Positions 1-64,000 of a DNA stretch of 64,000 nt are shown here, piece after piece (positions within the stretch are counted from its first letter, which is position 1; every line of letters begins with the position of its first letter). Origin of the DNA: Nocardioides marmotae (GTDB taxonomy: Bacteria > Actinomycetota > Actinomycetes > Propionibacteriales > Nocardioidaceae); NCBI RefSeq assembly GCF_013177455.1, contig NZ_CP053660.1:1922001-1986000 (forward strand). The letters are read 5' to 3'. The notes under the pieces were generated by a model. It was not told the DNA's origin, did not search any database, and saw nothing but the letters and a program-made list of their open reading frames with translations. Both the position numbers and the translations under genes were made by a program.

Positions 1-720
1 TCGGTGGTCGACGGCGCGAGCGCGGTCGTCACGACCGTGCACCCGATGGCCGCGGACCGCGAGACCCAGCACCGCGTCGGGGTCGAGGGCACCACGACGA
101 TCGCCCGGGCCGCCCGCGACGCCGGGGTACGCCGCCTGGTGCACGTCTCGACGGCCGCCGTCTACGACCGCTCGCCCGGGGCGGACGACGTGGACGAGTC
201 CTCCGCGCTGGTCGGTGAGGACGCGGGCGACTACGGCGTCACCAAGCGCGACACCGACGCCTCGCTGGCCGCCGTCGAGGCGATCACGCGGGTGCTCGTC
301 CGGCCGCCGGCGATCCTCGGGCCGGGGGCGACCTCGGTGTGGAACACCCTGCGCCCCGGCGCCATCCGCGAGAACCCGGCCGCGCGGCGTACCGCCCCGG
401 ACCGGTCGTTCGCGTGGGTCCACGTCACCGACCTCGCGACGTTCCTCGCCGACGTGGCGACCGGCGCCGTGCCCGACGCCGAGGACCCGGCCCGCGGCCC
501 GGTCGCGGGGGAGTGCACGCCGGTCAACCTCGCCGCCGAGCCGGCCCGGGCCCGCGACTACTTCGGGACCGTCGCGGAGGCCGTCGGCGTCGAGCCGGAG
601 TGGGTCGAGGAGCCGGTGTGGACCGGCCGGATCGTGGCCGACCGCGCCCGCGGCTGGGGCTGGTCGCCTGCGGTCACCCTCGACGCCGCGCTCACCGAGC
701 TCGCCGAGGGACTGCGGTGA
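1..720 (+). CDS. NAD-dependent epimerase/dehydratase family protein (5' end outside window)
   Basis: The reading frame is open from the first base, so the N-terminus with the Rossmann glycine motif lies upstream and the reaction cannot be pinned down. The visible part carries the extended-SDR catalytic pair as YGVTK near residue 78, followed by VRPPAILGPG and a substrate-domain-like C-terminal half. This family oxidises, epimerises or reduces nucleotide sugars, or reduces small carbonyl compounds, using NAD(P). The stop codon overlaps the GTG of the next gene (GTGA), so the two are probably cotranscribed. Substrate unknown. Confidence 0.8.
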   Translation, partial: SVVDGASAVVTTVHPMAADRETQHRVGVEGTTTIARAARDAGVRRLVHVSTAAVYDRSPGADDVDESSALVGEDAGDYGVTKRDTDASLAAVEAITRVLVRPPAILGPGATSVWNTLRPGAIRENPAARRTAPDRSFAWVHVTDLATFLADVATGAVPDAEDPARGPVAGECTPVNLAAEPARARDYFGTVAEAVGVEPEWVEEPVWTGRIVADRARGWGWSPAVTLDAALTELAEGLR

Positions 721-1304
721 CCGCCGGGGAGGCGACCGACACCCGCTCGATGCGCGAGCGGATGGAGGCCGGCGAGCTGTACGTCGCCGACGACCCCGAG
801 ATCGGCGAGGCGAGCGCCGTGGCGCTGGACCTGATGGCGGCGTACAACGCCACCTCGGTGCGGCAGGCGCCGCTGCGCCGCCTGCTCCTCGAGCAGCTCC
901 TGGGCTCGATCGGGGAGGGCACCGAGCTGCGGCCGCCGATCCACGTCGACTACGGCTCGAACATCACGATCGGGGCCCGCTGCTTCGCCAACTTCGGCCT
1001 GGTGGCGCTCGACGTCGCCGCGATCACCATCGGCGACGACGTGCAGATCGGGCCGAACGTCCAGCTGCTCACCCCCACCCACCCGCTCGAGCCCGGGCCG
1101 CGGCGGGACAAGTGGGAGGCGGCCTCGCCGATCACCATCGGCGACAACGTCTGGCTGGGCGGCGGGGCGATCGTGCTGCCGGGGGTCACGATCGGCGAGA
1201 ACACCGTCGTCGGCGCCGGCGCGGTCGTCACCAAGGACCTGCCCGCCAACGTGGTCGCCGTCGGCAATCCCGCCCGCGTGGTCAAGGAGCTCACCGACGG
1301 CTGA
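717..1304 (+). CDS. sugar O-acetyltransferase, maltose/galactoside acetyltransferase type
   Basis: This 195-residue protein starts at a GTG that overlaps the previous stop. It has the N-terminal Maa-type cap (SMRERMEAGELYVADDPE) followed by left-handed beta-helix hexapeptide repeats (ITIGDDVQIGPNVQLLTPTHP, ITIGDNVWLGGGAIVLPGVTIG). The TPTHP segment contains the family's catalytic histidine, near residue 122. Such enzymes move acetyl groups from acetyl-CoA to sugar hydroxyls in the cytoplasm. Coupling with the upstream epimerase suggests joint sugar or nucleotide-sugar modification. The physiological acceptor is not visible from sequence. Confidence 0.85.
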   Translation: MTAGEATDTRSMRERMEAGELYVADDPEIGEASAVALDLMAAYNATSVRQAPLRRLLLEQLLGSIGEGTELRPPIHVDYGSNITIGARCFANFGLVALDVAAITIGDDVQIGPNVQLLTPTHPLEPGPRRDKWEAASPITIGDNVWLGGGAIVLPGVTIGENTVVGAGAVVTKDLPANVVAVGNPARVVKELTDG

Positions 1305-1354
1305 CCCGGGCGGCTGACCCTGGCGGTTGACTCTCTGGCGGTTGACCCTGGCGG
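1302..1354. repeat. short imperfect tandem repeat after the acetyltransferase gene
   Basis: Units resembling GGCGGTTGACCCT or GGCGGCTGACCCT occur about four times in a row, starting at the stop codon of the acetyltransferase gene. Each unit carries a TGA, so read-through is stopped in the reading frames the repeat crosses. No function is evident. Confidence 0.5.
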
Positions 1355-1369
1355 CGGCGCCGACGCGGG

Positions 1370-2446
1370 TCAGCCGAGCCAGTCGGCGTAGAAGATGCCG
1401 AGGCCGGCCACGACGCAGAGCCCGGCGATGATCCAGAACCGGATGACGACGGTGACCTCGTCCCAGCCGAGGTGCTCGAAGTGGTGGTGGATGGGCGCGA
1501 TCCGGAAGATCCGGCGCCCGGTGCCGGTGACGCGCCGGGTGAGCTTGAACCAGCTCATCTGCAGCAGCACCGAGAGCGTCTCGAGCACGAACAGCCCGGC
1601 GATGACGGCCATCAGCAGCTCGGTCCGGGACATGATCGCCAGCCCGGCCAGGGCGCCGCCGAGGGCGAGCGAGCCGACGTCGCCCATGATGATCTGCGCC
1701 GGCTTGGCGTTCCACCACAGGAAGCCGATGCACGCCGCGGCGATCGCCGCCGAGGCGACCGCGAGGTCCAGCGGGTCGCGCACCTCATAGCACGACGCCC
1801 CCACGTCGGGGGAGCCGCAACGGTGGTTGTTCTGCCAGAAGTTCACGACGGCGTACGCCCCGAAGACCATCGCCGCCGTCCCCGCGAGCAGCCCGTCGGC
1901 GCCGTCGGCGAGGTTCGCGCCGTTGGAGGAGGCGGTCACGATGAACCAGATCAGCAGCAGGGCCACGACCAGGGGCAGCTTGATCCCCCAGTCGTGGGTG
2001 GTGGAGAGGTACTGCGAGGCCGGCCGCACGCCACGCTCGTCGGCGAAGAGCTGGGTGGCCAGGAGCCCGAAGACCAGCGCGACCAACGTCTGGCCGGCCA
2101 TCTTGGCGCGGCTGCTGAGGCCCTGGTTGTGCTGGGTGTAGACCTTGATGAAGTCGTCGAGGAAGCCGACCGCCCCACAGCCGAGGAGCAGCAGGAGCAG
2201 CAACCAGCCGCTGGCGGTGGGGCGTGACCCAGTCACCAGCGTCGCGAGGAGGTACGCCGCCACCGCGCTGGCGATGATGACCAGCCCGCCCATGGTCGGC
2301 GTCCCGCGCTTGACGTGGTGGGTCGTGGGGCCGTCGTCCCGGATCGGCTGGCCGAAGCCGTGCCGGATGAACCACCCGATTGCCACCCGCGTGCCCAGGA
2401 GCGAGAGGACCACCGCCAGCCCGCTGCCCAGCAGGATCGCCCGCAT
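1370..2446 (-). CDS. mraY: phospho-N-acetylmuramoyl-pentapeptide-transferase-like protein (MraY family)
   Basis: This 358-residue polytopic membrane protein has the usual MraY length. MraY moves phospho-MurNAc-pentapeptide from UDP to undecaprenyl phosphate, the first membrane step of peptidoglycan synthesis. Visible motifs are THHVKRGTPTMGG near residue 42, the acidic FLDDFIKV near 95, NLADGADGL near 190, MGDVGSLALGG near 265 and the histidine cluster PIHHHFEHLGW near 310. The ATG at 2446 is preceded by GGAAGG at good spacing; the longer frame upstream runs through a terminator-like hairpin and is rejected. No dcw genes surround it, which is unusual: it may be a second, stand-alone paralogue. 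Confidence 0.85.
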   Translation of the reverse strand: MRAILLGSGLAVVLSLLGTRVAIGWFIRHGFGQPIRDDGPTTHHVKRGTPTMGGLVIIASAVAAYLLATLVTGSRPTASGWLLLLLLLGCGAVGFLDDFIKVYTQHNQGLSSRAKMAGQTLVALVFGLLATQLFADERGVRPASQYLSTTHDWGIKLPLVVALLLIWFIVTASSNGANLADGADGLLAGTAAMVFGAYAVVNFWQNNHRCGSPDVGASCYEVRDPLDLAVASAAIAAACIGFLWWNAKPAQIIMGDVGSLALGGALAGLAIMSRTELLMAVIAGLFVLETLSVLLQMSWFKLTRRVTGTGRRIFRIAPIHHHFEHLGWDEVTVVIRFWIIAGLCVVAGLGIFYADWLG

Positions 2447-2540
2447 GCCGTGCCTTCCGTCGCGTCGTGACCGGCGCTCCGTGCGGCGGGCCGCGGACAT
2501 CCTGGCGCAGCGGGCGCCCGTCGTGGCGGAGCGACACGAC

Positions 2541-2566
2541 GGGGCCGGCACCCGCAAGCCGGCCCC
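2541..2566. terminator. hairpin between the TetR gene and mraY
   Basis: A perfect 9-bp stem (GGGGCCGGC pairing with GCCGGCCCC) has an 8-nt loop. It lies 31 bp past the stop of the minus-strand TetR gene and 94 bp before the mraY-like start. It probably ends the TetR transcript. There is no T-tract, as is common in high-GC actinobacteria. Confidence 0.5.
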
Positions 2567-2597
2567 GACGGCCGGCCCGGCTGGTCAGTCCGGCTGG

Positions 2598-3227
2598 TCA
2601 GTCCGCGGCGGGGGCGGTGAGCGGGCTGGTCACCGGCGCCTGGAGCAGGCCGCCGACCGCGTCGCAGAGGAAGGCGCCGGCCTCGGCCCACCGGGCCGGC
2701 TCGCCGGAGGCCTGGGCGCGTTCCTCGATCTCGGCGCACGCGCTGATGACCAGGTGCAGGGTCAGCCGGCCGCGGGCCTCGACCGTGCGGGGGTCGAGGT
2801 GGCTGAGCCGCTGCGCCACGGAGGCGACGATGCGGGTCGAGGTCGGGTGCCGGCCGGCGCCGGAGCGCATCAGGTCCGCGGTCGCCGGGTCGGTCATCAC
2901 CTGCTGCAGGAAGCGCGCGCGCCACGACGGCGTGGGCTGGGCGGCGAAGACGTCGGTGAGCGGGATGACCAGCGCGCGGACGTCGCCGAGCAGCGAGTCG
3001 GACCGCTCGAACATCCGCTCCTGGGCGGGCTCCACCTCGGCGTGGTGCCGCTCGACCAGCGCCTCGAGCAGGCCGACCCGCCCGCCGAAGTAGTAGTGCA
3101 CCGCCGAGTGGTTGCTGTTGCCGGCGGCCTCGGCGACCTGCCGGTCGGAGACGGTCGCGATACCGCGCTCGGCGAAGAGTCGTTCGGCGGCGTCCAGGAG
3201 CGGCAGCCGGACATCCGGACGCGGCAT
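2598..3227 (-). CDS. TetR/AcrR family transcriptional regulator
   Basis: This 209-residue protein has a classical N-terminal TetR helix-turn-helix at about residues 8-55 (AAERLFAERG, then SDRQVAEAAG and the recognition-helix region ending VHYYFGGRVGLLEALV). A divergent C-terminal ligand-binding and dimerisation domain follows. It is transcribed away from the large membrane protein gene at 3376, with 148 bp between the start codons. By the usual TetR logic it most likely represses itself and that transporter. The ligand is unknown. Confidence 0.88.
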   Translation of the reverse strand: MPRPDVRLPLLDAAERLFAERGIATVSDRQVAEAAGNSNHSAVHYYFGGRVGLLEALVERHHAEVEPAQERMFERSDSLLGDVRALVIPLTDVFAAQPTPSWRARFLQQVMTDPATADLMRSGAGRHPTSTRIVASVAQRLSHLDPRTVEARGRLTLHLVISACAEIEERAQASGEPARWAEAGAFLCDAVGGLLQAPVTSPLTAPAAD

Positions 3228-3375
3228 GACTCCCTCTCGTCGGCGGGTGGAGCAGCCGCCAGCCTATCGTTTCAGCGTTTTAAGTCATGCGGCGTACTAT
3301 CGCCCCGACGCCTCGTCCGGGGCGACGACGACGAGCACAGCCGCGGCGGCCGCCCGCGCGCGAGGGGACCAGCAC
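3228..3375. promoter_or_regulatory. shared control region of the TetR and membrane-protein genes
   Basis: This divergent intergenic stretch carries the only AT-rich patch in the neighbourhood (CGTTTCAGCGTTTTAAGTCA, about 3268-3287), a plausible position for overlapping promoters and a TetR operator. No convincing long palindrome was found. The ribosome-binding sequence GAGGGGAC sits just before the TTG at 3376. Confidence 0.4.
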
Positions 3376-5577
3376 TTGTCCACGAACCACCCCGACGACG
3401 CGACCGGGAACCCCGCCGCGAGCGCCGAGAAGTACCCGCCGCCCCCGCCGGAGACCCCGGTGGAGCGCAAGGGACGCATGATCGCGCTGTTCGTCATGCC
3501 GTTCCTCATCGTCACGATGATGTACGCGACGTACATGGGCACCATGCACGACCCGCAGCCCCGTGACCTCCCGGTCGCCGTGGTCGGCGCGGGTGCCGCG
3601 GCCGATCGGTTCGCCGAGGAGCTCGAGGCCGGGTCCGACGGTGCCCTCGAGGTACGCCGCGTGGCCGACGTGGCCGAGGCCGAGGACCTGGTCCGCGACC
3701 AGGAGGTCGCCGGTGCGATCGCGGTCCCCGCCGAGGGCCAGACGGCGACGGTCTACCGCGCCATGGCCTCGGGTGCCTCCCAGGCGACGCTGGTCGACCG
3801 CACCCTCGGTGCGGCGGCGATCGCGGAGTCCTGGCAGGTGGAGACCGTCGACGTCGTGCCGCTGCCCGAGGGCGACGGGTCGGGGACGATGGCGCTGTTC
3901 GCCGCGATGGGCATGATGCTCGCCGGCTACGTGCCGCTGAGCGGCATGCTGCTCGGCACGCCGAACCTGCTGCGCGTGCGCCGCTTCCTGCCGATCGCGG
4001 TCGGCTGGGGCGCGCTGACCAGCTCGCTGGTCTGGCTGGTCCTCGGTCCGCTCGTCGGCGCCGTCGACGGGCACTACCCGCTGTTCCTGGGCGTCGGGAC
4101 GCTGGCCGTCACCGCGGTCGCCTCGGCCCAGCTGCTGTTCACCAAGGTGCTCGGCCCGTTCGCGGTGCTCCTCGGCATGCTGCTGTGGGTCGTCTTCGGT
4201 GTGCCCTCCTCCAACCTCGCCCTCTCCGTCCACGCCATGCCCGGCTTCCTCCAGTGGCTCCACGGGGTGCTGCCGCTGCCCGCGGCCGGCGAGGCGATCC
4301 GTTCGGCGGTCTACTTCGACGGCGCCGGCTTCTGGGGCCACGTGCTCACCCTCGCCCTCTGGCTGGTCGTGGGCCTGGGCCTGGCCGTGCTCAAGGAGCG
4401 CCGCTCGGGTGACCTGATCGTCGGTGGGCCGCTCTACACCGAGCCCGACGCGCCCCTGCCGGCGCTGTCGGGCGGGCCGGTCGCGCCGTACCGGCGCCGG
4501 CTGGTCGCGGTCGCGCTGTTCCCGCTGAGCATCGTGGTCACCGTCGTGACCCTGATGAGCCTCTCGATGCACCAGCCCGACATCCGCGACATGCCGGTCG
4601 CGGTGGTCGGCCCGGCCGACGCCGCGGGCCAGGTCGTCGACCAGCTCGAGCCTGCGCTCGGTGACTACCTGGACCTCCAGGTGGTCGGCTCCCAGGAGGA
4701 GGCGACCGACCTCATCCGCAGCCAGGACGTCGTGGCGGCGTACGTCCTCCCGGGCGGCGCGGGCGAGAGCCCGACGCTCGTCACTGCCGGCGGTGCCGGG
4801 GCCAGCCAGCAGTCCGCGGTCACCCAGATGTTCGCGGCGGTCGCCGCCGAGGGCGGGGGCGAGCTCGCGACCGAGGACATCGCCCCGCTGACCGAGGACG
4901 ACACCGGCGGCAGCAACAGCATGTACGTCGGGATGGGCTGGATCATGGCCGGCTTCCTGTTCTTCGCCGTCATGCGCGGCGGGGCGCCCGACCTGACCCG
5001 CACGCGCCAGCTGCTGCCGCTGGTCGCCGGGTGGTCCGTCGGGATCTCGGTGTGGCTGTGGTTCCTCTACGACGTGCTCATCGGCGCGGTCAACGGGCAC
5101 GCGCTGGAGCTGATCGGGTACGGCACCCTGACCGTCTTCGCGGTCGCCTGGGCGAGCGCCACCCTGATCCGGGTCGGCGGCCTGGGCGCCCTGGTCCCGG
5201 TGATGATCGTGGTCATGCTGGCCGGCGTGCCCGCCTCCGGCGGCGGCCTGTCGATCTACATGGTCCCGGAGTTCTTCCGCCCGCTGGCCGACATCCTGCC
5301 GCTCCCGGCCGCGGTCGACCTGGCGCGCTCGCTCGTCTACCTCGACGGCACCGGCGTCGGCGGCGACCTCCTGGTCATCGCGATCTGGGGCATCGTCGGC
5401 CTCGCGCTGAACTTCCTGGTCGTCGACCGCTGGCTGAACCGGCCGGGTGCGGCTCCGCACGCGCCGATGGGCCCGCGCTACCGGCCCGAGCGGCCGGCGA
5501 AGTCCGCCGACACCGACACCGACACCGACGGTGGCGCCGACGGCCAGGCGTTGGCCGGCGCGAGCCGGGCGGGCTGA
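3376..5577 (+). CDS. large membrane protein with an internal duplication (ABC-2/YhgE-like permease repeat)
   Basis: This 733-residue protein has two homologous halves, at about residues 30-355 and 372-700. Each begins with an N-terminal membrane helix (IALFVMPFLIVTMMY; VALFPLSIVVTVVTLM). Each continues with a soluble segment starting at a DLPVAVVG- or DMPVAVVG-type strand with a later VAGAIAVP or VVAAYVLP strand, then four or five membrane helices around PLPAAGEAIRSAVYFDG or PLPAAVDLARSLVYLDG. This layout resembles ABC-2-type/YhgE (Pip) permease modules, usually one per chain. No ATPase domain or ATPase gene is adjacent. The TTG start is chosen for its AGGGGAC ribosome site; the ATG at 3478 is possible but would remove the cytoplasmic N-terminus. 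Probably controlled by the divergent TetR. Substrate unknown. Confidence 0.75.
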   Translation: MSTNHPDDATGNPAASAEKYPPPPPETPVERKGRMIALFVMPFLIVTMMYATYMGTMHDPQPRDLPVAVVGAGAAADRFAEELEAGSDGALEVRRVADVAEAEDLVRDQEVAGAIAVPAEGQTATVYRAMASGASQATLVDRTLGAAAIAESWQVETVDVVPLPEGDGSGTMALFAAMGMMLAGYVPLSGMLLGTPNLLRVRRFLPIAVGWGALTSSLVWLVLGPLVGAVDGHYPLFLGVGTLAVTAVASAQLLFTKVLGPFAVLLGMLLWVVFGVPSSNLALSVHAMPGFLQWLHGVLPLPAAGEAIRSAVYFDGAGFWGHVLTLALWLVVGLGLAVLKERRSGDLIVGGPLYTEPDAPLPALSGGPVAPYRRRLVAVALFPLSIVVTVVTLMSLSMHQPDIRDMPVAVVGPADAAGQVVDQLEPALGDYLDLQVVGSQEEATDLIRSQDVVAAYVLPGGAGESPTLVTAGGAGASQQSAVTQMFAAVAAEGGGELATEDIAPLTEDDTGGSNSMYVGMGWIMAGFLFFAVMRGGAPDLTRTRQLLPLVAGWSVGISVWLWFLYDVLIGAVNGHALELIGYGTLTVFAVAWASATLIRVGGLGALVPVMIVVMLAGVPASGGGLSIYMVPEFFRPLADILPLPAAVDLARSLVYLDGTGVGGDLLVIAIWGIVGLALNFLVVDRWLNRPGAAPHAPMGPRYRPERPAKSADTDTDTDGGADGQALAGASRAG

Positions 5578-5599
5578 TCGCCGTACCGCTCACCCTCGG

Positions 5600-6379
5600 A
5601 TGACCACCACCGCCCGGCCCGTCCGGCCGCCCGCACCGCGGGTGGCCGGACGGGCCGCGGCGGAGCTCGCCCTGGTCTCGGTGCTGTTCGGGATCTACAC
5701 GCTCGGTCGGGCGCTGGTGGACGACGGGGAGCTGGTCGCGTTCCGCAACGCCCGGTGGGTGCGCGAGGTCCAGGACCTGCTCGGCCTGCCGTCGGAGGCC
5801 GCGCTCCAGGCTGCGGTCCACGCGCTGGCCCACGGCGAGGCCCTGCTCCGCGTCGCCAACGTCTACTACACGGGCGTGCACTTCCCGCTCATGGTCGTCT
5901 TCCTGGTCTGGGGCTTCCTGTGGCGGCCGGTGGCGGAGTACCGCTGGGCCCGCAACCTGGTGGTCCTGCAGACCGGCGCCGCGCTCGTCGTGCACGTGGC
6001 CTTCCCGCTCGCGCCGCCGCGGATGTTCCCCGAGTGGGGGTTCGTGGACACCATGACGCGCTACGGCCCCTCGCCGTACGACGGCGCGGGCGGCGCCCTG
6101 GCCAACCAGCTTGCCGCCATGCCGAGCCTCCACGTCGGCTGGGCCGTGCTGATCGCCTACGTCGTCGTGCGCACCGGGCCGCGCCCGCTCGGCGTGCTGG
6201 CGGTCGGCCACGCGGTCCTCACCACCGCGATCGTCGTCGTCACCGCCAACCACTGGTGGCTCGACGCGCTCGCCGGCGTGCTGCTGCTCGTGGCCGCGGC
6301 TGCCGTCCTGCGTCGGTCCGGTCCCGGCGGGACCGGCTCCGGCGGGTCCGGCCCGGTCGGGGCGGGCGTGGAGCGATGA
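5600..6379 (+). CDS. PAP2-family phosphatase/inositolphosphotransferase-like membrane protein
   Basis: This 259-residue integral membrane protein has the PAP2 signature: PSLHVGWAVL near residue 175 (motif 2 with catalytic histidine) and TANHWWLDALAG near residue 215 (motif 3 with histidine and aspartate). Several hydrophobic helices flank these. PAP2 enzymes remove or transfer phosphate on lipid phosphates at the membrane. The spacing of motifs fits the PAP2_3 (aureobasidin-resistance-like) branch. The ATG at 5600 follows the previous stop by 22 bp and the end overlaps the next gene by ATGA, suggesting translational coupling. Confidence 0.8.
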   Translation: MTTTARPVRPPAPRVAGRAAAELALVSVLFGIYTLGRALVDDGELVAFRNARWVREVQDLLGLPSEAALQAAVHALAHGEALLRVANVYYTGVHFPLMVVFLVWGFLWRPVAEYRWARNLVVLQTGAALVVHVAFPLAPPRMFPEWGFVDTMTRYGPSPYDGAGGALANQLAAMPSLHVGWAVLIAYVVVRTGPRPLGVLAVGHAVLTTAIVVVTANHWWLDALAGVLLLVAAAAVLRRSGPGGTGSGGSGPVGAGVER

Positions 6380-6597
6380 CCGCGGAGGACCACCACCCGC
6401 TCCGGGACATGCGGCAGGCCGTGCTCGAGGCCTGGCACGAGGGTGTGCTCGCCGCCCGCGCGGGGGTGCCGCTCGCCGCGTGCCCGCACCTCCCGGCCGC
6501 CGCCGCCCACGACCGCCTGGTCGCGCTGTGGTGGCTGCGCGGCCACCATGCGTCGAGCCGGCGAGGGGGACCCGCCGGCGGCCGCCCGCCGGGGTGA
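6376..6597 (+). CDS. small Rmf/CrpP-like protein
   Basis: This 73-residue cytosolic protein is coupled by ATGA to the PAP2 gene. Its core, EAWHEGVLAARAGVPLAACP followed about 17 residues later by ALWWLRGHHA, resembles the ribosome modulation factor pattern (G-x2-AA-x-G-x4-CP ... W-x-RG). Rmf homologues bind 70S ribosomes and promote hibernation in proteobacteria; short relatives of unknown role occur in actinobacteria. Assignment rests on the pattern only. The C-terminal tail is arginine/glycine-rich and low in complexity. Confidence 0.55.
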   Translation: MTAEDHHPLRDMRQAVLEAWHEGVLAARAGVPLAACPHLPAAAAHDRLVALWWLRGHHASSRRGGPAGGRPPG

Positions 6598-6733
6598 CCC
6601 ATCCGTTCGGCGCCCGGCACCGAAGGACCTGCGTGCGCCGCCGAGCGGCCGCGGGGGCTCGGCCCGGCGGAGCGCGCGTGCGCGGCTCGGGCCCCATGTT
6701 CGCCCGAGCCGCGCCGCCCGGCCTCGCCCTGCG

Positions 6734-6783
6734 GGGTCGTGTGCTTGACGTCGCGGTCCCGCGCGTCCTGAGGCACACGACCC
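6734..6783. repeat. 11-bp inverted repeat with a further half-site
   Basis: GGGTCGTGTGC (6734-6744) and GCACACGACCC (6773-6783) form perfect arms around 28 bp. A third GCACACGA lies at 6824-6831. The stretch 6598-6925 has no convincing gene, so these arms are either structure in the 3' part of the PAP2 transcript or binding sites upstream of helR. Confidence 0.5.
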
Positions 6784-6833
6784 GCGACGAGGGCGCCCGG
6801 GCGGGACGACGCACCGGCTCCGGGCACACGAAA

Positions 6834-6855
6834 GGCGAGGGGTGAACCCCTCGCC
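6834..6855. terminator. strong hairpin upstream of helR
   Basis: A perfect 9-bp stem, GGCGAGGGG with CCCCTCGCC, closes a TGAA tetraloop. It sits just before the helR promoter region. It is either the terminator of the PAP2/Rmf-like operon or part of the helR leader. No T-tract follows. Confidence 0.55.
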
Positions 6856-6876
6856 ATGTCCAAGGTATAGCGCGTC

Positions 6877-6899
6877 GGGGGGCTTGCGGCAAGACCCCC
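6877..6899 (+). promoter_or_regulatory. rifamycin-associated element (RAE) of helR
   Basis: The sequence GGGGCTTGCGGCAAGACCCC lies within an imperfect palindrome centred on 6888, with perfect inner arms CTTGC and GCAAG and outer G and C runs. It matches my memory of the actinobacterial RAE consensus (GGGGCTTGCGGCAAGGCCCC) with one difference. RAEs precede rifamycin-inducible resistance genes, including helR. A possible -10-like TATAGC is at 6866-6871. The element ends 26 bp before the helR start. Confidence 0.8.
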
Positions 6900-6925
6900 G
6901 GGCGGACCCAGAATCGCCCGCCGTG

Positions 6926-9130
6926 ATGAGGAGCAGAGGGGTCTTCGACCTCGACGACCGGCTGGCGGCGAAGGCCGACCCGGCGCTGGTGGCGGCCGAC
7001 GATGAGCACTTCGCGGCGATCGCGCGGACGATCGAGCAGAGCCTGGCCGACCTGGCCGACCGGCTCGACGTCGTACGTCGGGAGGGTGGCCGGCACGGGC
7101 AGGCGGCGCTCGACCGGGACCAGGAGGTGCACCGGCTGACCGCCCGGATCAGGACGCTGCGCCGGTTCGGGCTCGACCTGTGCCTGGGGCGGATGGTGCC
7201 GGCGGAGGGCGAGCCGGTCTACGTGGGCCGCCTCGGCCTGACCGACCGGACGGGCCGCCGGCTGCTGGTGGACTGGCGCTCGCCGGCGGCCGAGCCGTTC
7301 TTCGGCGCGACCCACGCGGACCCGCGGGGGCTCCTCAGCCGGCGGCGGTACCGGTGGACGCTCGGCCGGATCAGCGACTACTGGGACGAGGTGTTCACCG
7401 CCGACGGGCTCGCGGGGCACGCCGCCCTGGACGACCAGTCGGCGTTCCTCGCCAGCCTCGGCGGCAGCCGGAGCGAGCGGATGCGCGACGTGCTGGCCAC
7501 CATCCAGGCCGACCAGGACGCGATCATCCGCGCCGGCTCCCGCGGCGTGCTGGTCGTCGACGGCGGCCCCGGCACCGGCAAGACGGTCGTCGCGCTGCAC
7601 CGCGCGGCGTACCTGCTCCACGCCGACCCGCGGCTCGGCCGCCGGCGCGGGGGAGTGCTCGTCGTCGGCCCGCACCAGCCCTACCTCTCCTACGTCGCCG
7701 ACGTGCTCCCCAGCCTCGGGGAGGACGGCGTGGCGACCTGCACGCTGCGCGACCTGGTCCCCGAGGGCGCCACCGCCGTCCCGGAGCCCGACCCCGAGGT
7801 CGCCCGGCTCAAGGCCGACGCCGCCCTGGTGGCCGCGATCGAGCCGGCGGTCGCGCTCTACGAGGAGCCGCCGACCGAGGGCCTGGCCGTGCAGACCCCG
7901 TGGTCCGAGGTGTGGCTCAGCGCCGCGGAGTGGGCCGAGGCGTTCGGGTCGGCCGACCCCGGCACGCCGCACAACGAGGCCCGCGACCAGGTCTGGGAGG
8001 AGCTGCTGGCGATGCTGGTGGACAAGCACGACCTCGACGAGGACGACCCCGACCCGACGCCGGAGCAGGTACGCCGCGCCCTGGCGCGCGACCCCGAGCT
8101 GCGCGAGGCCTTCGACCGGGCCTGGCCGCTGATCGAGGCCGAGGACCTGGTCGGCGACCTCTGGACCGTGCCGGCCTACCTCCGGCACTGCGCGCCCTCG
8201 CTGACCCCCGCGGAGGTCCGTCTGCTCCGGCGCGAGGACCCGCGGGCCTGGACGGTCGCGGACCTGCCGCTCCTCGACGCCGCCCGCCACCGCCTCGGCG
8301 ACCCTGCCGCCTCCCGGCGCCGACGCCGGCAGGAGGCCGCGACCGCCGCCCAGCGGGCCCGGATGGCCGACGTGGTCGACCACCTGGTGGCGATCGACGA
8401 CTCCGACATGCGGGTGATGTCGATGCTCCGCGGCGCGGATCTCCAGGAGTCCCTGGCCGACCCCGACCCCGAGCCCGACCTCGACCCTGTCCCCGGTGGG
8501 TCGCAGGCGGACCGCCTGGCCGGGCCGTTCGCCCACGTCGTCGTCGACGAGGCCCAGGAGCTCGACGACGCCCAGTGGCAGATGCTCCTGCGCCGCTGCC
8601 CCGCGCGCAGCCTCACCGTCGTCGGCGACCGGGCCCAGGCCCGGCACGGGTTCGCCGAGCCGTGGCCCGAGCGGCTCGCCCGCGTCGGGCTCGAGCACGT
8701 GCAGGTCGCCTCGCTGAGGATCAACTACCGCACCCCGGCGGAGGTGATGGCGGCCGCGGAGCCGGTCATCCGCGCCGTGCTGCCGGACGCCAACGTCCCG
8801 ATCTCGGTGCGCACCGGCGGCCGCCCGGTGCGGCACGCGCGGGTCGCCGACCTCCCGGCGGTCCTGGCGGGCTGGCTCGCCGCGCACGCCGAGGGGACCG
8901 CCTGCGTCGTCACCGCCGACGGCGAGCGGCCCGGCGTACCCGACGTGCTCGACAGCCCCCGCGTCCGCCACCTCACCCCGACCCTGGCCAAGGGCCTGGA
9001 GTTCGACCTCGTGGTGCTGGTCGAGCCGGACCGGTTCGGGGCGGGGGAGGGCGGGCTCGCCGCCGCCGTGGACCGGTACGTCGCCATGACCCGCGCGACC
9101 CGGGAGCTGGTGGTCCTGGGCGGGCCGTGA
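6926..9130 (+). CDS. helR: RNA polymerase recycling helicase-like ATPase HelR/HelD
   Basis: This 734-residue superfamily-1 (UvrD/Rep-like) ATPase has the HelD layout. An N-terminal coiled-coil arm (about residues 15-90) inserts into the RNA polymerase secondary channel in known family members. Walker A is GGPGTGKTVVALHRAAYLL near residue 213, Walker B is VVVDEAQELDD near 536, and the C-terminal RecA-like domain contains TLAKGLEFDLVVLVEPD and AMTRATRELVV. HelD proteins release stalled RNA polymerase; HelR also displaces rifamycins and gives tolerance. The upstream RAE strongly favours the HelR subgroup. The ATG at 6926 is chosen; a GTG lies one codon earlier. Confidence 0.9.
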   Translation: MRSRGVFDLDDRLAAKADPALVAADDEHFAAIARTIEQSLADLADRLDVVRREGGRHGQAALDRDQEVHRLTARIRTLRRFGLDLCLGRMVPAEGEPVYVGRLGLTDRTGRRLLVDWRSPAAEPFFGATHADPRGLLSRRRYRWTLGRISDYWDEVFTADGLAGHAALDDQSAFLASLGGSRSERMRDVLATIQADQDAIIRAGSRGVLVVDGGPGTGKTVVALHRAAYLLHADPRLGRRRGGVLVVGPHQPYLSYVADVLPSLGEDGVATCTLRDLVPEGATAVPEPDPEVARLKADAALVAAIEPAVALYEEPPTEGLAVQTPWSEVWLSAAEWAEAFGSADPGTPHNEARDQVWEELLAMLVDKHDLDEDDPDPTPEQVRRALARDPELREAFDRAWPLIEAEDLVGDLWTVPAYLRHCAPSLTPAEVRLLRREDPRAWTVADLPLLDAARHRLGDPAASRRRRRQEAATAAQRARMADVVDHLVAIDDSDMRVMSMLRGADLQESLADPDPEPDLDPVPGGSQADRLAGPFAHVVVDEAQELDDAQWQMLLRRCPARSLTVVGDRAQARHGFAEPWPERLARVGLEHVQVASLRINYRTPAEVMAAAEPVIRAVLPDANVPISVRTGGRPVRHARVADLPAVLAGWLAAHAEGTACVVTADGERPGVPDVLDSPRVRHLTPTLAKGLEFDLVVLVEPDRFGAGEGGLAAAVDRYVAMTRATRELVVLGGP

Positions 9131-9213
9131 GGTCGCGGGCATCCCCTCCGCCCGGCCGGGTACTGCCCCCACCGAGGGACGCCACCGCCGACCCCCGTCC
9201 CCGGAGGTGCACG

Positions 9214-10110
9214 ATGTCCGCTCGCGATCCGCAGGAGACCGCGACCGTCGCCGCGGCGGCCGGGGTGAAGAAGGTCCGCCGGTCCTGGGACCGGGTCCTG
9301 GTGAGCTCCTTCCTCGCCGGCGCCTACATCGCCTTCGGCGGGATGGTCGCGATCAGCGTGTCCTCCGGCCTGGACCCGGCCACGTGGGGCACGCTCCCGA
9401 CGCTGTTCACCGGGGCCGCCTTCACCCTCGGCCTGATCCTCGTCGTCATCGCCGGCTCGGACCTGGCCACCGGCAACATGATGCTCGTGCCGCTGGGCGC
9501 GCTGGAGGGCCGGCTCTCGTTGGGCGACGTGGCCCGCAACCTGACCCTGGTCCTGGTCGGCAACCTGCTCGGCGCGCTGTTCGTCGCGTTCTTCCTGGCC
9601 GTGCAGAGCGGCGTGATCGGCAGCTCCTCGGCCGACCCGGGCAGCGCGGCGGCGATGACCTTCGACCGGTTGGCCGGCATCGCCCACGGCAAGGCGAGCG
9701 ACCACTCGGTGTGGGAGACGTTCCTGCGGGCGGTCGGCTGCAACTGGCTGGTCTGCCTGGCGGTCTGGATGTCGATGGCGGCCAGTTCGGTGGGCAGCAA
9801 GATCCTGGCGATCTTCTTCCCGATCATGGCGTTCGTGGCGATGGGCTTCGACCACGTCGTCGCCAACATGTTCTTCCTGCCCGCCGCCATGTTCGCCGGG
9901 GTGCCCGACCTCGGCTGGGGCGACGTGCTGCTCAACTGGCTGATCGCCGGGGTCGGCAACCTGGTCGGCGCGGTCGTCTTCGTCTCGACGTCCTACTGGT
10001 ACCTCTTCCTCCGCGACGACGACCCGGGCGAGCGCGACGCCCCGCAGGCCAGCTCGCAGGACGGCGCTCAGGACGGCGCGCAGGCGACGGCGGCACCGAA
10101 GCGCCCCTGA
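9214..10110 (+). CDS. formate/nitrite transporter (FNT) family channel
   Basis: This 298-residue protein has six predicted membrane helices. Family-like segments include FLAGAYIAFGGM near residue 31, AGSDLATGNMM near 83 and VGNLLGALFVAFF near 113. FNT channels are pentamers that pass small monovalent anions or their acids (formate, nitrite, hydrosulfide, lactate) across the inner membrane. The soluble C-terminal tail is glutamine/alanine-rich. The ATG has a strong GGAGG ribosome site. No formate, nitrite or sulfur enzyme is adjacent, so the substrate is open. Confidence 0.88.
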   Translation: MSARDPQETATVAAAAGVKKVRRSWDRVLVSSFLAGAYIAFGGMVAISVSSGLDPATWGTLPTLFTGAAFTLGLILVVIAGSDLATGNMMLVPLGALEGRLSLGDVARNLTLVLVGNLLGALFVAFFLAVQSGVIGSSSADPGSAAAMTFDRLAGIAHGKASDHSVWETFLRAVGCNWLVCLAVWMSMAASSVGSKILAIFFPIMAFVAMGFDHVVANMFFLPAAMFAGVPDLGWGDVLLNWLIAGVGNLVGAVVFVSTSYWYLFLRDDDPGERDAPQASSQDGAQDGAQATAAPKRP

Positions 10111-10195
10111 CCGCTCACCGGGGGCGCCGGCCGACCTTGTTAACGTCAGGCCCGTCGCCCGTCCAGACCACCCCGCTCCGCCCCGAAAGGTCCGC

Positions 10196-12355
10196 GTGCC
10201 CTCTCCGCAGCGTCCGTCCCCGTCGGCACCGACCTCTCGGGGCCAGCGACCGCCGGACGCGAGCCGGCGCGGCTTCCGCGACGACATCCAGGGCGTGCGC
10301 GCCCTCGCGGTGCTCGCGATCATGCTGTACCACGCGGGGCTGAGCCCCTACCCGGGCGGCTTCGTCACCCTCGACGTCTTCTTCGTGGTCTCGGGCTTCC
10401 TCATCACCCACCTCCTGCTCAAGGAGGTCGACCGCGACGGCTCGGTCTCGCTGGTGAGGTTCTACGCCCGCCGCGCCCGCCGCATCCTGCCCGCCGCGAC
10501 CGTCGTCACCGTCGCCACGCTGGTGGCCTCCGCGCTGTGGCTCGGCGTCGTCGAGGCCAAGGACGCCGCGACCGACGCGCTGTGGACGGCGTTCTTCGCG
10601 GCCAACATCCGCTTCGCCAGCGAGCAGACCGACTACTTCGCCCAGGACACCGCCGCCTCGCCGTTCCAGCACTACTGGTCGCTGGCGGTCGAGGAGCAGT
10701 TCTACCTCGTGCTGCCGCTGCTGGTCGTCCTCGCCGCGTGGTGGGCGACCCGCGGCCGCCGGGGCGGCTCGGTCCGCTCGCGGGCCGCGGTCGTGCTGGG
10801 CACGATGACGGTGGCCAGCTTCGCCTGGTCGGTGCACGCCTCGGAGGTGAGCCCGGAGACGGCGTACTTCTCCACCTTCACCCGCACCTGGGAGTTCGGC
10901 GTCGGCGCGCTGCTCGCGATCATCGCGCCGTGGCTGGTGCGCCCGCTCGGCGCGCGCGACCGCAGCCTGCTCGCCGCGACCGGCCTGGCCGCGGTGGTCG
11001 TCGCCTGCTTCACCGTCACCGAGGAGACCGCGTTCCCCGGGTACGTCGCGCTGCTGCCGGTCCTCGGCACGGGCGCGATCATGCTCGCCGGCGCCGAGTG
11101 GTCCGGCCGCCCGCCGCTCGTGCAGCGCATGCTCGGCATCCGCCCGCTTCGGTGGGTCGGCGACGCGTCGTACTCCCTCTACCTGTGGCACTGGCCGGTC
11201 TTCCTCATCGCCACCCAGTACCTCGGGCGCGACCTGAGCCTGCGCGGGACGGCCTTCGCGGTGCTGGTCACCTTCGCGCTGTCCTGGGCCTCCTACCGCT
11301 TCGTCGAGACGCCGTTCCGCACGCTGTCGTGGTCGACGCGGCGCACGCTCCAGCTCTACCCGGCCTCGCTGGGCGTCGTGGTGGCGGCCAGCCTCGTGGC
11401 CGGCTTCGTCGTCGAGCGCTCCCTGGTCCAGGACGACGCCCCGCCGATCACCGTCGCCTCCCAGGACGGCGGCCCGTCCGGCGAGCGGTTCTCCGAGGAC
11501 CCCACGGTCGCGCTGGTGCAGGCCAGCGCGCGGGCGGCGCGCGAGGGCGACCCCGTGCCCTCCGAGCTCGAGCCGGGCCTGCTCGACCTCAAGGGCGACA
11601 AGGCCGACCTGGGGGAGTGCGAGTACGGCGCCGCGCCGTGGCGGCTGTGCGCCCGCGGCGACACCGACGCCGAGCGGACGCTGGTGCTGCTCGGCAACTC
11701 CCACGGCCGGCACTGGGTGCCTGCCTTCGAGCGGATCGCCGAGCACGCCGGCTGGCGGACCTACTACCTGGTGAAGTCCGCCTGCACCCCCGCCCGCGTC
11801 GAGTCGCTGCACCCGAAGCTGGACGAGCCGTTCGACGAGTGCACCTCCTTCAACCGCTGGGCGCAGAAGCGCGTCGAGAAGCTCCAGCCCGACCTGGTCG
11901 TCATCGCCGGCTCCGCGCCGCGCGGCATCGTCGTGGACGAGGAGGTCGTCAAGGACCGCGACCGGATCCTGCCCGCGATGGAGCGCGGCTTCGCCGACCT
12001 GGTCGCCGACGTCCAGCCCCACGCGGAGCGCGTCGCCGTCCTGGGCGACGCGCCCAAGCGCGAGCGCGAGCCGGCCGACTGCCTGGGCCGTCGCGGCGCC
12101 ACGCTCGAGGACTGCCTCGACCGGCCGTCCGAGGCCGCGCGCCGGGTGACGCTCGCCGCCCGCGACGCCGCTCGTGGGGCCGGCGCGGACTTCGTCGACA
12201 CGCAGCGGTGGTTCTGCGCCGGCGGGGTCTGCCCCGCGGTCGTCGGCGCGACGATCACCATGCGCGACCTCGGGCACGTCACGACCGCGTACTCCGAGCA
12301 GCTCGCCGAGCCGATCGGCCGGGCGCTCGGCATCTGGCGACCGACGGGCGCCTGA
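10196..12355 (+). CDS. acyltransferase 3 (OafA/YrhL) with C-terminal SGNH domain
   Basis: This 719-residue membrane O-acyltransferase has an N-terminal acyltransferase-3 domain (about residues 25-400). It opens with [20 protein letters not shown], which carries the family's conserved histidine, followed by [11 protein letters not shown] and [12 protein letters not shown]. An extracytoplasmic SGNH-hydrolase-like domain follows from about residue 470 ([12 protein letters not shown] near 500, with the block I serine as S-H). Such two-domain proteins acetylate cell-surface polysaccharides, lipids or peptidoglycan. The GTG start has GAAAGG upstream. The target is not deducible from neighbours. Confidence 0.9.
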
Positions 12356-12384
12356 GCGGGTCGCCGGCGGCGTACCCTCGCCGG

Positions 12385-12726
12385 ATGCACCGGATCTTCA
12401 CGACGAGCGTGGCGTCGGTCTACCCGCTGTACGTCGCCAAGCTCGAGCGCAAGGGCCGGACCCGAGCCGAGCTCGACGAGGTGATCACCTGGCTGACCGG
12501 CTTCGACCGGGAACAGCTGGCCCACCACCTCGAGGCCGGGACGACGTTCGAGGACTTCTTCGCGGCCGCCCGGCTGAACCCGCTCGCCGCGCAGATCACG
12601 GGCTCGGTCTGCGGGGTGAAGGTGCAGGAGGTCGAGGACCCGCTCATGCGGCGGATCCGCTACCTCGACAAGCTCGTCGACGAGCTCGCCCGCGGCAAGG
12701 CGCTCGACCGGGTGCTGCGGACCTGA
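12385..12726 (+). CDS. DUF2200 family protein
   Basis: This 113-residue soluble protein opens with [20 protein letters not shown] and contains [13 protein letters not shown] and [20 protein letters not shown], the pattern of the DUF2200 family; the length is normal for it. Members are small, widespread and uncharacterised. The start lies 29 bp after the acyltransferase stop, and it may be read from the same transcript without sharing its function. Confidence 0.85.
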
Positions 12727-12750
12727 CGGTCCCGGCGGTCTGCGCTGGGC

Positions 12751-12921
12751 TCAGCGGCCGAGCAGCCGGCTGAGCCAGCCGCCGCTGCTGCTGCGCTCGG
12801 CCTTGGGGTGGCCCGGGCACCACTGGCCGGCGGGGACGGAGGCCTTGACCTGGGCGACGTGCTGGCCGCAGCCGGCCCAGGTGGTCTTGCGGCAGGTACG
12901 GCAGGTGGTGGGTCGGCACAT
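12751..12921 (-). CDS. small cysteine-rich protein of unknown function
   Basis: This 56-residue protein starts MCRPTTCRTCRKTTWAGCGQ and has a later WCPGHPKAE. It contains five cysteines (C2, C7, C10, C18 and C35) in two clusters, so it could bind zinc or another metal. Small proteins opening with a similar TC-x2-C-x-KTTWAGCGQH pattern are common in actinobacteria and remain uncharacterised. Third-position GC is high, which supports coding. It is upstream of, and in the same direction as, the TauE gene. Confidence 0.75.
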   Translation of the reverse strand: MCRPTTCRTCRKTTWAGCGQHVAQVKASVPAGQWCPGHPKAERSSSGGWLSRLLGR

Positions 12922-12978
12922 GGGGTTCTCCTTCGTGGGGCCCGGTGGGGGCCCGGTGTGGGGCTGGTGGTGCGTGGG

Positions 12979-13809
12979 TCAGGTGAGCGCGAGGACCGCG
13001 CGGGTCGCGGTGTAGAGCGCGACGAGCAGGACGAGGACGGTGAAGCCGGTCTGGAGCCGCCTGGTCCCGATCCGGCCGGCGAGGCGGGCCCCGAGGACGG
13101 CGGTGGCGGCCGAGGCGCCGGTCAGTGCGAGCACGGCGGTCCAGTCGGGGGCGGGCCCGGAGCCCGCGCGGACGGCCAGCGCGGTGGCGCTGGTGATGGT
13201 GATGACGACCAGCGAGGTGCCGGCCGCCTTGTCCATCGGCAGCGCGAGCGCGAGGAGCAGCGCGGGGACGACGAGGAAGCCGCCGCCGACCCCGAGGAAC
13301 CCGGTCAGCGCTCCCACGACGGTGGCGGTCACCAGCACCTTGAGCGCCCGGGGGCACGCGCAGGCGAAGGTCGGTCGGAAGGTGATGATCGGGTCGTCGA
13401 GCTGCGGGGCCGGGGCGTCGGGCTCCGCCGGCCCCGTGCCGCGCCGGTGGCGGAGCTGCCGGGTGGCCATCAGGCCGCCGACGAGCAGCATCAGGGCGGC
13501 GAACGCGGCGAGCAGCACGTCCTCGTCGACGTGGGCGGCGGCCTTGGCGCCGGCGACCGCGCCGCCGGTGGCGACGAGGCCGAACACGACACCGCGCGCG
13601 ACCAACGCGCGGCCGGCGCGGTGGGCGGTGACCGCCGCGACCAGCGAGGTGACCCCGACGACCACGAGCGAGCCGGTGGTCGCCTGGGCCGGGGACTGGT
13701 CCAACAGGTAGACCAGGACCGGCACCGCCAGGATCGAGCCGCCGCCACCGAGCGCCCCGAGGGACAGCCCGATCAGCGCACCGGCCAGGAGCGCGAGGAC
13801 CAGCGTCAT
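12979..13809 (-). CDS. sulfite exporter TauE/SafE family protein
   Basis: This 276-residue membrane protein has two TauE/SafE repeats. The N-terminal repeat has LIGLSLGALGGGGSILAVPVLVYLL near residue 11 and the second has VVGALTGFLGVGGGFLVVPALLLAL near 163, each followed by further helices. A cysteine-containing hydrophilic loop lies between. The family exports sulfite, sulfoacetate and related anions. The start ATG at 13809 is one base from the stop of the upstream MBL-rhodanese gene, so the genes form an operon. Export of sulfite or thiosulfate made by persulfide oxidation would fit. Confidence 0.88.
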   Translation of the reverse strand: MTLVLALLAGALIGLSLGALGGGGSILAVPVLVYLLDQSPAQATTGSLVVVGVTSLVAAVTAHRAGRALVARGVVFGLVATGGAVAGAKAAAHVDEDVLLAAFAALMLLVGGLMATRQLRHRRGTGPAEPDAPAPQLDDPIITFRPTFACACPRALKVLVTATVVGALTGFLGVGGGFLVVPALLLALALPMDKAAGTSLVVITITSATALAVRAGSGPAPDWTAVLALTGASAATAVLGARLAGRIGTRRLQTGFTVLVLLVALYTATRAVLALT

Positions 13810-13810
13810 C

Positions 13811-15253
13811 TCAGCCGGCGTCCCGGGGTCCGTCCGGTGCGACGAGCCGGAGCCCGGCCGGCGCGGCGTGGTCGAGGGAGTCGTCGACCGCGACCGGCAT
13901 CCGGCCACCGGCGGCGGCGATGAACGAGGCGGCGACCGCGGCGCGGTAGCCGCCCGCGCAGTGCACCCACACCTCGCCGGTCGGGACCTCCGCGACGCGG
14001 CGGGGGAGCTCGTGCAGGGGGATGTTCAGCGCGCCGTCCAGGGCGCCCGCGGCGTGCTCGTCGGCGCGCCGGACGTCGAGGACGACCACCTCGCGGTGGT
14101 GGCGCACCTGCGCGAGGTCGGCGAAGGTCGCGGTCGGGAAGCTCCCGAGCGTGCCGTCCTCGGTCCACTGCTCGGGGCCGCCGGTCGCCTGGGCGGCGGG
14201 CCGGTCGATCCCGATCCGGACCAGCTCGCGCTGGGCGGTGGCGACGTCCCCGGGGGTCTCGCCGAGCAGCGTGAGGGGCGTGCCCCACTCGATGAGCCAG
14301 CCCAGGTACGTCGAGAACGGGCCGTCGAGGCCGAAGTTGAGCGTGCCGGGGGCGTGCCCGGCGGCGAACGCGGTGCGGGTGCGCAGGTCCACGACCCACT
14401 CGCCGGCCTCGATGCGTCGGCGCAGCTCGGCGGCGTCGGCCTCGCGGACCGGGGACAGGTCGGGCGCGGCGGGGCCGGCGGCGTTGGCCGGGCCCATGTG
14501 GGCGTAGTAGGCCGGCCAGGCGACCAGGCCCGCGAGCAGCTCGCGGACGTAGGTCTCCTCGTCCTGGGTGAGGACGGGGTTCGACCGCTTCTCCCGGCCG
14601 ATGGTGGAGCTGGTGGCGTCGGACTGGGTGGCCGAGCAGAACGAGCCGAAGCCGTGGGTCGGGAAGACCGCGGCGTCGTCGGGGAGCTCGCTGGCCAGCC
14701 GGTGCGCCGAGGCGTGCTGGTGGCGCACCAGGGCGTCGGTGTGCTGGTCGCCGAGCAGGTCGGGGCGGCCGGTGGCGCCGTACAGCAGGGAGCCGCCGGT
14801 GAAGACGGCGTACGGCTGCTCGGCTCCGTCCACGACGGTGGACAGCGCGTAGGAGAGATGGGTGAAGGTGTGGCCGGGGGTGGCGATCGCCCGCACCCGC
14901 ATCCGCGGGCCGACCTCGACCACGTCGTTGTCGCCGATCGGGGTGCGGTCGAAGGAGACCTCGTCCGCGCCGTTGACCAGGTACGCCGCACCGGTCGCCT
15001 CGGCCAGGGCCAGGCCGCCGGTGACGTAGTCGTTGTGGAGGTGGGTCTCGAGGACGTGGGTCAGGCGCACACCGTCGTCCTCCAGGACCTGCAGGACGCG
15101 GTCGATGTCGCGCTGCGGGTCGACCACGAAGGCGACCTCGCCGTCGTGGACGAGGTAGCTGCGGTCGCCCAGCGACGGGGTCTCGATGGTGCGGACCGTC
15201 AGGGGAGCAGTGCCCGCGGCGGCGGTCTGGTGCTGGTCCATGGGGTGGGTCAT
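13811..15253 (-). CDS. MBL-fold hydrolase with two rhodanese domains (CstB-like persulfide dioxygenase)
   Basis: This 480-residue three-domain protein begins with a metallo-beta-lactamase domain (about residues 20-250) with THLHNDYVTGG near 70, TPGHTFTHLSY near 123 and FPTHGFGSF near 200. The usual second histidine of HxHxDH is a tyrosine here. A degenerate rhodanese domain lacking the cysteine (about 270-370) and an active rhodanese domain with VHCAGGYRA near 430 follow. The order matches CstB, which oxidises low-molecular-weight persulfides and passes sulfane sulfur to the rhodanese site. Two ATGs are possible (15253 or 15241). Operon with the downstream TauE and upstream rhodanese genes, divergent from the CstR-like gene. 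Confidence 0.85.
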   Translation of the reverse strand: MTHPMDQHQTAAAGTAPLTVRTIETPSLGDRSYLVHDGEVAFVVDPQRDIDRVLQVLEDDGVRLTHVLETHLHNDYVTGGLALAEATGAAYLVNGADEVSFDRTPIGDNDVVEVGPRMRVRAIATPGHTFTHLSYALSTVVDGAEQPYAVFTGGSLLYGATGRPDLLGDQHTDALVRHQHASAHRLASELPDDAAVFPTHGFGSFCSATQSDATSSTIGREKRSNPVLTQDEETYVRELLAGLVAWPAYYAHMGPANAAGPAAPDLSPVREADAAELRRRIEAGEWVVDLRTRTAFAAGHAPGTLNFGLDGPFSTYLGWLIEWGTPLTLLGETPGDVATAQRELVRIGIDRPAAQATGGPEQWTEDGTLGSFPTATFADLAQVRHHREVVVLDVRRADEHAAGALDGALNIPLHELPRRVAEVPTGEVWVHCAGGYRAAVAASFIAAAGGRMPVAVDDSLDHAAPAGLRLVAPDGPRDAG

Positions 15254-15260
15254 CTCCTCC

Positions 15261-15563
15261 TCACTTCTCGGTCGGCCGGCCGGACCGGACCCAGGCGGCG
15301 GTGCCGCCGGCGACGTTGACGGCGTCGAAGCCGGCCGCGACCAGGACGTCGGTCATGGCGCTGCTGCGGTTGCCCGAGGCGCACACGACGTGGACCGGAC
15401 GGCTGGGGTCGAGCTCGTCCAGACGCGCCGTCAGCCGGGTCATCGGGATGTTGATCGCGCCGGGGAGGTGGCCCTCGCGGTACTCGTCGGGCTCGCGGAC
15501 GTCGATGACGACGGCGCCCTCCTCGAGGGCCGCTGCTGCCTGGTCGATGTCGATCTCGCGCAT
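15261..15563 (-). CDS. single-domain rhodanese-like sulfurtransferase
   Basis: This 100-residue protein is one rhodanese module with the active-site loop VCASGNRSS near residue 62, the cysteine being the persulfide carrier, and the CH2-type AFD/DVREPDEYREGHLPGAINIP region near 22. It transfers sulfane sulfur to thiols or to partner proteins. It is the first gene of the minus-strand sulfur operon, 163 bp from the divergent CstR-like gene and directly downstream of the operator palindromes, so it is expected to be induced by persulfide. Confidence 0.9.
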   Translation of the reverse strand: MREIDIDQAAAALEEGAVVIDVREPDEYREGHLPGAINIPMTRLTARLDELDPSRPVHVVCASGNRSSAMTDVLVAAGFDAVNVAGGTAAWVRSGRPTEK

Positions 15564-15593
15564 GATGGGGGTGTCCTTCCGACGTTCCGGTTC

Positions 15594-15611
15594 TAACCCC
15601 CTGGGGGGTTA
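15594..15611. promoter_or_regulatory. CstR-type operator, copy 1
   Basis: The near-perfect palindrome TAACCCCCTGGGGGGTTA lies 31 bp upstream of the rhodanese start. The core AACCCCCTGGGGGGTT recurs exactly at 15630. CsoR/CstR repressors bind such G/C-tract palindromes. Confidence 0.75.
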
Positions 15612-15629
15612 TCGGATCGAACCTAACAG

Positions 15630-15645
15630 AACCCCCTGGGGGGTT
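15630..15645. promoter_or_regulatory. CstR-type operator, copy 2
   Basis: An exact second copy of the 16-bp core AACCCCCTGGGGGGTT begins 35 bp after copy 1, on the side of the cstR-like gene. One site per divergent promoter, or cooperative binding at both, would explain the pair. Confidence 0.75.
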
Positions 15646-15726
15646 GTACAGTTAGCGACTCGGACGGGGCACGACCTCCCGTCGACGCCTCACCGCGGCT
15701 CACGCCGCCCTGGAAGGAGCACGCCG

Positions 15727-15993
15727 ATGGACCTCGAGCCCACCGACATCAAGCCGATCATCACGCGGATGAAGCGCGCCAACGGGCACCTGGCCAGCGT
15801 CATCAAGATGATGGAGGAGGGCTCGGACTGCGAGTCGGTCCTCACCCAGCTCGCCGCGGTCAACAAGGCGCTGTCCCGGGCCGGGTACGCCATCGTCGCC
15901 ACCGGCCTGCAGCAGTGCCTGACCGACACCGACGACGGCCTCGACGGCGTCGACGTCAAGAAGATGGAGAAGCTCTTCCTCGCCCTCGCCTGA
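15727..15993 (+). CDS. cstR: CsoR/CstR-family repressor, persulfide-sensing type
   Basis: This 88-residue all-helical DUF156 protein has the two conserved cysteines (SDCES near residue 38 and LQQCLTD near 66). At the position where copper-sensing CsoR has a histidine, four residues before the second cysteine, this protein has glycine (ATGLQQC). Loss of that ligand is typical of CstR, which senses persulfide by cross-linking the two cysteines. The divergent rhodanese/MBL-rhodanese/TauE operon and the twin palindromes support the role. A GGAAGGAG ribosome site precedes the ATG. Confidence 0.85.
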   Translation: MDLEPTDIKPIITRMKRANGHLASVIKMMEEGSDCESVLTQLAAVNKALSRAGYAIVATGLQQCLTDTDDGLDGVDVKKMEKLFLALA

Positions 15994-16081
15994 GTCCGCG
16001 GTCGCCCGTGGCAGGGCCGGCCGCCCTGCGTGTCCTGGCCGGCCGTGCGGGGGGAGTCCTTCTGCTGACACGATCGGCCGC

Positions 16082-16640
16082 GTGACCGACTCCGTGCTCG
16101 TCGTCGTCTCCGGCCTGGCGGCGAGCGGGAAGACGACGGTCGGGTGTCTGCTCAGCGCCGGCCTCTCCCTGCCGCTGATCGACAAGGACGACATCCGAGG
16201 CGCTCTTCGACACCCTGGGCTGCGCGGACCGGGAGCAGCGGCACCGGCTGAGCCGCGCCAGCGACGAGGTGCTCCTGCGCCTCGCCGAGACGTCCGGCCG
16301 GGCCGTGCTGGTGAACTGGTGGGACCACGAGACCGCCCCCGCCCGGCTGGCCTCGGCCGCCGACCGGGTGGTCGAGGTGTTCTGCGACTGTCCGGTCGAG
16401 GAGGCCGCGGCCCGGTTCGCGGCCCGGCGACGACACCCGGGCCACCTCGACCGGCTCCGGACGCCCGAGGAGCACGCAGCGGGCATCCGGCGGCTCCGAG
16501 AGTCCTACCGCGGGCCGCTGCGGATCGACGGCGCGCCGCTCGTCACCGTCGACACGAGCGGGCCGGTCGACGCCGACGCGCTGCTCGACGCCGTCCGCGC
16601 CCACCTCGCCGCCCGGGACGTCATGCGGAGGGAGCCGTAA
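16082..16640 (+). pseudogene. P-loop kinase-like protein, frameshifted
   Basis: The N-terminal 38 residues contain a Walker A (VVSGLAASGKTTVG) and LPLIDKDDI in one frame. The clearly homologous continuation (EALFDTLGCADREQRHRLSR, then LLRLAETSGRAVLVNWW and later RLRTPEEHAAGIRRLRESY) lies in another frame. The shift falls at about 16194-16198, where GACATCC runs into GAGGCG and two bases are missing or one is extra. The intact protein would be about 185 residues, like small AAA/gluconate-kinase-like phosphotransferases. Either a pseudogene or a sequencing error. The stop codon lies in the loop of a repeated hairpin. Confidence 0.75.
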
Positions 16641-16664
16641 ATGGCTCCGTCCGTATGACGTCCC
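16615..16664. repeat. 50-bp hairpin repeat, copy 1
   Basis: Two 22-base arms (16615-16636 and 16643-16664) pair with two mismatched positions around a 6-base loop. Both arms contain the motif ACGTCATRCGGA when read towards the loop. It covers the end of the broken kinase gene. A related copy lies at 19824-19871, so this is a dispersed element. It could act as a terminator for the kinase transcript. Confidence 0.75.
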
Positions 16665-16740
16665 GCCGCCAGGCGGATTCGGCGATCCTCGTCAGCAAGG
16701 TCACCGGGAACCCCCGGGCGGCCGCGGACAGGTACAGGTC

Positions 16741-17361
16741 ATGAGCGATGAACCCGAGGCGTCGGATCCCGGCGCACGGCTGGTGCGCGGCGCCCTCCGG
16801 GCGGGGGACCAGGACGCGTTCGCGGAGCTGTTCCGCGGCCACGCCGACGCCGTCTTCACCCTGGCCCACCGGCTGACCGGCAGCTGGGCTGCAGCGGAGG
16901 ACGTCACCTCCGAGACCTTCCTCGCCGCGTGGCGAGGGCGGGCGCGGATCGCCGACGACGACCGGCCGCTGCGGCCCTGGCTGCTGGGCATCGCCGCCCA
17001 CCAGGCGATGAACGTACGACGCGGTGCGCGGCGTCGGCTCGGGTTCCTCGCCCGCCGCCCGGGCCCGGGCGTGGTCGAGGACTTCGCCGACGAGGCCGTC
17101 AGCCGGCTCGACGACGCCGCCACCCTCGCCCGGGCCGCCGAGGCCGTGCGGCTGCTGCCCGCCCACGAGGCGACGGTGCTGGGCCTCTGCGTCTGGTCGG
17201 GGCTCAGCTACGCCGAGGCGGCCGACGCCCTCGGCGTACCGGTCGGCACCGTGCGCTCCCGGCTCTCCCGCGCCCGAGCCCGGCTGCGCGAGCTGAGCGA
17301 GCCACCCGGCGCCACCTCCGACCCCGACCACCTGCGAGCCATTCGAGGAGCCCGGCGATGA
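16741..17361 (+). CDS. ECF-type RNA polymerase sigma factor
   Basis: This 206-residue protein has region 2 at about residues 30-95 (FAELFRGHADAVFTLAHRL, AAEDVTSETFLAAWR) and region 4 at about 130-190 (LPAHEATVLGLCVWSGLSYA, AEAADALGVPVGTVRSRLSRA). There is no region 3, which defines the ECF class. Its stop overlaps the next start (ATGA), and the downstream gene encodes a single-pass membrane protein of the kind often found with such sigma factors. The signal it responds to is unknown. Confidence 0.9.
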   Translation: MSDEPEASDPGARLVRGALRAGDQDAFAELFRGHADAVFTLAHRLTGSWAAAEDVTSETFLAAWRGRARIADDDRPLRPWLLGIAAHQAMNVRRGARRRLGFLARRPGPGVVEDFADEAVSRLDDAATLARAAEAVRLLPAHEATVLGLCVWSGLSYAEAADALGVPVGTVRSRLSRARARLRELSEPPGATSDPDHLRAIRGARR

Positions 17362-18350
17362 ACCACCACGACACCGACCTGCGCGAGCTCCGCGACCAGC
17401 TCCCGCCGCCGCGGCCGATCACGCTCTCCGAGGCGCACCGACGCTCGCTCGAGCACCGGACACGGACCGCGATCCTCCGCTCGGACCGCCGCCGCGCCGC
17501 GGTCGGCACGGTCGCCCCGCTGGCCCTCGTCGCCGCGTGCGCGGCCACGGTCGTGGCGCTGCTGGCCACCGCCCTGCCCGGAGGTACGTCGCCGTCGACC
17601 GAGCCCGACCCGCGCCCGGTCGCGGCGGCTCCGGCCGCGGCCTCCCGGCTGCTGAGCATCGCCGAGACGGCCAGCCGGCGCGCCGCGCCGGTGGTCGGGC
17701 AGGACCAGTTCATCTACGTGCGCAGCGCCGTCCTCGCCAACGAGGGCCGCTTCGGCGAGGCACCGGTGCTGGGGGAGGTGCACGAGCGCGAGGTGTGGTT
17801 CGGCCAGGACCCCGGCGTTCGCGGGGGCGACGCGAACCTCATCCGCGAGCTCGGCCAGGACTGGCCGATCGTCACCTACGGCCCCGACCCCGCGGGCGCC
17901 CGCCGGCCGACGTACGCCTGGCTCGCCGCGCTGCCCACCGACCCCGACCGGCTGCTCGACGAGCTCGAACCGCTGGCGGTGCCGGTCGACGGGCAGGAGC
18001 CGGAGCAGGCCGTCTTCGACCTGATGACCGGCCTGGTCCGCGAGACGTTCCTGCCGCCGGACCTCGCGGGTGCGCTGATGCGCGCCGCCCGGCTGATCCC
18101 CGGAGTGGTCCTCGAGCCTGGCGCGCAGGACGCGATCGGCCGGCGCGGGGTCGGCATCAGCCGCACCGACGAGCGGTTCCGCACCCGGACGGTGTGGGTC
18201 CTCGACCCGGCCACCGGCCGGCTGCTCGGCACGCGCGACCACATGATCGGCCCCGACGGGAAGGCGGTGCTCTACGGCGCCACGGCCGTCCTCGAGCGCG
18301 CGGTCGTGGACCGGGCCGGCCAGCGGCCGTCCGGCGCTGGACGCGCCTGA
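17358..18350 (+). CDS. CU044_5270 family membrane-anchored protein
   Basis: This 330-residue protein has a short cytoplasmic N-terminus (LRELRDQLPPPRPITLSEAH), one membrane helix at about residues 52-75 (APLALVAACAATVVALLATA) and a large outside domain. The outside domain has QDQFIYVRSAV, a WLAALPTDPDRLLDEL segment and FRTRTVWVLDPATGRLLGTR, the pattern of the CU044_5270 family encoded beside ECF sigma factors in actinobacteria. It is coupled to the sigma gene by ATGA. A role in sensing or restraining the sigma factor is plausible, but no zinc-finger anti-sigma motif is present. Confidence 0.8.
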   Translation: MNHHDTDLRELRDQLPPPRPITLSEAHRRSLEHRTRTAILRSDRRRAAVGTVAPLALVAACAATVVALLATALPGGTSPSTEPDPRPVAAAPAAASRLLSIAETASRRAAPVVGQDQFIYVRSAVLANEGRFGEAPVLGEVHEREVWFGQDPGVRGGDANLIRELGQDWPIVTYGPDPAGARRPTYAWLAALPTDPDRLLDELEPLAVPVDGQEPEQAVFDLMTGLVRETFLPPDLAGALMRAARLIPGVVLEPGAQDAIGRRGVGISRTDERFRTRTVWVLDPATGRLLGTRDHMIGPDGKAVLYGATAVLERAVVDRAGQRPSGAGRA

Positions 18351-18437
18351 CGTGCTCGGCGGACCGGACCGATGAGGATCGGCCCCGGGCCGGGTCGGTC
18401 CCGCTGACCCGCCCCCGCACCCACCCAGGAGCCAGCC

Positions 18438-19004
18438 GTGCGCACCCTCGTCATCACCGCCTTCATGTCCCTCGACGGCGTCATGGAGGCGCCCGGCGGG
18501 GAGCCCGGCCACCGCAGCACCGGGTGGACCGTCCGGGACATCGAGCACGACCCGGCGGTCTACGAGCTCAAGGGCCGCGAGCAGGACGAGGCCGGCGCGA
18601 TGCTGCTGGGCCGGCGCAGCTACGAGGCGTTCGCGCCGGTCTGGCCGACGATGACCGAGGACTTCGCGGGCTACAACGCGATGCCGCGGTACGTCGTCTC
18701 CACCACCCTCGCCGAGGACGACCCGCGCTGGCCGGCGAGGATCCTGCGCTCGCTGGACGACGTGGCCGCTCTCAAGGAGACCGAGGGCGGGCCGCTCATC
18801 GTCCACGGCAGCGCCACTCTCGGCCACGGTCTGGCCGAGGCCGGCCTCGTCGACCGCTACCACCTGCTGGTCTTCCCGGTGCTCCTCGGCGCCGGCAAGC
18901 GGCTCTTCAGCGAGGCCGACCGGGACAAGACGATGCTCGACGTGCGCGAGAGCGAGACCTACGGCAACGGGATCACCAAGATCGTCGCCGACGTTCGCCG
19001 CTGA
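18438..19004 (+). CDS. dihydrofolate reductase-family protein (RibD C-terminal type)
   Basis: This 188-residue protein opens with VRTLVITAFMSLDGVMEAPG, contains MLLGRRSYEAFAPVWP near residue 55 and HGSATLGHGLAEAGLVDRYHLLVFPVLLGAGKRLF near 122. These are the signatures of the RibD_C/DHFR-like reductase fold that binds NADPH. Most stand-alone members have no known substrate. The GTG start follows a CAGGAG ribosome site. Not obviously linked to its neighbours. Confidence 0.85.
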   Translation: MRTLVITAFMSLDGVMEAPGGEPGHRSTGWTVRDIEHDPAVYELKGREQDEAGAMLLGRRSYEAFAPVWPTMTEDFAGYNAMPRYVVSTTLAEDDPRWPARILRSLDDVAALKETEGGPLIVHGSATLGHGLAEAGLVDRYHLLVFPVLLGAGKRLFSEADRDKTMLDVRESETYGNGITKIVADVRR

Positions 19005-19061
19005 AATGCCACCGCCGCCCGGCGCGGGGGCACCGGGCGGCGGAGCATGACAGGCAGGGGG

Positions 19062-19454
19062 TCAGCGCATCCGGATGGTGCTCGACTTGCCCTTGCCGCC
19101 GACCTTCTTGACGGTCACCTTGAACACGTCGGCGCCCTTGGTGTCGGCGCGGCGCTTGTCGACGTCGATGTCGCCGTCGGAGTCGGCGCGGTGGACCTTG
19201 TTGTGGAAGACCTTGCCGTCGTGGCGCAGCACGATCCGCCACTTGCTGCCCGGCTTGGCGTCGTCCACGTCGACGTCGACGTCGAAGCGGCCGTCCTCCT
19301 TCTCGACGTGGAAGTCGACGTCCGCGCCCGCGACGCGGAAGCTGCGCTCCTTCTCCGGGCCGTCGGCGTGCGCGGGCGCGGCGACGAGGGAGAGCGGGGC
19401 GGCGAGCAGGGAAGTCGCGCCGAGGACGGCGGCGGCGGTGCGGACGTTCGTCAT
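19062..19454 (-). CDS. small secreted protein of unknown function
   Basis: This 130-residue precursor has a clear Sec signal peptide (VRTAAAVLGATSLLAAPLSL, cleavage likely after PAHA near residue 30). The mature part of about 100 residues is rich in aspartate, lysine and valine, with alternating VDVDVDVDD-type strands and a C-terminal FKVTVKKVGGKGKSSTIRMR. There are no cysteines. The composition suggests a beta-sandwich-like exported domain, perhaps calcium- or wall-binding, but no family is recognised. The gene faces a control region containing phased 11-bp repeats. Confidence 0.75.
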   Translation of the reverse strand: MTNVRTAAAVLGATSLLAAPLSLVAAPAHADGPEKERSFRVAGADVDFHVEKEDGRFDVDVDVDDAKPGSKWRIVLRHDGKVFHNKVHRADSDGDIDVDKRRADTKGADVFKVTVKKVGGKGKSSTIRMR

Positions 19455-19535
19455 GGGATGGCTCCGTTCGGTGGGGGATTGCCGGGTGTCTCCGACCCCT
19501 CCATGGTGGGGGGCGCCCCATGGAACCGACATCGC

Positions 19536-19601
19536 GTGGCGCTGAGGTGGCGCGCAGGTGGCGCTGAGGTGGCGCGCAGGTGGCGAAGAGGTACGGATGA
19601 G
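19536..19601 (-). promoter_or_regulatory. six phased 11-bp direct repeats upstream of the secreted protein gene
   Basis: Consecutive 11-mers GTGGCGCTGAG, GTGGCGCGCAG, GTGGCGCTGAG, GTGGCGCGCAG, GTGGCGAAGAG and GTACGGATGAG run without gaps, the first four forming a perfect duplicated 22-mer. An exact 11-bp period is the layout bound by OmpR/PhoB-type response regulators. The block lies 82 bp upstream of the minus-strand start at 19454, so it is a candidate activator array for that gene. Confidence 0.55.
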
Positions 19602-19611
19602 GTTTCGCGCC

Positions 19612-19845
19612 TCATGTCCGCGGAGGTCGGACCGTCCGCCGGCGCAACCACGTCGTCGTACCGGGGGCGAGTCCGCGCAGCTTGGGCGTCTCGTGGAGAG
19701 GGACGACGACGAGCGCGGCATCGTCGGGCAGGGACCACTTCAGCGCGTGGTAGACCGCGGACAGGTGCTCGGTGCTCTCGATGAGCAGCAGGCCGGGGCC
19801 GGCGCGCGGCGTACTGGACCCGCGGACGTCATGCGGACGGAGCAA
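19612..19845 (-). CDS. small hypothetical protein, uncertain start
   Basis: Up to 77 residues. A protein-like core near residues 18-65 (LLLIESTEHLSAVYHALKWS, then DDAALVVVPLHETPKLRGL) looks like one beta-alpha-beta unit. No ATG or GTG start is available: the only in-frame start is a TTG at 19845, inside the second hairpin repeat, so the original N-terminus may have been replaced by the repeat. It is adjacent to the alpha/beta hydrolase gene on the same strand. Function unknown; it may be a remnant. Confidence 0.45.
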   Translation of the reverse strand: MLRPHDVRGSSTPRAGPGLLLIESTEHLSAVYHALKWSLPDDAALVVVPLHETPKLRGLAPGTTTWLRRRTVRPPRT

Positions 19846-19871
19846 GCGGGTGCTCGGCCCGTATGACGTCC
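19824..19871. repeat. 50-bp hairpin repeat, copy 2
   Basis: Arms GGACGTCATGCGGACGGAGC... (19824-19844) and 19851-19871 pair around a 6-base loop (AGCGGG) with a few mismatches. Left arms of the two copies share GGACGTCATGCGGA and GGAGC. It lies 31 bp past the stop of the alpha/beta hydrolase gene, a position suited to transcription termination. Confidence 0.7.
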
Positions 19872-19902
19872 GGATGCCGTCCCGCGGCAGGGGCGGTCAC
19901 CG

Positions 19903-20796
19903 TCACCGGGAGAAGTCCCGCCGACGGGCGTCGACGGTGGCGGCCGCCTCGAGGAACCGCGGCACGAACACCTCGGCCTGGAGCACGCAGCCGGCGTGGC
20001 CGGTCGGGACGTCGTGGACGGTGGCGCCGGGGATCCGCCGGGCGAGCGCGAGCTGGCGCCCGGCGGGAATGACCCGGTCGCCGAGCGTGACCACGACCGC
20101 GGTGGGGACGTCGATGCGGCCCAGCCAGGGCTGAGAGTGGTGGGCGCCGAGCGCGCTGAGCGCCTGGCCGACCGCCCAGGGGCTGGTGCTGCGCAGCTCG
20201 CGCAGCGCCCAGTCGTGCATGTCGCTCGGTCGCAGCCCGGTCGCGGTGCGGGCGGCGCGGACGGCCGTGCGCGAGCGCGAGATCCCACGGGCGGCGAGCA
20301 TCGTGGCGCCCATCCCGGCGAAGAACCCCTGCTCGACGGGGTTGTTGCGGAACCGGTCGCTCGTCGAGGCCAGCACCAGCCCCGCCACGCGATCGGGGTG
20401 CTGGCGCCAGACCCGCTGGGCGACCACGCCGCCCATCGAGTAGCCGCCGACCAGCACCCTGTCCAGACCCAGCACGTCGCAGAGCGCGGCCACGTCGTCG
20501 GCGCAGTCGCGCAGGGAGAAGTCCTCGCTGCGGATGCCCTGGCCGTGCCAGCGCTGGTCCAGCGTGATGACCCGGAACCGGCGGGCGAGCGCCTCGATCG
20601 CGGGGTACCACGTGAGCAGGCCGGTGCAGCCCAGGGCGTGCAGCAGCACCAGCGGCGTCGCCCGCGCCGACGGGCCGGGCGTGTCGGTGACGTACGTCGT
20701 CCCACGCCCGGGCAGCTCGACGAGCCGTCCCTCGGGGATCCGGGCCCACGGCAGGTACACGCGGCGGAGCGCACTGCGCGGCGAGGGCAGGGCCAC
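19903..20796 (-). CDS. alpha/beta hydrolase, divergent from the steroid side-chain operon
   Basis: This 297-residue alpha/beta-hydrolase fold protein has the oxyanion strand LVLLHALGCTG near residue 48, nucleophile elbow VGGYSMGGVV near 118, an acidic residue in VVTLGDRVIPAG near 243 and the catalytic histidine in VPTGHAGC near 272, so the triad is complete. The GTG at 20796 follows a GAGGAGG ribosome site. It shares an 84-bp divergent control region, including a KstR box, with chsE1-chsE2, suggesting a role in steroid breakdown such as ester, lactone or thioester hydrolysis. The substrate is an open question. Confidence 0.8.
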   Translation of the reverse strand: MALPSPRSALRRVYLPWARIPEGRLVELPGRGTTYVTDTPGPSARATPLVLLHALGCTGLLTWYPAIEALARRFRVITLDQRWHGQGIRSEDFSLRDCADDVAALCDVLGLDRVLVGGYSMGGVVAQRVWRQHPDRVAGLVLASTSDRFRNNPVEQGFFAGMGATMLAARGISRSRTAVRAARTATGLRPSDMHDWALRELRSTSPWAVGQALSALGAHHSQPWLGRIDVPTAVVVTLGDRVIPAGRQLALARRIPGATVHDVPTGHAGCVLQAEVFVPRFLEAAATVDARRRDFSR

Positions 20797-20831
20797 AGGG
20801 ATCGCCTCCTCACGACTCGGTCGACCTGTGC

Positions 20832-20845
20832 TAGAACACGTTACA
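20832..20845. promoter_or_regulatory. KstR operator before the chsE fusion gene
   Basis: TAGAACACGTTACA fits the mycobacterial/rhodococcal KstR motif TnnAACnnGTTnnA at every fixed position. It lies 36 bp upstream of chsE1-chsE2 and 36 bp upstream of the divergent hydrolase gene, so it could control both. Confidence 0.8.
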
Positions 20846-20880
20846 GTTTCGGGCGGGGAACCGAGGACGAGGAGACGGGC

Positions 20881-23121
20881 GTGGACACGGACGGCTACAC
20901 CGAGGCGGACGCGGAGCGGGCGGAGTCGCTCGACGCGGTCCGCTCGGTCATCACCGAGGCGCTCGAGCGCGGCGGCGGCGACTGGCGGACTGACTGGGCG
21001 GCGCTTGCGGCCGACGGCCTGACCGCGCTGCCGGTGCCGGCCGAGCACGGGGGAGAGGGGCTCGGCCTGGCCGAGGTCGCGGTCCTGCTCCGCGAGACCG
21101 GCGCCCGCGCACGCCACCTGCCGGTGTGGGAGACGCTGTGCTGCGGCGCGCTCGTCCTGGCCGCGCACGGCACCGAGGAGCAACGGCAGGCGCTCCTGCC
21201 CGGCGTCGCCGCCGGCGACCTGCTGCTCACCCCCGCGATCCGCGAGGTCGGGGCGGGGCTCACCTCCGGGCTCACCTCCGCTCCGCCCGCCACGCGGTAC
21301 GACGGCGGCACGGTGTCCGGCCGCAAGGTCGGCGTGACGTACGCCGACGCGGCCGCCCGCCTGCTCGTCACCGCGACCGGGTCCGACGGCGAGCCGGTGC
21401 TCGTGCTCGTCGACCCCCAGGGCCCGGGCGTCGAGCTGCACGAGTCGCCCTCCTCGGCCCGGATCACCGAGCACACCGTCGTGCTCGACGGCGCGCCAGC
21501 AGAGCCGGTCGGTGGGCCGGGTGGCGGCGCGGACGCTGCGCGGTCGCTGCGCGAGCACGCCGTGGCCGGCCTGGCGCTCACCGCCGCGGGCCTCGTGGCC
21601 GGCGCGCGCGACCTGACCGCGGCGTACGTCAAGAGCCGCACGCAGTTCGGCCGCTCGCTCGCTCAGTTCCAGGCGGTCGCGATGCAGGTCGCCGACGTCT
21701 ACATCACCTCGCGGCTGGCCGACCTCGCCGCGGCCAACGCCGCCTGGCGCGTCGAGCAGCGCCTGGACGTGACCGACGACCTCGCCGTCGCGGCGTACTG
21801 GACCTGCGCGGAGGCGCCGCGCGCGATGCGCACCTGCCACCACCTGCACGGCGGGATGGGCGTCGACGAGACCTACCCGATGCACCACTACTTCTCGTGG
21901 GTCACCGACATCGTCCGCCTCCTCGACGCCCGCCCTGAGGACGTCCACGTCGAGGACCCCACGACCAAGAACCTCGAGCTCAGCGCCGACCAGCGCGCGC
22001 TCAAGGCCGAGCTGCGGACCTACTTCACCGGCCTCGCCGACCAGGACGCGCACGTCGACATGGGCCGCGACCGGCACGGCCCGACCTACCAGCGGGTGGT
22101 GCGGCAGATGGGCACCGACGGCTGGATGGGCGTCGGCTGGCCGCAGGAGTACGGCGGCCACGGGCTCGGCGAGATCGAGCAGACGATCTTCGCCAACGAG
22201 GCCCAGCGCGCCGACGTGCACCTGCCGGCCGTGACGCTGCAGACCGTCGGGCCGACCCTGATCCGCTACGGCACCGAGAAGCAGAAGGACCTGTTCCTCA
22301 AGCGGATCCTCGCCGGCGACGTGCACTTCGCGATCGGCTACTCCGAGCCCGACGCCGGCACCGACCTCGCCTCGCTGCGCACCACCGCCCGCCGCGACGG
22401 CGACCACTACGTCGTCAACGGGCAGAAGCTGTGGACCACCGGCGGCCACCAGGCCGACTACGTGTGGCTCGCGGTGCGCACCGACCCCGACGCGCCCAAG
22501 CACAAGGGGATCTCGATCCTCATCGTCGACACCACCGACCCGGGCTACTCCTTCACCCCGATCATCACCGCCGACGGCAGCCACCACGTCAACGCGACGT
22601 ACTACAACGACGTGCGGGTGCCGGTCGACATGCTGGTCGGCGAGGAGAACCAGGGCTGGAAGCTGATCACCACCCAGCTCAACCACGAGCGGGTCATGCT
22701 CGGCCCGGCCGGCCGGATCGAGGGGCTGCGCGACCGGGTCCTGGACTGGGCGACCAAGGCCGGCGTCGCCGACCACCCCGACGTCGTGGAGGTGATGGGG
22801 CGCGTGACCGCGGTCCTCCGGGTCAACGAGCTGCTCAACTGGGAGGTCGCGCGCGCCGCGGCCACCGGCGAGATCTCCGTCGGCGACGCCTCCTCCTCGA
22901 AGGTCTTCGCCGCCGACCAGGTCCAGCACCTCGCCGACGACCTGACCCGCATCGTGCACCGCTACGGCGACCCGGCGGAGGCCGAGACCCGGCACCTGGT
23001 GGAGTACCTCGACGCCCAGGCCAAGCGGAACCTCGTCCTCACCTTCGGTGGTGGGGTCCAGGAGGTGCAGCGCGAGCTGATCGCGATGTTCGGCCTCGGG
23101 CTGCCGAGGGTGCCGCGATGA
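20881..23121 (+). CDS. fused ChsE1-ChsE2 steroid acyl-CoA dehydrogenase
   Basis: This 746-residue protein has two complete acyl-CoA dehydrogenase domains. The N-terminal half (to about residue 357) resembles ChsE1/FadE28 (GLTALPVPAEHGGEGLGLAE, SRTQFGRSLAQFQAVAMQVA, CHHLHGGMGVDETYPMHHYF). The C-terminal half (from about 365) resembles ChsE2/FadE29 (RHGPTYQRVVRQMGTDG, LPAVTLQTVGPTLIRYG, YNDVRVPVDMLVGEENQGW, ending GLPRVPR). In M. tuberculosis these are two genes forming an alpha2beta2 enzyme that dehydrogenates the 3-carbon side-chain CoA ester. FadE34-type dehydrogenases are also fused, but each half here matches ChsE1 and ChsE2. ATGA overlap with the hydratase gene follows. The GTG start has GAGGACGAGGAG upstream. 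Confidence 0.88.
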   Translation: MDTDGYTEADAERAESLDAVRSVITEALERGGGDWRTDWAALAADGLTALPVPAEHGGEGLGLAEVAVLLRETGARARHLPVWETLCCGALVLAAHGTEEQRQALLPGVAAGDLLLTPAIREVGAGLTSGLTSAPPATRYDGGTVSGRKVGVTYADAAARLLVTATGSDGEPVLVLVDPQGPGVELHESPSSARITEHTVVLDGAPAEPVGGPGGGADAARSLREHAVAGLALTAAGLVAGARDLTAAYVKSRTQFGRSLAQFQAVAMQVADVYITSRLADLAAANAAWRVEQRLDVTDDLAVAAYWTCAEAPRAMRTCHHLHGGMGVDETYPMHHYFSWVTDIVRLLDARPEDVHVEDPTTKNLELSADQRALKAELRTYFTGLADQDAHVDMGRDRHGPTYQRVVRQMGTDGWMGVGWPQEYGGHGLGEIEQTIFANEAQRADVHLPAVTLQTVGPTLIRYGTEKQKDLFLKRILAGDVHFAIGYSEPDAGTDLASLRTTARRDGDHYVVNGQKLWTTGGHQADYVWLAVRTDPDAPKHKGISILIVDTTDPGYSFTPIITADGSHHVNATYYNDVRVPVDMLVGEENQGWKLITTQLNHERVMLGPAGRIEGLRDRVLDWATKAGVADHPDVVEVMGRVTAVLRVNELLNWEVARAAATGEISVGDASSSKVFAADQVQHLADDLTRIVHRYGDPAEAETRHLVEYLDAQAKRNLVLTFGGGVQEVQRELIAMFGLGLPRVPR

Positions 23122-23651
23122 ATCACCCCACGAGCGTGATCGACCCCGCCGCGCACGAGCGGATCATGGCCGAGGCCGAGCGGATCAAGGCGCTCGGCGA
23201 GGCCGCCGAGCGCGAGGCCCGCGACCCGGTCAACCAGCCCACGATCAACAACTGGCTCGAGGCGATGGGCAACGACAACCCGCGGTGGCGGGCCGGCGAG
23301 GCGCCGCCGTCGATGGCGCAGGTGTGGACGATGTACGGCCTCGGCGGCCGCCCGCCGGCCGACGACCCGCTGCACGGGATGATGAAGGTGCTCACCGACG
23401 AGGGCTGCACCGCGGTGCTGGGGACCAACTGTGAGCAGGAGTACCGCCGTACCCTCCGGGTCGGCGAGCAGGTCCGCGTCACCACCGCCCTGGACTCCGT
23501 CGTCGGCCCGAAGCGCACCGGCATGGGGGAGGGCTACTTCGTCACCTCCCGCAACACCTGGTACGTCGCCCACCCCGACGGGCAGAGCGAGGTCGTGGCC
23601 ACGATGCTCTTCCGCGTCCTGAAGTTCGTCCCGAAGGGGGCGGCCTCGTGA
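23118..23651 (+). CDS. MaoC-like hydratase subunit, N-terminal half of ChsH2 as a separate protein
   Basis: This 177-residue hot-dog-fold protein resembles the MaoC part of ChsH2 (INNWLEAMGNDNPRWRAGEA, SMAQVWTMYGLGGR, GTNCEQEYRRTLRVGEQVRV, TSRNTWYVAHPDG). In M. tuberculosis, ChsH2 is one chain of about 310 residues with this domain plus a DUF35 domain. Here the chain ends after the hot-dog domain and the DUF35 part is the next gene (GTGA overlap). With ChsH1 it should hydrate the enoyl-CoA side chain made by ChsE. Both overlaps indicate tight coupling in one operon. Confidence 0.82.
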   Translation: MNHPTSVIDPAAHERIMAEAERIKALGEAAEREARDPVNQPTINNWLEAMGNDNPRWRAGEAPPSMAQVWTMYGLGGRPPADDPLHGMMKVLTDEGCTAVLGTNCEQEYRRTLRVGEQVRVTTALDSVVGPKRTGMGEGYFVTSRNTWYVAHPDGQSEVVATMLFRVLKFVPKGAAS

Positions 23652-24070
23652 GCGCGGCGACCCCCGGGATCATCCGGCCGATGGTCGGCCGCGACAGCGC
23701 GTTCTTCTGGGAGGGCACGGCCGCGGGGGAGCTGCGGATCCAGTGCTGCCCCGCCTGCGGGGCGCTGCGCTTCCCGCCGGGCCCGTCCTGCCCGCGCTGC
23801 CACGCCTTCGACCAGTCCCACGTCGTCGCGGCCGGCACCGGCACCGTCTTCTCCTACGTCGTGCACCGGCATCCGCCCGTGCCCGGCAAGGAGCTGCCGA
23901 TCGTCCTCGCGCTCATCGACCTCGACGAGGGCGTCCGCATGGTCGGCGAGGTCGTCGACGCGGTGCCCGACGGTGGCGGCCCCGAGGACATCGAGATCGG
24001 CATGCGGCTGCGTGTCGACTTCCGCCGCGTCGACGACGAGCTGACCCTCCCGATCTGGCGGAAGGCCTGA
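23648..24070 (+). CDS. DUF35 OB-fold protein, C-terminal half of ChsH2 as a separate protein
   Basis: This 140-residue protein has a rubredoxin-like zinc ribbon (CPACG near residue 36 and CPRCH near 51) followed by an OB-fold (AAGTGTVFSYVVHRHPPVPG, then MRLRVDFRRVDDELTLPIW). DUF35 domains bind acyl-CoA and dock thiolase-like partners. The fused DUF35 domain of ChsH2 holds the aldolase Ltp2 in the mycobacterial complex. Because it is a free protein here, the hydratase-aldolase link would have to be non-covalent. Flanked by the MaoC half and chsH1. Confidence 0.85.
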   Translation: MSAATPGIIRPMVGRDSAFFWEGTAAGELRIQCCPACGALRFPPGPSCPRCHAFDQSHVVAAGTGTVFSYVVHRHPPVPGKELPIVLALIDLDEGVRMVGEVVDAVPDGGGPEDIEIGMRLRVDFRRVDDELTLPIWRKA

Positions 24071-24071
24071 G

Positions 24072-24485
24072 ATGACAACGACGACCACGACCCTGACCGC
24101 GGGGGACACCCTCCCGGCCTGGGAGCTGCCGATCACGCCCACCCTCGTGGTGAGCACGGCGATCTCGACCCGCGACTTCCAGGACGTCCACCACGACCGC
24201 GACATCGCCCAGGCGGCCGGGTCCAAGGACATCTTCGTCAACATCCTGACCTCCACCGCGCTGGTGGAGCGCTACGTCACCGACTGGGCCCACGCGCTCA
24301 CCGGCGGCTGGGACGCCGAGGTGCGCGGCATCGCCATCCGGCTCGGCGCCCCGGCCTACCCCTACGACACGCTCACCTTCTCCGGCACGGTCGAGTCGGT
24401 CGAGGACGGCGTCGCCACGCTGCGGGTCACCGGGTCGGTCCCGCTCGGCGACCACGTCACCGGCACCGTGAAGGTGGCCCTGTGA
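24072..24485 (+). CDS. chsH1: ChsH1-like enoyl-CoA hydratase subunit
   Basis: This 137-residue single hot-dog MaoC protein carries STRDFQDVHHDRDIAQ near residue 32, with the catalytic Asp/His pair of R-hydratases (D..H), and SKDIFVNILTSTALVERYVT after it. In mycobacteria ChsH1 supplies the active site and ChsH2 supports CoA binding; together they hydrate the 17-ene-acyl-CoA to a tertiary alcohol. It sits one base after the DUF35 gene stop and overlaps the ltp2 start by GTGA. Its length matches M. tuberculosis ChsH1 (about 129 residues). Confidence 0.85.
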   Translation: MTTTTTTLTAGDTLPAWELPITPTLVVSTAISTRDFQDVHHDRDIAQAAGSKDIFVNILTSTALVERYVTDWAHALTGGWDAEVRGIAIRLGAPAYPYDTLTFSGTVESVEDGVATLRVTGSVPLGDHVTGTVKVAL

Positions 24486-25651
24486 GCGCCGGCCTCTCGC
24501 GCCGGGCCGCGATCGTCGGCATCGGCGCCACCGAGTTCTCCAAGGAGTCCGGCCGCTCGGAGCTCCAGCTCTCGGTCGAGGCGGTCCTCGCCGCGCTCGC
24601 CGACTGCGGGCTCACCCCCGCGGACGTCGACGGCCTGACCACGTTCACCATGGACACCTCCTCGGAGATCGCGGTCGCCCGCGAGCTCGGCGTGCCCGAG
24701 CTTCGGTTCTTCTCGCGGATCAACTACGGCGGCGGTGCGGCCTGCGCGACCGTCCAGCAGGCCGCGATGGCGGTCGCGACCGGCGTCGCGGACGTCGTGG
24801 TCTGCTACCGCGGGTTCAACGAGCGCTCGGGCAGCCGCTTCGGCCAGGTCTCGGTGGCCGCGGCCACCCAGGTCAACACGAACGGCCTCGACAACGCCTG
24901 GACCTACCCGATGGGCCTCGGCACGCCCGCGGCGACGGTGGCGATGCAGGCGCGGCGCTACATGCACGAGTACGGCGCCACCTCGGCCGACTTCGGCCGG
25001 GTCGCCGTCGCGGACCGCCGGCACGCCGCGACCAACCCGGACGCGTTCTTCTACCAGCGGCCGATCACGCTGGAGGACCACCAGGCCTCGCGGATGATCG
25101 CCGACCCGCTGCACCTGCTCGACTGCTGCCAGGAGTCCGACGGGGCGGTGGCGCTCGTCGTCGTCTCGGCCGAGCGGGCCCGGGATCTGCCCCAGAAGCC
25201 GGCATACGTCGCCGCGGCGGCGCAGGGGAGCGGCCAGGACCAGTTCGTGATGACGTCCTACTACCGCGAGGACATCGGCATCCCCGAGATGGGCGTCGTC
25301 GGGCGGGAGCTGTGGCGCCAGTCCGGCCTGCGGCCCGACGACATGCCGGTGGCGATCCTCTACGACCACTTCACGCCGTACGTCCTCATGCAGCTGGAGG
25401 AGCTCGGCTTCTGCGGCCGCGGCGAGGCGCCGGGGTTCGTGGCCGACGGGGCGATCGAGCTCGGCGGACGGCTGCCGGTCAACACTCACGGCGGCCAGCT
25501 CGGCGAGGCCTACATCCACGGGATGAACGGCATCGCCGAGGGGGTGCGCCAGGTGCGTGGCACGTCGGTCAACCAGGTCGCCGGCGCCGAGCACGCCCTG
25601 GTCACCGCAGGCACCGGCGTGCCGACCAGTGGGCTCGTGCTCTCGGCCTGA
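24482..25651 (+). CDS. ltp2: Ltp2 steroid side-chain retro-aldolase (lipid-transfer/thiolase-like)
   Basis: This 389-residue thiolase-fold protein opens RAAIVGIGATEFSKESGRSE, contains FSRINYGGGAACATVQQAAM near residue 78 and YDHFTPYVLMQLEELGFCG near 295, then GGRLPVNTHGGQLGEAYIHG near 330. In the thiolase active-site position it has NYGGGAACA rather than a plain thiolase cysteine pattern. Ltp2 cleaves the hydroxylated side-chain CoA ester to androstenedione-type ketone and propionyl-CoA. Genes chsE, chsH2 (split), chsH1 and ltp2 reproduce the intracellular-growth operon of M. tuberculosis. It is the last gene before a hairpin. Confidence 0.88.
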   Translation: MSAGLSRRAAIVGIGATEFSKESGRSELQLSVEAVLAALADCGLTPADVDGLTTFTMDTSSEIAVARELGVPELRFFSRINYGGGAACATVQQAAMAVATGVADVVVCYRGFNERSGSRFGQVSVAAATQVNTNGLDNAWTYPMGLGTPAATVAMQARRYMHEYGATSADFGRVAVADRRHAATNPDAFFYQRPITLEDHQASRMIADPLHLLDCCQESDGAVALVVVSAERARDLPQKPAYVAAAAQGSGQDQFVMTSYYREDIGIPEMGVVGRELWRQSGLRPDDMPVAILYDHFTPYVLMQLEELGFCGRGEAPGFVADGAIELGGRLPVNTHGGQLGEAYIHGMNGIAEGVRQVRGTSVNQVAGAEHALVTAGTGVPTSGLVLSA

Positions 25652-25663
25652 CCCGCGACCGCC

Positions 25664-25736
25664 GGACGTACCGAAGTCCTCCCAGCGGGCCGAGGTCCCG
25701 CCTGGCGGGGGGCTCTGGATCAACTTCGGTACGTCC
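25664..25736. terminator. long inverted repeat between ltp2 and arsR
   Basis: Perfect 14-bp arms GGACGTACCGAAGT (25664-25677) and ACTTCGGTACGTCC (25723-25736) enclose 45 bp that themselves contain GCGGG/CCCGC pairs. It lies just after ltp2 and before the convergent arsR stop, suited to stop both transcripts. Confidence 0.6.
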
Positions 25737-25798
25737 GTGGGCACGCCGCGATCGACGTGTCGCGGACGCTGGCCGCGGTGGGCCGGGGTCGCATGCGG

Positions 25799-26149
25799 CT
25801 AGGGCCGGAGCGCGTCGCTGAGCGCGGCCAGGGTGTCCTCGACGAGGCGGTAGAACGCCCAGCGCCCCCGCTGCTCGCGGACGACCAGGCCGGCGTCGAC
25901 CAGCTGCTTCATGTGGTGGGAGACGGTCGGCTGGGAGAGCCCGACGGGCTCGGTGAGGTCGCAGATGCAGGCCTCGCGCTCGGGGTGGGCGGCGATGAGC
26001 GACAGCAGGCGGACCCGGGTGGGGTCGCCGAGCGCCTTGAACATCCGCGCGAGCCGCTGCGCGTCCTCGGCCTCCAGGGCGCCGCCGGTGACGGTCGAGC
26101 AGCACGCGGTGCCGGGCGCGACGGCGGTCGGAGCGCTGGGGGAGGCCAT
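25799..26149 (-). CDS. arsR: ArsR-family arsenic-responsive repressor
   Basis: This 116-residue winged-helix protein has LARMFKALGDPTRVRLLSLI near residue 34, the metal-loop ACICDLTEPVGLSQPTVSHH near 60 and a wing VREQRGRWAFYRLVE near 90. Cysteines C16, C17, C60 and C62 could form an As(III) site. It is divergent from arsM-acr3-arsC with a palindrome in the 56-bp gap, so it should repress that operon until arsenite binds. Confidence 0.9.
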   Translation of the reverse strand: MASPSAPTAVAPGTACCSTVTGGALEAEDAQRLARMFKALGDPTRVRLLSLIAAHPEREACICDLTEPVGLSQPTVSHHMKQLVDAGLVVREQRGRWAFYRLVEDTLAALSDALRP

Positions 26150-26178
26150 GGCGGCAGTCTGCCAGACGGATTGACATC

Positions 26179-26194
26179 CGTCGATGTATCGACG
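26179..26194. promoter_or_regulatory. ArsR operator palindrome
   Basis: CGTCGATGTATCGACG has perfect 7-bp arms around GT. It overlaps the promoter region of arsM (a TTGACA -35-like hexamer at 26171-26176) and lies between the divergent arsR and arsM starts. Confidence 0.65.
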
Positions 26195-26205
26195 AGGCTC
26201 GATGC

Positions 26206-27027
26206 ATGAGCACGCCGAGCACGCCCCCGACCGACGACCAGCTGCGCGAGGAGGTCCGCAGCCGGTACGCCGAGGCCGCCGTCGCGGTGACCCGCGGCGC
26301 GACCAACACCGACCTCAACGACGCCCTCCAGGTCGTCGACGACACCGGCGCCGCGGCGTCGTGCTGCGGCGGCGGCGAGGTGACCGTGGGGGAGGCCTTC
26401 GGCGCGGGGCTGTACGCCGCCGAGGACCGCGACGGGCTGCCGGCCGACGCCGTCGCGGCCAGCCTCGGCTGCGGGAACCCGCTCGCGGTCGCGGACCTCC
26501 GCCCCGGCGAGCGGGTCCTCGACCTCGGGTCCGGTGGTGGCATCGACGTGCTGCTCTCGGCACGCCGCGTCGGGGAGACCGGTTTCGCCTACGGGGTGGA
26601 CATGACCGAGGAGATGCTCGACCTCGCCCGCGCGAACGCCGCCCGGGCCGGCGCCACGAACGTGGAGTTCCTGCGCGGCACCATCGAGGACGTCCCGCTC
26701 CCGGACGCCTCGGTCGACGTGGTGATCTCCAACTGCGTCATCAACCTCTCCGCGGACAAGCCGCGCGTGATGGCCGAGATGCACCGCGTGCTGGTGCCGG
26801 GCGGCCGGATCGGGATCTCCGACGTCGTGGCCGAGGACCACCTCACCGTCGCGGACCGGGCCGAGCGCGGCTCGTACGTCGGGTGCATCGCCGGCGCGCT
26901 CTCGCACTCGGAGTACCTGGACGGCCTGGCCGGCGCCGGTTTCGTCGACGCCACCGTCGAGCTCACCCACGAGGCCGTCCCCGGCATGCACGGGGCGATC
27001 GTCCGCGCGACGAAGCCCGGAGCATGA
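26206..27027 (+). CDS. arsM: arsenite methyltransferase ArsM
   Basis: This 273-residue SAM-dependent methyltransferase has an ArsM-type N-terminal part with a CC pair ([20 protein letters not shown]), [20 protein letters not shown] near residue 86, the SAM loop [16 protein letters not shown] and a later cysteine in [16 protein letters not shown]. These conserved cysteines hold As(III) during stepwise methylation to volatile or less toxic species. It is first in the operon, overlapping acr3 by ATGA, and lies behind the ArsR palindrome. Confidence 0.92.
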
Positions 27028-28106
27028 CCAGCTCCCTCACGCCCGACGCCCCCGTCGCGCAGCGACTGCCGCGCCTGGACCGGTACCTCCCGGTGTGGAT
27101 CGGCCTGGCGATGGCCGCCGGCCTGCTGGCGGGCCGCTGGGTGCCCGGCATCGCCGAGGCCCTCGACGCCGTCACCGTCGGGTCGGTCTCGCTCCCGATC
27201 GCGCTCGGCCTGCTCGTGATGATGTACCCGGTGCTGGCGAAGGTGCGCTACGACGAGGTCGGCACGGTCGCCCGCGACACCCGGATGATGGTGCTCTCGC
27301 TGGTGCTCAACTGGTTGGTCGGCCCGGCGCTGATGTTCGCGCTGGCCTGGATCTTCCTGCCCGACCTGCCCGAGTACCGCACCGGGCTGATCATCGTCGG
27401 CCTCGCCCGCTGCATCGCCATGGTGATCATCTGGAACGACCTGGCCTGCGGCGACCGGGAGGCCGCCGCGGTGCTCGTGGCCGTCAACTCGGTCTTCCAG
27501 GTGCTCGCCTTCGCGCTGCTCGGCTGGTTCTATCTCGATCTGCTCCCGGGCTGGCTCGGGCTCTCCTCGACCGGCCTCGAGGTCTCGCCGTGGGTGGTCG
27601 CCGGCAGCGTGGTCGTCTTCCTCGGCGTCCCGCTGGTCGCGGGCTACCTCACCCGCCGGCTGGGGGAGCGGCGCCGGGGCCGCGACTGGTACGAGCAGCG
27701 GTTCCTGCCACGGATCGGGCCCTGGGCGTTGTACGGCCTGCTCTTCACCATCGTGGTCCTCTTCGCCCTCCAAGGCGAGACGATCACCAGCCGGCCGCTC
27801 GACGTCGCCCGGATCGCCCTCCCGCTGGTCGTCTACTTCGCGCTGATGTGGGCCGGGTCGCTGCTGGTGGCCCGCCGCGCCGGACTCGGGTACGCCCGCG
27901 CCACGACCGTCGCCTTCACCGCCGCCGGCAACAACTTCGAGCTCGCCATCGCCGTCGCGATCGCGGTCTTCGGCGTCACCAGCGGCCAGGCGCTCGCCGG
28001 CGTCGTCGGGCCGCTGATCGAGGTGCCGGTCCTTGTCGGCCTCGTCTACGTCAGCCTCTGGGCGCGACGCTTCTTCCCCGACTCCCCACCTGGAGCACCG
28101 TCATGA
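27024..28106 (+). CDS. acr3: ACR3-family arsenite efflux transporter
   Basis: This 360-residue protein has about ten membrane helices. Family-like segments are [20 protein letters not shown] near residue 56, [16 protein letters not shown] near 98, [20 protein letters not shown] near 122 (with the conserved cysteine) and [20 protein letters not shown] near 300. Acr3 exports arsenite with proton motive force. It is cotranscribed with arsM and arsC (ATGA overlaps on both sides). Confidence 0.93.
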
Positions 28107-28555
28107 CCGAGCCCACCACCGGCCGCGTTCCGCAGGTCGTCTTCGCGTGCGTCCGCAACGGCGGCCGCTCGGTCGCCGCGCGGGTGCTCGCCGAGCACTA
28201 CGCCGGCGGGAGGGTCCTCGCGCTCTCCGCCGGCACCCGGCCCGGGGAGCAGATCCACCCCGAGGTCGCCGACGCCCTCGAGCGGCTCGGGATCGACACG
28301 TCCCGCGAGCGGCCGCAGCACCTCACGACCGAGATGGTGGCGGCCAGCGACCTCGCGATCACGCTCGGCTGCGGGGAGGAGTGCCCCTACGTCCCCGGCG
28401 TCACCTACCGCGACTGGCCGGTCGACGACCCTGGCGGGCAGGACCCGGCCACCGTCCGCCGCATCGTCGCCGACCTCGACGCGCGGGTCCGCGACCTGCT
28501 CGCCGAGCTCGTGCCCGACCTCGAGCTGCCGCCGTCGGTCCTCGACGGAGCATGA
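28103..28555 (+). CDS. arsC: arsenate reductase, mycothiol-type low-molecular-weight phosphatase fold
   Basis: This 150-residue protein has the LMW-phosphatase P-loop as FACVRNGGRSVAA near residue 16 (CX5R) and the acid loop region YRDWPVDDPGGQ near 108. GCGEECP near 98 has a further cysteine pair. In actinobacteria these enzymes attach arsenate to mycothiol and release arsenite with mycoredoxin, feeding Acr3 and ArsM. Last gene of the ars operon. Confidence 0.88.
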   Translation: MTEPTTGRVPQVVFACVRNGGRSVAARVLAEHYAGGRVLALSAGTRPGEQIHPEVADALERLGIDTSRERPQHLTTEMVAASDLAITLGCGEECPYVPGVTYRDWPVDDPGGQDPATVRRIVADLDARVRDLLAELVPDLELPPSVLDGA

Positions 28556-28572
28556 CCCGCGCGGGCGGGGTC

Positions 28573-28887
28573 TCAGTGGGTCAGCTTCAGCCCGATGACG
28601 CAGCCGACGAGCCCGGCGAGCAGCAGGACGCGGGCCAGGTTGACCGGCTCGGCGCCGGTGGCCATGCCGTGCACGACGGTGAGGGCGGCGCCGATCCCGA
28701 CCCACACGGCGTACGCCGTGCCGACCGGGAGGGTGCGCATGGCGTAGGCGAGGCCGGCCATGCTCGCGGTCAGCGCGACGGCGAAGACCACCGTCGGGGT
28801 GACCCGGGAGAAGCCGTCCGAGCGGCCGAGCGCGACCGCCCACACCGCCTCGAGAGCACCGGAGAGGATCAGCACCAACCACGCCAC
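28573..28887 (-). CDS. SMR-family guanidinium exporter (Gdx/SugE-like)
   Basis: This 104-residue protein has four membrane helices and a single conserved glutamate in the first helix (ILSGALEAVWAVALG, E near residue 13), followed by LPVGTAYAVWVGIGAALTV near 57. Small multidrug resistance proteins work as dual-topology dimers. The Gdx subgroup exports guanidinium in exchange for protons. An apparent guanidine-III riboswitch ends just before its ribosome site (GAGGAG), which strongly favours the guanidine assignment over general drug efflux. The GTG start is chosen for that ribosome site. Confidence 0.88.
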   Translation of the reverse strand: MAWLVLILSGALEAVWAVALGRSDGFSRVTPTVVFAVALTASMAGLAYAMRTLPVGTAYAVWVGIGAALTVVHGMATGAEPVNLARVLLLAGLVGCVIGLKLTH

Positions 28888-28898
28888 GACGACTCCTC

Positions 28899-28940
28899 GC
28901 GGCCGTCTTGTCGCTGTCCGGGTACGGCTCCCTCGTCCGG
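28899..28940 (-). ncRNA. guanidine-III riboswitch (ykkC-III) upstream of the SMR gene
   Basis: On the minus strand the RNA begins CCGGACGAGGGAGCCGTACC and continues CGGACAGCGACAAGACGGCC. It shows the class hallmarks CCGGACGAGG, CCGTACCCGG, ACAAGACGG. GAGCCGT and ACGGCC can pair as in the known pseudoknotted fold. The element stops 11 bases before the start codon, so ligand binding would govern access to the GAGGAG ribosome site. It is 42 nt long, normal for the class. A separate hairpin GGACC...GGTCC lies just 5' of it (about 28941-28958). Confidence 0.85.
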
Positions 28941-29016
28941 TGGACCGTTCGTGGTCCGGGACCCAGGCTAGCAACGCGGCGCGGGTCTCCCGGGCGGCGG
29001 CGGGTACCGTCGGCCC

Positions 29017-29847
29017 ATGAGCGCCGTACCCCGCCACGTGTCCGTCGAGTGGCTCCACGAGCACCTCGCCGACCCCACGGTCCGCGTCCTCGACGCGACC
29101 GTGCACTTGTCCTTCGACGAGGACGGCGCGCACGTCGCGTCGGGCCGGGAGTCCTACGAGCGGGGCCACGTGCCGGGCGCGGCGTTCGTCGACCAGCTCA
29201 CCTCGCTCAGCGACCCGGGCGGCGAGGCGCCGTTCGCCGCGGTCGACACCGACCGCTTCGCCGCGGTCGTGGGTGCGGCCGGCGTCGGGGACGAGCACCA
29301 CGTCGTCGTCTACGACTCGGTCAACGGCATCTGGGCGACCCGCCTGTGGTGGCAGTTCGGCCTCGAGGGCAACGACCGGGTCTCGGTGCTCGACGGCGGG
29401 CTCGACGCGTGGCGGGCAGCCGGCTACGAGACCACCACCGGCACCGAGACCTACCCGCCCACGACCTTCACCGCGCGCCGCCGCCCCGAGCGGATCACCT
29501 CCACCGCGGACGTCGAGGCGGCCGTCGCCGACCCGGACGTGCTGCTGGTCAACGCCCTGGGCCGCGAGGAGTTCGAGCGCGGGCGGATCCCCGGCAGCGT
29601 CAACGTGCCGTTCGGTGAGCTGGTCGGCCCCGACGGGCGGATGCGCCCCGTGGAGGAGCTGCGCGAGCTCTTCGAGTCCGTCGGCGCGCTCGACGCCGGC
29701 AAGCGGCCGGTGACGTACTGCGGCGGCGGGATCGCCGCGACGGCCGCCGCGCTCGCGCTCATGGAGCTCGGCCGCGACGACGTGGCGGTCTACGACGGGT
29801 CGATGAACGCCTGGACCGCCGACCCGAACCGGCCGCTCGAGCGCTGA
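29017..29847 (+). CDS. two-domain thiosulfate/3-mercaptopyruvate sulfurtransferase
   Basis: This 276-residue protein has tandem rhodanese domains. The N-terminal one (about 8-140) lacks the cysteine (YDSVNGIWATRLWWQFG). The C-terminal one (about 155-270) has the active-site loop VTYCGGGIAATAAALAL near residue 233. The enzyme moves sulfane sulfur from thiosulfate or mercaptopyruvate to thiols or cyanide. The loop CGGGIAA differs from the classical CRKGVT and CGSGVTA forms, so donor preference is unclear. The ATG is 19 bp after the GGCGGCGGGTACC stretch; no ribosome site is strong. Confidence 0.88.
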   Translation: MSAVPRHVSVEWLHEHLADPTVRVLDATVHLSFDEDGAHVASGRESYERGHVPGAAFVDQLTSLSDPGGEAPFAAVDTDRFAAVVGAAGVGDEHHVVVYDSVNGIWATRLWWQFGLEGNDRVSVLDGGLDAWRAAGYETTTGTETYPPTTFTARRRPERITSTADVEAAVADPDVLLVNALGREEFERGRIPGSVNVPFGELVGPDGRMRPVEELRELFESVGALDAGKRPVTYCGGGIAATAAALALMELGRDDVAVYDGSMNAWTADPNRPLER

Positions 29848-29859
29848 GGGCCCCGGGGC

Positions 29860-30282
29860 GTGTCCGACCACCCCGCGCTCATGCACACCGTCGTGGACGC
29901 GCTGGAGTGCCGGCCGCTGGCGGAGTTCTACCGCGAGCTGCTCGGCCTGAGGTACCGCCCCGGCGACGAGCCGCCGACCGACGGCTCGCCCGACGACGCC
30001 GACTGGCTGGTGCTCCTCGACGACGCCGGCCGGCGGGTGCTCGCGGTGCAGGACGTGCCCTCGATCAAGCGGCCCGACTGGCCCGAGCACTCGGTGCCGG
30101 CGCAGCTGCACCTCGACTTCGCGGTGCCCGACGTGGCCGCGCTCGAGCGGCACCGGCGTCGCGCCGAGGAGCTCGGCGCGACGCTGCTGCTGGACCGCAC
30201 GTACGACGCCGAGGAGCCGCTCTACGTGCTCGCCGACCCCACCGGCCACCCGTTCTGCCTGCTGGTGTCGGCTCTGGGATGA
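29860..30282 (+). CDS. VOC (glyoxalase-like) family protein
   Basis: This 140-residue protein forms two beta-alpha-beta-beta-beta units, as in small VOC proteins: HTVVDALECRPLAEFYRELL near residue 8 and LHLDFAVPDVAALERHRRRA near 85, ending DPTGHPFCLLV. A metal site is uncertain. Members act as lyases, resistance or isomerase proteins; no substrate can be read here. It follows the sulfurtransferase by 12 bp. The GTG start was kept; an ATG at 29881 is the alternative. Confidence 0.8.
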   Translation: MSDHPALMHTVVDALECRPLAEFYRELLGLRYRPGDEPPTDGSPDDADWLVLLDDAGRRVLAVQDVPSIKRPDWPEHSVPAQLHLDFAVPDVAALERHRRRAEELGATLLLDRTYDAEEPLYVLADPTGHPFCLLVSALG

Positions 30283-30321
30283 CCCGGGTGTGACCCGGGC
30301 GTGACCCGGGCGTGACCCGGG
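30280..30321. repeat. 11-bp tandem repeat at the end of the VOC gene
   Basis: TGACCCGGGYG is repeated three times with a fourth imperfect unit, beginning at the VOC stop codon. Each unit contains CCCGGG. It may act as a terminator-like or binding array, or be a simple replication slippage product. Confidence 0.55.
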
Positions 30322-30333
30322 GCCTGACCTGGC

Positions 30334-30774
30334 TCAGCCGCCGGCGGCGGCGCGGACCAGCGCGGTGACCCGCTCCTCGACGTGGTCGTCCCAGCTGGTC
30401 AGGGCGTAGGAGACCGGCCACATCACCCCCTCGTCGAGGGTCGCGTTGTCCTGGAAGCCGAGCGTGGCGTAGCGGGCCTTGAACTTCCCCGCGTCCTGGA
30501 AGAACACCACCGCCTTCCCGGACTCGTCGGCGTACGCCGGCATGCCGTACCACGTCTTCGGCGCCAGCTGCGGCGCCGTCGTCGTGACCACCACATGGAC
30601 CCGCTCGGCCAGGGCGCGGTCATCCGGGGTCATCTGCGCGATCCGGTCCAGCACGGCCTTGAGCCCGTCGGCCTTCTTCGCGCCCTTGCGGCCCTCCGCG
30701 CGCAGCTCGGCGGCGCGCTCCTTCATCGCGGCCCGCTCCTCGGGGCTGAACCCGTCGTCCTTCTCCGCGGCCAT
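30334..30774 (-). CDS. DUF1801-type protein (YdhG/YjhX-like)
   Basis: This 146-residue soluble protein has a charged lysine/glutamate-rich N-terminal 50 residues likely to be helical. A DUF1801-like core follows: RIAQMTPDDRALAERVHVVV near 44, LAPKTWYGMPAYADESGKAV near 72 and FQDNATLDEGVMWPVSYALT near 107. Family members are small proteins of unknown or frataxin-like proposed function. Convergent with the VOC gene. The ATG is well supported by GAGGAG upstream. Confidence 0.8.
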   Translation of the reverse strand: MAAEKDDGFSPEERAAMKERAAELRAEGRKGAKKADGLKAVLDRIAQMTPDDRALAERVHVVVTTTAPQLAPKTWYGMPAYADESGKAVVFFQDAGKFKARYATLGFQDNATLDEGVMWPVSYALTSWDDHVEERVTALVRAAAGG

Positions 30775-30885
30775 GGTCGGCTCCTCTCCTCACGGCCCGG
30801 CCGGTTGCCGGGTCCTTCGACGGTAGGCCTCCCCGCTCGGCCGCACCGGGTATGACGACCCGCCGGCCGCGGAACCGGCCTCCCC

Positions 30886-31056
30886 ATGACCGACTTGATC
30901 GTCCTCGGCCTGGTGCTCGTCGCGCTCGCCCTCGGCTACGTGCTCGCCAGCACCCGCGCCACCACCAAGGAGTCCGAACGCCTGCACGACGGGGTTGCGG
31001 GGGAGCACCTCGACACCAAGCTCGACCCCCACCCCGGGGCGCCACGGGAGGACTGA
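30886..31056 (+). CDS. small single-pass membrane protein
   Basis: This 56-residue protein has one hydrophobic helix at residues 4-21 (LIVLGLVLVALALGYVLA) and a charged tail (STRATTKESERLHDGVAGEH). The positive-inside rule places the tail in the cytoplasm. Third codon positions are almost all G or C, supporting coding. No family is recognised. Upstream GGAACCGGCC gives only a weak ribosome site. Confidence 0.6.
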   Translation: MTDLIVLGLVLVALALGYVLASTRATTKESERLHDGVAGEHLDTKLDPHPGAPRED

Positions 31057-31109
31057 CCCGCCCCGTCTCCTCGACACCTCCTTCGCGCAGGCGGCGCTGC
31101 CGTCGAGAG

Positions 31110-31283
31110 ATGACCTCGCGCACCGCCTACCGTCTCGGGCTCGGTTCCGCGCTGGGCGCCGCCGTCCTGCTCGTCCTCGCCGCCAGTTCCATCGGCCGGC
31201 CGATGAAGCTTCCTACCCTCGCAACCGCTCGGCGAAGAACGCCAGCACGGCGTCGGCGGCGTCCTGGTGGCGGTGGAGGGTGA
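31110..31283 (+). pseudogene. truncated membrane protein interrupted by the 62-bp-family repeat
   Basis: A protein-like start (MTSRTAYRLGLGSALGAAVL, then LVLAAS) reads like the first membrane helix of a small actinobacterial membrane protein. It runs straight into the repeat core (SIGRPMK) and then into arginine-rich nonsense overlapping the opposite-strand hydrolase gene. I read it as a gene whose 3' part was lost when the repeat arrived. The GAGAG upstream gives it a possible ribosome site. Confidence 0.45.
31182..31212. repeat. GGCCGGCC repeat, partial copy (locus 1)
   Basis: The sequence around CATCGGCCGGCCGATG plus flanking CCAGTT and AAGC matches the joint between units of the 33.3-kb and 58.7-kb arrays. 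Only the palindromic core is present here, between a truncated gene and the stop codon of the dienelactone hydrolase-like gene. Confidence 0.7.
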
Positions 31284-31947
31284 GGGTGGAGTGCTTCGAG
31301 CCGGGCAGGTCGACGCGGAGGAACGCGTCGCCGAGCTCGCGGGTGAGCGTGTCGAAGCGGCGGCCGACCATCCGGTCGCCGCGGTAGCGCAGCCCGAGCA
31401 CCTGGCAGCCGGCGGCCGCCCGGGACCGTACGACGTCGAGGTCGGCGGGGGAGAGCTGGAGGTCGGCGGCCCGCCGTCGGCCGAGCGGGAACGGCGTCGA
31501 GGGCTGCGCCAGGACCGGCGCGGCGACCGCGTCGTCGACCATCATCGCCAGTGCGAAGCCGCCGGTGAAGCACATGCCGAGCGCCCCGACGCCGGGCCCG
31601 CCGACATCCGCGTGGAGCGCGCGGGCCAGCGACCGCAGCCAGCCCGCGACGGGCGTCGTCTCGCCGGCGGCGAGCATCGACATCTCCCGGCTGATGCAGA
31701 TCTGCGCCATCGCGCGCGCCACCGAGGCCGGGCCGACGGGCGCCTCGGCCCGGCCGAACAGCTCGGGCATCACCACGGTGTGGCCCGCGACGACCAGCTC
31801 GTCGGCGTACCGGATCACCTCCGGGGAGATGCCCGGGATCTCGTGGATCAGCACGACGCCGGGCCCCTCGCCCTTGCGGTACGTCGGGTGGCCGGTGCCG
31901 GCGGCGTCGACGTGCTCGCCGCGGGTCCAGGTGTCGAGGAGCGCCAT
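31213..31947 (-). CDS. dienelactone hydrolase family protein
   Basis: This 244-residue alpha/beta hydrolase of the DLH branch has GVVLIHEIPGISPEVIRYAD near residue 30 (glutamate of the DLH triad), GALGMCFTGGFALAMM near 122 (cysteine nucleophile in G-x-C-x-G-G) and a C-terminal histidine in LPGSKHSTLTLHRH near 220. The cysteine nucleophile favours thioester-like or lactone hydrolysis. The stop codon lies directly against a repeat copy. Substrate not known. Confidence 0.85.
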   Translation of the reverse strand: MALLDTWTRGEHVDAAGTGHPTYRKGEGPGVVLIHEIPGISPEVIRYADELVVAGHTVVMPELFGRAEAPVGPASVARAMAQICISREMSMLAAGETTPVAGWLRSLARALHADVGGPGVGALGMCFTGGFALAMMVDDAVAAPVLAQPSTPFPLGRRRAADLQLSPADLDVVRSRAAAGCQVLGLRYRGDRMVGRRFDTLTRELGDAFLRVDLPGSKHSTLTLHRHQDAADAVLAFFAERLRG

Positions 31948-31957
31948 GGTCGCGAGT

Positions 31958-32233
31958 ATGGGTACCGGCCGGCCCGTGACGGAACGGCGTGTCCAGCTGG
32001 TGATGCCCCACCAGCTCTTCCTGGACCACCTCGACGCGCCGCCGGGCACGACGTACGTGCTCGTCGAGCACGACCTGCTCTTCCGCCAGTACCGCTTCCA
32101 CACCCAGAAGCTCGTCCTCCACCGCGCCTCGATGCGCCGCTTCGCCGGCCGGTTGCGCGCGGCCGGCCGCGACGTCGAGGTGGTCGAGACCTCGGCCGGC
32201 CACACCCGGCGCGCGAAGCCGTGGCTGGTGTGA
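31958..32233 (+). pseudogene. N-terminal fragment of a cryptochrome/photolyase-related protein
   Basis: The 91-codon frame (or 85 from GTG at 31976) encodes PHQLFLDHLDAPPGTTYVLV, then EHDLLFRQYRFHTQKLVLHR and ASMRRFAGRLRAAGRDVEVV. This is the start of FeS bacterial cryptochrome/photolyase (DPRP) proteins, which are about 500 residues long. The frame stops after the first Rossmann-like segment and a complete 2H phosphoesterase gene follows within 15 bp. All FAD- and FeS-binding parts are missing, so it is a remnant, although a short expressed peptide is possible. Confidence 0.7.
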
Positions 32234-32247
32234 GGAATGCTGGCCTG

Positions 32248-32751
32248 ATGCCGCTGCACGCGCTCGAGCTGGTGCCCGACGAGGCCGGTCAGGAGGCGGT
32301 CCGCCACGACTGGGAGAAGCTCCGCGAGGCCGGGCTGCCCTCGCAGCTGGACCACCGGGGCCCCACCAACGCGCCGCACCTGACGGTGGTCTCCGCGGCC
32401 GAGCTGCCCGACGCCGCGATCGACGTGGCCTCGGCGCGGCTGGGCTCGCTGCTGCCGTTCCGCGCCCGGTCGGCCGGACTGCTGCTGCTCGGCGGGGAGC
32501 GGCTGACCGTCGCCCGCGCGGTCGACATCGACGACGACGTCGTACGACGCGTGCTCGCCGTGCGGGTCCAGGTGCCCGACCGCGCCCACCTCGGCTGGTT
32601 GCCGCACGTGACCCTCGCCCGGCGCCTGCCGCGCGAGGACGCCCAGCGGGCGGTCGACGCCCTCGGTCACGAGGACGTGGTGCTCACCTTCACCCGGCTG
32701 CGTCGGTGGGACCCCGACACCGGGCGGGTCACGACCGTCGCCGGCTGGTGA
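32248..32751 (+). CDS. 2H phosphoesterase/2'-5' RNA ligase family protein
   Basis: This 167-residue protein has the two HxT motifs of the 2H superfamily, PHLTVVSAAEL near residue 43 and LPHVTLARRLP near 122, at the expected spacing. Such enzymes hydrolyse or form 2'-5' or cyclic phosphodiester bonds in RNA or nucleotides. It lies 15 bp after the photolyase remnant on the same strand and ends before a bidirectional hairpin. Substrate unknown. Confidence 0.85.
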   Translation: MPLHALELVPDEAGQEAVRHDWEKLREAGLPSQLDHRGPTNAPHLTVVSAAELPDAAIDVASARLGSLLPFRARSAGLLLLGGERLTVARAVDIDDDVVRRVLAVRVQVPDRAHLGWLPHVTLARRLPREDAQRAVDALGHEDVVLTFTRLRRWDPDTGRVTTVAGW

Positions 32752-32795
32752 GCCGTCGGCGGGGGCGGTGACTCAACTACCCCGAAATCGCCGAA

Positions 32796-32828
32796 CGGCG
32801 ACTCCCGATGCGTGATCGGGAGCCGCCG
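32796..32828. terminator. bidirectional terminator between the 2H gene and the cold-shock gene
   Basis: An 8-bp stem CTCCCGAT/ATCGGGAG with a GCGTG loop is extended by five further pairs (CGGCG/CGCCG) past one mismatch. It lies 22 bp beyond the minus-strand cold-shock stop and 45 bp after the convergent gene's stop. Confidence 0.7.
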
Positions 32829-32849
32829 TCGGACGGAGTGCGGTGGGGC

Positions 32850-33053
32850 TCAGACAGCCCGGACGTTCTCGGCCTGCGGGCCCTTGGGGCCGGCGACGAC
32901 GTCGAACTCGACGCGCTGGTCGTCCTTGAGGGACTTGTAGCCGTTGCCCTGGATGTTGCTGTGGTGGACGAACACGTCAGCGCCGCCGCCCTCCTGGGCG
33001 ATGAAGCCGAAACCCTTGTCGTCGCTGAACCACTTAACAGTGCCGTTAGTCAT
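32850..33053 (-). CDS. cold-shock protein (CspA family)
   Basis: This 67-residue single cold-shock domain has RNP1 KGFGFIAQ near residue 13 and RNP2 DVFVHHSNI near 27, opening [11 protein letters not shown]. It binds single-stranded RNA and DNA and acts as an RNA chaperone. A leader of well over 100 bp lies upstream, as for cold-induced csp mRNAs, beginning near a hairpin at 33195-33217. Confidence 0.97.
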
Positions 33054-33194
33054 GATGCTGATCCTTCGTGTCGGTAGCAGCGGGCGACCTGTTGCCCGCT
33101 GCGGGGCTGAAGCAAAGCGAGGCGCCTGATGCCGACGTACGAAACGAAGAAGACCAAGGACAAGCGATGAGCTCGGCGACCGCAAGGCCGCCAG

Positions 33195-33217
33195 GTTGGG
33201 GAAAAACCCCCTTCAAC
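33195..33217 (-). other. stem-loop at the start of the cold-shock gene leader
   Basis: On the minus strand GTTGAAGGGGG, TTTTT and CCCCAACC form a hairpin with a five-base T loop about 145-165 bp upstream of the csp start. It lies where a transcription start or leader structure would be expected. The region 33054-33290 has no protein gene. Confidence 0.45.
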
Positions 33218-33289
33218 TGACGTAACCGTAGCACCGCTGGGCGCCAGGCCCCACATCCGCGACGTGGTCGACGGTGGCGCGCACCGACG

Positions 33290-33498
33290 TTTCATCGGCC
33301 GGCCGACGAAACTGCCGGTGGGCCGATGAAACTTCATCGGCCAAGCGCGAGCTCTATCGGCCGGCCGATGAAACTGCCGGTGGGCCGCTGAAACTTCATC
33401 GGCCAAGCGCGAGCTCTATCGGCCGGCCGACGAAACTCCCGGTGGGCCGCTGAAACTTCATCGGCCAGGCGCCAGCTTCAGCGGCCGGCCGATGAAAC
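33290..33498. repeat. three tandem 62-bp units of the GGCCGGCC repeat (locus 2)
   Basis: Units begin at 33295, 33357 and 33419 with a partial fourth at 33481. Each contains the palindrome core CGGCCGGCCG, a GAAACTSCCGGTGGGCCGMTGAAAC block and a TTCATCGGCCAAGCGCGAGC block; the second and third palindromes (GGCCGATGAA...TTCATCGGCC) interlock with the first. Unit identity is high, with a few changes. The stretch 33054-33549 holds no gene otherwise. The same unit recurs at 58.7 kb. Confidence 0.85.
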
Positions 33499-33549
33499 AT
33501 CCAGAAGCCACCCCGTGCCGATCCGCAGCCCGGCATCTATGGTTCCCGC

Positions 33550-34782
33550 GTGACCGAGACCCCGCTCACGTCCCTGCCCGCGGAGCTGCGCGAGCCGCTC
33601 ACCGACGAGGAGCAGCGCGTCCTGGGCGCGCTGCTGGAGAAGCAGGTGACGGTCCCCGCGTCGTACCCGATGACGCTCAGCGGCCTGCGCACCGCCTGCA
33701 ACCAGACCAGCAGCCGCGAGCCGGTCACGGCGTACGAGGAGCAGGCGGTCGAGCAGGTCGGCCGGCGGCTCAAGGACCGCGGCCTGGTGCGGATCGTCTG
33801 GTCCGACACCGGCCGGCGGACGTTGAAGTACCACCAGGTGCTCGACGACGTGCTCGGCCTCGCCGACGACGAGCGCGCGCTGCTGACCGTCCTGCTGCTG
33901 CGCGGCCCCCAAGCGCCGGGGGAGATGCGCACCCGCTCGGAGCGGCTGCACGCCTTCGCCGACCGGCAGGCCGCCGAGGACACCCTGCGGCGGATGGCCG
34001 GGCGCGGGCTGGTCGAGGAGCTGCCCCGGCGCCGCGGCGACCGCGACGCACGCTGGCGCCACCTGCTCGGCGGGACCGAGGAGCCGGTGGCCGAGGCCGC
34101 GGCCGACGGCCCGGTCGTGCTGCCCGCGGACCGCGACGACCGGGTGCGGGCGGCCTACGGCACGATCGCGGCCGACTACGCCGACCGATTCGCGGACGAG
34201 CTGGGCGACCTGCCGTTCGAGCGGTGGCTGCTCGACCGCGTCGCCGCGGACGCGGTCGCCGCCGGCCGGCCGGTGGTCGAGGTGGGCTGCGGGCCGGGCC
34301 ACGTGACGGCGTACCTCGCCGCGGCCGGGGCGGACGCCACCGGCCTCGACCTCAGCCCCGAGATGGTGGAGCAGGCGCGGGCCCGCTTCCCCGACGCGAC
34401 GTACGACGTCGGCGACCTGCGGCGCCTGGTGCGGCCGCCGGCCGCGGACGGCTGGGCCGCGGTGCTGGGGTGGTACTCGCTCATCCACCTCGCGCCCGCG
34501 GAGCTGCCGGACGCGGTGGCCGCGCTGGCTCGTCCGCTCGCCCCCGGCGGCCGGCTCGTCCTCGCGCTCCACAGCGGCGGCCCGCAGCGGGTGCGGCACG
34601 TCGAGGAGTGGCTCGGCCACCCGGTCGACCTCGACGTGGTGATGCACGACGTCGCCGAGGTCCGCGCCGCCGTGGAGGCGGCCGGGCTCGGCGACGTCGA
34701 GTGGTACCGGCGCGGCCCGGTCGCCTCGCGGGGCGAGACGACCGAGCGGCTCTACGTGCTGGCGACCCGGCCGGGGGCCTAG
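33550..34782 (+). CDS. DUF480 winged-helix protein fused to a SAM methyltransferase
   Basis: This 410-residue protein has an N-terminal DUF480 domain (about 15-185; LTDEEQRVLGALLEKQVTVP, YPMTLSGLRTACNQTSSREP), which is two winged helices. A class I methyltransferase follows from about residue 195 (VVEVGCGPGHVTAYLAAAGA, DATGLDLSPEMVEQARARFP, GWYSLIHLAP). DUF480 proteins (YceH) are usually free; the fusion suggests a DNA- or regulator-linked methylation. The target is unknown. The stop shares the palindrome CTAG with the convergent transporter stop. Confidence 0.85.
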   Translation: MTETPLTSLPAELREPLTDEEQRVLGALLEKQVTVPASYPMTLSGLRTACNQTSSREPVTAYEEQAVEQVGRRLKDRGLVRIVWSDTGRRTLKYHQVLDDVLGLADDERALLTVLLLRGPQAPGEMRTRSERLHAFADRQAAEDTLRRMAGRGLVEELPRRRGDRDARWRHLLGGTEEPVAEAAADGPVVLPADRDDRVRAAYGTIAADYADRFADELGDLPFERWLLDRVAADAVAAGRPVVEVGCGPGHVTAYLAAAGADATGLDLSPEMVEQARARFPDATYDVGDLRRLVRPPAADGWAAVLGWYSLIHLAPAELPDAVAALARPLAPGGRLVLALHSGGPQRVRHVEEWLGHPVDLDVVMHDVAEVRAAVEAAGLGDVEWYRRGPVASRGETTERLYVLATRPGA

Positions 34783-36098
34783 GCCGCGACCTCCGCCCGC
34801 TCGACGACCGGCTCCTCGCCGAGCGCGTCACCGCGGGGAGCGTCGTACGCCGCCTGGTCGAGCAGGCCCTCGCGCTTGGCCACGATCGTCGGCACGAGCG
34901 CCTGGCCGGCGACGTTGGTCGCGGTCCGGATCATGTCGAGGATGGGGTCGATCGCGAGCAGCAGCGCCACGCCCTCGACGGGCAGGCCGAGCGTGGACAG
35001 CGTCAGGGTCAGCATGACCACCGCGCCGGTCAGCCCGGCGGTCGCGGCCGAGCCGATCACCGAGACGAACGCGATGAGCAGGTAGTCCTGGATGCCCAGG
35101 GGGATCCCGAAGATCTGCGCCACGGTGATCGCGGCCAGCGCCGGGTAGATGGCCGCGCAGCCGTCCATCTTGGTGGTCGCGCCGAAGGGGACCGCGAAGG
35201 AGGCGTACTCCTCCGGGACGCCGAGGTTCCGCGTCGTCACGCGCTGGGTGAGCGGCATGGTGCCCACCGACGAGCGCGAGACGAACGCGAGCTGGATGGC
35301 CGGCCAGGCCCCGGTGAAGAACTTGACCGGCGAGAGCCCGTTGAGCCGCAGGATGACCGGGTAGACGACCAGCATCACGATCAGGCAGCCGACGTAGACG
35401 TCGATGGTGAACGTGGCCAGCGGGCCGACCAGGTCCCAGCCGTAGGTCGCGACCGCGGTGCCGATCAGGCCGAGCGTGCCGAGCGGCGCGAGCTTGATGA
35501 TCCACCACAGGACCTGCTGGATGACCGCGAGCGCGGAGCGCATGAAGCCCAGGAACGGCTCGGCGGCCTCGCCGGCCTTGAGCGCGGCCGCGCCGACCAC
35601 GAGGGCGACGACGACCAGCTGCAGCACGTTGAACGACACCCCGCCGTCGCCCGCGGAGAGGCCGAGGAAGTTCGCGGGGACCAGGCCGGTGAGGAAGTCC
35701 AGCCACGAGCCGGTGCCGCCGTCGTACGACGCGCCCTCCGGCACGACGTCGGCCGCCTTGCCGGGGTCGGTCAGGATGCCGAGCCCCAGGCCGACGCCCA
35801 CGGCGACCAGCGAGGTCACCATGAACCACAGCAGGGTCTGCGTGGCCAGACGGGCGGCGTTGGTGACCTGGCGCAGGTTGGCGATGCTGACGATGATCGC
35901 GGTGAGCACCAGCGGCGGGACGGCGGCCTTGAGCAGGCCGACGAAGACGTCGCCGATGGTGGCGAGCGTCGTCGTCAGCCACTCGGTCCCGGTGGTGCGG
36001 GCGAGGAGGCCCAGCAGCACACCGAGGACCAGACCGGCGACGATCTGGGCCCAGAACGGGACCCTGCGCACGACGCGCAGGGCCGAGGGGTTCGACAT
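34779..36098 (-). CDS. dicarboxylate/amino acid:cation symporter (DAACS family)
   Basis: This 439-residue protein has eight to nine helices and two re-entrant hairpins. Typical segments are RSSVGTMPLTQRVTTRNLGV near 270 (serine-rich hairpin), FGATTKMDGCAAIYPALAAI near 300 (NMDGT-like motif, here KMDGC) and AATAGLTGAVVMLTLTLSTL near 350. Members import C4-dicarboxylates, glutamate or aspartate with Na+ or H+. It overlaps the convergent gene stop by four bases. The C-terminus is acidic and short. Confidence 0.9.
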   Translation of the reverse strand: MSNPSALRVVRRVPFWAQIVAGLVLGVLLGLLARTTGTEWLTTTLATIGDVFVGLLKAAVPPLVLTAIIVSIANLRQVTNAARLATQTLLWFMVTSLVAVGVGLGLGILTDPGKAADVVPEGASYDGGTGSWLDFLTGLVPANFLGLSAGDGGVSFNVLQLVVVALVVGAAALKAGEAAEPFLGFMRSALAVIQQVLWWIIKLAPLGTLGLIGTAVATYGWDLVGPLATFTIDVYVGCLIVMLVVYPVILRLNGLSPVKFFTGAWPAIQLAFVSRSSVGTMPLTQRVTTRNLGVPEEYASFAVPFGATTKMDGCAAIYPALAAITVAQIFGIPLGIQDYLLIAFVSVIGSAATAGLTGAVVMLTLTLSTLGLPVEGVALLLAIDPILDMIRTATNVAGQALVPTIVAKREGLLDQAAYDAPRGDALGEEPVVERAEVAA

Positions 36099-36162
36099 GG
36101 CAGGACCTTTCGGAAGGGACTCCTGCCCAACACGGCCCTGCCCGGGGCCATGCCCCCGCCTC

Positions 36163-36180
36163 GCGTGAGCCGGCTCACGC
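36163..36180. terminator. 18-bp perfect palindrome between hsd4B-like and symporter genes
   Basis: GCGTGAGCCGGCTCACGC has 7-bp arms around CCGG. It lies 15 bp past the stop of the minus-strand kstD/MaoC unit and upstream of the symporter gene, so it may terminate that unit or be an operator of the symporter. Confidence 0.5.
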
Positions 36181-36194
36181 CTCGGCCCGCCTGA

Positions 36195-37076
36195 TCAGGC
36201 CAGGTCGAGCACCACGTCGCCGAGCACCGGGGAGCCGTCGCGGTCGCCGCCGGCGATCTCGGCCGAGGCCAGGACCCGCCCGTCCTCGCACCACCCGCGG
36301 GTGCGGATGGTCTCGCCGGGGAACACGACACCGGCGAACTTCGCTGCGAACCCGGCGACCTTCGCCGCGTCCCCGTCGAGCAGCGCGTCGGTCAGCGTGC
36401 GCAGCACGATCCCGTAGGAGCACAGCCCGTGCAGGATCGGCGCCGGGAAGCCGGCGGCCGCGGCGAAGGCCGGGTCGGCGTGGAGCGGGTTCCGGTCGCC
36501 GCAGAGCCGGTAGAGCAGCGCCTGCTGCGGGGTGACGTCGTACGACGCCTCGGTGTCGGGCGCGCGGTCGGGCAGGGCCACCGGGGTCGAGGACCCGCGC
36601 TCACCGCCGAAGCCGCCCTCGCCGCGCACGAAGATCGAGGACCGCACCCGCCACAGCTCGCGGCCCTCCGGGGAGGTCGCGACGCCCTCCTGCCAGATGA
36701 CCGCGGCCTTGCCCTTGTCCCAGACGTCGGTGAGCGTGGTGGCGATGGTGGCCGTGCCGCTGGTGGGCAGCGGTCCGCCGGTCACGGTGATCGCCTGCGA
36801 GCCATGGACGACCTGGGCCAGGTCGATCTCGCAGCCCGGCAGGTCCAGCGGCGGCGGGTCGGTGGCGTGGAAGGTCGGCGCGACCACGCCGAAGGACGGC
36901 AGCACCTGGAGGCTCGGGCCGTCGAGGGTGTAGCGCAGTGCGGCGGGGGAGAGGTTGTCGCCGGCGCGCGAACCTGCGCCGATGCCGAGGTGGTAGAGCA
37001 GGACGTCGCTCTCGGCCCAGCTGAACTCGCGGGAGCCGAGGTCGGCGCCGATCGCCACGGACGGGTCGATGGGCAT
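36195..37076 (-). CDS. MaoC-family 2-enoyl-CoA hydratase beside kstD (Hsd4B/ChsH3-like)
   Basis: This 293-residue double hot-dog hydratase has an N-terminal degenerate domain (ESDVLLYHLGIGAGSRAGDN, then QVLPSFGVVAPTFHATDPPP) and a C-terminal active domain with the hydratase-2 motif YRLCGDRNPLHADPAFAAAA near residue 190 and PILHGLCSYGI near 212. The same pair (kstD plus MaoC gene) occurs in M. tuberculosis (Rv3537-Rv3538), where the hydratase works in side-chain beta-oxidation of cholesterol. Its start overlaps the kstD stop by one base (TGATG). Confidence 0.85.
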   Translation of the reverse strand: MPIDPSVAIGADLGSREFSWAESDVLLYHLGIGAGSRAGDNLSPAALRYTLDGPSLQVLPSFGVVAPTFHATDPPPLDLPGCEIDLAQVVHGSQAITVTGGPLPTSGTATIATTLTDVWDKGKAAVIWQEGVATSPEGRELWRVRSSIFVRGEGGFGGERGSSTPVALPDRAPDTEASYDVTPQQALLYRLCGDRNPLHADPAFAAAAGFPAPILHGLCSYGIVLRTLTDALLDGDAAKVAGFAAKFAGVVFPGETIRTRGWCEDGRVLASAEIAGGDRDGSPVLGDVVLDLA

Positions 37077-38821
37077 CAGGCGGTCTCCTCCTGGCTGGTG
37101 GTTGCGGGGGTGGCTGCGGGCCGGGCGGCGGCCGCGGCGAGGTCCTCGGCGGCGAGGTAGCCGAAGACGAGCGCCGGGCCGATCGTGCCACCGGGACCGG
37201 GGTAGGTGTGGCCCATCACGGCGGAGGAGACGTTGCCGGCGGCGTACAGGCCCTCGAGCACCGAGCCGTCCTCGCGCAGCACCCGGGCCCGCTCGTCGGT
37301 GACCAGGCCGCCCTTGGTGCCGAGGTCGCCGGGGACGATCTGGACGGCGTAGAAGGGGCCCTCGTCGATGGTGTGCAGCGAGGGGTTCGGCTTGACCGTG
37401 GGGTCGGAGTAGTACTTGTCGTAGGCCGACTCGCCGCGGTGGAAGTCGGCGTCGACGCCGGTCCGCGCGAAGCCGTTGAACCGCTCGACGGTCCGCTCCA
37501 GGGTCGCGGCGGGGACGCCGATCTCGGCGGCGAGGCCGGCGAGGGTGTCGGCCTTCTTGACCACGCCCTCCTTGTACCACCGGCCGGGGAAGGGCTGGCG
37601 CGGCATGAGGCCGGCGAAGACGTAGCGGTTGCGGTAGCGCTGGTCGAGGACCATCCACGACGGCACGTGCCCGACGCCGGTCTGCTCGCCGCGGTAGATC
37701 TCGTGGACGGCCTCGACGTAGGGGAGCGCCTCGTTCATGTACCGCTCGCCGGCCTGGTTGACGATGATCGACCCGGGCAGGTTGCGCTCGGCCAGGCAGA
37801 ACCACGGGCGCCCCGGCAGCGGGATCGTCGGGCCCCACCAACCGTCGTCCATCAGGTCGGTGCTCGCCCCGGCGCCCATGCCGGCGACGAGCCCGGCGCC
37901 GGTGTTGTTCTGCGAGCCGGTCGTCCACTCCACCGAGGTCGGCCGGGGCAGGTACTTCTCGCGCAGCTCGGCGTTGCGCTCGAAGCCGCCGCTGCCGAGG
38001 ACCACGCCGCGGCGGGCGCGGACGACCTGCTCGACGCCGTCGCGCAGCACGCGCACGCCGGTGACCCGGCCGTCCTGGACGACGAGGTCGCGCAGCTCGG
38101 TCTCGTAGTGCAGCGGCACGCGGGCGTCGGCCAGGCCCTGGCGCAGCCCGATCGCGATCGCGTTGCCCATGGCGTACATCCGTCGCCGCAGCAGGCCCGC
38201 GAGGATCCGCTTGAGGGTCACCTTGACCATCGTCAGCGGCCCGCGCAGCGTGCGCATGCCGAGGCTGATCTTCCGGAAGTCGGCCTGGGTGACGATCATG
38301 TTGGCCGGCGCCTTGGTGTACGGCGGGTGCAGCCGCTCGAGCTCGGCGCCCAGGAAGCTGGCGTCCAGCGGGACCGGCTCGACGGTCCGGCCCTTCGGCC
38401 GCCCTCCGGGCTGCTCGGGGTGGTAGTCGGCGTAGTCGGGGACCCAGGTGAACCGCACCGGCGTGCGGGCCTTGAGGAAGTCCATGACCTCCGCGCCGCG
38501 GTCGACGTAGGTGTCGCGGCGGACCTTGGGGACGACGTCGCCGACGATCGAGTCGAGGTAGAGCTTGGAGTTCTCCAGCGGATCGTCCTGGCCGGCGGCC
38601 TTGAGCGCGTAGTTGCCCGGGATCCAGACGCCGCCGCCGCTGCGGGCCGTGGACCCGCCGAAGTAGGCGCTCTTCTCCAGCAGGATCGTGTCGAGGCCGC
38701 GATCGGCGGCGGCGAGCGCGGCGCTCATGCCGGCCGCGCCGGCGCCCACGACGACGACGTCCACCTCGCTCGGCAGGTCGGTCGGTGATCCGGTGGAGGT
38801 GGCGTGCGGTGACCCCGTCAT
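37076..38821 (-). CDS. kstD: 3-ketosteroid Delta1-dehydrogenase
   Basis: This 581-residue flavoprotein has the FAD motif [20 protein letters not shown] near residue 22 and [20 protein letters not shown] near 50. The C-terminal motif [20 protein letters not shown] near 530 carries the tyrosine and glycine that act on ring A in KstD. It introduces the C1-C2 double bond into 3-ketosteroids, which with 9-alpha-hydroxylase opens ring B. First gene of a minus-strand unit with a MaoC hydratase; the start lies 11 bp from the KstR box. Confidence 0.94.
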
Positions 38822-38831
38822 GGCGCAAAAC

Positions 38832-38845
38832 TGTAACAGGTTCTA
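38832..38845. promoter_or_regulatory. KstR operator between kstD and hsaG
   Basis: TGTAACAGGTTCTA matches TnnAACnnGTTnnA at every fixed position. It is 11 bp from the kstD start and 45 bp from hsaG, so one site can control both divergent units. Confidence 0.82.
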
Positions 38846-38889
38846 GCATGGCGTCCTGTCGTCCGACCCCCCCTCTGAGAGGTCCAGAC

Positions 38890-39804
38890 ATGACCAAGCT
38901 GACCGCGGCCATCGTCGGGCCGGGCAACATCGGCACCGACCTGATGTACAAGCTGCTGCGCTCCGCCGCGAACGGCGGGAGCGTCGAGCCGCGCTGGATG
39001 ATCGGCGTCGACCCGACCTCCGAGGGGCTCCGGCTCGCCGCCGAGCAGGGTCTCGAGGCCTCCCACGAGGGCGTGGACTGGCTGCTCAAGCAGGACGAGC
39101 TGCCCGACCTGATCTTCGAGGCCACCTCGGCCTACGTGCACCGCGAGTACGCCCCGCGCTACGAGGAGGCCGGCATCCGCGCGGTCGACCTGACGCCCGC
39201 CTCGGTCGGGCCGGCCGTCATCCCGCCGGTCAACGGCCAGGAGCACCTCGGCGCGATGAACGTCAACATGATCACCTGCGGCGGCCAGGCCACCATCCCG
39301 ATGGTCGCCGCGGTCTCGCGGGTCGCGACGGTGCCGTACGCCGAGATCGTCGCCTCGGTCTCCAGCGTCTCCGCCGGCCCGGGCACCCGGGCCAACATCG
39401 ACGAGTTCACCCGCACCACCGCGGCGGGCGTCGAGAAGATCGGCGGCGCCGAGCGCGGCAAGGCGATCATCATTCTCAACCCGGCCGAGCCGCCGATGAT
39501 CATGCGCGACACGATCTTCTGCGCCGTCCCGCCCGACGCCGACCGCGACGCGATCGTGCAGTCGGTCATCGCGATGGAGAAGGCGGTCCAGGAGTACGTC
39601 CCGGGCTACCGCCTGCTCCAGGAGCCCCAGATCGACGAGCCGTCGGCCGCGACCCAGGGCCAGGTGAAGGTCTCGATCTTCGTCGAGGTCGAGGGCGCCG
39701 GCGACTACCTCCCGCCGTACTCCGGCAACCTCGACATCATGACCGCCGCCGCGACCCAGGTCGGCGACAACATCGCCCGCTCGATCCTCGCCGGGAAGGC
39801 CTGA
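38890..39804 (+). CDS. hsaG: acetaldehyde/propanal dehydrogenase (acylating) HsaG
   Basis: This 304-residue NAD-dependent acylating dehydrogenase has [19 protein letters not shown] near residue 9 (Rossmann loop) and the catalytic cysteine in [17 protein letters not shown] near 130. HsaG converts the aldehyde released by HsaF (propanal from ring A) to propionyl-CoA and is channelled with HsaF. It is one base before hsaF. Its neighbour across the divergent promoter is kstD, as in M. tuberculosis. Confidence 0.92.
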
Positions 39805-39805
39805 G

Positions 39806-40891
39806 ATGACCTCGACGAACCGCGACACCCTGGCCCGCACCTGGAAGGACGCCCACGGCGGCGACCTCGACCTGCGGCTGACCGACACCTGCCTGCGCGA
39901 CGGGTCGCACCACAAGCGCCACCAGTTCACCGCCCAGGAGGTCCACGACATCGTCGAGGCCCTGGACACCTCCGGCATCCCGGTGATCGAGGTGACCCAT
40001 GGCGACGGGCTGGGCGGCTCCTCGTTCAACTACGGCTTCTCCCGCACCCCCGAGCAGGAGCTGATCCGGATCGCGGCGGAGACCGCGCGGACCGCCCGGA
40101 TCGCCTTCCTCATGCTCCCCGGCGTCGGCACCAAGGACGACATCCGCGCGGCCCAGGACAACGGCGGCCAGATCTGCCGGATCGCCACCCACTGCACCGA
40201 GGCCGACACCTCGATCCAGCACTTCGGGCTCGCTCGCGAGCTCGGCCTGGAGACCGTCGGGTTCCTCATGATGAGCCACACCCAGCCGCCCGAGGTGCTG
40301 GCCAAGCAGGCGCGGATCATGGTCGACGCCGGCTGCCAGTGCGTCTACGTCGTCGACTCCGCCGGCGCCCTGGTCATGGAGCAGACCGCCGACCGGGTCT
40401 CCGCCGTCGTCGCCGAGATCGGCTCGCAGGCCGACGTCGGCTTCCACGGCCACGAGAACCTCGGCCTCGGCGTCGCCAACACCGTCATCGCCGCCCGCGC
40501 GGGCGCCACCCAGATCGACGGCTCGGTCCGCCGCTTCGGCGCCGGCGCCGGCAACACCCCGCTCGAGGCGTTCATCGGCGTCTGCGACAAGCTCGGCTGG
40601 CGCACCGGCGTGGACTTCCTCCAGATCGTCGACGCCTCCGAGGACGTCATCAAGCCGGCCATGCCCGAGGAGTGCCAGCTCGACCGGATGACCCTGATGA
40701 TGGGGTACGCCGGGGTCTACTCCTCCTTCCTCAAGCACGCCGGCAACGCCGCTGAGCGCTACGGCGTCCCCGGCGCGAAGATCCTGCTCGAGGCCGGCCG
40801 CCGCAAGCTGATCGGCGGCCAGGAGGACCAGCTCATCGACATCGCGCTGATGCTCAAGGCCGAGCAGGACAAGGCCGCCGCGAACGCCTGA
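39806..40891 (+). CDS. hsaF: 4-hydroxy-2-oxo acid aldolase HsaF
   Basis: This 361-residue DmpG-type aldolase has [20 protein letters not shown] near residue 26 (metal and catalytic Arg/Asp/His) and [20 protein letters not shown] near 211 (metal-binding HxH). It splits 4-hydroxy-2-oxohexanoate to pyruvate and propanal, which HsaG takes up. The hydratase HsaE, usually beside it, is not in this window. A strong 88-bp hairpin follows 37 bp after the stop. Confidence 0.93.
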
Positions 40892-40928
40892 CCGATCCGC
40901 CGATCCGCCGGTGAGCAGGTCGCCGGGC

Positions 40929-41016
40929 GGTTCATCAAGGTATGTCGCTGAACCGTCACTTCCCTGGGTGAGTTCACCCGGGGGAGTGACGGTTCGCCTG
41001 CATACCTTGATGAACC
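40929..41016. repeat. 88-bp multi-arm palindrome after hsaF
   Basis: Outer arms of 16 bp are perfect (GGTTCATCAAGGTATG with CATACCTTGATGAACC). An inner 11-bp perfect pair GAACCGTCACT/AGTGACGGTTC and a central GGGTGA-GT-TCACCC stem are stacked inside, separated by symmetric 5-base internal loops. It can fold into a rod-like hairpin in RNA or a cruciform in DNA. It is the likely terminator of hsaG-hsaF, but is far larger than a normal one. Confidence 0.75.
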
Positions 41017-41096
41017 AACACCCTCAGCCGGCCCGAGACGACCGGCCCGGCGAGAAACCGGTCGACGGCACGGCCGCAGCGGGGTACAGATGCGCC

Positions 41097-41480
41097 ATGG
41101 CATCCCGCGCATCCAACTTCTGCATCGACGCCCACGACCCGTACGCCCAGGCGATGTGGTGGGCCGACGTCCTCGAGGACTTCACCCTGCCCACCGGCGA
41201 GTGGGCCAACGAGCCCGGCGAGGAGGAGTGCGGGCTCGACGGCCCGGACGACCGGTTCCTCCTCTTCCTCAAGGTCCCGGAGCCGAAGACGGTGAAGAAC
41301 CGCATGCACCTGTGCCTGCGCCCCACCGATCGCAGCCGCGACGAGGAGGTCGAGCGGGTGCTCGGCCTCGGCGCCACGCTGGTCGACGACCGGCGCGACG
41401 GCGAGAAGGGGTGGGCGGTGCTGGCCGACCCCGAGGGCAACGAGTTCTGCGTGCTCCGGCGGTACGAGCCGAGCTCCTGA
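41097..41480 (+). CDS. small VOC-superfamily protein between the hsa units
   Basis: This 127-residue glyoxalase-like protein contains NFCIDAHDPYAQAMWWADVL near residue 7 and a second half MHLCLRPTDRSRDEEVERVL near 65, ending DPEGNEFCVLRRYE. It matches short VOC proteins that are widespread and largely uncharacterised. It sits between hsaF and the KstR boxes of hsaA, but has no KstR box of its own, and may not belong to steroid metabolism. Confidence 0.75.
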   Translation: MASRASNFCIDAHDPYAQAMWWADVLEDFTLPTGEWANEPGEEECGLDGPDDRFLLFLKVPEPKTVKNRMHLCLRPTDRSRDEEVERVLGLGATLVDDRRDGEKGWAVLADPEGNEFCVLRRYEPSS

Positions 41481-41502
41481 GCGGTCGGACGCGCCGATAC
41501 CG

Positions 41503-41537
41503 AGAACGTGTTCTGGTCCAAAACAAGAACGTGTTCT
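41503..41537. promoter_or_regulatory. two KstR-type boxes before hsaA
   Basis: AGAACGTGTTCT occurs twice, at 41503-41514 and 41526-41537, with 23-bp spacing between starts. The AAC-N2-GTT core and flanks fit KstR sites closely, though the outer T and A of the consensus are only partly kept. Downstream copy ends 36 bp before hsaA. Confidence 0.82.
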
Positions 41538-41573
41538 AGTATCGGTCGCGTCCCACCACGACAGGAGCTCCCG

Positions 41574-42740
41574 ATGTCCCAGGCTGTTCTCGACGGCGTC
41601 CGCGACCTGCTTCCCACGTTCCGCGAGCGGGCCGACGAGGCCGAGCGCCTGCGCGTCGTGCCGGAGGCGAGCATCAAGGAGCTGGAGGAGGTCGGGTTCT
41701 TCCGGCTGCTGCAACCGCGACGCTTCGACGGCTTCGAGGCCGACCCCGTGACCTTCTACACCGCGGTCCGCGACATCGCCTCGGCGTGCGGCTCGACCGG
41801 CTGGGTCTCCAGCGTCGTGGGCGTGCACCCCTGGCAGGTCGCACTCTTCGACGACGAGGCCCAGCAGACGGTCTGGGGCCAGGACACCAGCACCCGGCTC
41901 AGCTCCTCCTACGCCCCGACCGGCAAGGCCACCGTCACCGACGGCGGCTACCTGCTCTCGGGCAAGTGGAGCTTCTCCTCCGGCTGCGACCACTGCAGCT
42001 GGGTGCTGCTCGGCGGCCTGGTGTACAACGCCGAGGGCCAGGTCGTGGACTTCAAGACCTTCATGGTCCCGCGGGAGAAGTACCAGATCATCGACGTCTG
42101 GCACATGGTCGGCCTGCGCGGCACCGGCTCCAACGACATCCTCGTCGAGGACGTGTTCATCCCCGAGGCGTTCACGCTCTCGATGAGCCAGACCGGCCAG
42201 TGCAAGGGCCCGGGCCAGGAGCAGAACACCGCCGACCTCTACAAGCTGCCCTTCCACTCGATCTTCACCGGTACCATCACCACGCCGATCATCGGCATGG
42301 CGCGCGGTGCGTACGCCGAGCACGTCGAGATGCAGCAGAAGCGCACCCGCGCGGCCTACCTCGGTGAGAAGGCCTCGCTCGACCCGTTCGCGGCGGTCCG
42401 CATCGCCAAGGCGAGCAGCGAGATCGACGCCGCCTGGGCGCTGCTGGTGGCCAACATCCGCGAGGAGATGGACCACGTCGCCAAGGGCGAGAAGATCCCG
42501 CTCGGCCTGCGGCTGCGGGTGCGCCGCGACCAGGTGCTCGGCAGCCAGCGCGCCATCGACGCGATCGACGCGCTCTTCGAGGCCTCCGGCGGCCGGGCGC
42601 TGGCCGAGGGCACCTACCTCCAGCGCGCCTGGCGCGACGCCCACGCCGGTCGGGTGCACGCCGCGAACGACCCCGAGCGCGCGCTGCAGATGTTCGGCGC
42701 CCACGAGTTCGGCCACAAGGTCGACCCGGGGATGTACTGA
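41574..42740 (+). CDS. hsaA: 3-HSA monooxygenase oxygenase subunit HsaA
   Basis: This 388-residue acyl-CoA-dehydrogenase-fold flavin monooxygenase has ACGSTGWVSSVVGVHPWQVA near residue 68, SGKWSFSSGCDHCSWVLLGG near 127, WHMVGLRGTGSNDILVEDVF near 180 and a C-terminal GGRALAEGTYLQRAWRDAHA near 340, as in HsaA. It hydroxylates 3-HSA at C4 to give the catechol 3,4-DHSA with reduced flavin from HsaB. First gene of the hsaA-D-C-B unit; AGGAGC is its ribosome site. Confidence 0.95.
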   Translation: MSQAVLDGVRDLLPTFRERADEAERLRVVPEASIKELEEVGFFRLLQPRRFDGFEADPVTFYTAVRDIASACGSTGWVSSVVGVHPWQVALFDDEAQQTVWGQDTSTRLSSSYAPTGKATVTDGGYLLSGKWSFSSGCDHCSWVLLGGLVYNAEGQVVDFKTFMVPREKYQIIDVWHMVGLRGTGSNDILVEDVFIPEAFTLSMSQTGQCKGPGQEQNTADLYKLPFHSIFTGTITTPIIGMARGAYAEHVEMQQKRTRAAYLGEKASLDPFAAVRIAKASSEIDAAWALLVANIREEMDHVAKGEKIPLGLRLRVRRDQVLGSQRAIDAIDALFEASGGRALAEGTYLQRAWRDAHAGRVHAANDPERALQMFGAHEFGHKVDPGMY

Positions 42741-42741
42741 G

Positions 42742-43674
42742 ATGGCCGAGATCGAGGGCAGGTTCGCCCAGGACAGCGTCCGCCGCTCGGCCAAGGCCGG
42801 CGACCTCACGCTGAACTACTACGAGGCCGCGCCCGAGGTCTCGTCGGGCTCGACCGGCGGGTCGACCCAGGTCGGCGGCGGGCTGCCGCTGGTCATGCTG
42901 CACGGCGGCGGCCCCGGCGCCTCGGCGTGGTCGAACTTCGGCCCGGCCCTGCCGCACTTCGCCCAGCACTTCCGCACCCTGCTGGTCGACCAGCCGGGCT
43001 TCGGGGGCTCCGACAAGCCGCCGGTGGTCGGCAACTACTACCGCTTCGCCGCCGACCACGTCGTCCGGCTCCTCGACGAGCTCGGCATCGAGCGCGTGCA
43101 CCTGCTCGGCAACAGCCTCGGCGGCGGTACGGCGATGCGCCTCGCGCTCACCCACCCCGACCGGGTCGGGCGCCTGGTGCTCATGGGGCCCGGCGGGCTC
43201 TCGCTCAACCTCTTCCACGCCGACCCCACCGAGGGCGTCCAGCGGCTGATGGACTTCGGCGCCGAGCCGACCCGGGAGAAGCTCCGGGCGTTCATCTCCA
43301 CCATGGTCGTCGACCAGTCGCTGGTCACCGACGAGCTGGTCGAGCAGCGCTTCGCCGACGCGACCGCGCCCGGCGCGCAGGACGCGATGCGCTCGATGGG
43401 GATGTCCTTCTGGAACCCCGAGACCGCCGAGGACGGCATGCTCTGGCGCGAGGCCCACCGGCTGCGCAAGCACACCCTGCTCACCTGGGGCCGCGAGGAC
43501 CGGGTCAACCCGCTCGACGGCGCGATGGTGGCGCTCAAGCTGATCCCGAAGGCGCAGCTCCACGTGTTCCCGAACTGCGGGCACTGGGCACAGATCGAGG
43601 CGGCCGAGGAGTTCGCCGAGGTCACCACCGCCTTCCTCGCCCGCCACGTGGAACGCTCCCGGAAGGCCACCTGA
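42742..43674 (+). CDS. hsaD: 4,9-DSHA hydrolase HsaD
   Basis: This 310-residue alpha/beta hydrolase of the meta-cleavage product class has MLHGGGPGASAWSNFGPALP near residue 53 (oxyanion), LLGNSLGGGTAMRLALTHPD near 125 (Ser nucleophile), a catalytic Asp in GREDRVNPLDG near 252 and His in NCGHWAQIEAAEE near 281. It splits 4,9-DSHA to HIP and a dienoic acid. A 12-residue Ser/Gly insertion after residue 33 is unusual. Translation is coupled to hsaC (TGATG). Confidence 0.95.
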   Translation: MAEIEGRFAQDSVRRSAKAGDLTLNYYEAAPEVSSGSTGGSTQVGGGLPLVMLHGGGPGASAWSNFGPALPHFAQHFRTLLVDQPGFGGSDKPPVVGNYYRFAADHVVRLLDELGIERVHLLGNSLGGGTAMRLALTHPDRVGRLVLMGPGGLSLNLFHADPTEGVQRLMDFGAEPTREKLRAFISTMVVDQSLVTDELVEQRFADATAPGAQDAMRSMGMSFWNPETAEDGMLWREAHRLRKHTLLTWGREDRVNPLDGAMVALKLIPKAQLHVFPNCGHWAQIEAAEEFAEVTTAFLARHVERSRKAT

Positions 43675-44576
43675 TGACCATCGACATCAAGTCCATGGGG
43701 TACGTCCGCGTGTCCTCGACCGACCCCGAGCAGTGGAAGGTCTTCGCCGGCAAGGTCCTCGGCCTGGCCGAGGGCCGCGGGCCGAACCCCGCCCACCAGT
43801 ACTGGCGCATCGACCAGGTCTCCGCCCGGCTCGTCGTCGTCCCCGCCGAGCGCGACGAGCTCGAGGCGACCGGCTGGGAGCTCGCCGACCACCGGGCCCT
43901 CCAGGAGGCGCGCGAGCACCTGGCGAAGGCCGGCGTCGTCTTCGAGGAGGCGACCAAGGAAGAGCTCGACGAGCGCCGGGTCCAGGAGATGATCCGCTTC
44001 ACCGACCCGTGGGAGAACGTCTTCGAGCTCTTCCACGGCATCACCTACGAGGCCCGCCCCCTCGTCACGCCGTACGCCGCCACCTTCGTCACCGGCGACC
44101 AGGGCATGGGCCACATCGTGATCCCGGTGCTCGACGACGTCGAGGCGCTGCGGTTCTACACCGACGTCCTCGGCTTCCGGCTCCGCGACTCGATGAGCAT
44201 GCCCGGCGAGTTCGTCGGCAAGGAGCCGGGCTCGAAGGTCTGGCTGCGCTTCCTCGGCGTCAACCCGCGCCACCACTCGCTGGCGTTCCTGCCGATGCCG
44301 AACCCCGCGAAGTGCGTCCACATCATGCTCGAGGTCGACCAGCTCGACCACGTGGGCCGCGCGCTGGAGCGGGTCCGCAAGCACCAGGCGCCCCTCTCGG
44401 CGACGCTCGGGCGGCACATGAACGACGAGATGGTCTCCTTCTACGTCCGCTCGCCGGGCGGCTTCGACGTGGAGTTCGGCACCGACGGCCTGCAGGTCGA
44501 GGACCAGAAGTGGGTGGCCCGCGAGTCGACCGCGGTGTCGTACTGGGGCCACGACTTCGGCGGCGGCCAGCGGTGA
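43674..44576 (+). CDS. hsaC: iron-dependent extradiol dioxygenase HsaC
   Basis: This 300-residue two-domain VOC type I extradiol dioxygenase has the C-terminal metal ligands visible as GMGHIVIPVLDDVEALRFYT near residue 145 (His), HHSLAFLPMPNP near 202 (second His of HH) and GGFDVEFGTDGLQVED near 260 (Glu). It cleaves 3,4-DHSA by meta addition of oxygen to 4,9-DSHA. Its order between hsaD and hsaB matches M. tuberculosis. Confidence 0.95.
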   Translation: MTIDIKSMGYVRVSSTDPEQWKVFAGKVLGLAEGRGPNPAHQYWRIDQVSARLVVVPAERDELEATGWELADHRALQEAREHLAKAGVVFEEATKEELDERRVQEMIRFTDPWENVFELFHGITYEARPLVTPYAATFVTGDQGMGHIVIPVLDDVEALRFYTDVLGFRLRDSMSMPGEFVGKEPGSKVWLRFLGVNPRHHSLAFLPMPNPAKCVHIMLEVDQLDHVGRALERVRKHQAPLSATLGRHMNDEMVSFYVRSPGGFDVEFGTDGLQVEDQKWVARESTAVSYWGHDFGGGQR

Positions 44577-44590
44577 CTAGCGTGGGGTCC

Positions 44591-45286
44591 ATGTCCGCCC
44601 ACCCGGGGGGCGCTCCGGACGTTCCGGAGGGCATGAACCCCGATGCCGCCGAGACCTGGCCGAGCCCCGAGCTGATCGCGTCCTGGTTGGGCAGCGAGGC
44701 CTACGAGCTCGAGCCGCTCGGCCCGGGCGAGGGCGCCCCGGTCCCCACCGACGACCCGGCCCGGCAGGCCCAGGCGCGCCACTTCCGCGACGTGCTCGGC
44801 CGCTTCGCCTCCGGGGTCACCGTGGTGACCGCGATGAGCGGCGGCGAGCCGGTCGGGATGACCTGCCAGTCCTTCTCCAGCGTCTCTCTCGACCCGCCGC
44901 TGGTGCTGTTCGTGCCGGCGAAGACCTCCCGGGCGTGGCCGCTCATCCAGCGGTCCGGCCGGTTCTGCGTGAACTTCCTCGCCGACGGCCAGGCCGAGCT
45001 GTCCAACCAGATGGCCAGCCGGGGGAGCGAGAAGTTCGCCGGCGTCGCCTGGCACCCCTCCGAGGCGACCGGCTCGCCGGTCCTCGAGGGCACGCTCGCC
45101 CACGTCGACTGCTCGGTGCACGCCGTCCACGAGGCCGGCGACCACTGGATCGTCATCGGGCAGGTGCTGCACCTGGCCACCGCCGAGGAGGACCCGGCCG
45201 CCGACGCTGCCGCCGATCCCGCGGACCCGTCGAGCCACGCCGACCCCCTGGTGTTCTACCGGGGCAGCTACCGCACCACCCGGTGA
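44591..45286 (+). CDS. hsaB: flavin reductase HsaB
   Basis: This 231-residue flavin reductase-like protein supplies FMNH2 to HsaA. The core is FRDVLGRFASGVTVVTAMSG near residue 66, GMTCQSFSSVSLDPPLVLFV near 90 and SRAWPLIQRSGRFCVNFLAD near 114, ending YRGSYRTTR. About 45 extra N-terminal residues and a short proline/aspartate linker near 205 make it longer than M. tuberculosis HsaB (about 187). ATG at 44591 is used, but a GTG at 44573 overlapping the hsaC stop is equally possible. Confidence 0.9.
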   Translation: MSAHPGGAPDVPEGMNPDAAETWPSPELIASWLGSEAYELEPLGPGEGAPVPTDDPARQAQARHFRDVLGRFASGVTVVTAMSGGEPVGMTCQSFSSVSLDPPLVLFVPAKTSRAWPLIQRSGRFCVNFLADGQAELSNQMASRGSEKFAGVAWHPSEATGSPVLEGTLAHVDCSVHAVHEAGDHWIVIGQVLHLATAEEDPAADAAADPADPSSHADPLVFYRGSYRTTR

Positions 45287-45930
45287 CCGGCCCGCGGCCG
45301 CCCGCCACCCACCCGCTCTGGCGACCCTTCGAGCTCGCCGACCTCGACCAGGTCGCCGCGGTGCGGATCGTCAGGGAGTCGTCCCCGCCGGTGGTGGTGG
45401 TCGATCCCGACCCGGCCTGGCCGGCGGCGTACGACGCGGTGGCGCGGCGGCTGCGCGAGGCGCTGGGGGAGCGGGCGCTCGCCGTGGAGCACGTCGGGTC
45501 GACCGCGGTGCCCGGCCTGCCGGCCAAGCCGGTCATCGACGTGGACCTCGTCGTGGCCGACCCCGCCGACGAGCCGGCCTGGCTGCCCGACCTCGAGGCG
45601 GCGGGGTTCGCGCTGCGGGTGCGCGAGCCGGACCATGAGGAGCACCGGATGCTTCGCGGCTCCGACCCGCTGCGCGGCCTGGCCAGCAACGTCCACGTCT
45701 TCGGTCCCGGGGCCCGCGAACCGCGCCGGCACGTGCTGTTCCGCGACCACCTGCGCTCCCACGAGCCGGACCGCCGGGCCTACGGCGAGCACAAGCGGCG
45801 GATCGCCGACGAGCACGGCTTCACCGACGCGATGGACTACAACAACCACAAGGCCTGGCTGGTCTACGACATCTACGAGCGCGCGTTCGCCGCGGACCCC
45901 GCCCACCCGCACGACCCGCACCCGCGCTGA
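45283..45930 (+). CDS. GrpB family protein with an N-terminal extension
   Basis: This 215-residue nucleotidyltransferase-fold protein has the GrpB signature EHVGSTAVPGLPAKPVIDVD near residue 70 and RRHVLFRDHLRSHEPDRRAY near 150. Function of the family is unknown, with links to nucleotide transfer or CoA metabolism. About 38 residues precede the usual start. The GTG overlaps the hsaB stop (GTGA), so it may ride on the KstR-controlled transcript without being a steroid enzyme. Confidence 0.85.
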   Translation: MTGPRPPATHPLWRPFELADLDQVAAVRIVRESSPPVVVVDPDPAWPAAYDAVARRLREALGERALAVEHVGSTAVPGLPAKPVIDVDLVVADPADEPAWLPDLEAAGFALRVREPDHEEHRMLRGSDPLRGLASNVHVFGPGAREPRRHVLFRDHLRSHEPDRRAYGEHKRRIADEHGFTDAMDYNNHKAWLVYDIYERAFAADPAHPHDPHPR

Positions 45931-45961
45931 CCGCCGGCGGCTCGGTGCGGCTCAGTGGTGC

Positions 45962-47497
45962 TCAGTGCGGGTCGAGCCGCCCGGTGAGCCGGGCGTGCCG
46001 CGCGGCGCTGGCGTCGTCCAGCCCGACGATCTCGACCGTCGTGCCGCGGCGGGCGTACTTGGTGGTGATCGCGTCGAGGGCGGCGACCGTCGAGGCGTCC
46101 CAGACGTGCGAGGCCGAGAGGTCGATGACCACGCGGCCGGGGTCGTTTGCGTAGTCGAACTGCGTGTAGAGGTCGTTGCTCGAGGCGAAGAACAGCTCGC
46201 CGGTCACGCGGTAGACCGCGGTCCTTGCGCCGTGCTCGTCCTCGACCAGGGTGCGCTCGACCGCGGTGAGGTGGGCGACCCGGCGGGCGAAGAGCACCAT
46301 CGCCACCAGCACGCCGACGCCCACGCCGATCGCGAGGTTGTGGGTGAAGACGGTGACGACCACGGTCGCGACCATGACGACCGTCTCCGACCGCGGCATC
46401 CGGCGCAGCGTGGCCGGGTGGACGGAGTGCCAGTCGAAGGTGCCGACCGCGACCATCACCATCACCGCGACCAGGGCGGCCATCGGGATCAGCGCGACCA
46501 CGTCGCCGAAGCCGACCACGAGGACGAGCAGCAGGACACCGGCGAGGAAGGTCGAGATCCGGGTGCGGGCTCCGGAGACCTTCACGTTGATCATCGTCTG
46601 GCCGATCATCGCGCAGCCGCCCATGCCGCCGAAGCAGCCGGTGACGATGTTCGCGACGCCCTGACCCCACGTCTCCCGCGTCTTGTCCGAGCGGGTGTCG
46701 GTGATGTCGTCGACGAGCTTGGCCGTCAGCAGGGACTCCAGGATGCCGACCACGGCCATGGCGAGGGCGTACGGCGCGATGACCTGGAGCGTGTCGAGGG
46801 TGAACGGCACGTCCGGCACGAACCACGCCGGCAGGCTGTCGGGCAGGTCGCCCTCGTCGCCGACGTCCGGCACGTCCAGCCCGGCGACCAGGACGAAGGC
46901 GGTGAGCGCGACGATGGCGACCAGCGGCGCAGGGACCACGCGGTTGATCCGGGGGAAGCCCACGATCACGGCGATCCCGACGGCGATCATCGGGTAGACC
47001 GCCCACGGCACGTCGACGAGGTGGTCGATCTGGGCCTCGAAGATCAGGATCGCCAGCGCGTTGACGAAGCCGACCATCACCGAGCGCGGCACGAAGCGCA
47101 TCAGCCGGGCGACGCCCGCGAGCGCGAGCACCACCTGGATCGCGCCGCCGAGCAGCACGGTCGCGATGAGGTAGTCGTACCCGTGGTCGCGCATGACCGG
47201 GGCGACGACCAGGGCGATCGCCCCGGTCGCGGCCGAGATCATCGCCGGCCGTCCGCCGAGGAACGAGATCGTCACCGCCATGGTGAACGACGCGAAGAGC
47301 CCGACGCGCGGGTCGACCCCGGCGATGATCGAGAACGAGATCGCCTCGGGGATGAGCGCCAGCGCGACCACCAGGCCGGCCAGCACCTCGGTGCGCAGCG
47401 CCCGCGGCGACCGGAGCGCGGCGCGGACGGTGTGCACGGCGTGATCGGCGCTGTCGGTGCCGGTGGGGGACGGCGCGGCGGGAGAGGATCCGGACAC
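45962..47497 (-). CDS. SulP family anion transporter with STAS domain
   Basis: This 511-residue protein has a transmembrane core with RTEVLAGLVVALALIPEAIS near 38 and GQGVANIVTGCFGGMGGCAM near 280, and a C-terminal STAS domain (about 415-505; PGRVVIDLSASHVWDASTVA). Members carry sulfate, bicarbonate, dicarboxylates or other anions; the PEAISF variant resembles BicA-like and actinobacterial SulP proteins. It is divergent from a MerR gene across a symmetric palindrome. The GTG at 47497 is used. Confidence 0.88.
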   Translation of the reverse strand: MSGSSPAAPSPTGTDSADHAVHTVRAALRSPRALRTEVLAGLVVALALIPEAISFSIIAGVDPRVGLFASFTMAVTISFLGGRPAMISAATGAIALVVAPVMRDHGYDYLIATVLLGGAIQVVLALAGVARLMRFVPRSVMVGFVNALAILIFEAQIDHLVDVPWAVYPMIAVGIAVIVGFPRINRVVPAPLVAIVALTAFVLVAGLDVPDVGDEGDLPDSLPAWFVPDVPFTLDTLQVIAPYALAMAVVGILESLLTAKLVDDITDTRSDKTRETWGQGVANIVTGCFGGMGGCAMIGQTMINVKVSGARTRISTFLAGVLLLVLVVGFGDVVALIPMAALVAVMVMVAVGTFDWHSVHPATLRRMPRSETVVMVATVVVTVFTHNLAIGVGVGVLVAMVLFARRVAHLTAVERTLVEDEHGARTAVYRVTGELFFASSNDLYTQFDYANDPGRVVIDLSASHVWDASTVAALDAITTKYARRGTTVEIVGLDDASAARHARLTGRLDPH

Positions 47498-47513
47498 GAG
47501 GGGGCAGGCTACT

Positions 47514-47528
47514 CTTCCGTTACGGAAG
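47514..47528. promoter_or_regulatory. palindrome between SulP and MerR genes
   Basis: CTTCCGTTACGGAAG has perfect 7-bp arms around one base. It lies 17 bp from the SulP start and 33 bp from the MerR start, the typical place for a MerR operator. Confidence 0.65.
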
Positions 47529-47560
47529 GGTTCGCATCCTTGGCGAGAGGGGCCGACCAC

Positions 47561-48010
47561 GTGACCGACCAGGCAGGCCATGTCGACCACGGAGGCCGGA
47601 CCGACGCCGCCGACCGGGCCGCCCCGATGCACATCGGCGAGGTCGCGGCGCGCACGGAGCTCTCGTTGCGCAGCCTGCGCCACTGGGAGGAGGTCGGCCT
47701 GCTGCGGCCGTCCGGGCGCAGCGACGGCGGTTTCCGGCTCTACACCGAGGAGGACGTGGAGAAGATCCTCGTCATCCGCCGGATGAAACCGCTGGGGTTC
47801 ACCCTCGAGCAGATGCGCGCGGTCATGGAGGACATCGAGGTGCTCCGCGACACCGCAGCGCGGGCGGAGGAGCGGACGGGCGCCCGGCAGCGGCTCGAGC
47901 AGGTGCGGGAGGACGGCGTCGAGCGCCGGGCCCGGCTCGTGCGCCACCTCGCGATGGCCGACGAGCTCATCGACCTGCTGGGGCGCGAGGCCTCGGCGGA
48001 GGACGCGTAG
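47561..48010 (+). CDS. MerR family transcriptional regulator
   Basis: This 149-residue protein has the winged-helix MHIGEVAARTELSLRSLRHW near residue 23, followed by LLRPSGRSDGGFRLYTEEDV and a coiled-coil dimer helix (LEQMRAVMEDIEVLRDTAAR). No cysteine sensor motif is present, so it is probably not a metal sensor. It is divergent from the SulP gene and most likely controls it. GTG at 47561 has GAGAGG upstream; ATG at 47626 would be the shorter option. Confidence 0.85.
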   Translation: MTDQAGHVDHGGRTDAADRAAPMHIGEVAARTELSLRSLRHWEEVGLLRPSGRSDGGFRLYTEEDVEKILVIRRMKPLGFTLEQMRAVMEDIEVLRDTAARAEERTGARQRLEQVREDGVERRARLVRHLAMADELIDLLGREASAEDA

Positions 48011-48062
48011 CGGAACGCGGACCGGCCGGCGCACGCCGCTTCGTCGTCGGTCCGGGCGTGGG

Positions 48063-48605
48063 TCAGAGGCGGGGGTCGCGGCCGGCGAAGGCGGCCAGCC
48101 GGTCGTGGACCGGCGCGTCGTCGAGCAGGTCCACCGCGGGGGCGAAGGCGGTGCCGCGGCTGGCCGCGGGCAGCTGGGCGGTGAGGAACGCCAGCGCGCG
48201 CTCGGCCGCCTCGGGGACCAAGGGCTCCTCCCAGTCGATCGCGTGGGCGAGGTCCCAGGTGTGCAGGACGATCTCGGTGGTCTGCCAGTCCACGCGTCCC
48301 GGGTCGGCGGCCGCGCCGACGCGGTGCCAGTGGTGGATGAGGTCGTCCGCGCGGGCCCGGAAGTCGGCGGCGCCGGCCGTCGGCGTCGTCGGCGGCGCCG
48401 GCGCGGCCCAGTCGACCGCGCCGCCCTCGATCCCGCGGAGGAACTTCGCGGGCGCCTCGACGAGGTGGGCCATCAGCTGCGCGACGTCCCACTCCGCGCA
48501 CGGGGTCCGCAGGTGCAGCTGGTCGGGGTGCACGGCGGCGATGGCGTCCCCGGACTGGTCGAGCGCGCGGGAGAGGACGACGACGGACTCGTAGGTGTCA
48601 CTCAC
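48063..48605 (-). CDS. TIGR03086/DinB-like metal-binding protein
   Basis: This 180-residue protein is of the mycothiol-dependent maleylpyruvate isomerase-like N-terminal fold: TPCAEWDVAQLMAHLVEAPA near residue 34 (first metal His) and IVLHTWDLAHAIDW near 112 (second and third His). Many related proteins use mycothiol as cofactor. The reaction is not known. It is convergent with the MerR gene (52 bp between stops). Confidence 0.85.
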   Translation of the reverse strand: MSDTYESVVVLSRALDQSGDAIAAVHPDQLHLRTPCAEWDVAQLMAHLVEAPAKFLRGIEGGAVDWAAPAPPTTPTAGAADFRARADDLIHHWHRVGAAADPGRVDWQTTEIVLHTWDLAHAIDWEEPLVPEAAERALAFLTAQLPAASRGTAFAPAVDLLDDAPVHDRLAAFAGRDPRL

Positions 48606-48722
48606 GGGTGGGGTCCTCCGCAGGGTCGCCGGGGGTGGCCGGGTCGGGCAGGTCCCCCCGAGTCTCGGCAGCCCCGCGAGGGCTCACCAGGGGCGAACGG
48701 CTCGGTCCGGCGGCCTGCCCGC

Positions 48723-49805
48723 TCAGCCGTCCGCGAGCCGCAGGTCGGCCTCGAGGCCGAGGAACGCGGCGTACCGCTCGGCGGCGTCGTGGAGGGCAGC
48801 GACCTCCCGCGTGGCGAGCGGCCGGTAGGGCGCGACGTCGAAGCGGGCGCGCGCCCCGAGCGTGCGCCGCATGCTGCCGACGAGCTGGGCGTCGACGACC
48901 GCCATCCCGATCGCGGTCTCCCGGCCGGCCGGGGCGAGGCCGGCTGCGTCGAGGAGCATCCGGGAGTCCTGGTAGCCGCGGTAGGTCTCGTCGAGGATCT
49001 GCAGCAGGTGCCCGGCGGGATCCGGGCCGCCGGCGGGCGGGCCGTCGCCGGCGGCGTGCCAGAACGTGCGGCCGTCGTGCTCGAAGGAGGCCAGGTCGTC
49101 CGCGGCCCCGGCCAGGCCGCGGCGCACGTCGCCGAGGGTGAGCGTGGCCCAGTACGCCAGGTCCCGCTCGGTCGCCGGCCCGTGGCCGGCGAGGTAGCGC
49201 CGGGCCAGCCGGGCGAGGGCCTCGTCCCGGTCCGGTTGGGGCGTGGGCGGGACGCGGGCGTCGTACGTCGCGTAGGTGTGCGTGCCCTCAGCGGTCGGCC
49301 GGCCGCTGCACACGAGCCGCTCCAGCTCGGCGTACCCCAGGAGCAGCATCAGCTCGTGCCCGGTGGCCGTGGTGCCGCGGGCCGCGAGCTCCGCGGCGAG
49401 CTCCTCGCGGGTCAGGTCGGGACGCGCGGCCAGCGCGTCGAGCACGGCACCCCACGCGCGGTCGACGTCCGCGGCGCTCCAGCCGCCGGCGGTGAGCTGC
49501 CGCTCGAAGGTGGGCCGGACCCGCGGTGCGGTCAGGTCGATCAGCCAGGTGAGGTCGGCCGCGGCCACGAGGTGCCAGGTCGGCCGCAGGACGTGGGTGC
49601 GCACGACCTCGCCGCTGGCGAGCAGCCCGGCCAGGTCGGCGGCGTCGCGGCGGGTCGTCCGGGTGGCCACCGCCCAGGCGGACTGGCCGGGGTTCTCGGC
49701 CTGCACGGCCAGCAGGTGGCTGACCACGTCGGCGGCCGAGCCGGCGTACGGCGCCGAGAGCCGCTGGCAGGCCAAGCGCCACCGGCCGATGTCGTGGGGG
49801 CTCAT
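48723..49805 (-). CDS. winged-helix DNA-binding domain protein (HTH_42/YcaQ-AlkX-like)
   Basis: This 360-residue protein belongs to the HTH_42 family (RWRLACQRLSAPYAGSAADV, then HLLAVQAENPGQSAWAVATR near 30; VRTHVLRPTWHLVAAADLTW near 67; ILDETYRGYQDSRMLLDAAG near 265). AlkZ/YcaQ relatives are DNA glycosylases for cross-links. The catalytic Gln pattern of AlkZ is only partly seen (VQAENPGQ), so activity is uncertain. The ATG at 49805 was chosen because the upstream extension is atypical. Confidence 0.8.
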   Translation of the reverse strand: MSPHDIGRWRLACQRLSAPYAGSAADVVSHLLAVQAENPGQSAWAVATRTTRRDAADLAGLLASGEVVRTHVLRPTWHLVAAADLTWLIDLTAPRVRPTFERQLTAGGWSAADVDRAWGAVLDALAARPDLTREELAAELAARGTTATGHELMLLLGYAELERLVCSGRPTAEGTHTYATYDARVPPTPQPDRDEALARLARRYLAGHGPATERDLAYWATLTLGDVRRGLAGAADDLASFEHDGRTFWHAAGDGPPAGGPDPAGHLLQILDETYRGYQDSRMLLDAAGLAPAGRETAIGMAVVDAQLVGSMRRTLGARARFDVAPYRPLATREVAALHDAAERYAAFLGLEADLRLADG

Positions 49806-49889
49806 CGCCGGATTCTCACCGAGCCTCGGCGAGCCGACAACCGCCACTGGACGCCGTCGACAGGCCCCGGCCGAGCCGGGAGGCGAACC

Positions 49890-50033
49890 CTAGATGCGGG
49901 TGCGGATCGGGTTGGCGAGCATGCCGATCGGGAAGTCGTCCTGCTCCTGGGCCGCACCGGAGGCCGTGGCCGCGTCGGCTACGGCAGTCGGCTGGTCGAT
50001 CTGGGTGAGGTCGGAGTCGATGGTCATGGGCAT
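49890..50033 (-). CDS. 47-residue peptide of unknown function, possibly a RiPP precursor
   Basis: The peptide reads MPMTIDSDLTQIDQPTAVAD, then an Ala/Gln/acidic middle (ATASGAAQEQDD) and a distinct C-terminus FPIGMLANPIRTRI. Codon third positions are G or C in 43 of 46 codons and GAGGACGAGG sits 8 bases before the ATG, so coding is likely. An acidic leader followed by a short, less acidic core with Asn, Thr, Arg and Ile resembles modified-peptide precursors, but no maturase gene is adjacent. A small exported signal or a toxin-antitoxin-like peptide is also possible. Family not recognised. Confidence 0.65.
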   Translation of the reverse strand: MPMTIDSDLTQIDQPTAVADAATASGAAQEQDDFPIGMLANPIRTRI

Positions 50034-50135
50034 AATCTAGACCTCGTCCTCCCAGGTCAGGGACTCGGCAGACGCTCGCGGGCCGGGTCCGGTGCGGTGG
50101 GTTTCCTCACAGCTGCTGCACGTGCCCGGCGGGGC

Positions 50136-51140
50136 TCAGCGAGCGGCGGGGTCGCCGAGGGGCACGGCCGCCCGGTGGGCCCGCGCGGTCCCGAACAGCT
50201 GGCCCAGGGAGTGCGCCCGCTTGAGCACGAGGTGGGCGTCGTGCTCCCAGGTGATCGCGATCCCGCCGTGCAGCTGGACGGTCTCGGCGGCGATCGCGGC
50301 CAGCGCCTCGGAGCAGTACGCCTTGGCCACGTGCGCGAGGCGCTCGCCGTCCGCGGCCCCGCTCGAGACGGCGTACGCCGCCGCCCAGGACGCCGAGCGG
50401 GACATCTCCAGCCGGACCAGCATGTCGGCCATCCGGTGCTTGAGCGCCTGGAAGGAGCCGATCGGCCGGCCGAACTGGACCCGCTCCTGGGTGTAGCGGA
50501 CCGTCATCTCCAGGGCGCGGGCCGCCGTGCCGGTCTGCAGGGCGGCCACGCCGACGGCGCCGACCAGGGCGGCCCGGGTGGCCGCGGGCGGGCCCTCGCC
50601 GATCCGGGTCGCCGAGGCGACCTCGACCTCGACCCGCGCCAGCCGGAGGGTCTGGTCCATCGACGCGGTCCACGCCCGCGTCGTGACGTCGGGGTCCAGC
50701 GCCCACAGGCCGTCGTCGGTCGCGGCGACCAGCACGGTCGCGAGGTCCCCGTCGAGCACGTCGGCGACCACGGGGCCGGCCCCGCCGGTGGCGTCGACGA
50801 ACGCAGCCACCTCGCCGGCGGCCAGCCGGGGGAGCAGCGCGCCCCGGGCCTCCTCGGTGGCGCCGGCGAGCAGTGCCTCGGAGGTGACCAGCGAGGACAG
50901 CAGCGGCGAGGGGACCAGCGCGCGGCCGACCTCCTCGAGGGCGACCAGCGCCTCGAAGAGGGTGAACCCGGCGCCGCCGTGCTCCTCGGGGATGCCCAGC
51001 GCCGGCACGCCGACCTGCTCGACCAGCAGCTGCCACAGCTCCTCGTCGTAGGTCTCCACCCGCGGGTCGGCCCGCTTGGCCAGCGCGGCGCGGACGATCG
51101 CGGCGAGCTCCTGCTGCTCCTCGGAGAGCGCGAAGTCCAT
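50136..51140 (-). CDS. acyl-CoA dehydrogenase, FadE33-like
   Basis: This 334-residue acyl-CoA dehydrogenase has MDFALSEEQQELAAIVRAAL, PALGIPEEHGGAGFTLFEAL near 50, TQERVQFGRPIGSFQALKHR near 225 and ETVQLHGGIAITWEHDAHL near 288. The position three genes after fadD3 mirrors fadE33 in M. tuberculosis, where fadE31-33 act late in HIP breakdown and may form mixed complexes. The start is one base into the previous gene's stop (TGATG). No catalytic glutamate is evident in its usual place. Confidence 0.85.
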   Translation of the reverse strand: MDFALSEEQQELAAIVRAALAKRADPRVETYDEELWQLLVEQVGVPALGIPEEHGGAGFTLFEALVALEEVGRALVPSPLLSSLVTSEALLAGATEEARGALLPRLAAGEVAAFVDATGGAGPVVADVLDGDLATVLVAATDDGLWALDPDVTTRAWTASMDQTLRLARVEVEVASATRIGEGPPAATRAALVGAVGVAALQTGTAARALEMTVRYTQERVQFGRPIGSFQALKHRMADMLVRLEMSRSASWAAAYAVSSGAADGERLAHVAKAYCSEALAAIAAETVQLHGGIAITWEHDAHLVLKRAHSLGQLFGTARAHRAAVPLGDPAAR

Positions 51141-52081
51141 CAGCGTGCCCCGGCCTCGACCGCCCGGGCTGGCCCGGCCGGCTCGACCAGCGAGGCGAGC
51201 AGGCGGCCGCGGTGGAAGTCCGGCGTGCCCCAGGCGGTCACCAGCGCCCGGATCCGGGTCAGCCACAGGCTCAGGTCGAACTCCTGGGTGTAGCCGATCG
51301 CGCCGTGCACCTGCAGGCCCGTGCGGGAGGCGAGGTACGCCGCGTCGCCGCACGCGACCTTCGCCGCCGAGACGTCGACCTCGCCGAGCGCGGCGCCGTG
51401 GACCAGCGGGCGGGCGAAGTCCAGGGCGATCCGCACGTCGGCCAGGGCGTGCTTGATCGCCTGGTAGGACCCGATCTGCCGGCCGAACTGCTTGCGCTGC
51501 TTGACGTAGGTGACCGCGTCGTCCAGCACCCGCTCGCCCGCCCCGAGCAGCTCCGCGGCGGTGGCGAGCACGGCCAGGTCGAACGCCTCGCGGGCTGGGC
51601 CGTCGAGGTCGACCGGCCCGTCGCCGGCCCCGCCGGCCGCCCCGGCGACCCGGAAGAGCCGCCGCGTGGGGTCGACGGAGATCAGCTGCTCGCCGACCTC
51701 GGTGATGAGCGCGCTGCCGACGTACACCTCGTCGGCGACGTCGGCGTCCAGCGCGTGCGGCACGTGCGGGGGCAGCGCCACCGTCGCGACGCCCTCGACG
51801 GCGCGCCCCAGCGCGACGGGGAGGTACGCCGCGGACTCGATCCACGGCCCGGGGACCGCGTGCCGGCCCAGCGCCTCGAAGGCGATCGCGACCTCGACCG
51901 GAGTGGCCTCGGTGGCCAGCGAGAGCACGCCGAGGTCGGCCAGCCGCTTCCACAGGTCCAGCCCGGGGGCGTGGTCGCCCTCGGCCCAGGCGCGGGCGGC
52001 TCGGACCGGGTCGCTGCCGGCGAGCAGGGACTGCAGCGCGGCCGCGAAGTCGCGCTGGTCCTCGTCGAGAACGAACCTCAC
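51140..52081 (-). CDS. acyl-CoA dehydrogenase, FadE32-like
   Basis: This 313-residue short acyl-CoA dehydrogenase has VRFVLDEDQRDFAAALQSLL, YVKQRKQFGRQIGSYQAIKH near 198 and GLQVHGAIGYTQEFDLSLWL near 265, where E of YTQE sits at a position that can act as base. FadE32 of M. tuberculosis dehydrogenates the ring-opened product MOODA-CoA. Length and gene order (second after fadD3) match. GTGA overlap with the gene before and TGATG with the next show one translational unit. Confidence 0.85.
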   Translation of the reverse strand: MRFVLDEDQRDFAAALQSLLAGSDPVRAARAWAEGDHAPGLDLWKRLADLGVLSLATEATPVEVAIAFEALGRHAVPGPWIESAAYLPVALGRAVEGVATVALPPHVPHALDADVADEVYVGSALITEVGEQLISVDPTRRLFRVAGAAGGAGDGPVDLDGPAREAFDLAVLATAAELLGAGERVLDDAVTYVKQRKQFGRQIGSYQAIKHALADVRIALDFARPLVHGAALGEVDVSAAKVACGDAAYLASRTGLQVHGAIGYTQEFDLSLWLTRIRALVTAWGTPDFHRGRLLASLVEPAGPARAVEAGAR

Positions 52082-53223
52082 GGACGGACCTCCCGCGGCA
52101 GGCCGAGGATCCGCTCGGCGACGATGTTGCGCTGGATCTCGTTGGTGCCGGCGTAGATCGGCCCGGACAGCGAGAAGGTGTAGCCGTCGAGCCACGGCGA
52201 GGCGACCTCGGCCTCGGGGCCGAGCAGGTCCAGGGCGGTCTCGTGGAGGGCGATGTCGAGCTCGGACCAGAAGACCTTGTTGACCGAGCCGGCCGCGCCC
52301 ATGTCGCCGCCGGCGGCGAGCCGGGTGACGGTGCCCCAGGTGTAGAGCCGGTAGGCCTGCGCCTTGATCCACGCGTCGACGACGCGGTCGGCGGCGGCCG
52401 CGGGCGGGTGCGGGGTGCGCCGGTGCAGGTCGACCAGCCGGTCGGCGGCGGCGCAGAACCGGCCGGGGGAGCGCAGCGAGAGCCCGCGCTCGTTGCCGGC
52501 TGTCGACATGGCGACCCGCCACCCGTCGCCGGGCGCGCCGAGCACGTCGGCGTCGGGGACGAAGACGTCCTCGAAGAAGACCTCCGCGAAGCCGGCCTCG
52601 CCGTCGAGCTGGGCGATCGGGCGCACGGTGATGCCGGGGGCGTCGAGGGGGAAGAGGAAGTAGGTCAGCCCCGCGTGCCGCTGCGCCTCGGGGTCGGAGC
52701 GGAACAGCCCGAAGCCCCAGTGGGCGAACGCCGCCCGCGAGGACCAGGTCTTCTGCCCGTTGAGCACCCACCCGCCGCGCTCGTCGTCGCGGCGCGCGGT
52801 CGAGCGCAGCGAGGCCAGGTCGGAGCCGGCCTCGGGCTCGGACCAGCACTGCGCCCAGATCTGCTCGCCGGTCGCCATCGAGGGCAGGAAGCGGTCCTGC
52901 TGCTCGGGGGTGCCGTGGTCGAAGATGATCGGCGCCAGCAGGAAGATCCCGTTCTGGGAGACCCGGCCCGGCGCGCCGGCGCGGTAGTACTCCTCCTCGA
53001 AGACCACCCACTCCACCAGCGAGGCGTCGCGCCCGTGGTAGGCCTCCGGCCAGGACACGACCGACCAGCGGGCCTCGGCCAGCCGCGCCTCCCACGCCTG
53101 GTGCGCCGCCCACCCGGCCTCGGTGTCCATCGACGGCAGCGGCTCGGCCGGCACGTTCGCGGCCAGCCAGGCGCGGGCCTCGGCCTGGAAGGCCCGCTCG
53201 GACTCGGACAGGGTCAGGTCCAT
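52078..53223 (-). CDS. acyl-CoA dehydrogenase, FadE31-like
   Basis: This 381-residue dehydrogenase has SESERAFQAEARAWLAANVP, the FAD-linked WSEPEAGSDLASLRSTARRD near 128, TWSSRAAFAHWGFGLFRSDP near 159 and a C-terminal SLSGPIYAGTNEIQRNIVAE near 355. Its position directly after fadD3 and its length agree with FadE31 (about 377). It should oxidise a HIP-derived CoA ester, alone or with FadE32/33 partners. It ends by GTGA into the FadE32-like gene. Confidence 0.87.
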   Translation of the reverse strand: MDLTLSESERAFQAEARAWLAANVPAEPLPSMDTEAGWAAHQAWEARLAEARWSVVSWPEAYHGRDASLVEWVVFEEEYYRAGAPGRVSQNGIFLLAPIIFDHGTPEQQDRFLPSMATGEQIWAQCWSEPEAGSDLASLRSTARRDDERGGWVLNGQKTWSSRAAFAHWGFGLFRSDPEAQRHAGLTYFLFPLDAPGITVRPIAQLDGEAGFAEVFFEDVFVPDADVLGAPGDGWRVAMSTAGNERGLSLRSPGRFCAAADRLVDLHRRTPHPPAAAADRVVDAWIKAQAYRLYTWGTVTRLAAGGDMGAAGSVNKVFWSELDIALHETALDLLGPEAEVASPWLDGYTFSLSGPIYAGTNEIQRNIVAERILGLPREVRP

Positions 53224-54759
53224 TCACTCGCTCCTGGGCTGGTCTCGCAGGTCGGTCTTGAGCACCTTGCCGGACAGGTTCCGCGGGAGGGCGTCGAGGA
53301 ACGCCACGCGCCGCGGGACCTTGAAGTTCGCCAGCCGCTCCTTGCAGTACGCCGTGACGTCCTCGGCGGTGAGCGCCTCGCCCGCGGGGCCGGCCGCGCG
53401 GACGACGTACGCCGCGCCCACCTCGCCCATCCGCTCGTCGGGGACCCCGACGACCGCGACGTCGGCGACACCCTCGAGCCGGGCGAGCGCCTGCTCGACC
53501 TCGGCGGGGTAGACGTTGAAGCCGCCGGAGATGTACATGTCCTTGAGCCGGTCGGTGATCCGCAGGTTGCCGGCCGCGTCGAGCGTGCCGACGTCGCCGG
53601 TGTGCAGCCAGCCGTCCGCGTCGACCGCGGCGGACGTGGCGGCCGGGTCGTCGAGGTAGCCGAGCATGACGAAGTCACCGCGCAGCAGCAGCTCGCCGGC
53701 CTCGCCGGGGGCGGCGTCGATGCGGGTCTCCATGCCGGGGACCGCGCGGCCGCAGGTGGTGGCCACCAGCTCGGCGGGGTCGCCCGCGCGCGCCATCGTC
53801 GCGACGACCGCCTCGGTCATCCCGAAGGCGGTGACGACCTGGTCGATGCCCAGCCCCGCGGGCGCCGGCTGCCGCATCCGCTCGATGAGCACGACCGGGA
53901 CAACCGCGGCGCCGGTGACCGCGAGCCGCAGCGAGGAGAGGTCGCGCCGCTCGCGGCCCGGGGCGCCCAGCAGCGACTGGTAGATCGTCGGGGCGCCCGG
54001 GAGCACCGTGATCCGCTCCCGCTCGACGAGGTCCATGGTCGCCTCGAGGTCAAAGGTCGCCAGCGGGTAGAGCGTGGCGCCGGTGACCAGGCCGGTCACG
54101 ATGCCGACCTTGTAGCCGAAGGAGTGGAAGAACGGGTTGACCACCAGGTAGCGGTCCTGGCCGGTCACGCCGCCGAGCTCGGCCCACGTGCGGGCCACGC
54201 CGACCGTCTGCCGGTGCGCGGACATCGCGCCCTTGCTGCGCCCGGTGGTGCCGGAGGTGAACAGGATGTCGGCGACGTCGTCGGGGGAGACCGACTCCGC
54301 GATCGCGTCGACCTCCGCGGTGGTCACCGCGCCGGTGTCGAGGCCCGCGAGCTCGGCCAGGTCGACCATCGCCGCGACGGACGGGTGCTCGCCGGTCGCG
54401 CGCAGGTCGGCGAGCTGGGTGCGTCCCAGGAACCCGTCGGCGAGGACCACCAGCCGCGCGGCGGTGCGGTCGACGACGTCGGCCACCTCGTGGGCGGTGT
54501 AGCGGGAGTTGACCGGCACGAGCACGCCGCCGGCGTACGACGTCGCGAGGCCGGCGACGACCCAGTCGATGCTGTTGGGCGCCCACAGGCACACCCGGTC
54601 GCCGGGGCGCAGCCCGGCGGCGACGTACCCCCGGGCGGCGCGGCGGACCCGGCGCAGCAGCTCGAGGAACGAGACGCTCTCGCCGTCCTGGACGTACGCC
54701 GGGTGGTCGCCGAAGCGGTCCGCCGCCGCGCCGAGCGCGGCCGGGATCGTCTGCTCCAC
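53224..54759 (-). CDS. fadD3: HIP-CoA ligase FadD3
   Basis: This 511-residue acyl-CoA synthetase has the AMP-binding P-loop ILFTSGTTGRSKGAMSAHRQ near 175, FGMTEAVVATMARAG near 310, YLDDPAATSAAVDADGWLHT near 375 and GDVGTLDAAGNLRITDRLKD near 395, ending NLSGKVLKTDLRDQ with the catalytic lysine. FadD3 activates HIP, the first step of ring C/D breakdown. GTG at 54759 has GGAGG upstream; the longer TTG frame reaches into the KstR2 box. Divergent from fadE30. Confidence 0.9.
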   Translation of the reverse strand: MEQTIPAALGAAADRFGDHPAYVQDGESVSFLELLRRVRRAARGYVAAGLRPGDRVCLWAPNSIDWVVAGLATSYAGGVLVPVNSRYTAHEVADVVDRTAARLVVLADGFLGRTQLADLRATGEHPSVAAMVDLAELAGLDTGAVTTAEVDAIAESVSPDDVADILFTSGTTGRSKGAMSAHRQTVGVARTWAELGGVTGQDRYLVVNPFFHSFGYKVGIVTGLVTGATLYPLATFDLEATMDLVERERITVLPGAPTIYQSLLGAPGRERRDLSSLRLAVTGAAVVPVVLIERMRQPAPAGLGIDQVVTAFGMTEAVVATMARAGDPAELVATTCGRAVPGMETRIDAAPGEAGELLLRGDFVMLGYLDDPAATSAAVDADGWLHTGDVGTLDAAGNLRITDRLKDMYISGGFNVYPAEVEQALARLEGVADVAVVGVPDERMGEVGAAYVVRAAGPAGEALTAEDVTAYCKERLANFKVPRRVAFLDALPRNLSGKVLKTDLRDQPRSE

Positions 54760-54787
54760 GTCACCTCCACCGGGGTCAATCTGCCCA

Positions 54788-54805
54788 ACCAAGCAATTGC
54801 TTGGT
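54788..54805. promoter_or_regulatory. KstR2 operator between fadD3 and fadE30
   Basis: ACCAAGCAATTGCTTGGT is a perfect 18-bp palindrome. It resembles the KstR2 motif (AnCAAGnnCTTGnT) in both half-sites and is matched in 16 of 18 bases by the box at 63355. It lies 12 bp before the fadE30 start and 28 bp before fadD3. Confidence 0.8.
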
Positions 54806-54817
54806 ACTGTAGCACTC

Positions 54818-56026
54818 GTGGACCTGAGCTACTCGGCCGAGGACGAGGCCTTCCGTGCCGAGGTGCGCGCATTCCTCGAGGAGGCGCTGCGCGGTGACTT
54901 CGCCGAGCTCCGGGGGCTCGGTGGGCCCGGCCGCGACCACGAGGCGGTCGAGGAGCGGCTGGCCTGGAACCGGCACCTCGCCGAGCACGGCTGGACCTGC
55001 GTGGGCTGGCCGACCGAGCACGGTGGCCGCGGGCTGAGCCTGAGCCAGCAGGTGATCTTCCACGAGGAGTACGCCCGCGCCGATGCTCCCGCGCGGCTCA
55101 ACCACCTCGGCGAGGAGCTGCTCGGGCCCACGCTGATCGCCTTCGGCACCCCCGAGCAGCAGCAGCGCTTCCTGCCCCGGATCCGGGCGGTCGAGGAGCT
55201 GTGGGCCCAGGGCTACTCCGAGCCCGGCGCCGGCTCCGACCTCGCCAACGTGCAGACCCGGGCCCGGCTCGAGGACGGCCCCGAGGGGCCGCAGTGGGTC
55301 ATCGACGGGCAGAAGGTGTGGACCTCCAACGCGCACTTCTCCCAGTGGGTCTTCGTCCTCGCGCGCACCGAGCCCGGCTCCCAGCGCCACCACGGACTCT
55401 CCTTCCTGCTCGTCCCGCTGGACCAGGAGGGCGTCGAGGCCCGCCCCATCGAGCAGCTGACCGGGGGCTCGGAGTTCAACGAGGTCTTCCTCACCGGCGC
55501 CCGCACCGACGCCGACCTCGTCGTCGGGGAGCCCGGGCAGGGCTGGCGGGTGGCGATGGGCCTGCTCGGCTTCGAGCGCGGCGTCTCGGTGCTCGGCCAG
55601 GTCGTCGGCTTCGCCCGCGAGCTGCGCGGCGTGGTCGACCTGGCCCGGGCCAACGGTGCGATCGACGACCCGCTGGTCCGGGACCGGCTCGCCGACCTCG
55701 CCGTCGAGCTGGAGGTCATGCGGTTCAACGCGCTGCGCGGGCTCGCGGCGGTCACCGGCGGCGAGGACTCCGCGGCCGGCGGGGGAGCGGCGTCGATCTT
55801 CAAGCTCGTCTGGGCCGCGTGGCACAAGCGGCTCGGCGAGGTCGCGATGGAGGTCCTCGGCGCCGCCGGGCTGACCGCCCGCGCCGCGCCGTACGACCTC
55901 GACGAGTGGCAACGACTCTTCCTCTTCGCCCGCGCCGACTCCATCTACGGCGGCAGCGACGAGGTCCAGCGCAACATCCTGGCCGAGCGCGTGCTCGGCC
56001 TCCCGCGTGAACCGAAAGGCGTCTGA
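54818..56026 (+). CDS. fadE30: acyl-CoA dehydrogenase FadE30
   Basis: This 402-residue dehydrogenase has DLSYSAEDEAFRAEVRAFLE, GWPTEHGGRGLSLSQQVIFH near 68, QGYSEPGAGSDLANVQTRAR near 129, ERGVSVLGQVVGFARELRGV near 250 and a C-terminal SIYGGSDEVQRNILAERVLG near 375. FadE30 dehydrogenates the HIP-CoA side chain. GTG lies only 12 bp from the KstR2 box and lacks a clear ribosome site, so the transcript may be leaderless. It is followed directly by ipdF. Confidence 0.9.
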   Translation: MDLSYSAEDEAFRAEVRAFLEEALRGDFAELRGLGGPGRDHEAVEERLAWNRHLAEHGWTCVGWPTEHGGRGLSLSQQVIFHEEYARADAPARLNHLGEELLGPTLIAFGTPEQQQRFLPRIRAVEELWAQGYSEPGAGSDLANVQTRARLEDGPEGPQWVIDGQKVWTSNAHFSQWVFVLARTEPGSQRHHGLSFLLVPLDQEGVEARPIEQLTGGSEFNEVFLTGARTDADLVVGEPGQGWRVAMGLLGFERGVSVLGQVVGFARELRGVVDLARANGAIDDPLVRDRLADLAVELEVMRFNALRGLAAVTGGEDSAAGGGAASIFKLVWAAWHKRLGEVAMEVLGAAGLTARAAPYDLDEWQRLFLFARADSIYGGSDEVQRNILAERVLGLPREPKGV

Positions 56027-56830
56027 ATGACCACCCACCGTCCCGAGCAGCCGGCCCCCGCCTACGTGCCCGGCCACGACCTGCTGGCCGGCAAGGTGGT
56101 CGTCGTGACCGCCGCGGCCGGCGCCGGCATCGGCGCCGCGGTGGTGCGCCGCGTGCTGGAGGAGGGGGCGCGGGCGGTCGTCTTCAGCGACACCCACGAG
56201 CGCCGCCTGGCCGAGGCCGAGGAGGCGCTGGCCGCCGAGTTCGGTGCCGACCGGGTCCGGCAGCGGGTCTGCGACGTGACCGACGAGGCGCAGGTCGGCG
56301 CGCTGCTCGACGTCGCCGACGAGCTCGGCGGGGTCGACGTGATGGTCAACAACGCCGGTCTCGGTGGCACCGCCAGCGTGCTGGAGATGACCGACGAGCA
56401 GTGGCTGCGCGTCCTCGACATCACCCTGACCGGCACCTTCCGCTGCGTGCGGGCCGCCGGTCAGCGGATGGTCGCCGCCGGCACCAAGGGCGTCATCGTC
56501 AACAACGCCTCGGTGATCGGCTGGCGCGCCCAGGAGGGCCAGGCGCACTACGCCGCGGCCAAGGCCGGCGTGATGGCGCTGACCCGCTGCTCGGCGATCG
56601 ACCTCGCCCCGCACGGCATCCGGGTCAACGCGGTCAGCCCCAGCCTGGCGATGCACCCCTTCCTCGCCAAGGTCACCTCCGACGACCTGCTCGCCGAGCT
56701 CAAGGCCAAGGAGGCCTTCGGCCGGGCCGCCGAGCCGTGGGAGGTCGCGAACGTGATGGTCTTCCTGGCCAGCGACTACGCGTCGTACATGACCGGCGAG
56801 GTCGTCGCCGTCTCCAGCCAGCAGGCATGA
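56027..56830 (+). CDS. ipdF: short-chain dehydrogenase IpdF
   Basis: This 267-residue SDR has the cofactor motif VVVTAAAGAGIGAAVVRRVL near 26 (TGxxxGxG variant TAAAGAGIG), VNNAGLGGTASVLEM near 106 and the catalytic HYAAAKAG (YxxxK) near 178. In M. tuberculosis, Rv3559c (ipdF) follows fadE30 and acts on the 5-hydroxy or side-chain alcohol of HIP-CoA. The order fadE30-ipdF-kstR2-fadA6 is kept here. Immediately after the fadE30 stop. Confidence 0.87.
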   Translation: MTTHRPEQPAPAYVPGHDLLAGKVVVVTAAAGAGIGAAVVRRVLEEGARAVVFSDTHERRLAEAEEALAAEFGADRVRQRVCDVTDEAQVGALLDVADELGGVDVMVNNAGLGGTASVLEMTDEQWLRVLDITLTGTFRCVRAAGQRMVAAGTKGVIVNNASVIGWRAQEGQAHYAAAKAGVMALTRCSAIDLAPHGIRVNAVSPSLAMHPFLAKVTSDDLLAELKAKEAFGRAAEPWEVANVMVFLASDYASYMTGEVVAVSSQQA

Positions 56831-56855
56831 GCAGGGGGTCGGGGAGGATGGCCCC

Positions 56856-57455
56856 ATGAGCGCGCAGACCCGCACCGAGGGCACCGACCGCCGTCGCGAG
56901 CTGCTGTCGATCGCGGCCGAGCTGTTCGCGGACAAGGGGTTCAAGAACACCACCGTCCGCGACATCGCCGACGCCGCCGGCATCCTCTCCGGCAGCCTCT
57001 ACCACCACTTCGACTCCAAGGAGTCGATGGTCGACGAGATCCTCTCCTCCTTCCAGGCCGAGCTGTTCGCGGCGTACGACGAGGTCCTGCGCAGCGACGA
57101 CGACGCGCGGACCAAGATCGAGCGCGCGGTGCGCCTCTCCTTCGAGGCGATCGACCGGCGCCGGCACGAGGTCGCGATCTTCCAGAACGAGGCCGACTTC
57201 CTCGGCCAGCAGGAACGCTTCGCCTACCTCGCCGAGCGCAACGCCGAGTCCCGCGCCGTCTGGATCACCCTCCTCGACGACGGGGTCCGGTCCGGCGCGC
57301 TGCGCGCGGACCTCGACATCGAGCTGACCTACCGCTTCATCCGCGACACCGTCTGGGTCGCGGTCCGGTGGTACCGCCCCGGCGGCAAGCTCAGCCACAC
57401 CGCCGTGGCCGACCAGTACCTCACCATCCTCCTGGACGGGATCGCCCATGCCTGA
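56856..57455 (+). CDS. kstR2: TetR repressor KstR2
   Basis: This 199-residue TetR regulator has its HTH in DRRRELLSIAAELFADKGFK, then NTTVRDIADAAGILSGSLYH near 30. The C-terminal domain includes AIFQNEADFLGQQERFAYLA near 108. KstR2 represses the HIP regulon until HIP-CoA binds. Its place between ipdF and fadA6, and two matching palindromes in this window, support the assignment. It overlaps fadA6 by 8 bp. Confidence 0.88.
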   Translation: MSAQTRTEGTDRRRELLSIAAELFADKGFKNTTVRDIADAAGILSGSLYHHFDSKESMVDEILSSFQAELFAAYDEVLRSDDDARTKIERAVRLSFEAIDRRRHEVAIFQNEADFLGQQERFAYLAERNAESRAVWITLLDDGVRSGALRADLDIELTYRFIRDTVWVAVRWYRPGGKLSHTAVADQYLTILLDGIAHA

Positions 57456-58611
57456 AGCCTTCATCGTCGACGCAGTCCGCACCCCGACCGGCAAGCGCGG
57501 CGGCGCGCTCGCCGCGATGCACTCCGCGGACCTCGCCGCCCACTCGATCACCGCGCTCGTCGACCGCACCGGCGTGGACCCGGGCGCGGTCGACGACGTC
57601 ATCCTCGGCTGCTGCGACACGATCGGCTCCCAGGCCGGCGACGTCGCGCGGACGGCGTGGCTGGCCGCGGGGCTGCCCGACCACGTCCCGGGCGTGACCA
57701 TCGACCGGCAGTGCGGCTCCTCCCAGCAGGCCGTCCACTTCGCCGCCCAGGCCGTCATGTCCGGCACCCAGGACCTCGTGGTCGCCGGAGGGGTGCAGAA
57801 CATGAGCGCGATCCCGATCTCGGCGGCGATGCTCGTCGGCCAGCAGTACGGCTTCTCCACGCCGTTCGCGGAGTCCCCGGGCTGGCAGAAGCGCTTCGGC
57901 GACCAGGAGGTCAGCCAGTTCCGCTCCGCGGAGATGATCGCGGAGAAGTGGGGCCACACCCGCGAGCAGCTCGAGGCCTACGCCCTCGCCTCCCACGAGC
58001 GGGCGCTGACCGCGATCGCCGAGGGCCGCTTCGACCGCGAGGTCGTCCCGGTCCCGCTCGCCGACGGCTCGGTCTTCGCGACCGACCAGTGCCCCCGGCA
58101 GACCTCCCTGGAGAAGATGGCCTCCCTTCAGCCGCTGGCCCCCGGCGGCCGGATCACCGCCGCCGTCGCCTCCCAGATCTGCGACGCCTCCTCCGCGGTG
58201 CTCATCGCCTCCGAGCAGGCCGTCGCCGACCACGGGCTGACCCCGCGGGCGCGGGTCCACCACCTCTCGGTCCGCGGCGACGACCCGGTCTGGATGCTCA
58301 CCGGCCCGATCCGCGCCACCCGGCACGCCCTCGAGCGCAGCGGCCTCTCGGTCGACGACATCGACCTGTTCGAGTGCAACGAGGCGTTCGCCCCCGTCGT
58401 GCTGGCCTGGATGGAGGAGATCGGCGTCCCCCACGAGAAGGTCAACGTCAACGGCGGCGGCATCGCCCTGGGCCACCCCATCGGCGCCACCGGCACCCGG
58501 CTGATGACCACCCTGCTCCACGAGCTCGAGCGCACCGGCGGCCGCTACGGCCTGCAGACCATGTGCGAGGGCGGCGGCCAGGCCAACGTCACGATCATCG
58601 AACGGCTCTGA
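57448..58611 (+). CDS. fadA6: thiolase FadA6
   Basis: This 387-residue thiolase has the acyl-cysteine in TIDRQCGSSQQAVHFAAQAV near 85, NEAFAPVVLAWMEEIGVPHE near 310 and the base in NVNGGGIALGHPIGATGTRL near 332 with LQTMCEGGGQANVTIIERL at the end. FadA6 releases a CoA product near the end of HIP breakdown. It follows kstR2 and ends before the 58.7-kb repeat array. Confidence 0.92.
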   Translation: MPEAFIVDAVRTPTGKRGGALAAMHSADLAAHSITALVDRTGVDPGAVDDVILGCCDTIGSQAGDVARTAWLAAGLPDHVPGVTIDRQCGSSQQAVHFAAQAVMSGTQDLVVAGGVQNMSAIPISAAMLVGQQYGFSTPFAESPGWQKRFGDQEVSQFRSAEMIAEKWGHTREQLEAYALASHERALTAIAEGRFDREVVPVPLADGSVFATDQCPRQTSLEKMASLQPLAPGGRITAAVASQICDASSAVLIASEQAVADHGLTPRARVHHLSVRGDDPVWMLTGPIRATRHALERSGLSVDDIDLFECNEAFAPVVLAWMEEIGVPHEKVNVNGGGIALGHPIGATGTRLMTTLLHELERTGGRYGLQTMCEGGGQANVTIIERL

Positions 58612-58651
58612 GCTTCTGGGGCTCCTGGGGCTTCTGGGCTCGATTCGCATC

Positions 58652-58749
58652 GGCTGGCCGGGAGGTTTGTCGGCCGGCCGATGAAACTCCCGGTTGGCCG
58701 ATGAAACTTCAGCGGCCAACCGCCAGGTTCATCGGCCGGCCGATGAAAC
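58652..58749. repeat. 62-bp GGCCGGCC repeat, one full unit plus partials (locus 3)
   Basis: A full unit runs from 58670 to 58731, with the core TCGGCCGGCCGATGAAAC beginning again at 58732. Interlocking palindromes and blocks (GAAACTCCCGGTTGGCCGATGAAAC, CAGCGGCCAACCGCCAGG) match the 33.3-kb units with scattered changes. It lies between fadA6 and a convergent small membrane-protein gene. Confidence 0.82.
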
Positions 58750-58777
58750 GTCGGCCGCGCGAGCCCACCGAGCCCGC

Positions 58778-59158
58778 TCAGGTCAGGACGAGCCAGACCC
58801 CGACGATGCCGGGGATCGTGCCGAGCAGCAGCCAGGGGGAGAGCGCGTTCTTGCGGTGGATGGCCAGCGCGGCGGCGACCGCCAGCACGCCGAAGGCGCC
58901 GCCGAGCACGCAGAGCCCTACCTGGGAGACCCGGTGCTCGTCGTCGATGATCAGCCCGGCGAGCACCAGGCCGACCGACATGTGCAGGATCGTCGTGGCC
59001 GCGAGGACCGAGAGCACGTAGCGCTGCACGGTGTCGATGCTCATCGACTTCTGGGTGCTCCGGGACCGGGCACGGGCACGGGTCGGTCGGGGAGCGCTGG
59101 GGTTGTCGGGGTCCAGCAGGTGACGGGCCCGGCGGGGCGGGGGCGTCGGCGCGCTCAT
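58778..59158 (-). CDS. hypothetical membrane protein, partner 1
   Basis: This 126-residue protein has an arginine/proline-rich cytosolic N-terminus (APTPPPRRARHLLDPDNPSA) and three membrane helices (YVLSVLAATTILHMSVGLVL near 47, VGLCVLGGAFGVLAVAAALA near 80, WLLLGTIPGIVGVWLVLT near 108). Start and upstream stop overlap (ATGA) with the next minus-strand gene. Function unknown; perhaps a small two-component membrane complex. Confidence 0.7.
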   Translation of the reverse strand: MSAPTPPPRRARHLLDPDNPSAPRPTRARARSRSTQKSMSIDTVQRYVLSVLAATTILHMSVGLVLAGLIIDDEHRVSQVGLCVLGGAFGVLAVAAALAIHRKNALSPWLLLGTIPGIVGVWLVLT

Positions 59159-59619
59159 GCCTCTGAGGGTACGGCGGCGCGTCGGCGTGCTCCCGTCAGG
59201 GTGGCCACGAGAGCGATCCAGGCCACGACCGTCGTCAGCGCCGCGACCACCATGATCGTCATCGTCGCCGCCCAGACGGCCTCGTGGTCGCCCAGGACCT
59301 TCACCAGCAGGGCGGTGTCGCTGTCCTCGACGTCCCCGAAGTCGAAGGAGAACGCACCGAAGACGAGCATCGCCGCCCACACGAAGAGCTGGGCCTGCGT
59401 CTGCGGGCGGGTCAGCGCGCGCCGGCCGTCGGGTCCCGGCCGCTGGGTGAGCGCCAGGACGCTGGTGACCAGCAGGGCGAGGAGCAGCACCGGCACGATG
59501 CTGATCAGGTAGACGAGCACCATCCAGCCGCCCACCCCGAAGAGCATCCGGCCGATCCAGACCCAGGCGACCAGCAGCAGGTTCACCGGGACCATCCACA
59601 GCAGCACGGCGCGGTCCAC
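59155..59619 (-). CDS. hypothetical membrane protein, partner 2
   Basis: This 154-residue protein has four membrane helices (AVLLWMVPVNLLLVAWVWIG near 4, LVYLISIVPVLLLALLVTSV near 34, AQLFVWAAMLVFGAFSFDF near 75, MTIMVVAALTTVVAWIALVA near 117). A short cytosolic RRAL-type tail ends TLTGARRRAAVPSEA. The same TLTGARRRA peptide code recurs just upstream at about 59633-59662, which suggests a partial duplication. The GTG at 59619 is chosen for AGGG upstream; 59628 is also possible. Confidence 0.68.
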   Translation of the reverse strand: MDRAVLLWMVPVNLLLVAWVWIGRMLFGVGGWMVLVYLISIVPVLLLALLVTSVLALTQRPGPDGRRALTRPQTQAQLFVWAAMLVFGAFSFDFGDVEDSDTALLVKVLGDHEAVWAATMTIMVVAALTTVVAWIALVATLTGARRRAAVPSEA

Positions 59620-59670
59620 GCCGGTCACCCTAGGGCCCGTCGGCGCGCCCCCGTGAGCGTGGCGGCGGCG

Positions 59671-59735
59671 GGGTAGTCCGACACGCCAGCGCCCTTGGTC
59701 GGCCGCCAAAGGGCGCGCCTGTGGCGGACTATCCC
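59671..59735. terminator. imperfect inverted repeat before the ipd genes
   Basis: GGGTAGTCCG (59671-59680) pairs with CGGACTATCC (59725-59734) with one wobble, and GCGCCCTT/AAGGGCGC nest inside (59689-59716). It sits 51 bp past the stop of the minus-strand ipdC gene, so it is a likely terminator of the ipd operon. Confidence 0.6.
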
Positions 59736-59785
59736 GCCGAAGGACGCCCCGTGCCCCGCCGGAGGCCCCGACCGGACGCGCCGAC

Positions 59786-60868
59786 TCACCCGACGTACGA
59801 CGCGGCGCGGCGCAGCTCGGCGGCGGCGCCGGTGACGATCCGGTCGATCAGGTCCTCGCAGCTGGGGAGGTCGTCGATGAGGCCGACGACCTGCCCGCTG
59901 GCCAGGACGCCCGCGGACGTGTCGCCCTCGACGAGGCCGGCCTTGAGCATCGTCGGGGTGTTGGCGGCCAGCGCCATCTGCCCCAGCGTGCGGCCCTGGG
60001 CGCGGCGCATCGAGCGGCCGTCGCGGGCCAGCGCGAGCCAGCCCATGCCGCTGTCGCGCTTGAACTCCAGCGTCCGGCGCGCGGTCGGGGCGAGCCGCCG
60101 GAGCGTGCCGGTCTCCTCGAGCTCGGCGACCAGGTCGGTGCGGAGCATCCGGTGCGGCATGCCGTCGACCTTCGCGGTCACGACCGTGTCGGTGAGCCCG
60201 CGCTCGAGGTAGAGCCGCTTGACCGCGTCGGGGACGGCGCTGTCCGAGGTGAGCAGGAAGCGGGTGCCCATGCCGACCCCGGCGGCGCCGTACGACAGTG
60301 CGGCCGCGAGGCCGCGGCCGTCGAAGAACCCTCCGGCGGCGACGACCGGGATCTCGCTGCCGGCCCCGCGGAGCGCGTCCAGCACGCTGGGCAGGAGCAG
60401 CGTGGTCGGCACCGGGCCGGTGTGGCCGCCGCCCTCGCCGCCCTGGACCATCACCGCGTCGGCGCCCCACGAGGCGACCTTGACCGCGTGCTTGGCCGCG
60501 CCGATCGACGGCATCACCACGACGCCGTTCTCCTTGAGCATCGCGATCAGCTCGGGCTTGGGGGCGAGCGCGAAGGAGGCGACCTTCACGCCGTGCTCGA
60601 CGAGCAGCCGGCACCGGTCCGGTGCGTCCGCGGCGTCGGCGCGGAGGTTGACCCCGAACGGCTGGTCGGTGCGGCCCTTGACCTCCACGATCGCCGCCTC
60701 GAGCTCGGCGAAGGTCATGGTGGCGCTGGCCAGGATGCCCAGCCCGCCGGCGTTCGCGGTGCCGCTGACCAGGCGCGGGCCGGAGACCCAGCCCATGCCG
60801 GTCTGCACGACCGGGTGGCGGACACCGGTGAGGTCGGTGAGCGGGGTCCGCAGCAGCTGCTCGATCAC
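59786..60868 (-). CDS. ipdC: NAD(P)H-dependent flavin oxidoreductase IpdC
   Basis: This 360-residue enzyme of the nitronate-monooxygenase-like TIM-barrel family has HPVVQTGMGWVSGPRLVSGT near 18, MVQGGEGGGHTGPVPTTLLL near 140, VVAAGGFFDGRGLAAALSYG near 178 and GMGTRFLLTSDSAVPDAVKR near 202. IpdC (Rv3553) reduces or rearranges a HIP-derived CoA ester before EchA20 acts. It overlaps ipdB by GTGA, in the order ipdA-ipdB-ipdC shared with M. tuberculosis. Confidence 0.9.
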   Translation of the reverse strand: MIEQLLRTPLTDLTGVRHPVVQTGMGWVSGPRLVSGTANAGGLGILASATMTFAELEAAIVEVKGRTDQPFGVNLRADAADAPDRCRLLVEHGVKVASFALAPKPELIAMLKENGVVVMPSIGAAKHAVKVASWGADAVMVQGGEGGGHTGPVPTTLLLPSVLDALRGAGSEIPVVAAGGFFDGRGLAAALSYGAAGVGMGTRFLLTSDSAVPDAVKRLYLERGLTDTVVTAKVDGMPHRMLRTDLVAELEETGTLRRLAPTARRTLEFKRDSGMGWLALARDGRSMRRAQGRTLGQMALAANTPTMLKAGLVEGDTSAGVLASGQVVGLIDDLPSCEDLIDRIVTGAAAELRRAASYVG

Positions 60869-61701
60869 CGGCCGGCCACCTTCTGTGAGCGCTCTTGCGG
60901 TGCCTCCTGCGGGACCTCCTTGAAGCGCAGCCCCTTGGGGTCGAGCACCTCCCGGATGATCACCAGCTCCTCCGCGGTCGGCTCGCGGGTGGTCGGCACC
61001 TCGGCCGGCACCTCGAGCTCGAAGCCGGTCGCCTCGCGGACCGCCTCGACGTCGACGCCGGGGTGGACGCTGAGCAGCCGCACCGTGTCGCCCGCGCCCT
61101 TCACGTCGAGGACGGCGAGGTTGGTGACGATGCGGTGGATGTCGTTGTACCTCGCCGCGGCCGGTCCGGCCTCCATCGCCCTCTTCGGGCCGACGCCGGT
61201 GACGATGTCGACGGCCTCGACGAAGACGCGGGGGGAGTGCTTGGGCACCCAGTACGACGTCCGGTTGTTGACCGTGTTGCCCGGCGCGCCCCGCGAGCCG
61301 AGCAGCTGGCGCTTGGGGCGGGCCCAGTCGCCGATGGCGGAGATGTTCTGGTTGCCGTGCCGGTCGACCTGGGTCGCGCCCATCATCACGTGGCGCGGGC
61401 CGTGGGCGACGACGTCGAAGACCTTCCGGAACGGGATCCAGCCCTCGACCACGTCCGCCTTCGCGAACAGCGGCGGGACGCCGGCGAGGAACAGCGACTC
61501 GCCGTCGCTGATCACCAGGTCCGGGTTGCTCGTGAGCTTCGCCAGGCGCACGCCCAGCATCGGCAGCAGGCCCATCGGGCTGGCGAAGATCTCCCCGTCG
61601 TCGCGGAACGCGTCGGCGATCGCCGCCGCGCACAGGTCGGCGCGGGTGGTCCCGGTGCTGCCGGTGCTGCCAGTGCTGCCGGTGCTACCTGTGCTGCTCA
61701 C
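60865..61701 (-). CDS. ipdB: IpdB, beta subunit of COCHEA-CoA hydrolase
   Basis: This 278-residue type I CoA-transferase beta subunit has SDGESLFLAGVPPLF near 65, MMGATQVDRHGNQNISAIGD near 106 and EVLDPKGLRFKEVPQEAPQE near the end. IpdA and IpdB together open the last carbon ring as a hydrolase rather than a transferase. It begins with a Ser-Thr-Gly repeat of 15 residues (STGSTGSTGSTGSTG) not expected in the family, followed by the conserved start TRADLCAAAIADAF. GTGA overlaps with ipdA before it and ipdC after it. Confidence 0.9.
   Translation of the reverse strand: MSSTGSTGSTGSTGSTGTTRADLCAAAIADAFRDDGEIFASPMGLLPMLGVRLAKLTSNPDLVISDGESLFLAGVPPLFAKADVVEGWIPFRKVFDVVAHGPRHVMMGATQVDRHGNQNISAIGDWARPKRQLLGSRGAPGNTVNNRTSYWVPKHSPRVFVEAVDIVTGVGPKRAMEAGPAAARYNDIHRIVTNLAVLDVKGAGDTVRLLSVHPGVDVEAVREATGFELEVPAEVPTTREPTAEELVIIREVLDPKGLRFKEVPQEAPQERSQKVAGR
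61654..61698. repeat. five 9-bp repeats coding the Ser-Thr-Gly start of IpdB
   Basis: On the plus strand the unit GGTGCTGCC or a near match occurs five times in a row (61654-61698). It translates on the minus strand to repeated Ser-Thr-Gly. Slippage could change the length in steps of three residues without a frameshift. Confidence 0.75.
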
Positions 61702-62591
61702 TTGCCCTCCTCGGTGAACGCGGCGACGGCGGCCTGGTAGGCGTCCTCGTCCCCGGACAGGAACCGCTGCTCGAAGGCCGTCCAGTCCTCGGCCGACCCG
61801 CCGGCCGCGGCGGCGTACGCCCGCTGGAAGCGCTCGTCGCGCTCGTAGTCGGGGGTGCAGGTCGTGAAGTGCGCGCCGTTGGGGGTCTCGACGACGCCGT
61901 CGACGAGCATCCGGCTCAGCAGCAGCCGCTGGACGGGGGTGTCGACGGTCAGGCCGGCGGTGTCGACGACCTGCTCGCAGGAGACGAACGCGCGGTCGGC
62001 GGCCATGCAGAAGAGGTCGTCGAAGTACGGGTCGGGCCCGAGGTACGTCGCGTTGCCGTGCTTGTCGGCGCGGTTGAGGTGGACCAGGGCGACGTCGAGG
62101 TGGAGCGCCGGCACCGCGACCAGCTCCTCGTGGGTGCCGTCGGCGGCGGCGTACGGGCTGGTGACGGTCGAGATCCACGGCTGGTTGACCAGGACGTCGG
62201 AGCCGAGGCCGGCGCGCATCGGCAGGAACGGCAGCCGCTGGGCGGCGGCGCTCAGCCCGGTCTGGAACATGCCCTCGTCGAGCTCGACGAGCTCGGGGAT
62301 CGTGCCGTCCTGGCGGGCCCGCTGGAAGTTGGGCTCCAGCGGGACGCTGTCGAGGGAGACGAAGGCGAAGACCAGCTTGCGGATCTTGCCGGCGCGCGCG
62401 AGCAGGCCGACGTCGGCGCCGCCCCAGCTGACGATGGTCAGGTCCTTCAGGTCGCTGCGCAGGATCGCGCGGACCAGCGCCATCGGCTTGCGCCGCGGGC
62501 CCCAGCCGCCGATGCCGATGGTCATGCCGTCGCGCAGCTCGCCGACGACCTCGTCGATGCTCATCCGCTTGTCGCGGGGTCCCTTGGTCAT
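61698..62591 (-). CDS. ipdA: IpdA, alpha subunit of COCHEA-CoA hydrolase
   Basis: This 297-residue type I CoA-transferase alpha subunit has DGMTIGIGGWGPRRKPMALV near 20, FAFVSLDSVPLEPNFQRARQ near 75, VELDEGMFQTGLSAAAQRLP near 100 (glutamates near the active site) and ALVHLNRADKHGNATYLGPD near 165. With IpdB it hydrolyses the C-ring-opened CoA ester COCHEA-CoA. It overlaps echA20 by ATGA. Length and order match M. tuberculosis Rv3551-Rv3552. Confidence 0.92.
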   Translation of the reverse strand: MTKGPRDKRMSIDEVVGELRDGMTIGIGGWGPRRKPMALVRAILRSDLKDLTIVSWGGADVGLLARAGKIRKLVFAFVSLDSVPLEPNFQRARQDGTIPELVELDEGMFQTGLSAAAQRLPFLPMRAGLGSDVLVNQPWISTVTSPYAAADGTHEELVAVPALHLDVALVHLNRADKHGNATYLGPDPYFDDLFCMAADRAFVSCEQVVDTAGLTVDTPVQRLLLSRMLVDGVVETPNGAHFTTCTPDYERDERFQRAYAAAAGGSAEDWTAFEQRFLSGDEDAYQAAVAAFTEEGK

Positions 62592-63346
62592 CGCGTGGCC
62601 GCCTTCTCGGTGCCGGCGAAGTCATCGCGGAGCTCGTCGCTGACGCCGGCGAGGTTGAGCTCGAAGGTGAAGCCCTGCTCGAACCGGTAGCTCTTGTTGA
62701 CGTCGATCGGGTCGATGCCGTTGAGCGCCTCCTTGGCGGCGCGGACGACCCGGGTGTCCTTCGCGGCGATCTCCGCGGCGAGGGCCATCGCGGCGTCGTC
62801 GAGCTCGGCGCGCGGGACGACCTCCAGCACGCTGCCGAACTGGACGAGGTCCTTCGCGGGGATCGTGCGGGCGGTGAAGTAGAGGGTGCGCATCATGTGC
62901 TGGGGCACCAGCCGGGCCATGTGCGTGGCGGCGCCGAGCGCGCCCTGGTTGACCTCGGGGACGCCGAAGTAGGCGTCGTCGCTGGCGATGACGCAGTCGG
63001 CGTTGCCGACCAGGCCGACGCCGCCGCCGAGGCAGAAGCCGTTCACCGCCGCGACGACGGGCACCGCGCACTCGTAGACGGCCTTGAACGCCGCGTAGCA
63101 GCCCTTGTTGGCCCCGATCAGCGCGCCGAAGCCGCTGCTGTGCTGCATCTCCTTGATGTCCACCCCGGCGTTGAAGCCGCGGCCCTCGGCCCGCAGGACG
63201 ACGACGTGGGTGGCCTGGTCGCGGCCGGCCTCGTCGAGCGCGGCGGCCACGTCGAACCAGCCTTGGACCGTGAGGGCGTTGACCGGTGGGTGGTCCATCG
63301 TGACGACGCGGATCCCGTCCGCGCGGAGCTCCGAGGTGATCGGCAT
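62588..63346 (-). CDS. echA20: ring-opening crotonase-fold hydrolase EchA20
   Basis: This 252-residue crotonase-family protein has RGFNAGVDIKEMQHSSGFGA near 55 and CAVPVVAAVNGFCLGGGVGL near 86 (oxyanion hole), GNADCVIASDDAYFGVPEVN near 107 and later NKSYRFEQGFTFELNLAGVS. EchA20 opens ring C of the HIP-derived diketo-CoA. First gene of the echA20-ipdA-ipdB-ipdC operon; the ATG at 63346 is 8 bp from the KstR2 box. Confidence 0.92.
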   Translation of the reverse strand: MPITSELRADGIRVVTMDHPPVNALTVQGWFDVAAALDEAGRDQATHVVVLRAEGRGFNAGVDIKEMQHSSGFGALIGANKGCYAAFKAVYECAVPVVAAVNGFCLGGGVGLVGNADCVIASDDAYFGVPEVNQGALGAATHMARLVPQHMMRTLYFTARTIPAKDLVQFGSVLEVVPRAELDDAAMALAAEIAAKDTRVVRAAKEALNGIDPIDVNKSYRFEQGFTFELNLAGVSDELRDDFAGTEKAATR

Positions 63347-63354
63347 GGGTGCCA

Positions 63355-63372
63355 ACCTAGCATTTGCTTGGT
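63355..63372. promoter_or_regulatory. KstR2 operator between echA20 and the SDR gene
   Basis: ACCTAGCATTTGCTTGGT matches the perfect palindrome at 54788 in 16 of 18 bases. It lies between the divergent echA20 (8 bp) and SDR (12 bp) starts. Confidence 0.78.
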
Positions 63373-63384
63373 AGGGTCGCACCC

Positions 63385-64000
63385 ATGTCGCTCGCCCTCG
63401 ATCTGTCCGGCCGCGTCGCCCTGGTGACCGGTGGTACGCAGGGCATCGGGCTCGGCATCACCCGGTCCTTCCTCGCCGCCGGCGCCACGGTGGTGACCTG
63501 CTCGCGGTCGGCCGTCGAGCCGCTCGCCGGCACGACCCACCACGTGTGCGACGTCCGCGACGCCGAGGCGGTCACCGGGCTCGTCGACGCGGTGGTGGCC
63601 GCCCACGGGCGGCTCGACGTGCTGGTGAACAACGCCGGCGGGGCGCCGTACGCGCTGGCCTCGGAGGCCTCCCCGCGCTTCCACGACAAGGTCGTCGGGC
63701 TGAACCTGATGGCTCCGCTGGTCGCCGCGCAGGCGGCGAACCGAGTGATGCAGGGCCAGCCCGGCGGCGGCGCCATTGTCAACGTCTCCTCGGTCTCGGC
63801 CACCCGGCCCTCGCCGGGGACGGCGGCGTACGGCGCGGCGAAGGCCGGCCTGGACTCCCTGACTCGGTCGCTGGCCGTCGAGTGGGCGCCGCGCGTGCGG
63901 GTGAACTCCATCGACGTGGGGCTGTGCCGCACCGAGCACACCGACGACCACTACGGCGGCGACGCCGGGGTCGCCGCCATCGAGCGAACCATCCCGCTGG
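63385..64000 (+). CDS. short-chain dehydrogenase of the HIP cluster (3' end outside window)
   Basis: The first 205 residues of an SDR are visible: VALVTGGTQGIGLGITRSFL near 11 (TGxxxGIG), VNNAGGAPYALASEASPRFH near 83 and YGAAKAGLDSLTRSLAVEW near 151 with the catalytic tyrosine and lysine. The gene continues past 64000. M. tuberculosis has SDR genes (Rv3548c/Rv3549c) divergent from echA20 in the KstR2 regulon, and the KstR2 box supports the same role here. The step it catalyses is not settled. Confidence 0.88.
   Translation, partial: MSLALDLSGRVALVTGGTQGIGLGITRSFLAAGATVVTCSRSAVEPLAGTTHHVCDVRDAEAVTGLVDAVVAAHGRLDVLVNNAGGAPYALASEASPRFHDKVVGLNLMAPLVAAQAANRVMQGQPGGGAIVNVSSVSATRPSPGTAAYGAAKAGLDSLTRSLAVEWAPRVRVNSIDVGLCRTEHTDDHYGGDAGVAAIERTIPL

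Follow-up and report, generated by a model that had tools for sequence, protein, structure and literature searches.

Overlapping MaoC and DUF35 genes encode ChsH2 in a steroid operon of Nocardioides marmotae

A split ChsH2 locus

How does a steroid hydratase meet its aldolase when the subunit that normally joins them is encoded in two pieces? The window, a 64,000-nt stretch of the Nocardioides marmotae genome, raises this question because the MaoC and DUF35 parts of its ChsH2 lie on separate genes, so that the two enzymes would work, or meet, without the usual covalent tether. Both genes belong to a steroid operon with the order fused chsE - maoC - duf35 - chsH1 - ltp2, in which we distinguish the following features.

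20832..20845, no strand assigned: KstR-like operator palindrome TAGAACACGTTACA, 35 nt upstream of the chsE start
20881..23121, plus strand: fused ChsE1-ChsE2-type acyl-CoA dehydrogenase, 746 aa, GTG start, with two ACAD halves
23118..23651, plus strand: maoC, the stand-alone MaoC (hot-dog) half of ChsH2, matching 4W78/4WNB and PF13452
23648..23651, plus strand: GTGA, in which the maoC stop is shared with the duf35 start
23648..24070, plus strand: duf35, the stand-alone DUF35 half of ChsH2 and predicted aldolase-docking subunit, matching 6OK1_B
24072..24485, plus strand: ChsH1, catalytic MaoC subunit, 137 aa, motif DFQDVHHD (4W78_B, E 1e-41)
24482..25651, plus strand: Ltp2 retro-aldolase, 389 aa (6OK1_A, E 1e-180), with a GTGA overlap with chsH1

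An ORF check bore out the earlier note's claim of two GTGA-overlapping genes with their own starts and reproduced its coordinates exactly: maoC runs from an ATG at 23118 to a TGA stop (177 aa) and duf35 from a GTG at 23648 to a TGA stop (140 aa), in different frames and with no internal stops. The standard ChsH1-ChsH2 type, a hydratase of the 17(20)-ene C3-side-chain CoA ester whose ChsH2 MaoC lacks the catalytic dyad, has MaoC and DUF35 as one chain, and the window carries a split variant of it. In sequence searches, the MaoC half matched ChsH2 of M. tuberculosis (4W78/4WNB; E 3e-41) and the DUF35 half matched ChsH2(DUF35) of Thermomonospora (6OK1_B; E 9e-36). The aldolase-docking unit had been described as a natural truncation, a description that does not hold: the zinc ribbon (Cys34/37/48/51), the N-terminal helix and the OB fold are all there, and both Pfam zf-ChsH2 and OB_ChsH2_C are matched. 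A single-chain model of DUF35 (pLDDT 87) gave 6OK1_B as its best Foldseek match (TM 0.85/0.90). Each half of ChsH2 is complete in the window.

Stand-alone DUF35 partners of other thiolase-fold enzymes are known (6ESQ, 7PXP, 5M3K), and a freed DUF35 could in principle have gone over to a different thiolase. We regard this as very improbable here, given that duf35 sits between maoC and chsH1-ltp2 and that ChsH2(DUF35) is the nearest relative of the window protein in both sequence and fold. The idea that the genome holds another ChsH2 copy was also rejected: a genome search gave no further ChsH2-MaoC match at E<=1e-12, and the other zf-ChsH2 matches (L001 and L003) have no MaoC match within their 3-kb loci.

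The neighbouring genes are those of steroid side-chain removal. ChsE is one chain, as the earlier note had said, whose residues 36-349 and 370-744 match Tcur3481 and Tcur3483, the two chains of 6WY8; its gene meets maoC in an ATGA overlap. The catalytic partner ChsH1, with the Asp/His motif expected of a steroid hydratase, adjoins the split ChsH2. HsaD and KstD score over curated cut-offs in the window, which also holds HsaG/HsaF-type genes. The operon likely functions in removing the final, propionyl portion of a sterol or bile-acid side chain, and it is likely under KstR control, as predicted from the palindrome upstream of chsE. There, a DNA pattern search with TNNAACNNGTTNNA, built on what we take to be the KstR consensus, found a site with 0 mismatches; at up to one mismatch the window has four matches against a shuffle mean of 1.3, and four were reached in 3 of 100 shuffles. 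Ltp2 has the aldolase tyrosine motifs YDHF (at 294) and GEAY (341-344), in keeping with Tyr294/Tyr344, given as the catalytic residues of TcLtp2 (PMC12329534).

Spread, junctions and selection

A survey of 294 Nocardioidaceae genomes yielded 118 orthologous loci, a count that leaves out 8 of 126 family genomes whose matches were all weak and paralogue-like (E 2e-19 to 6e-13), as well as weak second hits from further genomes. ChsH2 is split in 84 of these loci, four of them in a second genus, and ChsE is fused in 117, the remaining locus being without a call. Outside the family, ChsH2 was fused in all 57 named loci among the 80 top-ranking matched stretches, out of a total of at least 590. The named loci of these best 80 share species with the 118 family loci, and the two sets are not independent; a phylum sample likewise gave fused ChsH2 in 27 of 27 matches outside Nocardioidaceae. 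A DUF35 protein search could return proteins of similar length only, and fused forms could not appear in it. Because all sampled loci outside the family are fused, we take the fused form as ancestral and the split as derived. A true fission beside a true ChsE fusion, as had been proposed, is supported. The opposite change, a MaoC-DUF35-ChsH1 fusion into one chain, occurs in 16 loci.

Fission and fusion side by side had also been called rare, yet within the window's genus the split is the rule, at 80 of the 90 loci found. The earlier note had held that fused forms in close strains would count against the split. Such forms do exist, at the other 10 loci, but they do not make the split an artefact, since so many species share it. 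Among relatives, N. ferulae (L008) has a fused form. The window's ChsH2 split is natural and common to most sampled operon-bearing members of its genus.

This distribution bears on two readings in which the genes are not truly separate. An indel at the overlap could bring both frames into register, as expected of a sequencing or assembly frameshift or of a decaying pseudogene. We rejected error on the 84 split loci, which come from many independent genomes, differ at their junctions and fall into all three possible frame relations, with 79, 3 and 2 loci. In each of 10 pairs compared, moreover, every gene had a dN/dS below 1, and the probability left to either is negligible. Programmed frameshifting across the overlap, yielding some fused ChsH2, could draw on the one frame relation common to 79 of 84 loci; this relation, however, is forced by an NTGA overlap alone, five loci have another, and inspection of the junction sequences by eye found no common slip motif. 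It, too, is highly improbable.

The NTGA overlap is found between maoC and duf35 in 73 of 84 split loci, between chsE and maoC in 109 of 117 loci and between chsH1 and ltp2 in 107 of 118. Key residues are conserved: the DUF35 zinc Cys4 pattern and the ChsH1 motif are kept in 118 of 118 loci, and YDHF plus GEAY in all 89 with an Ltp2 of sufficient length, the gene being cut short in 29 of 118. In four pairs with the window, DUF35 dN/dS was 0.31-0.61, above the values for the remaining four genes in each case. Across 88 of the 118 loci (55 split, 33 fused), DUF35/Ltp2 distance ratios were similar for split and fused pairs in three of the four bins, and in the closest-pair bin the split pairs had the higher ratio (2.54 vs 1.74). 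These pairs are not independent, and we draw no conclusion about relaxed evolution after fission.

As a side observation, 11 of 118 junctions, the window's not among them, contain repeat-like motifs, some of them weak. The junction density is 2.2 per kb, compared with 1.1 and 1.8 per kb for two other spacers and with 0-0.5 per kb for coding sequence. Repeats as a cause of fission were set aside.

Origin of the split

The four split loci of the second genus combine their own genus's chsE type with downstream genes of the split lineage. ChsE-C of L130, L149, L152 and L174 is 83-90% identical to that of fused L177, which carries their genus code, and 69-74% to that of split L124; their MaoC, in contrast, shares 83-89% of its residues with L124 and 51-54% with L177. 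Most simply, these chimeric loci would reflect horizontal replacement downstream of a resident chsE.

Gene trees were compared with a single split clade. Such a clade was not rejected by DUF35 (p-AU 0.765) or, on quick trees, by MaoC (0.845) and ChsH1 (0.592), whereas ChsE-C rejected it (p-AU 5e-5). When six loci were set aside, four clearly chimeric and two (L151 and L167) weakly so, ChsE-C no longer rejected one clade, and we attribute the rejection to recombination. Repeated fission, or a single fission later undone by re-fusion, would fit the full ChsE-C result and the combined ChsE-C+ChsH1+Ltp2 tree, which needs at least four split/fused changes; with MaoC, DUF35, ChsH1 and the reduced ChsE-C set each compatible with one clade, we consider several events unlikely, though worth keeping in view. 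The fused loci L095, L115 and L119 sit near split loci in several trees and may have re-fused later. We had read re-fusion from the combined and gene trees but gave this reading up for want of proof, since MaoC, DUF35 and ChsH1 are each compatible with a clade of split loci only.

We conclude with good confidence that the window has two complete, overlapping chsH2 genes, most likely from one old fission, with MaoC likely joining ChsH1 as hydratase and DUF35 likely acting on Ltp2. Which half binds which partner is likely as in the homologues: MaoC with ChsH1 would form the steroid enoyl-CoA hydratase and DUF35 would dock on the Ltp2 dimer. The GTGA overlap may couple translation of the two genes and so equalise their dose, and the hydrated C3-side-chain intermediate, with no peptide linker, would move between enzymes by diffusion or weak contact. 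The split segment would have been passed down in most of the sampled species of the genus that carry the operon and, most simply, moved as a block into the four loci of the second.

Published work on separated domains counts for such an untethered arrangement. ChsH2-MaoC and ChsH2-DUF35 of C. testosteroni, expressed apart, keep hydratase and aldolase activity (PMC12502768), and Sal with the DUF35 domain of Shy alone still cleaves its substrate (PMC11321319). Counted against it are the activity of Sal-Shy(DUF35), more than two-fold below that of full Shy-Sal and lost on dilution (PMC11321319), the Comamonas authors' remark that efficient removal appears dependent on proper formation of each complex (PMC12502768), the higher DUF35 dN/dS, and KR76_12335 of Nocardioides simplex VKM Ac-2033D, the one of five igr genes listed (KR76_12325-12345) without an 'induced by phytosterol' mark (PMC7807495 Table 3), which by position would be the DUF35 gene.

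Alternatively, the split proteins could still come together as a single hydratase-aldolase complex, held by non-covalent contact of MaoC with DUF35 or Ltp2, the tether being replaced rather than lost; gene overlaps along the operon would favour such co-assembly. This seems rather doubtful: in the published model of the related Shy-Sal pair, the linker apart, no interface is well defined (PMC12329534), ShyMaoC failed to co-purify with Sal (PMC11321319), and the tail of split MaoC has a median of 7 aa (83 of 84 parsed) against 16 aa for the fused linker (78 of 91 parsed), so that MaoC shows no extended tail for docking.

Returning to separate enzymes, the hydration equilibrium is described as unfavourable and pulled forward by the aldolase, and tight coupling as metabolically desirable (PMC11321319, PMC8399759); whether ChsH1-ChsH2-Ltp2 channels its intermediate is a point that PMC12329534 leaves open. 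We suggest, tentatively, that loss of the tether was no handicap and that coupling of the two steps by physical linkage may be dispensable in nature: the cut form would have taken over most of one genus and then, as a block, displaced its tethered counterpart in another. Related lineages would have gone the opposite way, to a single chain of three domains. Natural forms of this subunit that are split, two-domain or three-domain, all within one family of bacteria studied for steroid biotechnology, offer ready-made material to test the tether's role.

Comparison with known systems

The literature searched, with subscription papers mostly outside its scope, yielded no description of a natural ChsH2 split. 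Table 3 of PMC7807495 names KR76_12335 'acyl dehydratase, casN' and, as far as that table goes, makes no mention of one; the Pimelobacter (Nocardioides) simplex locus L010 is split. The closest systems, ChsH1-ChsH2-Ltp2 of Mycobacterium and Thermomonospora (4W78, 4WNB, 6OK1), share domains, aldolase tyrosine motifs and zinc ribbon with the window but have MaoC and DUF35 on one ChsH2 chain, in contrast to its two genes. In Shy-Sal of Proteobacteria (9MYR), DUF35 joins a MaoC hydratase to a thiolase-fold aldolase as in ChsH2; unlike in the window, Shy is one chain with a single catalytic MaoC and a Cys3His zinc ribbon, and the steroid side chains handled are C5 (PMC11321319, PMC12329534). Non-steroid thiolase-fold enzymes with a separate bound DUF35 chain are alike in that respect but less similar to the window DUF35. 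CasC, a fused two-domain ACAD, has two ACAD halves per chain like the window ChsE (PMC8399759); it acts on C5 side chains, whereas ChsE is nearest the Thermomonospora 6WY8 pair, called C3-preferring in that review. Finally, ORF40 (ChsH2) of Comamonas testosteroni TA441 was split in the laboratory into separate MaoC and DUF35 proteins (PMC12502768), the same arrangement as in the window; that split was engineered, and the one described here is natural and occurs in many species.

A two-gene ChsH2 in a steroid-degradation neighbourhood

In the window, the MaoC and DUF35 domains of ChsH2 are encoded by separate genes of an operon:

20881-23121, plus strand, chsE
23118-23651, plus strand, maoC
23648-24070, plus strand, duf35
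24072-24485, plus strand, chsH1
24482-25651, plus strand, ltp2

The genes overlap by ATGA (chsE/maoC) or GTGA (maoC/duf35 and chsH1/ltp2), and a 1-nt gap separates duf35 from chsH1. An earlier note had proposed that the split yields natural truncations of the aldolase-docking unit; we found instead that DUF35 is complete, with 6OK1_B, from the Ltp2-ChsH2(DUF35) structure, as its top PDB sequence match (E 9e-36). Its AlphaFold2 model (21 sequences; pLDDT 87, the five models spanning 87 to 52) gave 6OK1_B (TM 0.85/0.90) and 6OK1_D (0.83/0.91) as top Foldseek matches, at 49% identity, followed by 9MYR_B of the proteobacterial Shy-Sal pair. The MaoC half matches the ChsH1-ChsH2 structures 4W78/4WNB (E 3e-41), ChsH1 matches 4W78_B (E 1e-41), Ltp2 matches 6OK1_A (E 1e-180), and the two halves of ChsE match the two chains of 6WY8. 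By Ltp2, Nocardioides oceani (96%) is the closest relative among the top 80 named loci, drawn from 590 or more matched stretches.

A perfect TNNAACNNGTTNNA palindrome, a candidate KstR-like box, lies 35 nt upstream of chsE. A second perfect KstR-like box lies at 38832-38845, between the 3-oxosteroid 1-dehydrogenase and HsaG-type genes. The following genes mark the window as a steroid-degradation neighbourhood:

37076-38821, minus strand, 3-oxosteroid 1-dehydrogenase (898 bits; cut-off 788)
38887-39804 and 39806-40891, HsaG/HsaF-type genes
about 42760-43641, HsaD (471 bits; cut-off 400)

Directly downstream of the operon (25799-28555), a minus-strand ArsR-family regulator gene is followed by genes judged by eye to encode a putative arsenic methyltransferase, an ACR3-type pump and an arsenate reductase.

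Distribution of split and fused forms

Of 294 Nocardioidaceae genomes searched, 126 had a MaoC match at E<=1e-12; dropping 8 with weak matches only left 118 loci, window included. ChsH2 is split in 84 and fused in 34, and ChsE is fused in 117 of the 118 (one could not be scored), bearing out the earlier claim of a split ChsH2 beside a fused ChsE. When the loci are sorted by genus code, the window's genus has 90, of which 80 are split; the other genera have 28, of which 4 are split, all in a second genus, g5 (4 split, 12 fused). Since 168 of the 294 genomes lack a MaoC match, "most of the genus" means most operon-bearing members.

Among named genomes (the top 80 loci out of 590 or more matched stretches, excluding the window and L002 from its own genome), 17 loci are split and 63 fused; all 17 fall among the 23 Nocardioidaceae loci, and the remaining 57 are fused. 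A phylum sample of 396 genomes yielded 27 non-family matches at E<=1e-20, every one of them fused. A DUF35 search accepting only proteins of similar length gave 901 matches at E<=1e-20; the organism names visible among the best 120 are Nocardioides.

The reverse of the split, MaoC-DUF35-ChsH1 in one chain, occurs in 16 of the 34 fused family loci (L170, L175, L179 and L189-L201) and in the named loci L023 and L078, the latter (Catelliglobosispora) being the only such locus outside the family in the named set. ChsE1-ChsE2 fusion was seen in 4 of the 57 named non-family loci of that set (L034, L035, L066 and L076; two Rhodococcus, Gordonia and Dietzia), possibly as separate events.

Junctions and origin of the split

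An NTGA overlap joins maoC and duf35 in 73 of the 84 split loci (36 ATGA, 35 GTGA, 2 TTGA); of the 11 that lack it, 6 carry TGATG. Junction sequences vary from locus to locus, and the frame relations number 79, 3 and 2. The median linker length in fused forms is 16 aa (range 4-57; 78 of 91 parsed), and the median MaoC tail in split ones is 7 aa (4-20; 83 of 84 parsed). All 118 family loci conserve the zinc Cys4 pattern and the ChsH1 motif, and all 89 in which Ltp2 could be judged conserve its YDHF and GEAY, the remaining 29 ending within Ltp2. In 10 tested pairs dN/dS is <1 for every gene; in the four involving the window, DUF35 is the least constrained (0.31-0.61).

Palindromic repeats occupy the MaoC/DUF35 junction of fused L115, L119, L148 and L187, encoding the linker (VVEE.., VVELVETT), and of split L122 and L158, providing the MaoC stop in another frame. 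They are dispersed in genomes: pattern one has 121 copies in G093, 96 in G260, 3 in G248 and none in the genome of the window (backwards control 0); pattern two has 138 in G098, 53 in G066 (overlaps count some places twice) and 8 in the window's genome. L182 has similar junction motifs, yet its genome holds only 3 copies of pattern two.

All outgroup loci are fused, so the split is derived. A single split clade was not rejected by DUF35, MaoC or ChsH1 (p-AU 0.765, 0.845 and 0.592; quick trees, in which the constrained tree outscored the free one). ChsE-C rejected it (p-AU 5e-5), and did not once L130, L149, L152, L174, L151 and L167 were removed (p-AU 0.926). In the first four, chsE resembles fused g5 loci (83-90% to L177, 85-94% to L186), and the other genes lean to split L124 over fused L177: maoC 83-89% versus 51-54%, duf35 77-84% versus 58-59%, chsH1 80-81% versus 65-69%, and ltp2 88-91% versus 83-84%. 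These four operons are chimeric, with chsE from their own genus's fused lineage and the other four genes nearer the split lineage; L151 and L167 show the same pattern weakly. On the simplest reading, the split segment would have moved by transfer, its border falling where chsE meets maoC. L095, L115 and L119 may have re-fused after the split, but the data do not require such an event. A ChsE-C+ChsH1+Ltp2 tree that disregards recombination needs at least 4 split/fused changes.

Proposed mechanism and relation to known systems

By homology, MaoC with ChsH1 would hydrate the 17(20)-ene acyl-CoA, and DUF35 with Ltp2 would then split the hydrated product into propionyl-CoA and the 17-ketone; MaoC and DUF35 would be linked through coupled translation instead of a peptide. 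Two sets of published results support such an untethered mechanism. In C. testosteroni, ChsH2-MaoC and ChsH2-DUF35 expressed apart keep both activities, and DUF35 is indispensable for the aldolase (PMC12502768). Sal with the Shy DUF35 domain alone is active, at a more than two-fold lower level and unstable on dilution (PMC11321319, which also cites work where the DUF35 domain seemed unimportant for either activity). In PMC12329534, the linker of Shy-Sal is deemed flexible and lacking a defined interface, and the question of channelling in the ChsH1-ChsH2-Ltp2 system is left open.

Table 3 of PMC7807495 gives five igr genes of N. simplex; KR76_12335, whose position makes it the DUF35 gene, carries the label "acyl dehydratase, casN" and is the sole one without an induction mark. 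No description of a natural ChsH2 split was found in the available portions of the literature searched. The split ChsH2 is a new form of a known enzyme complex.
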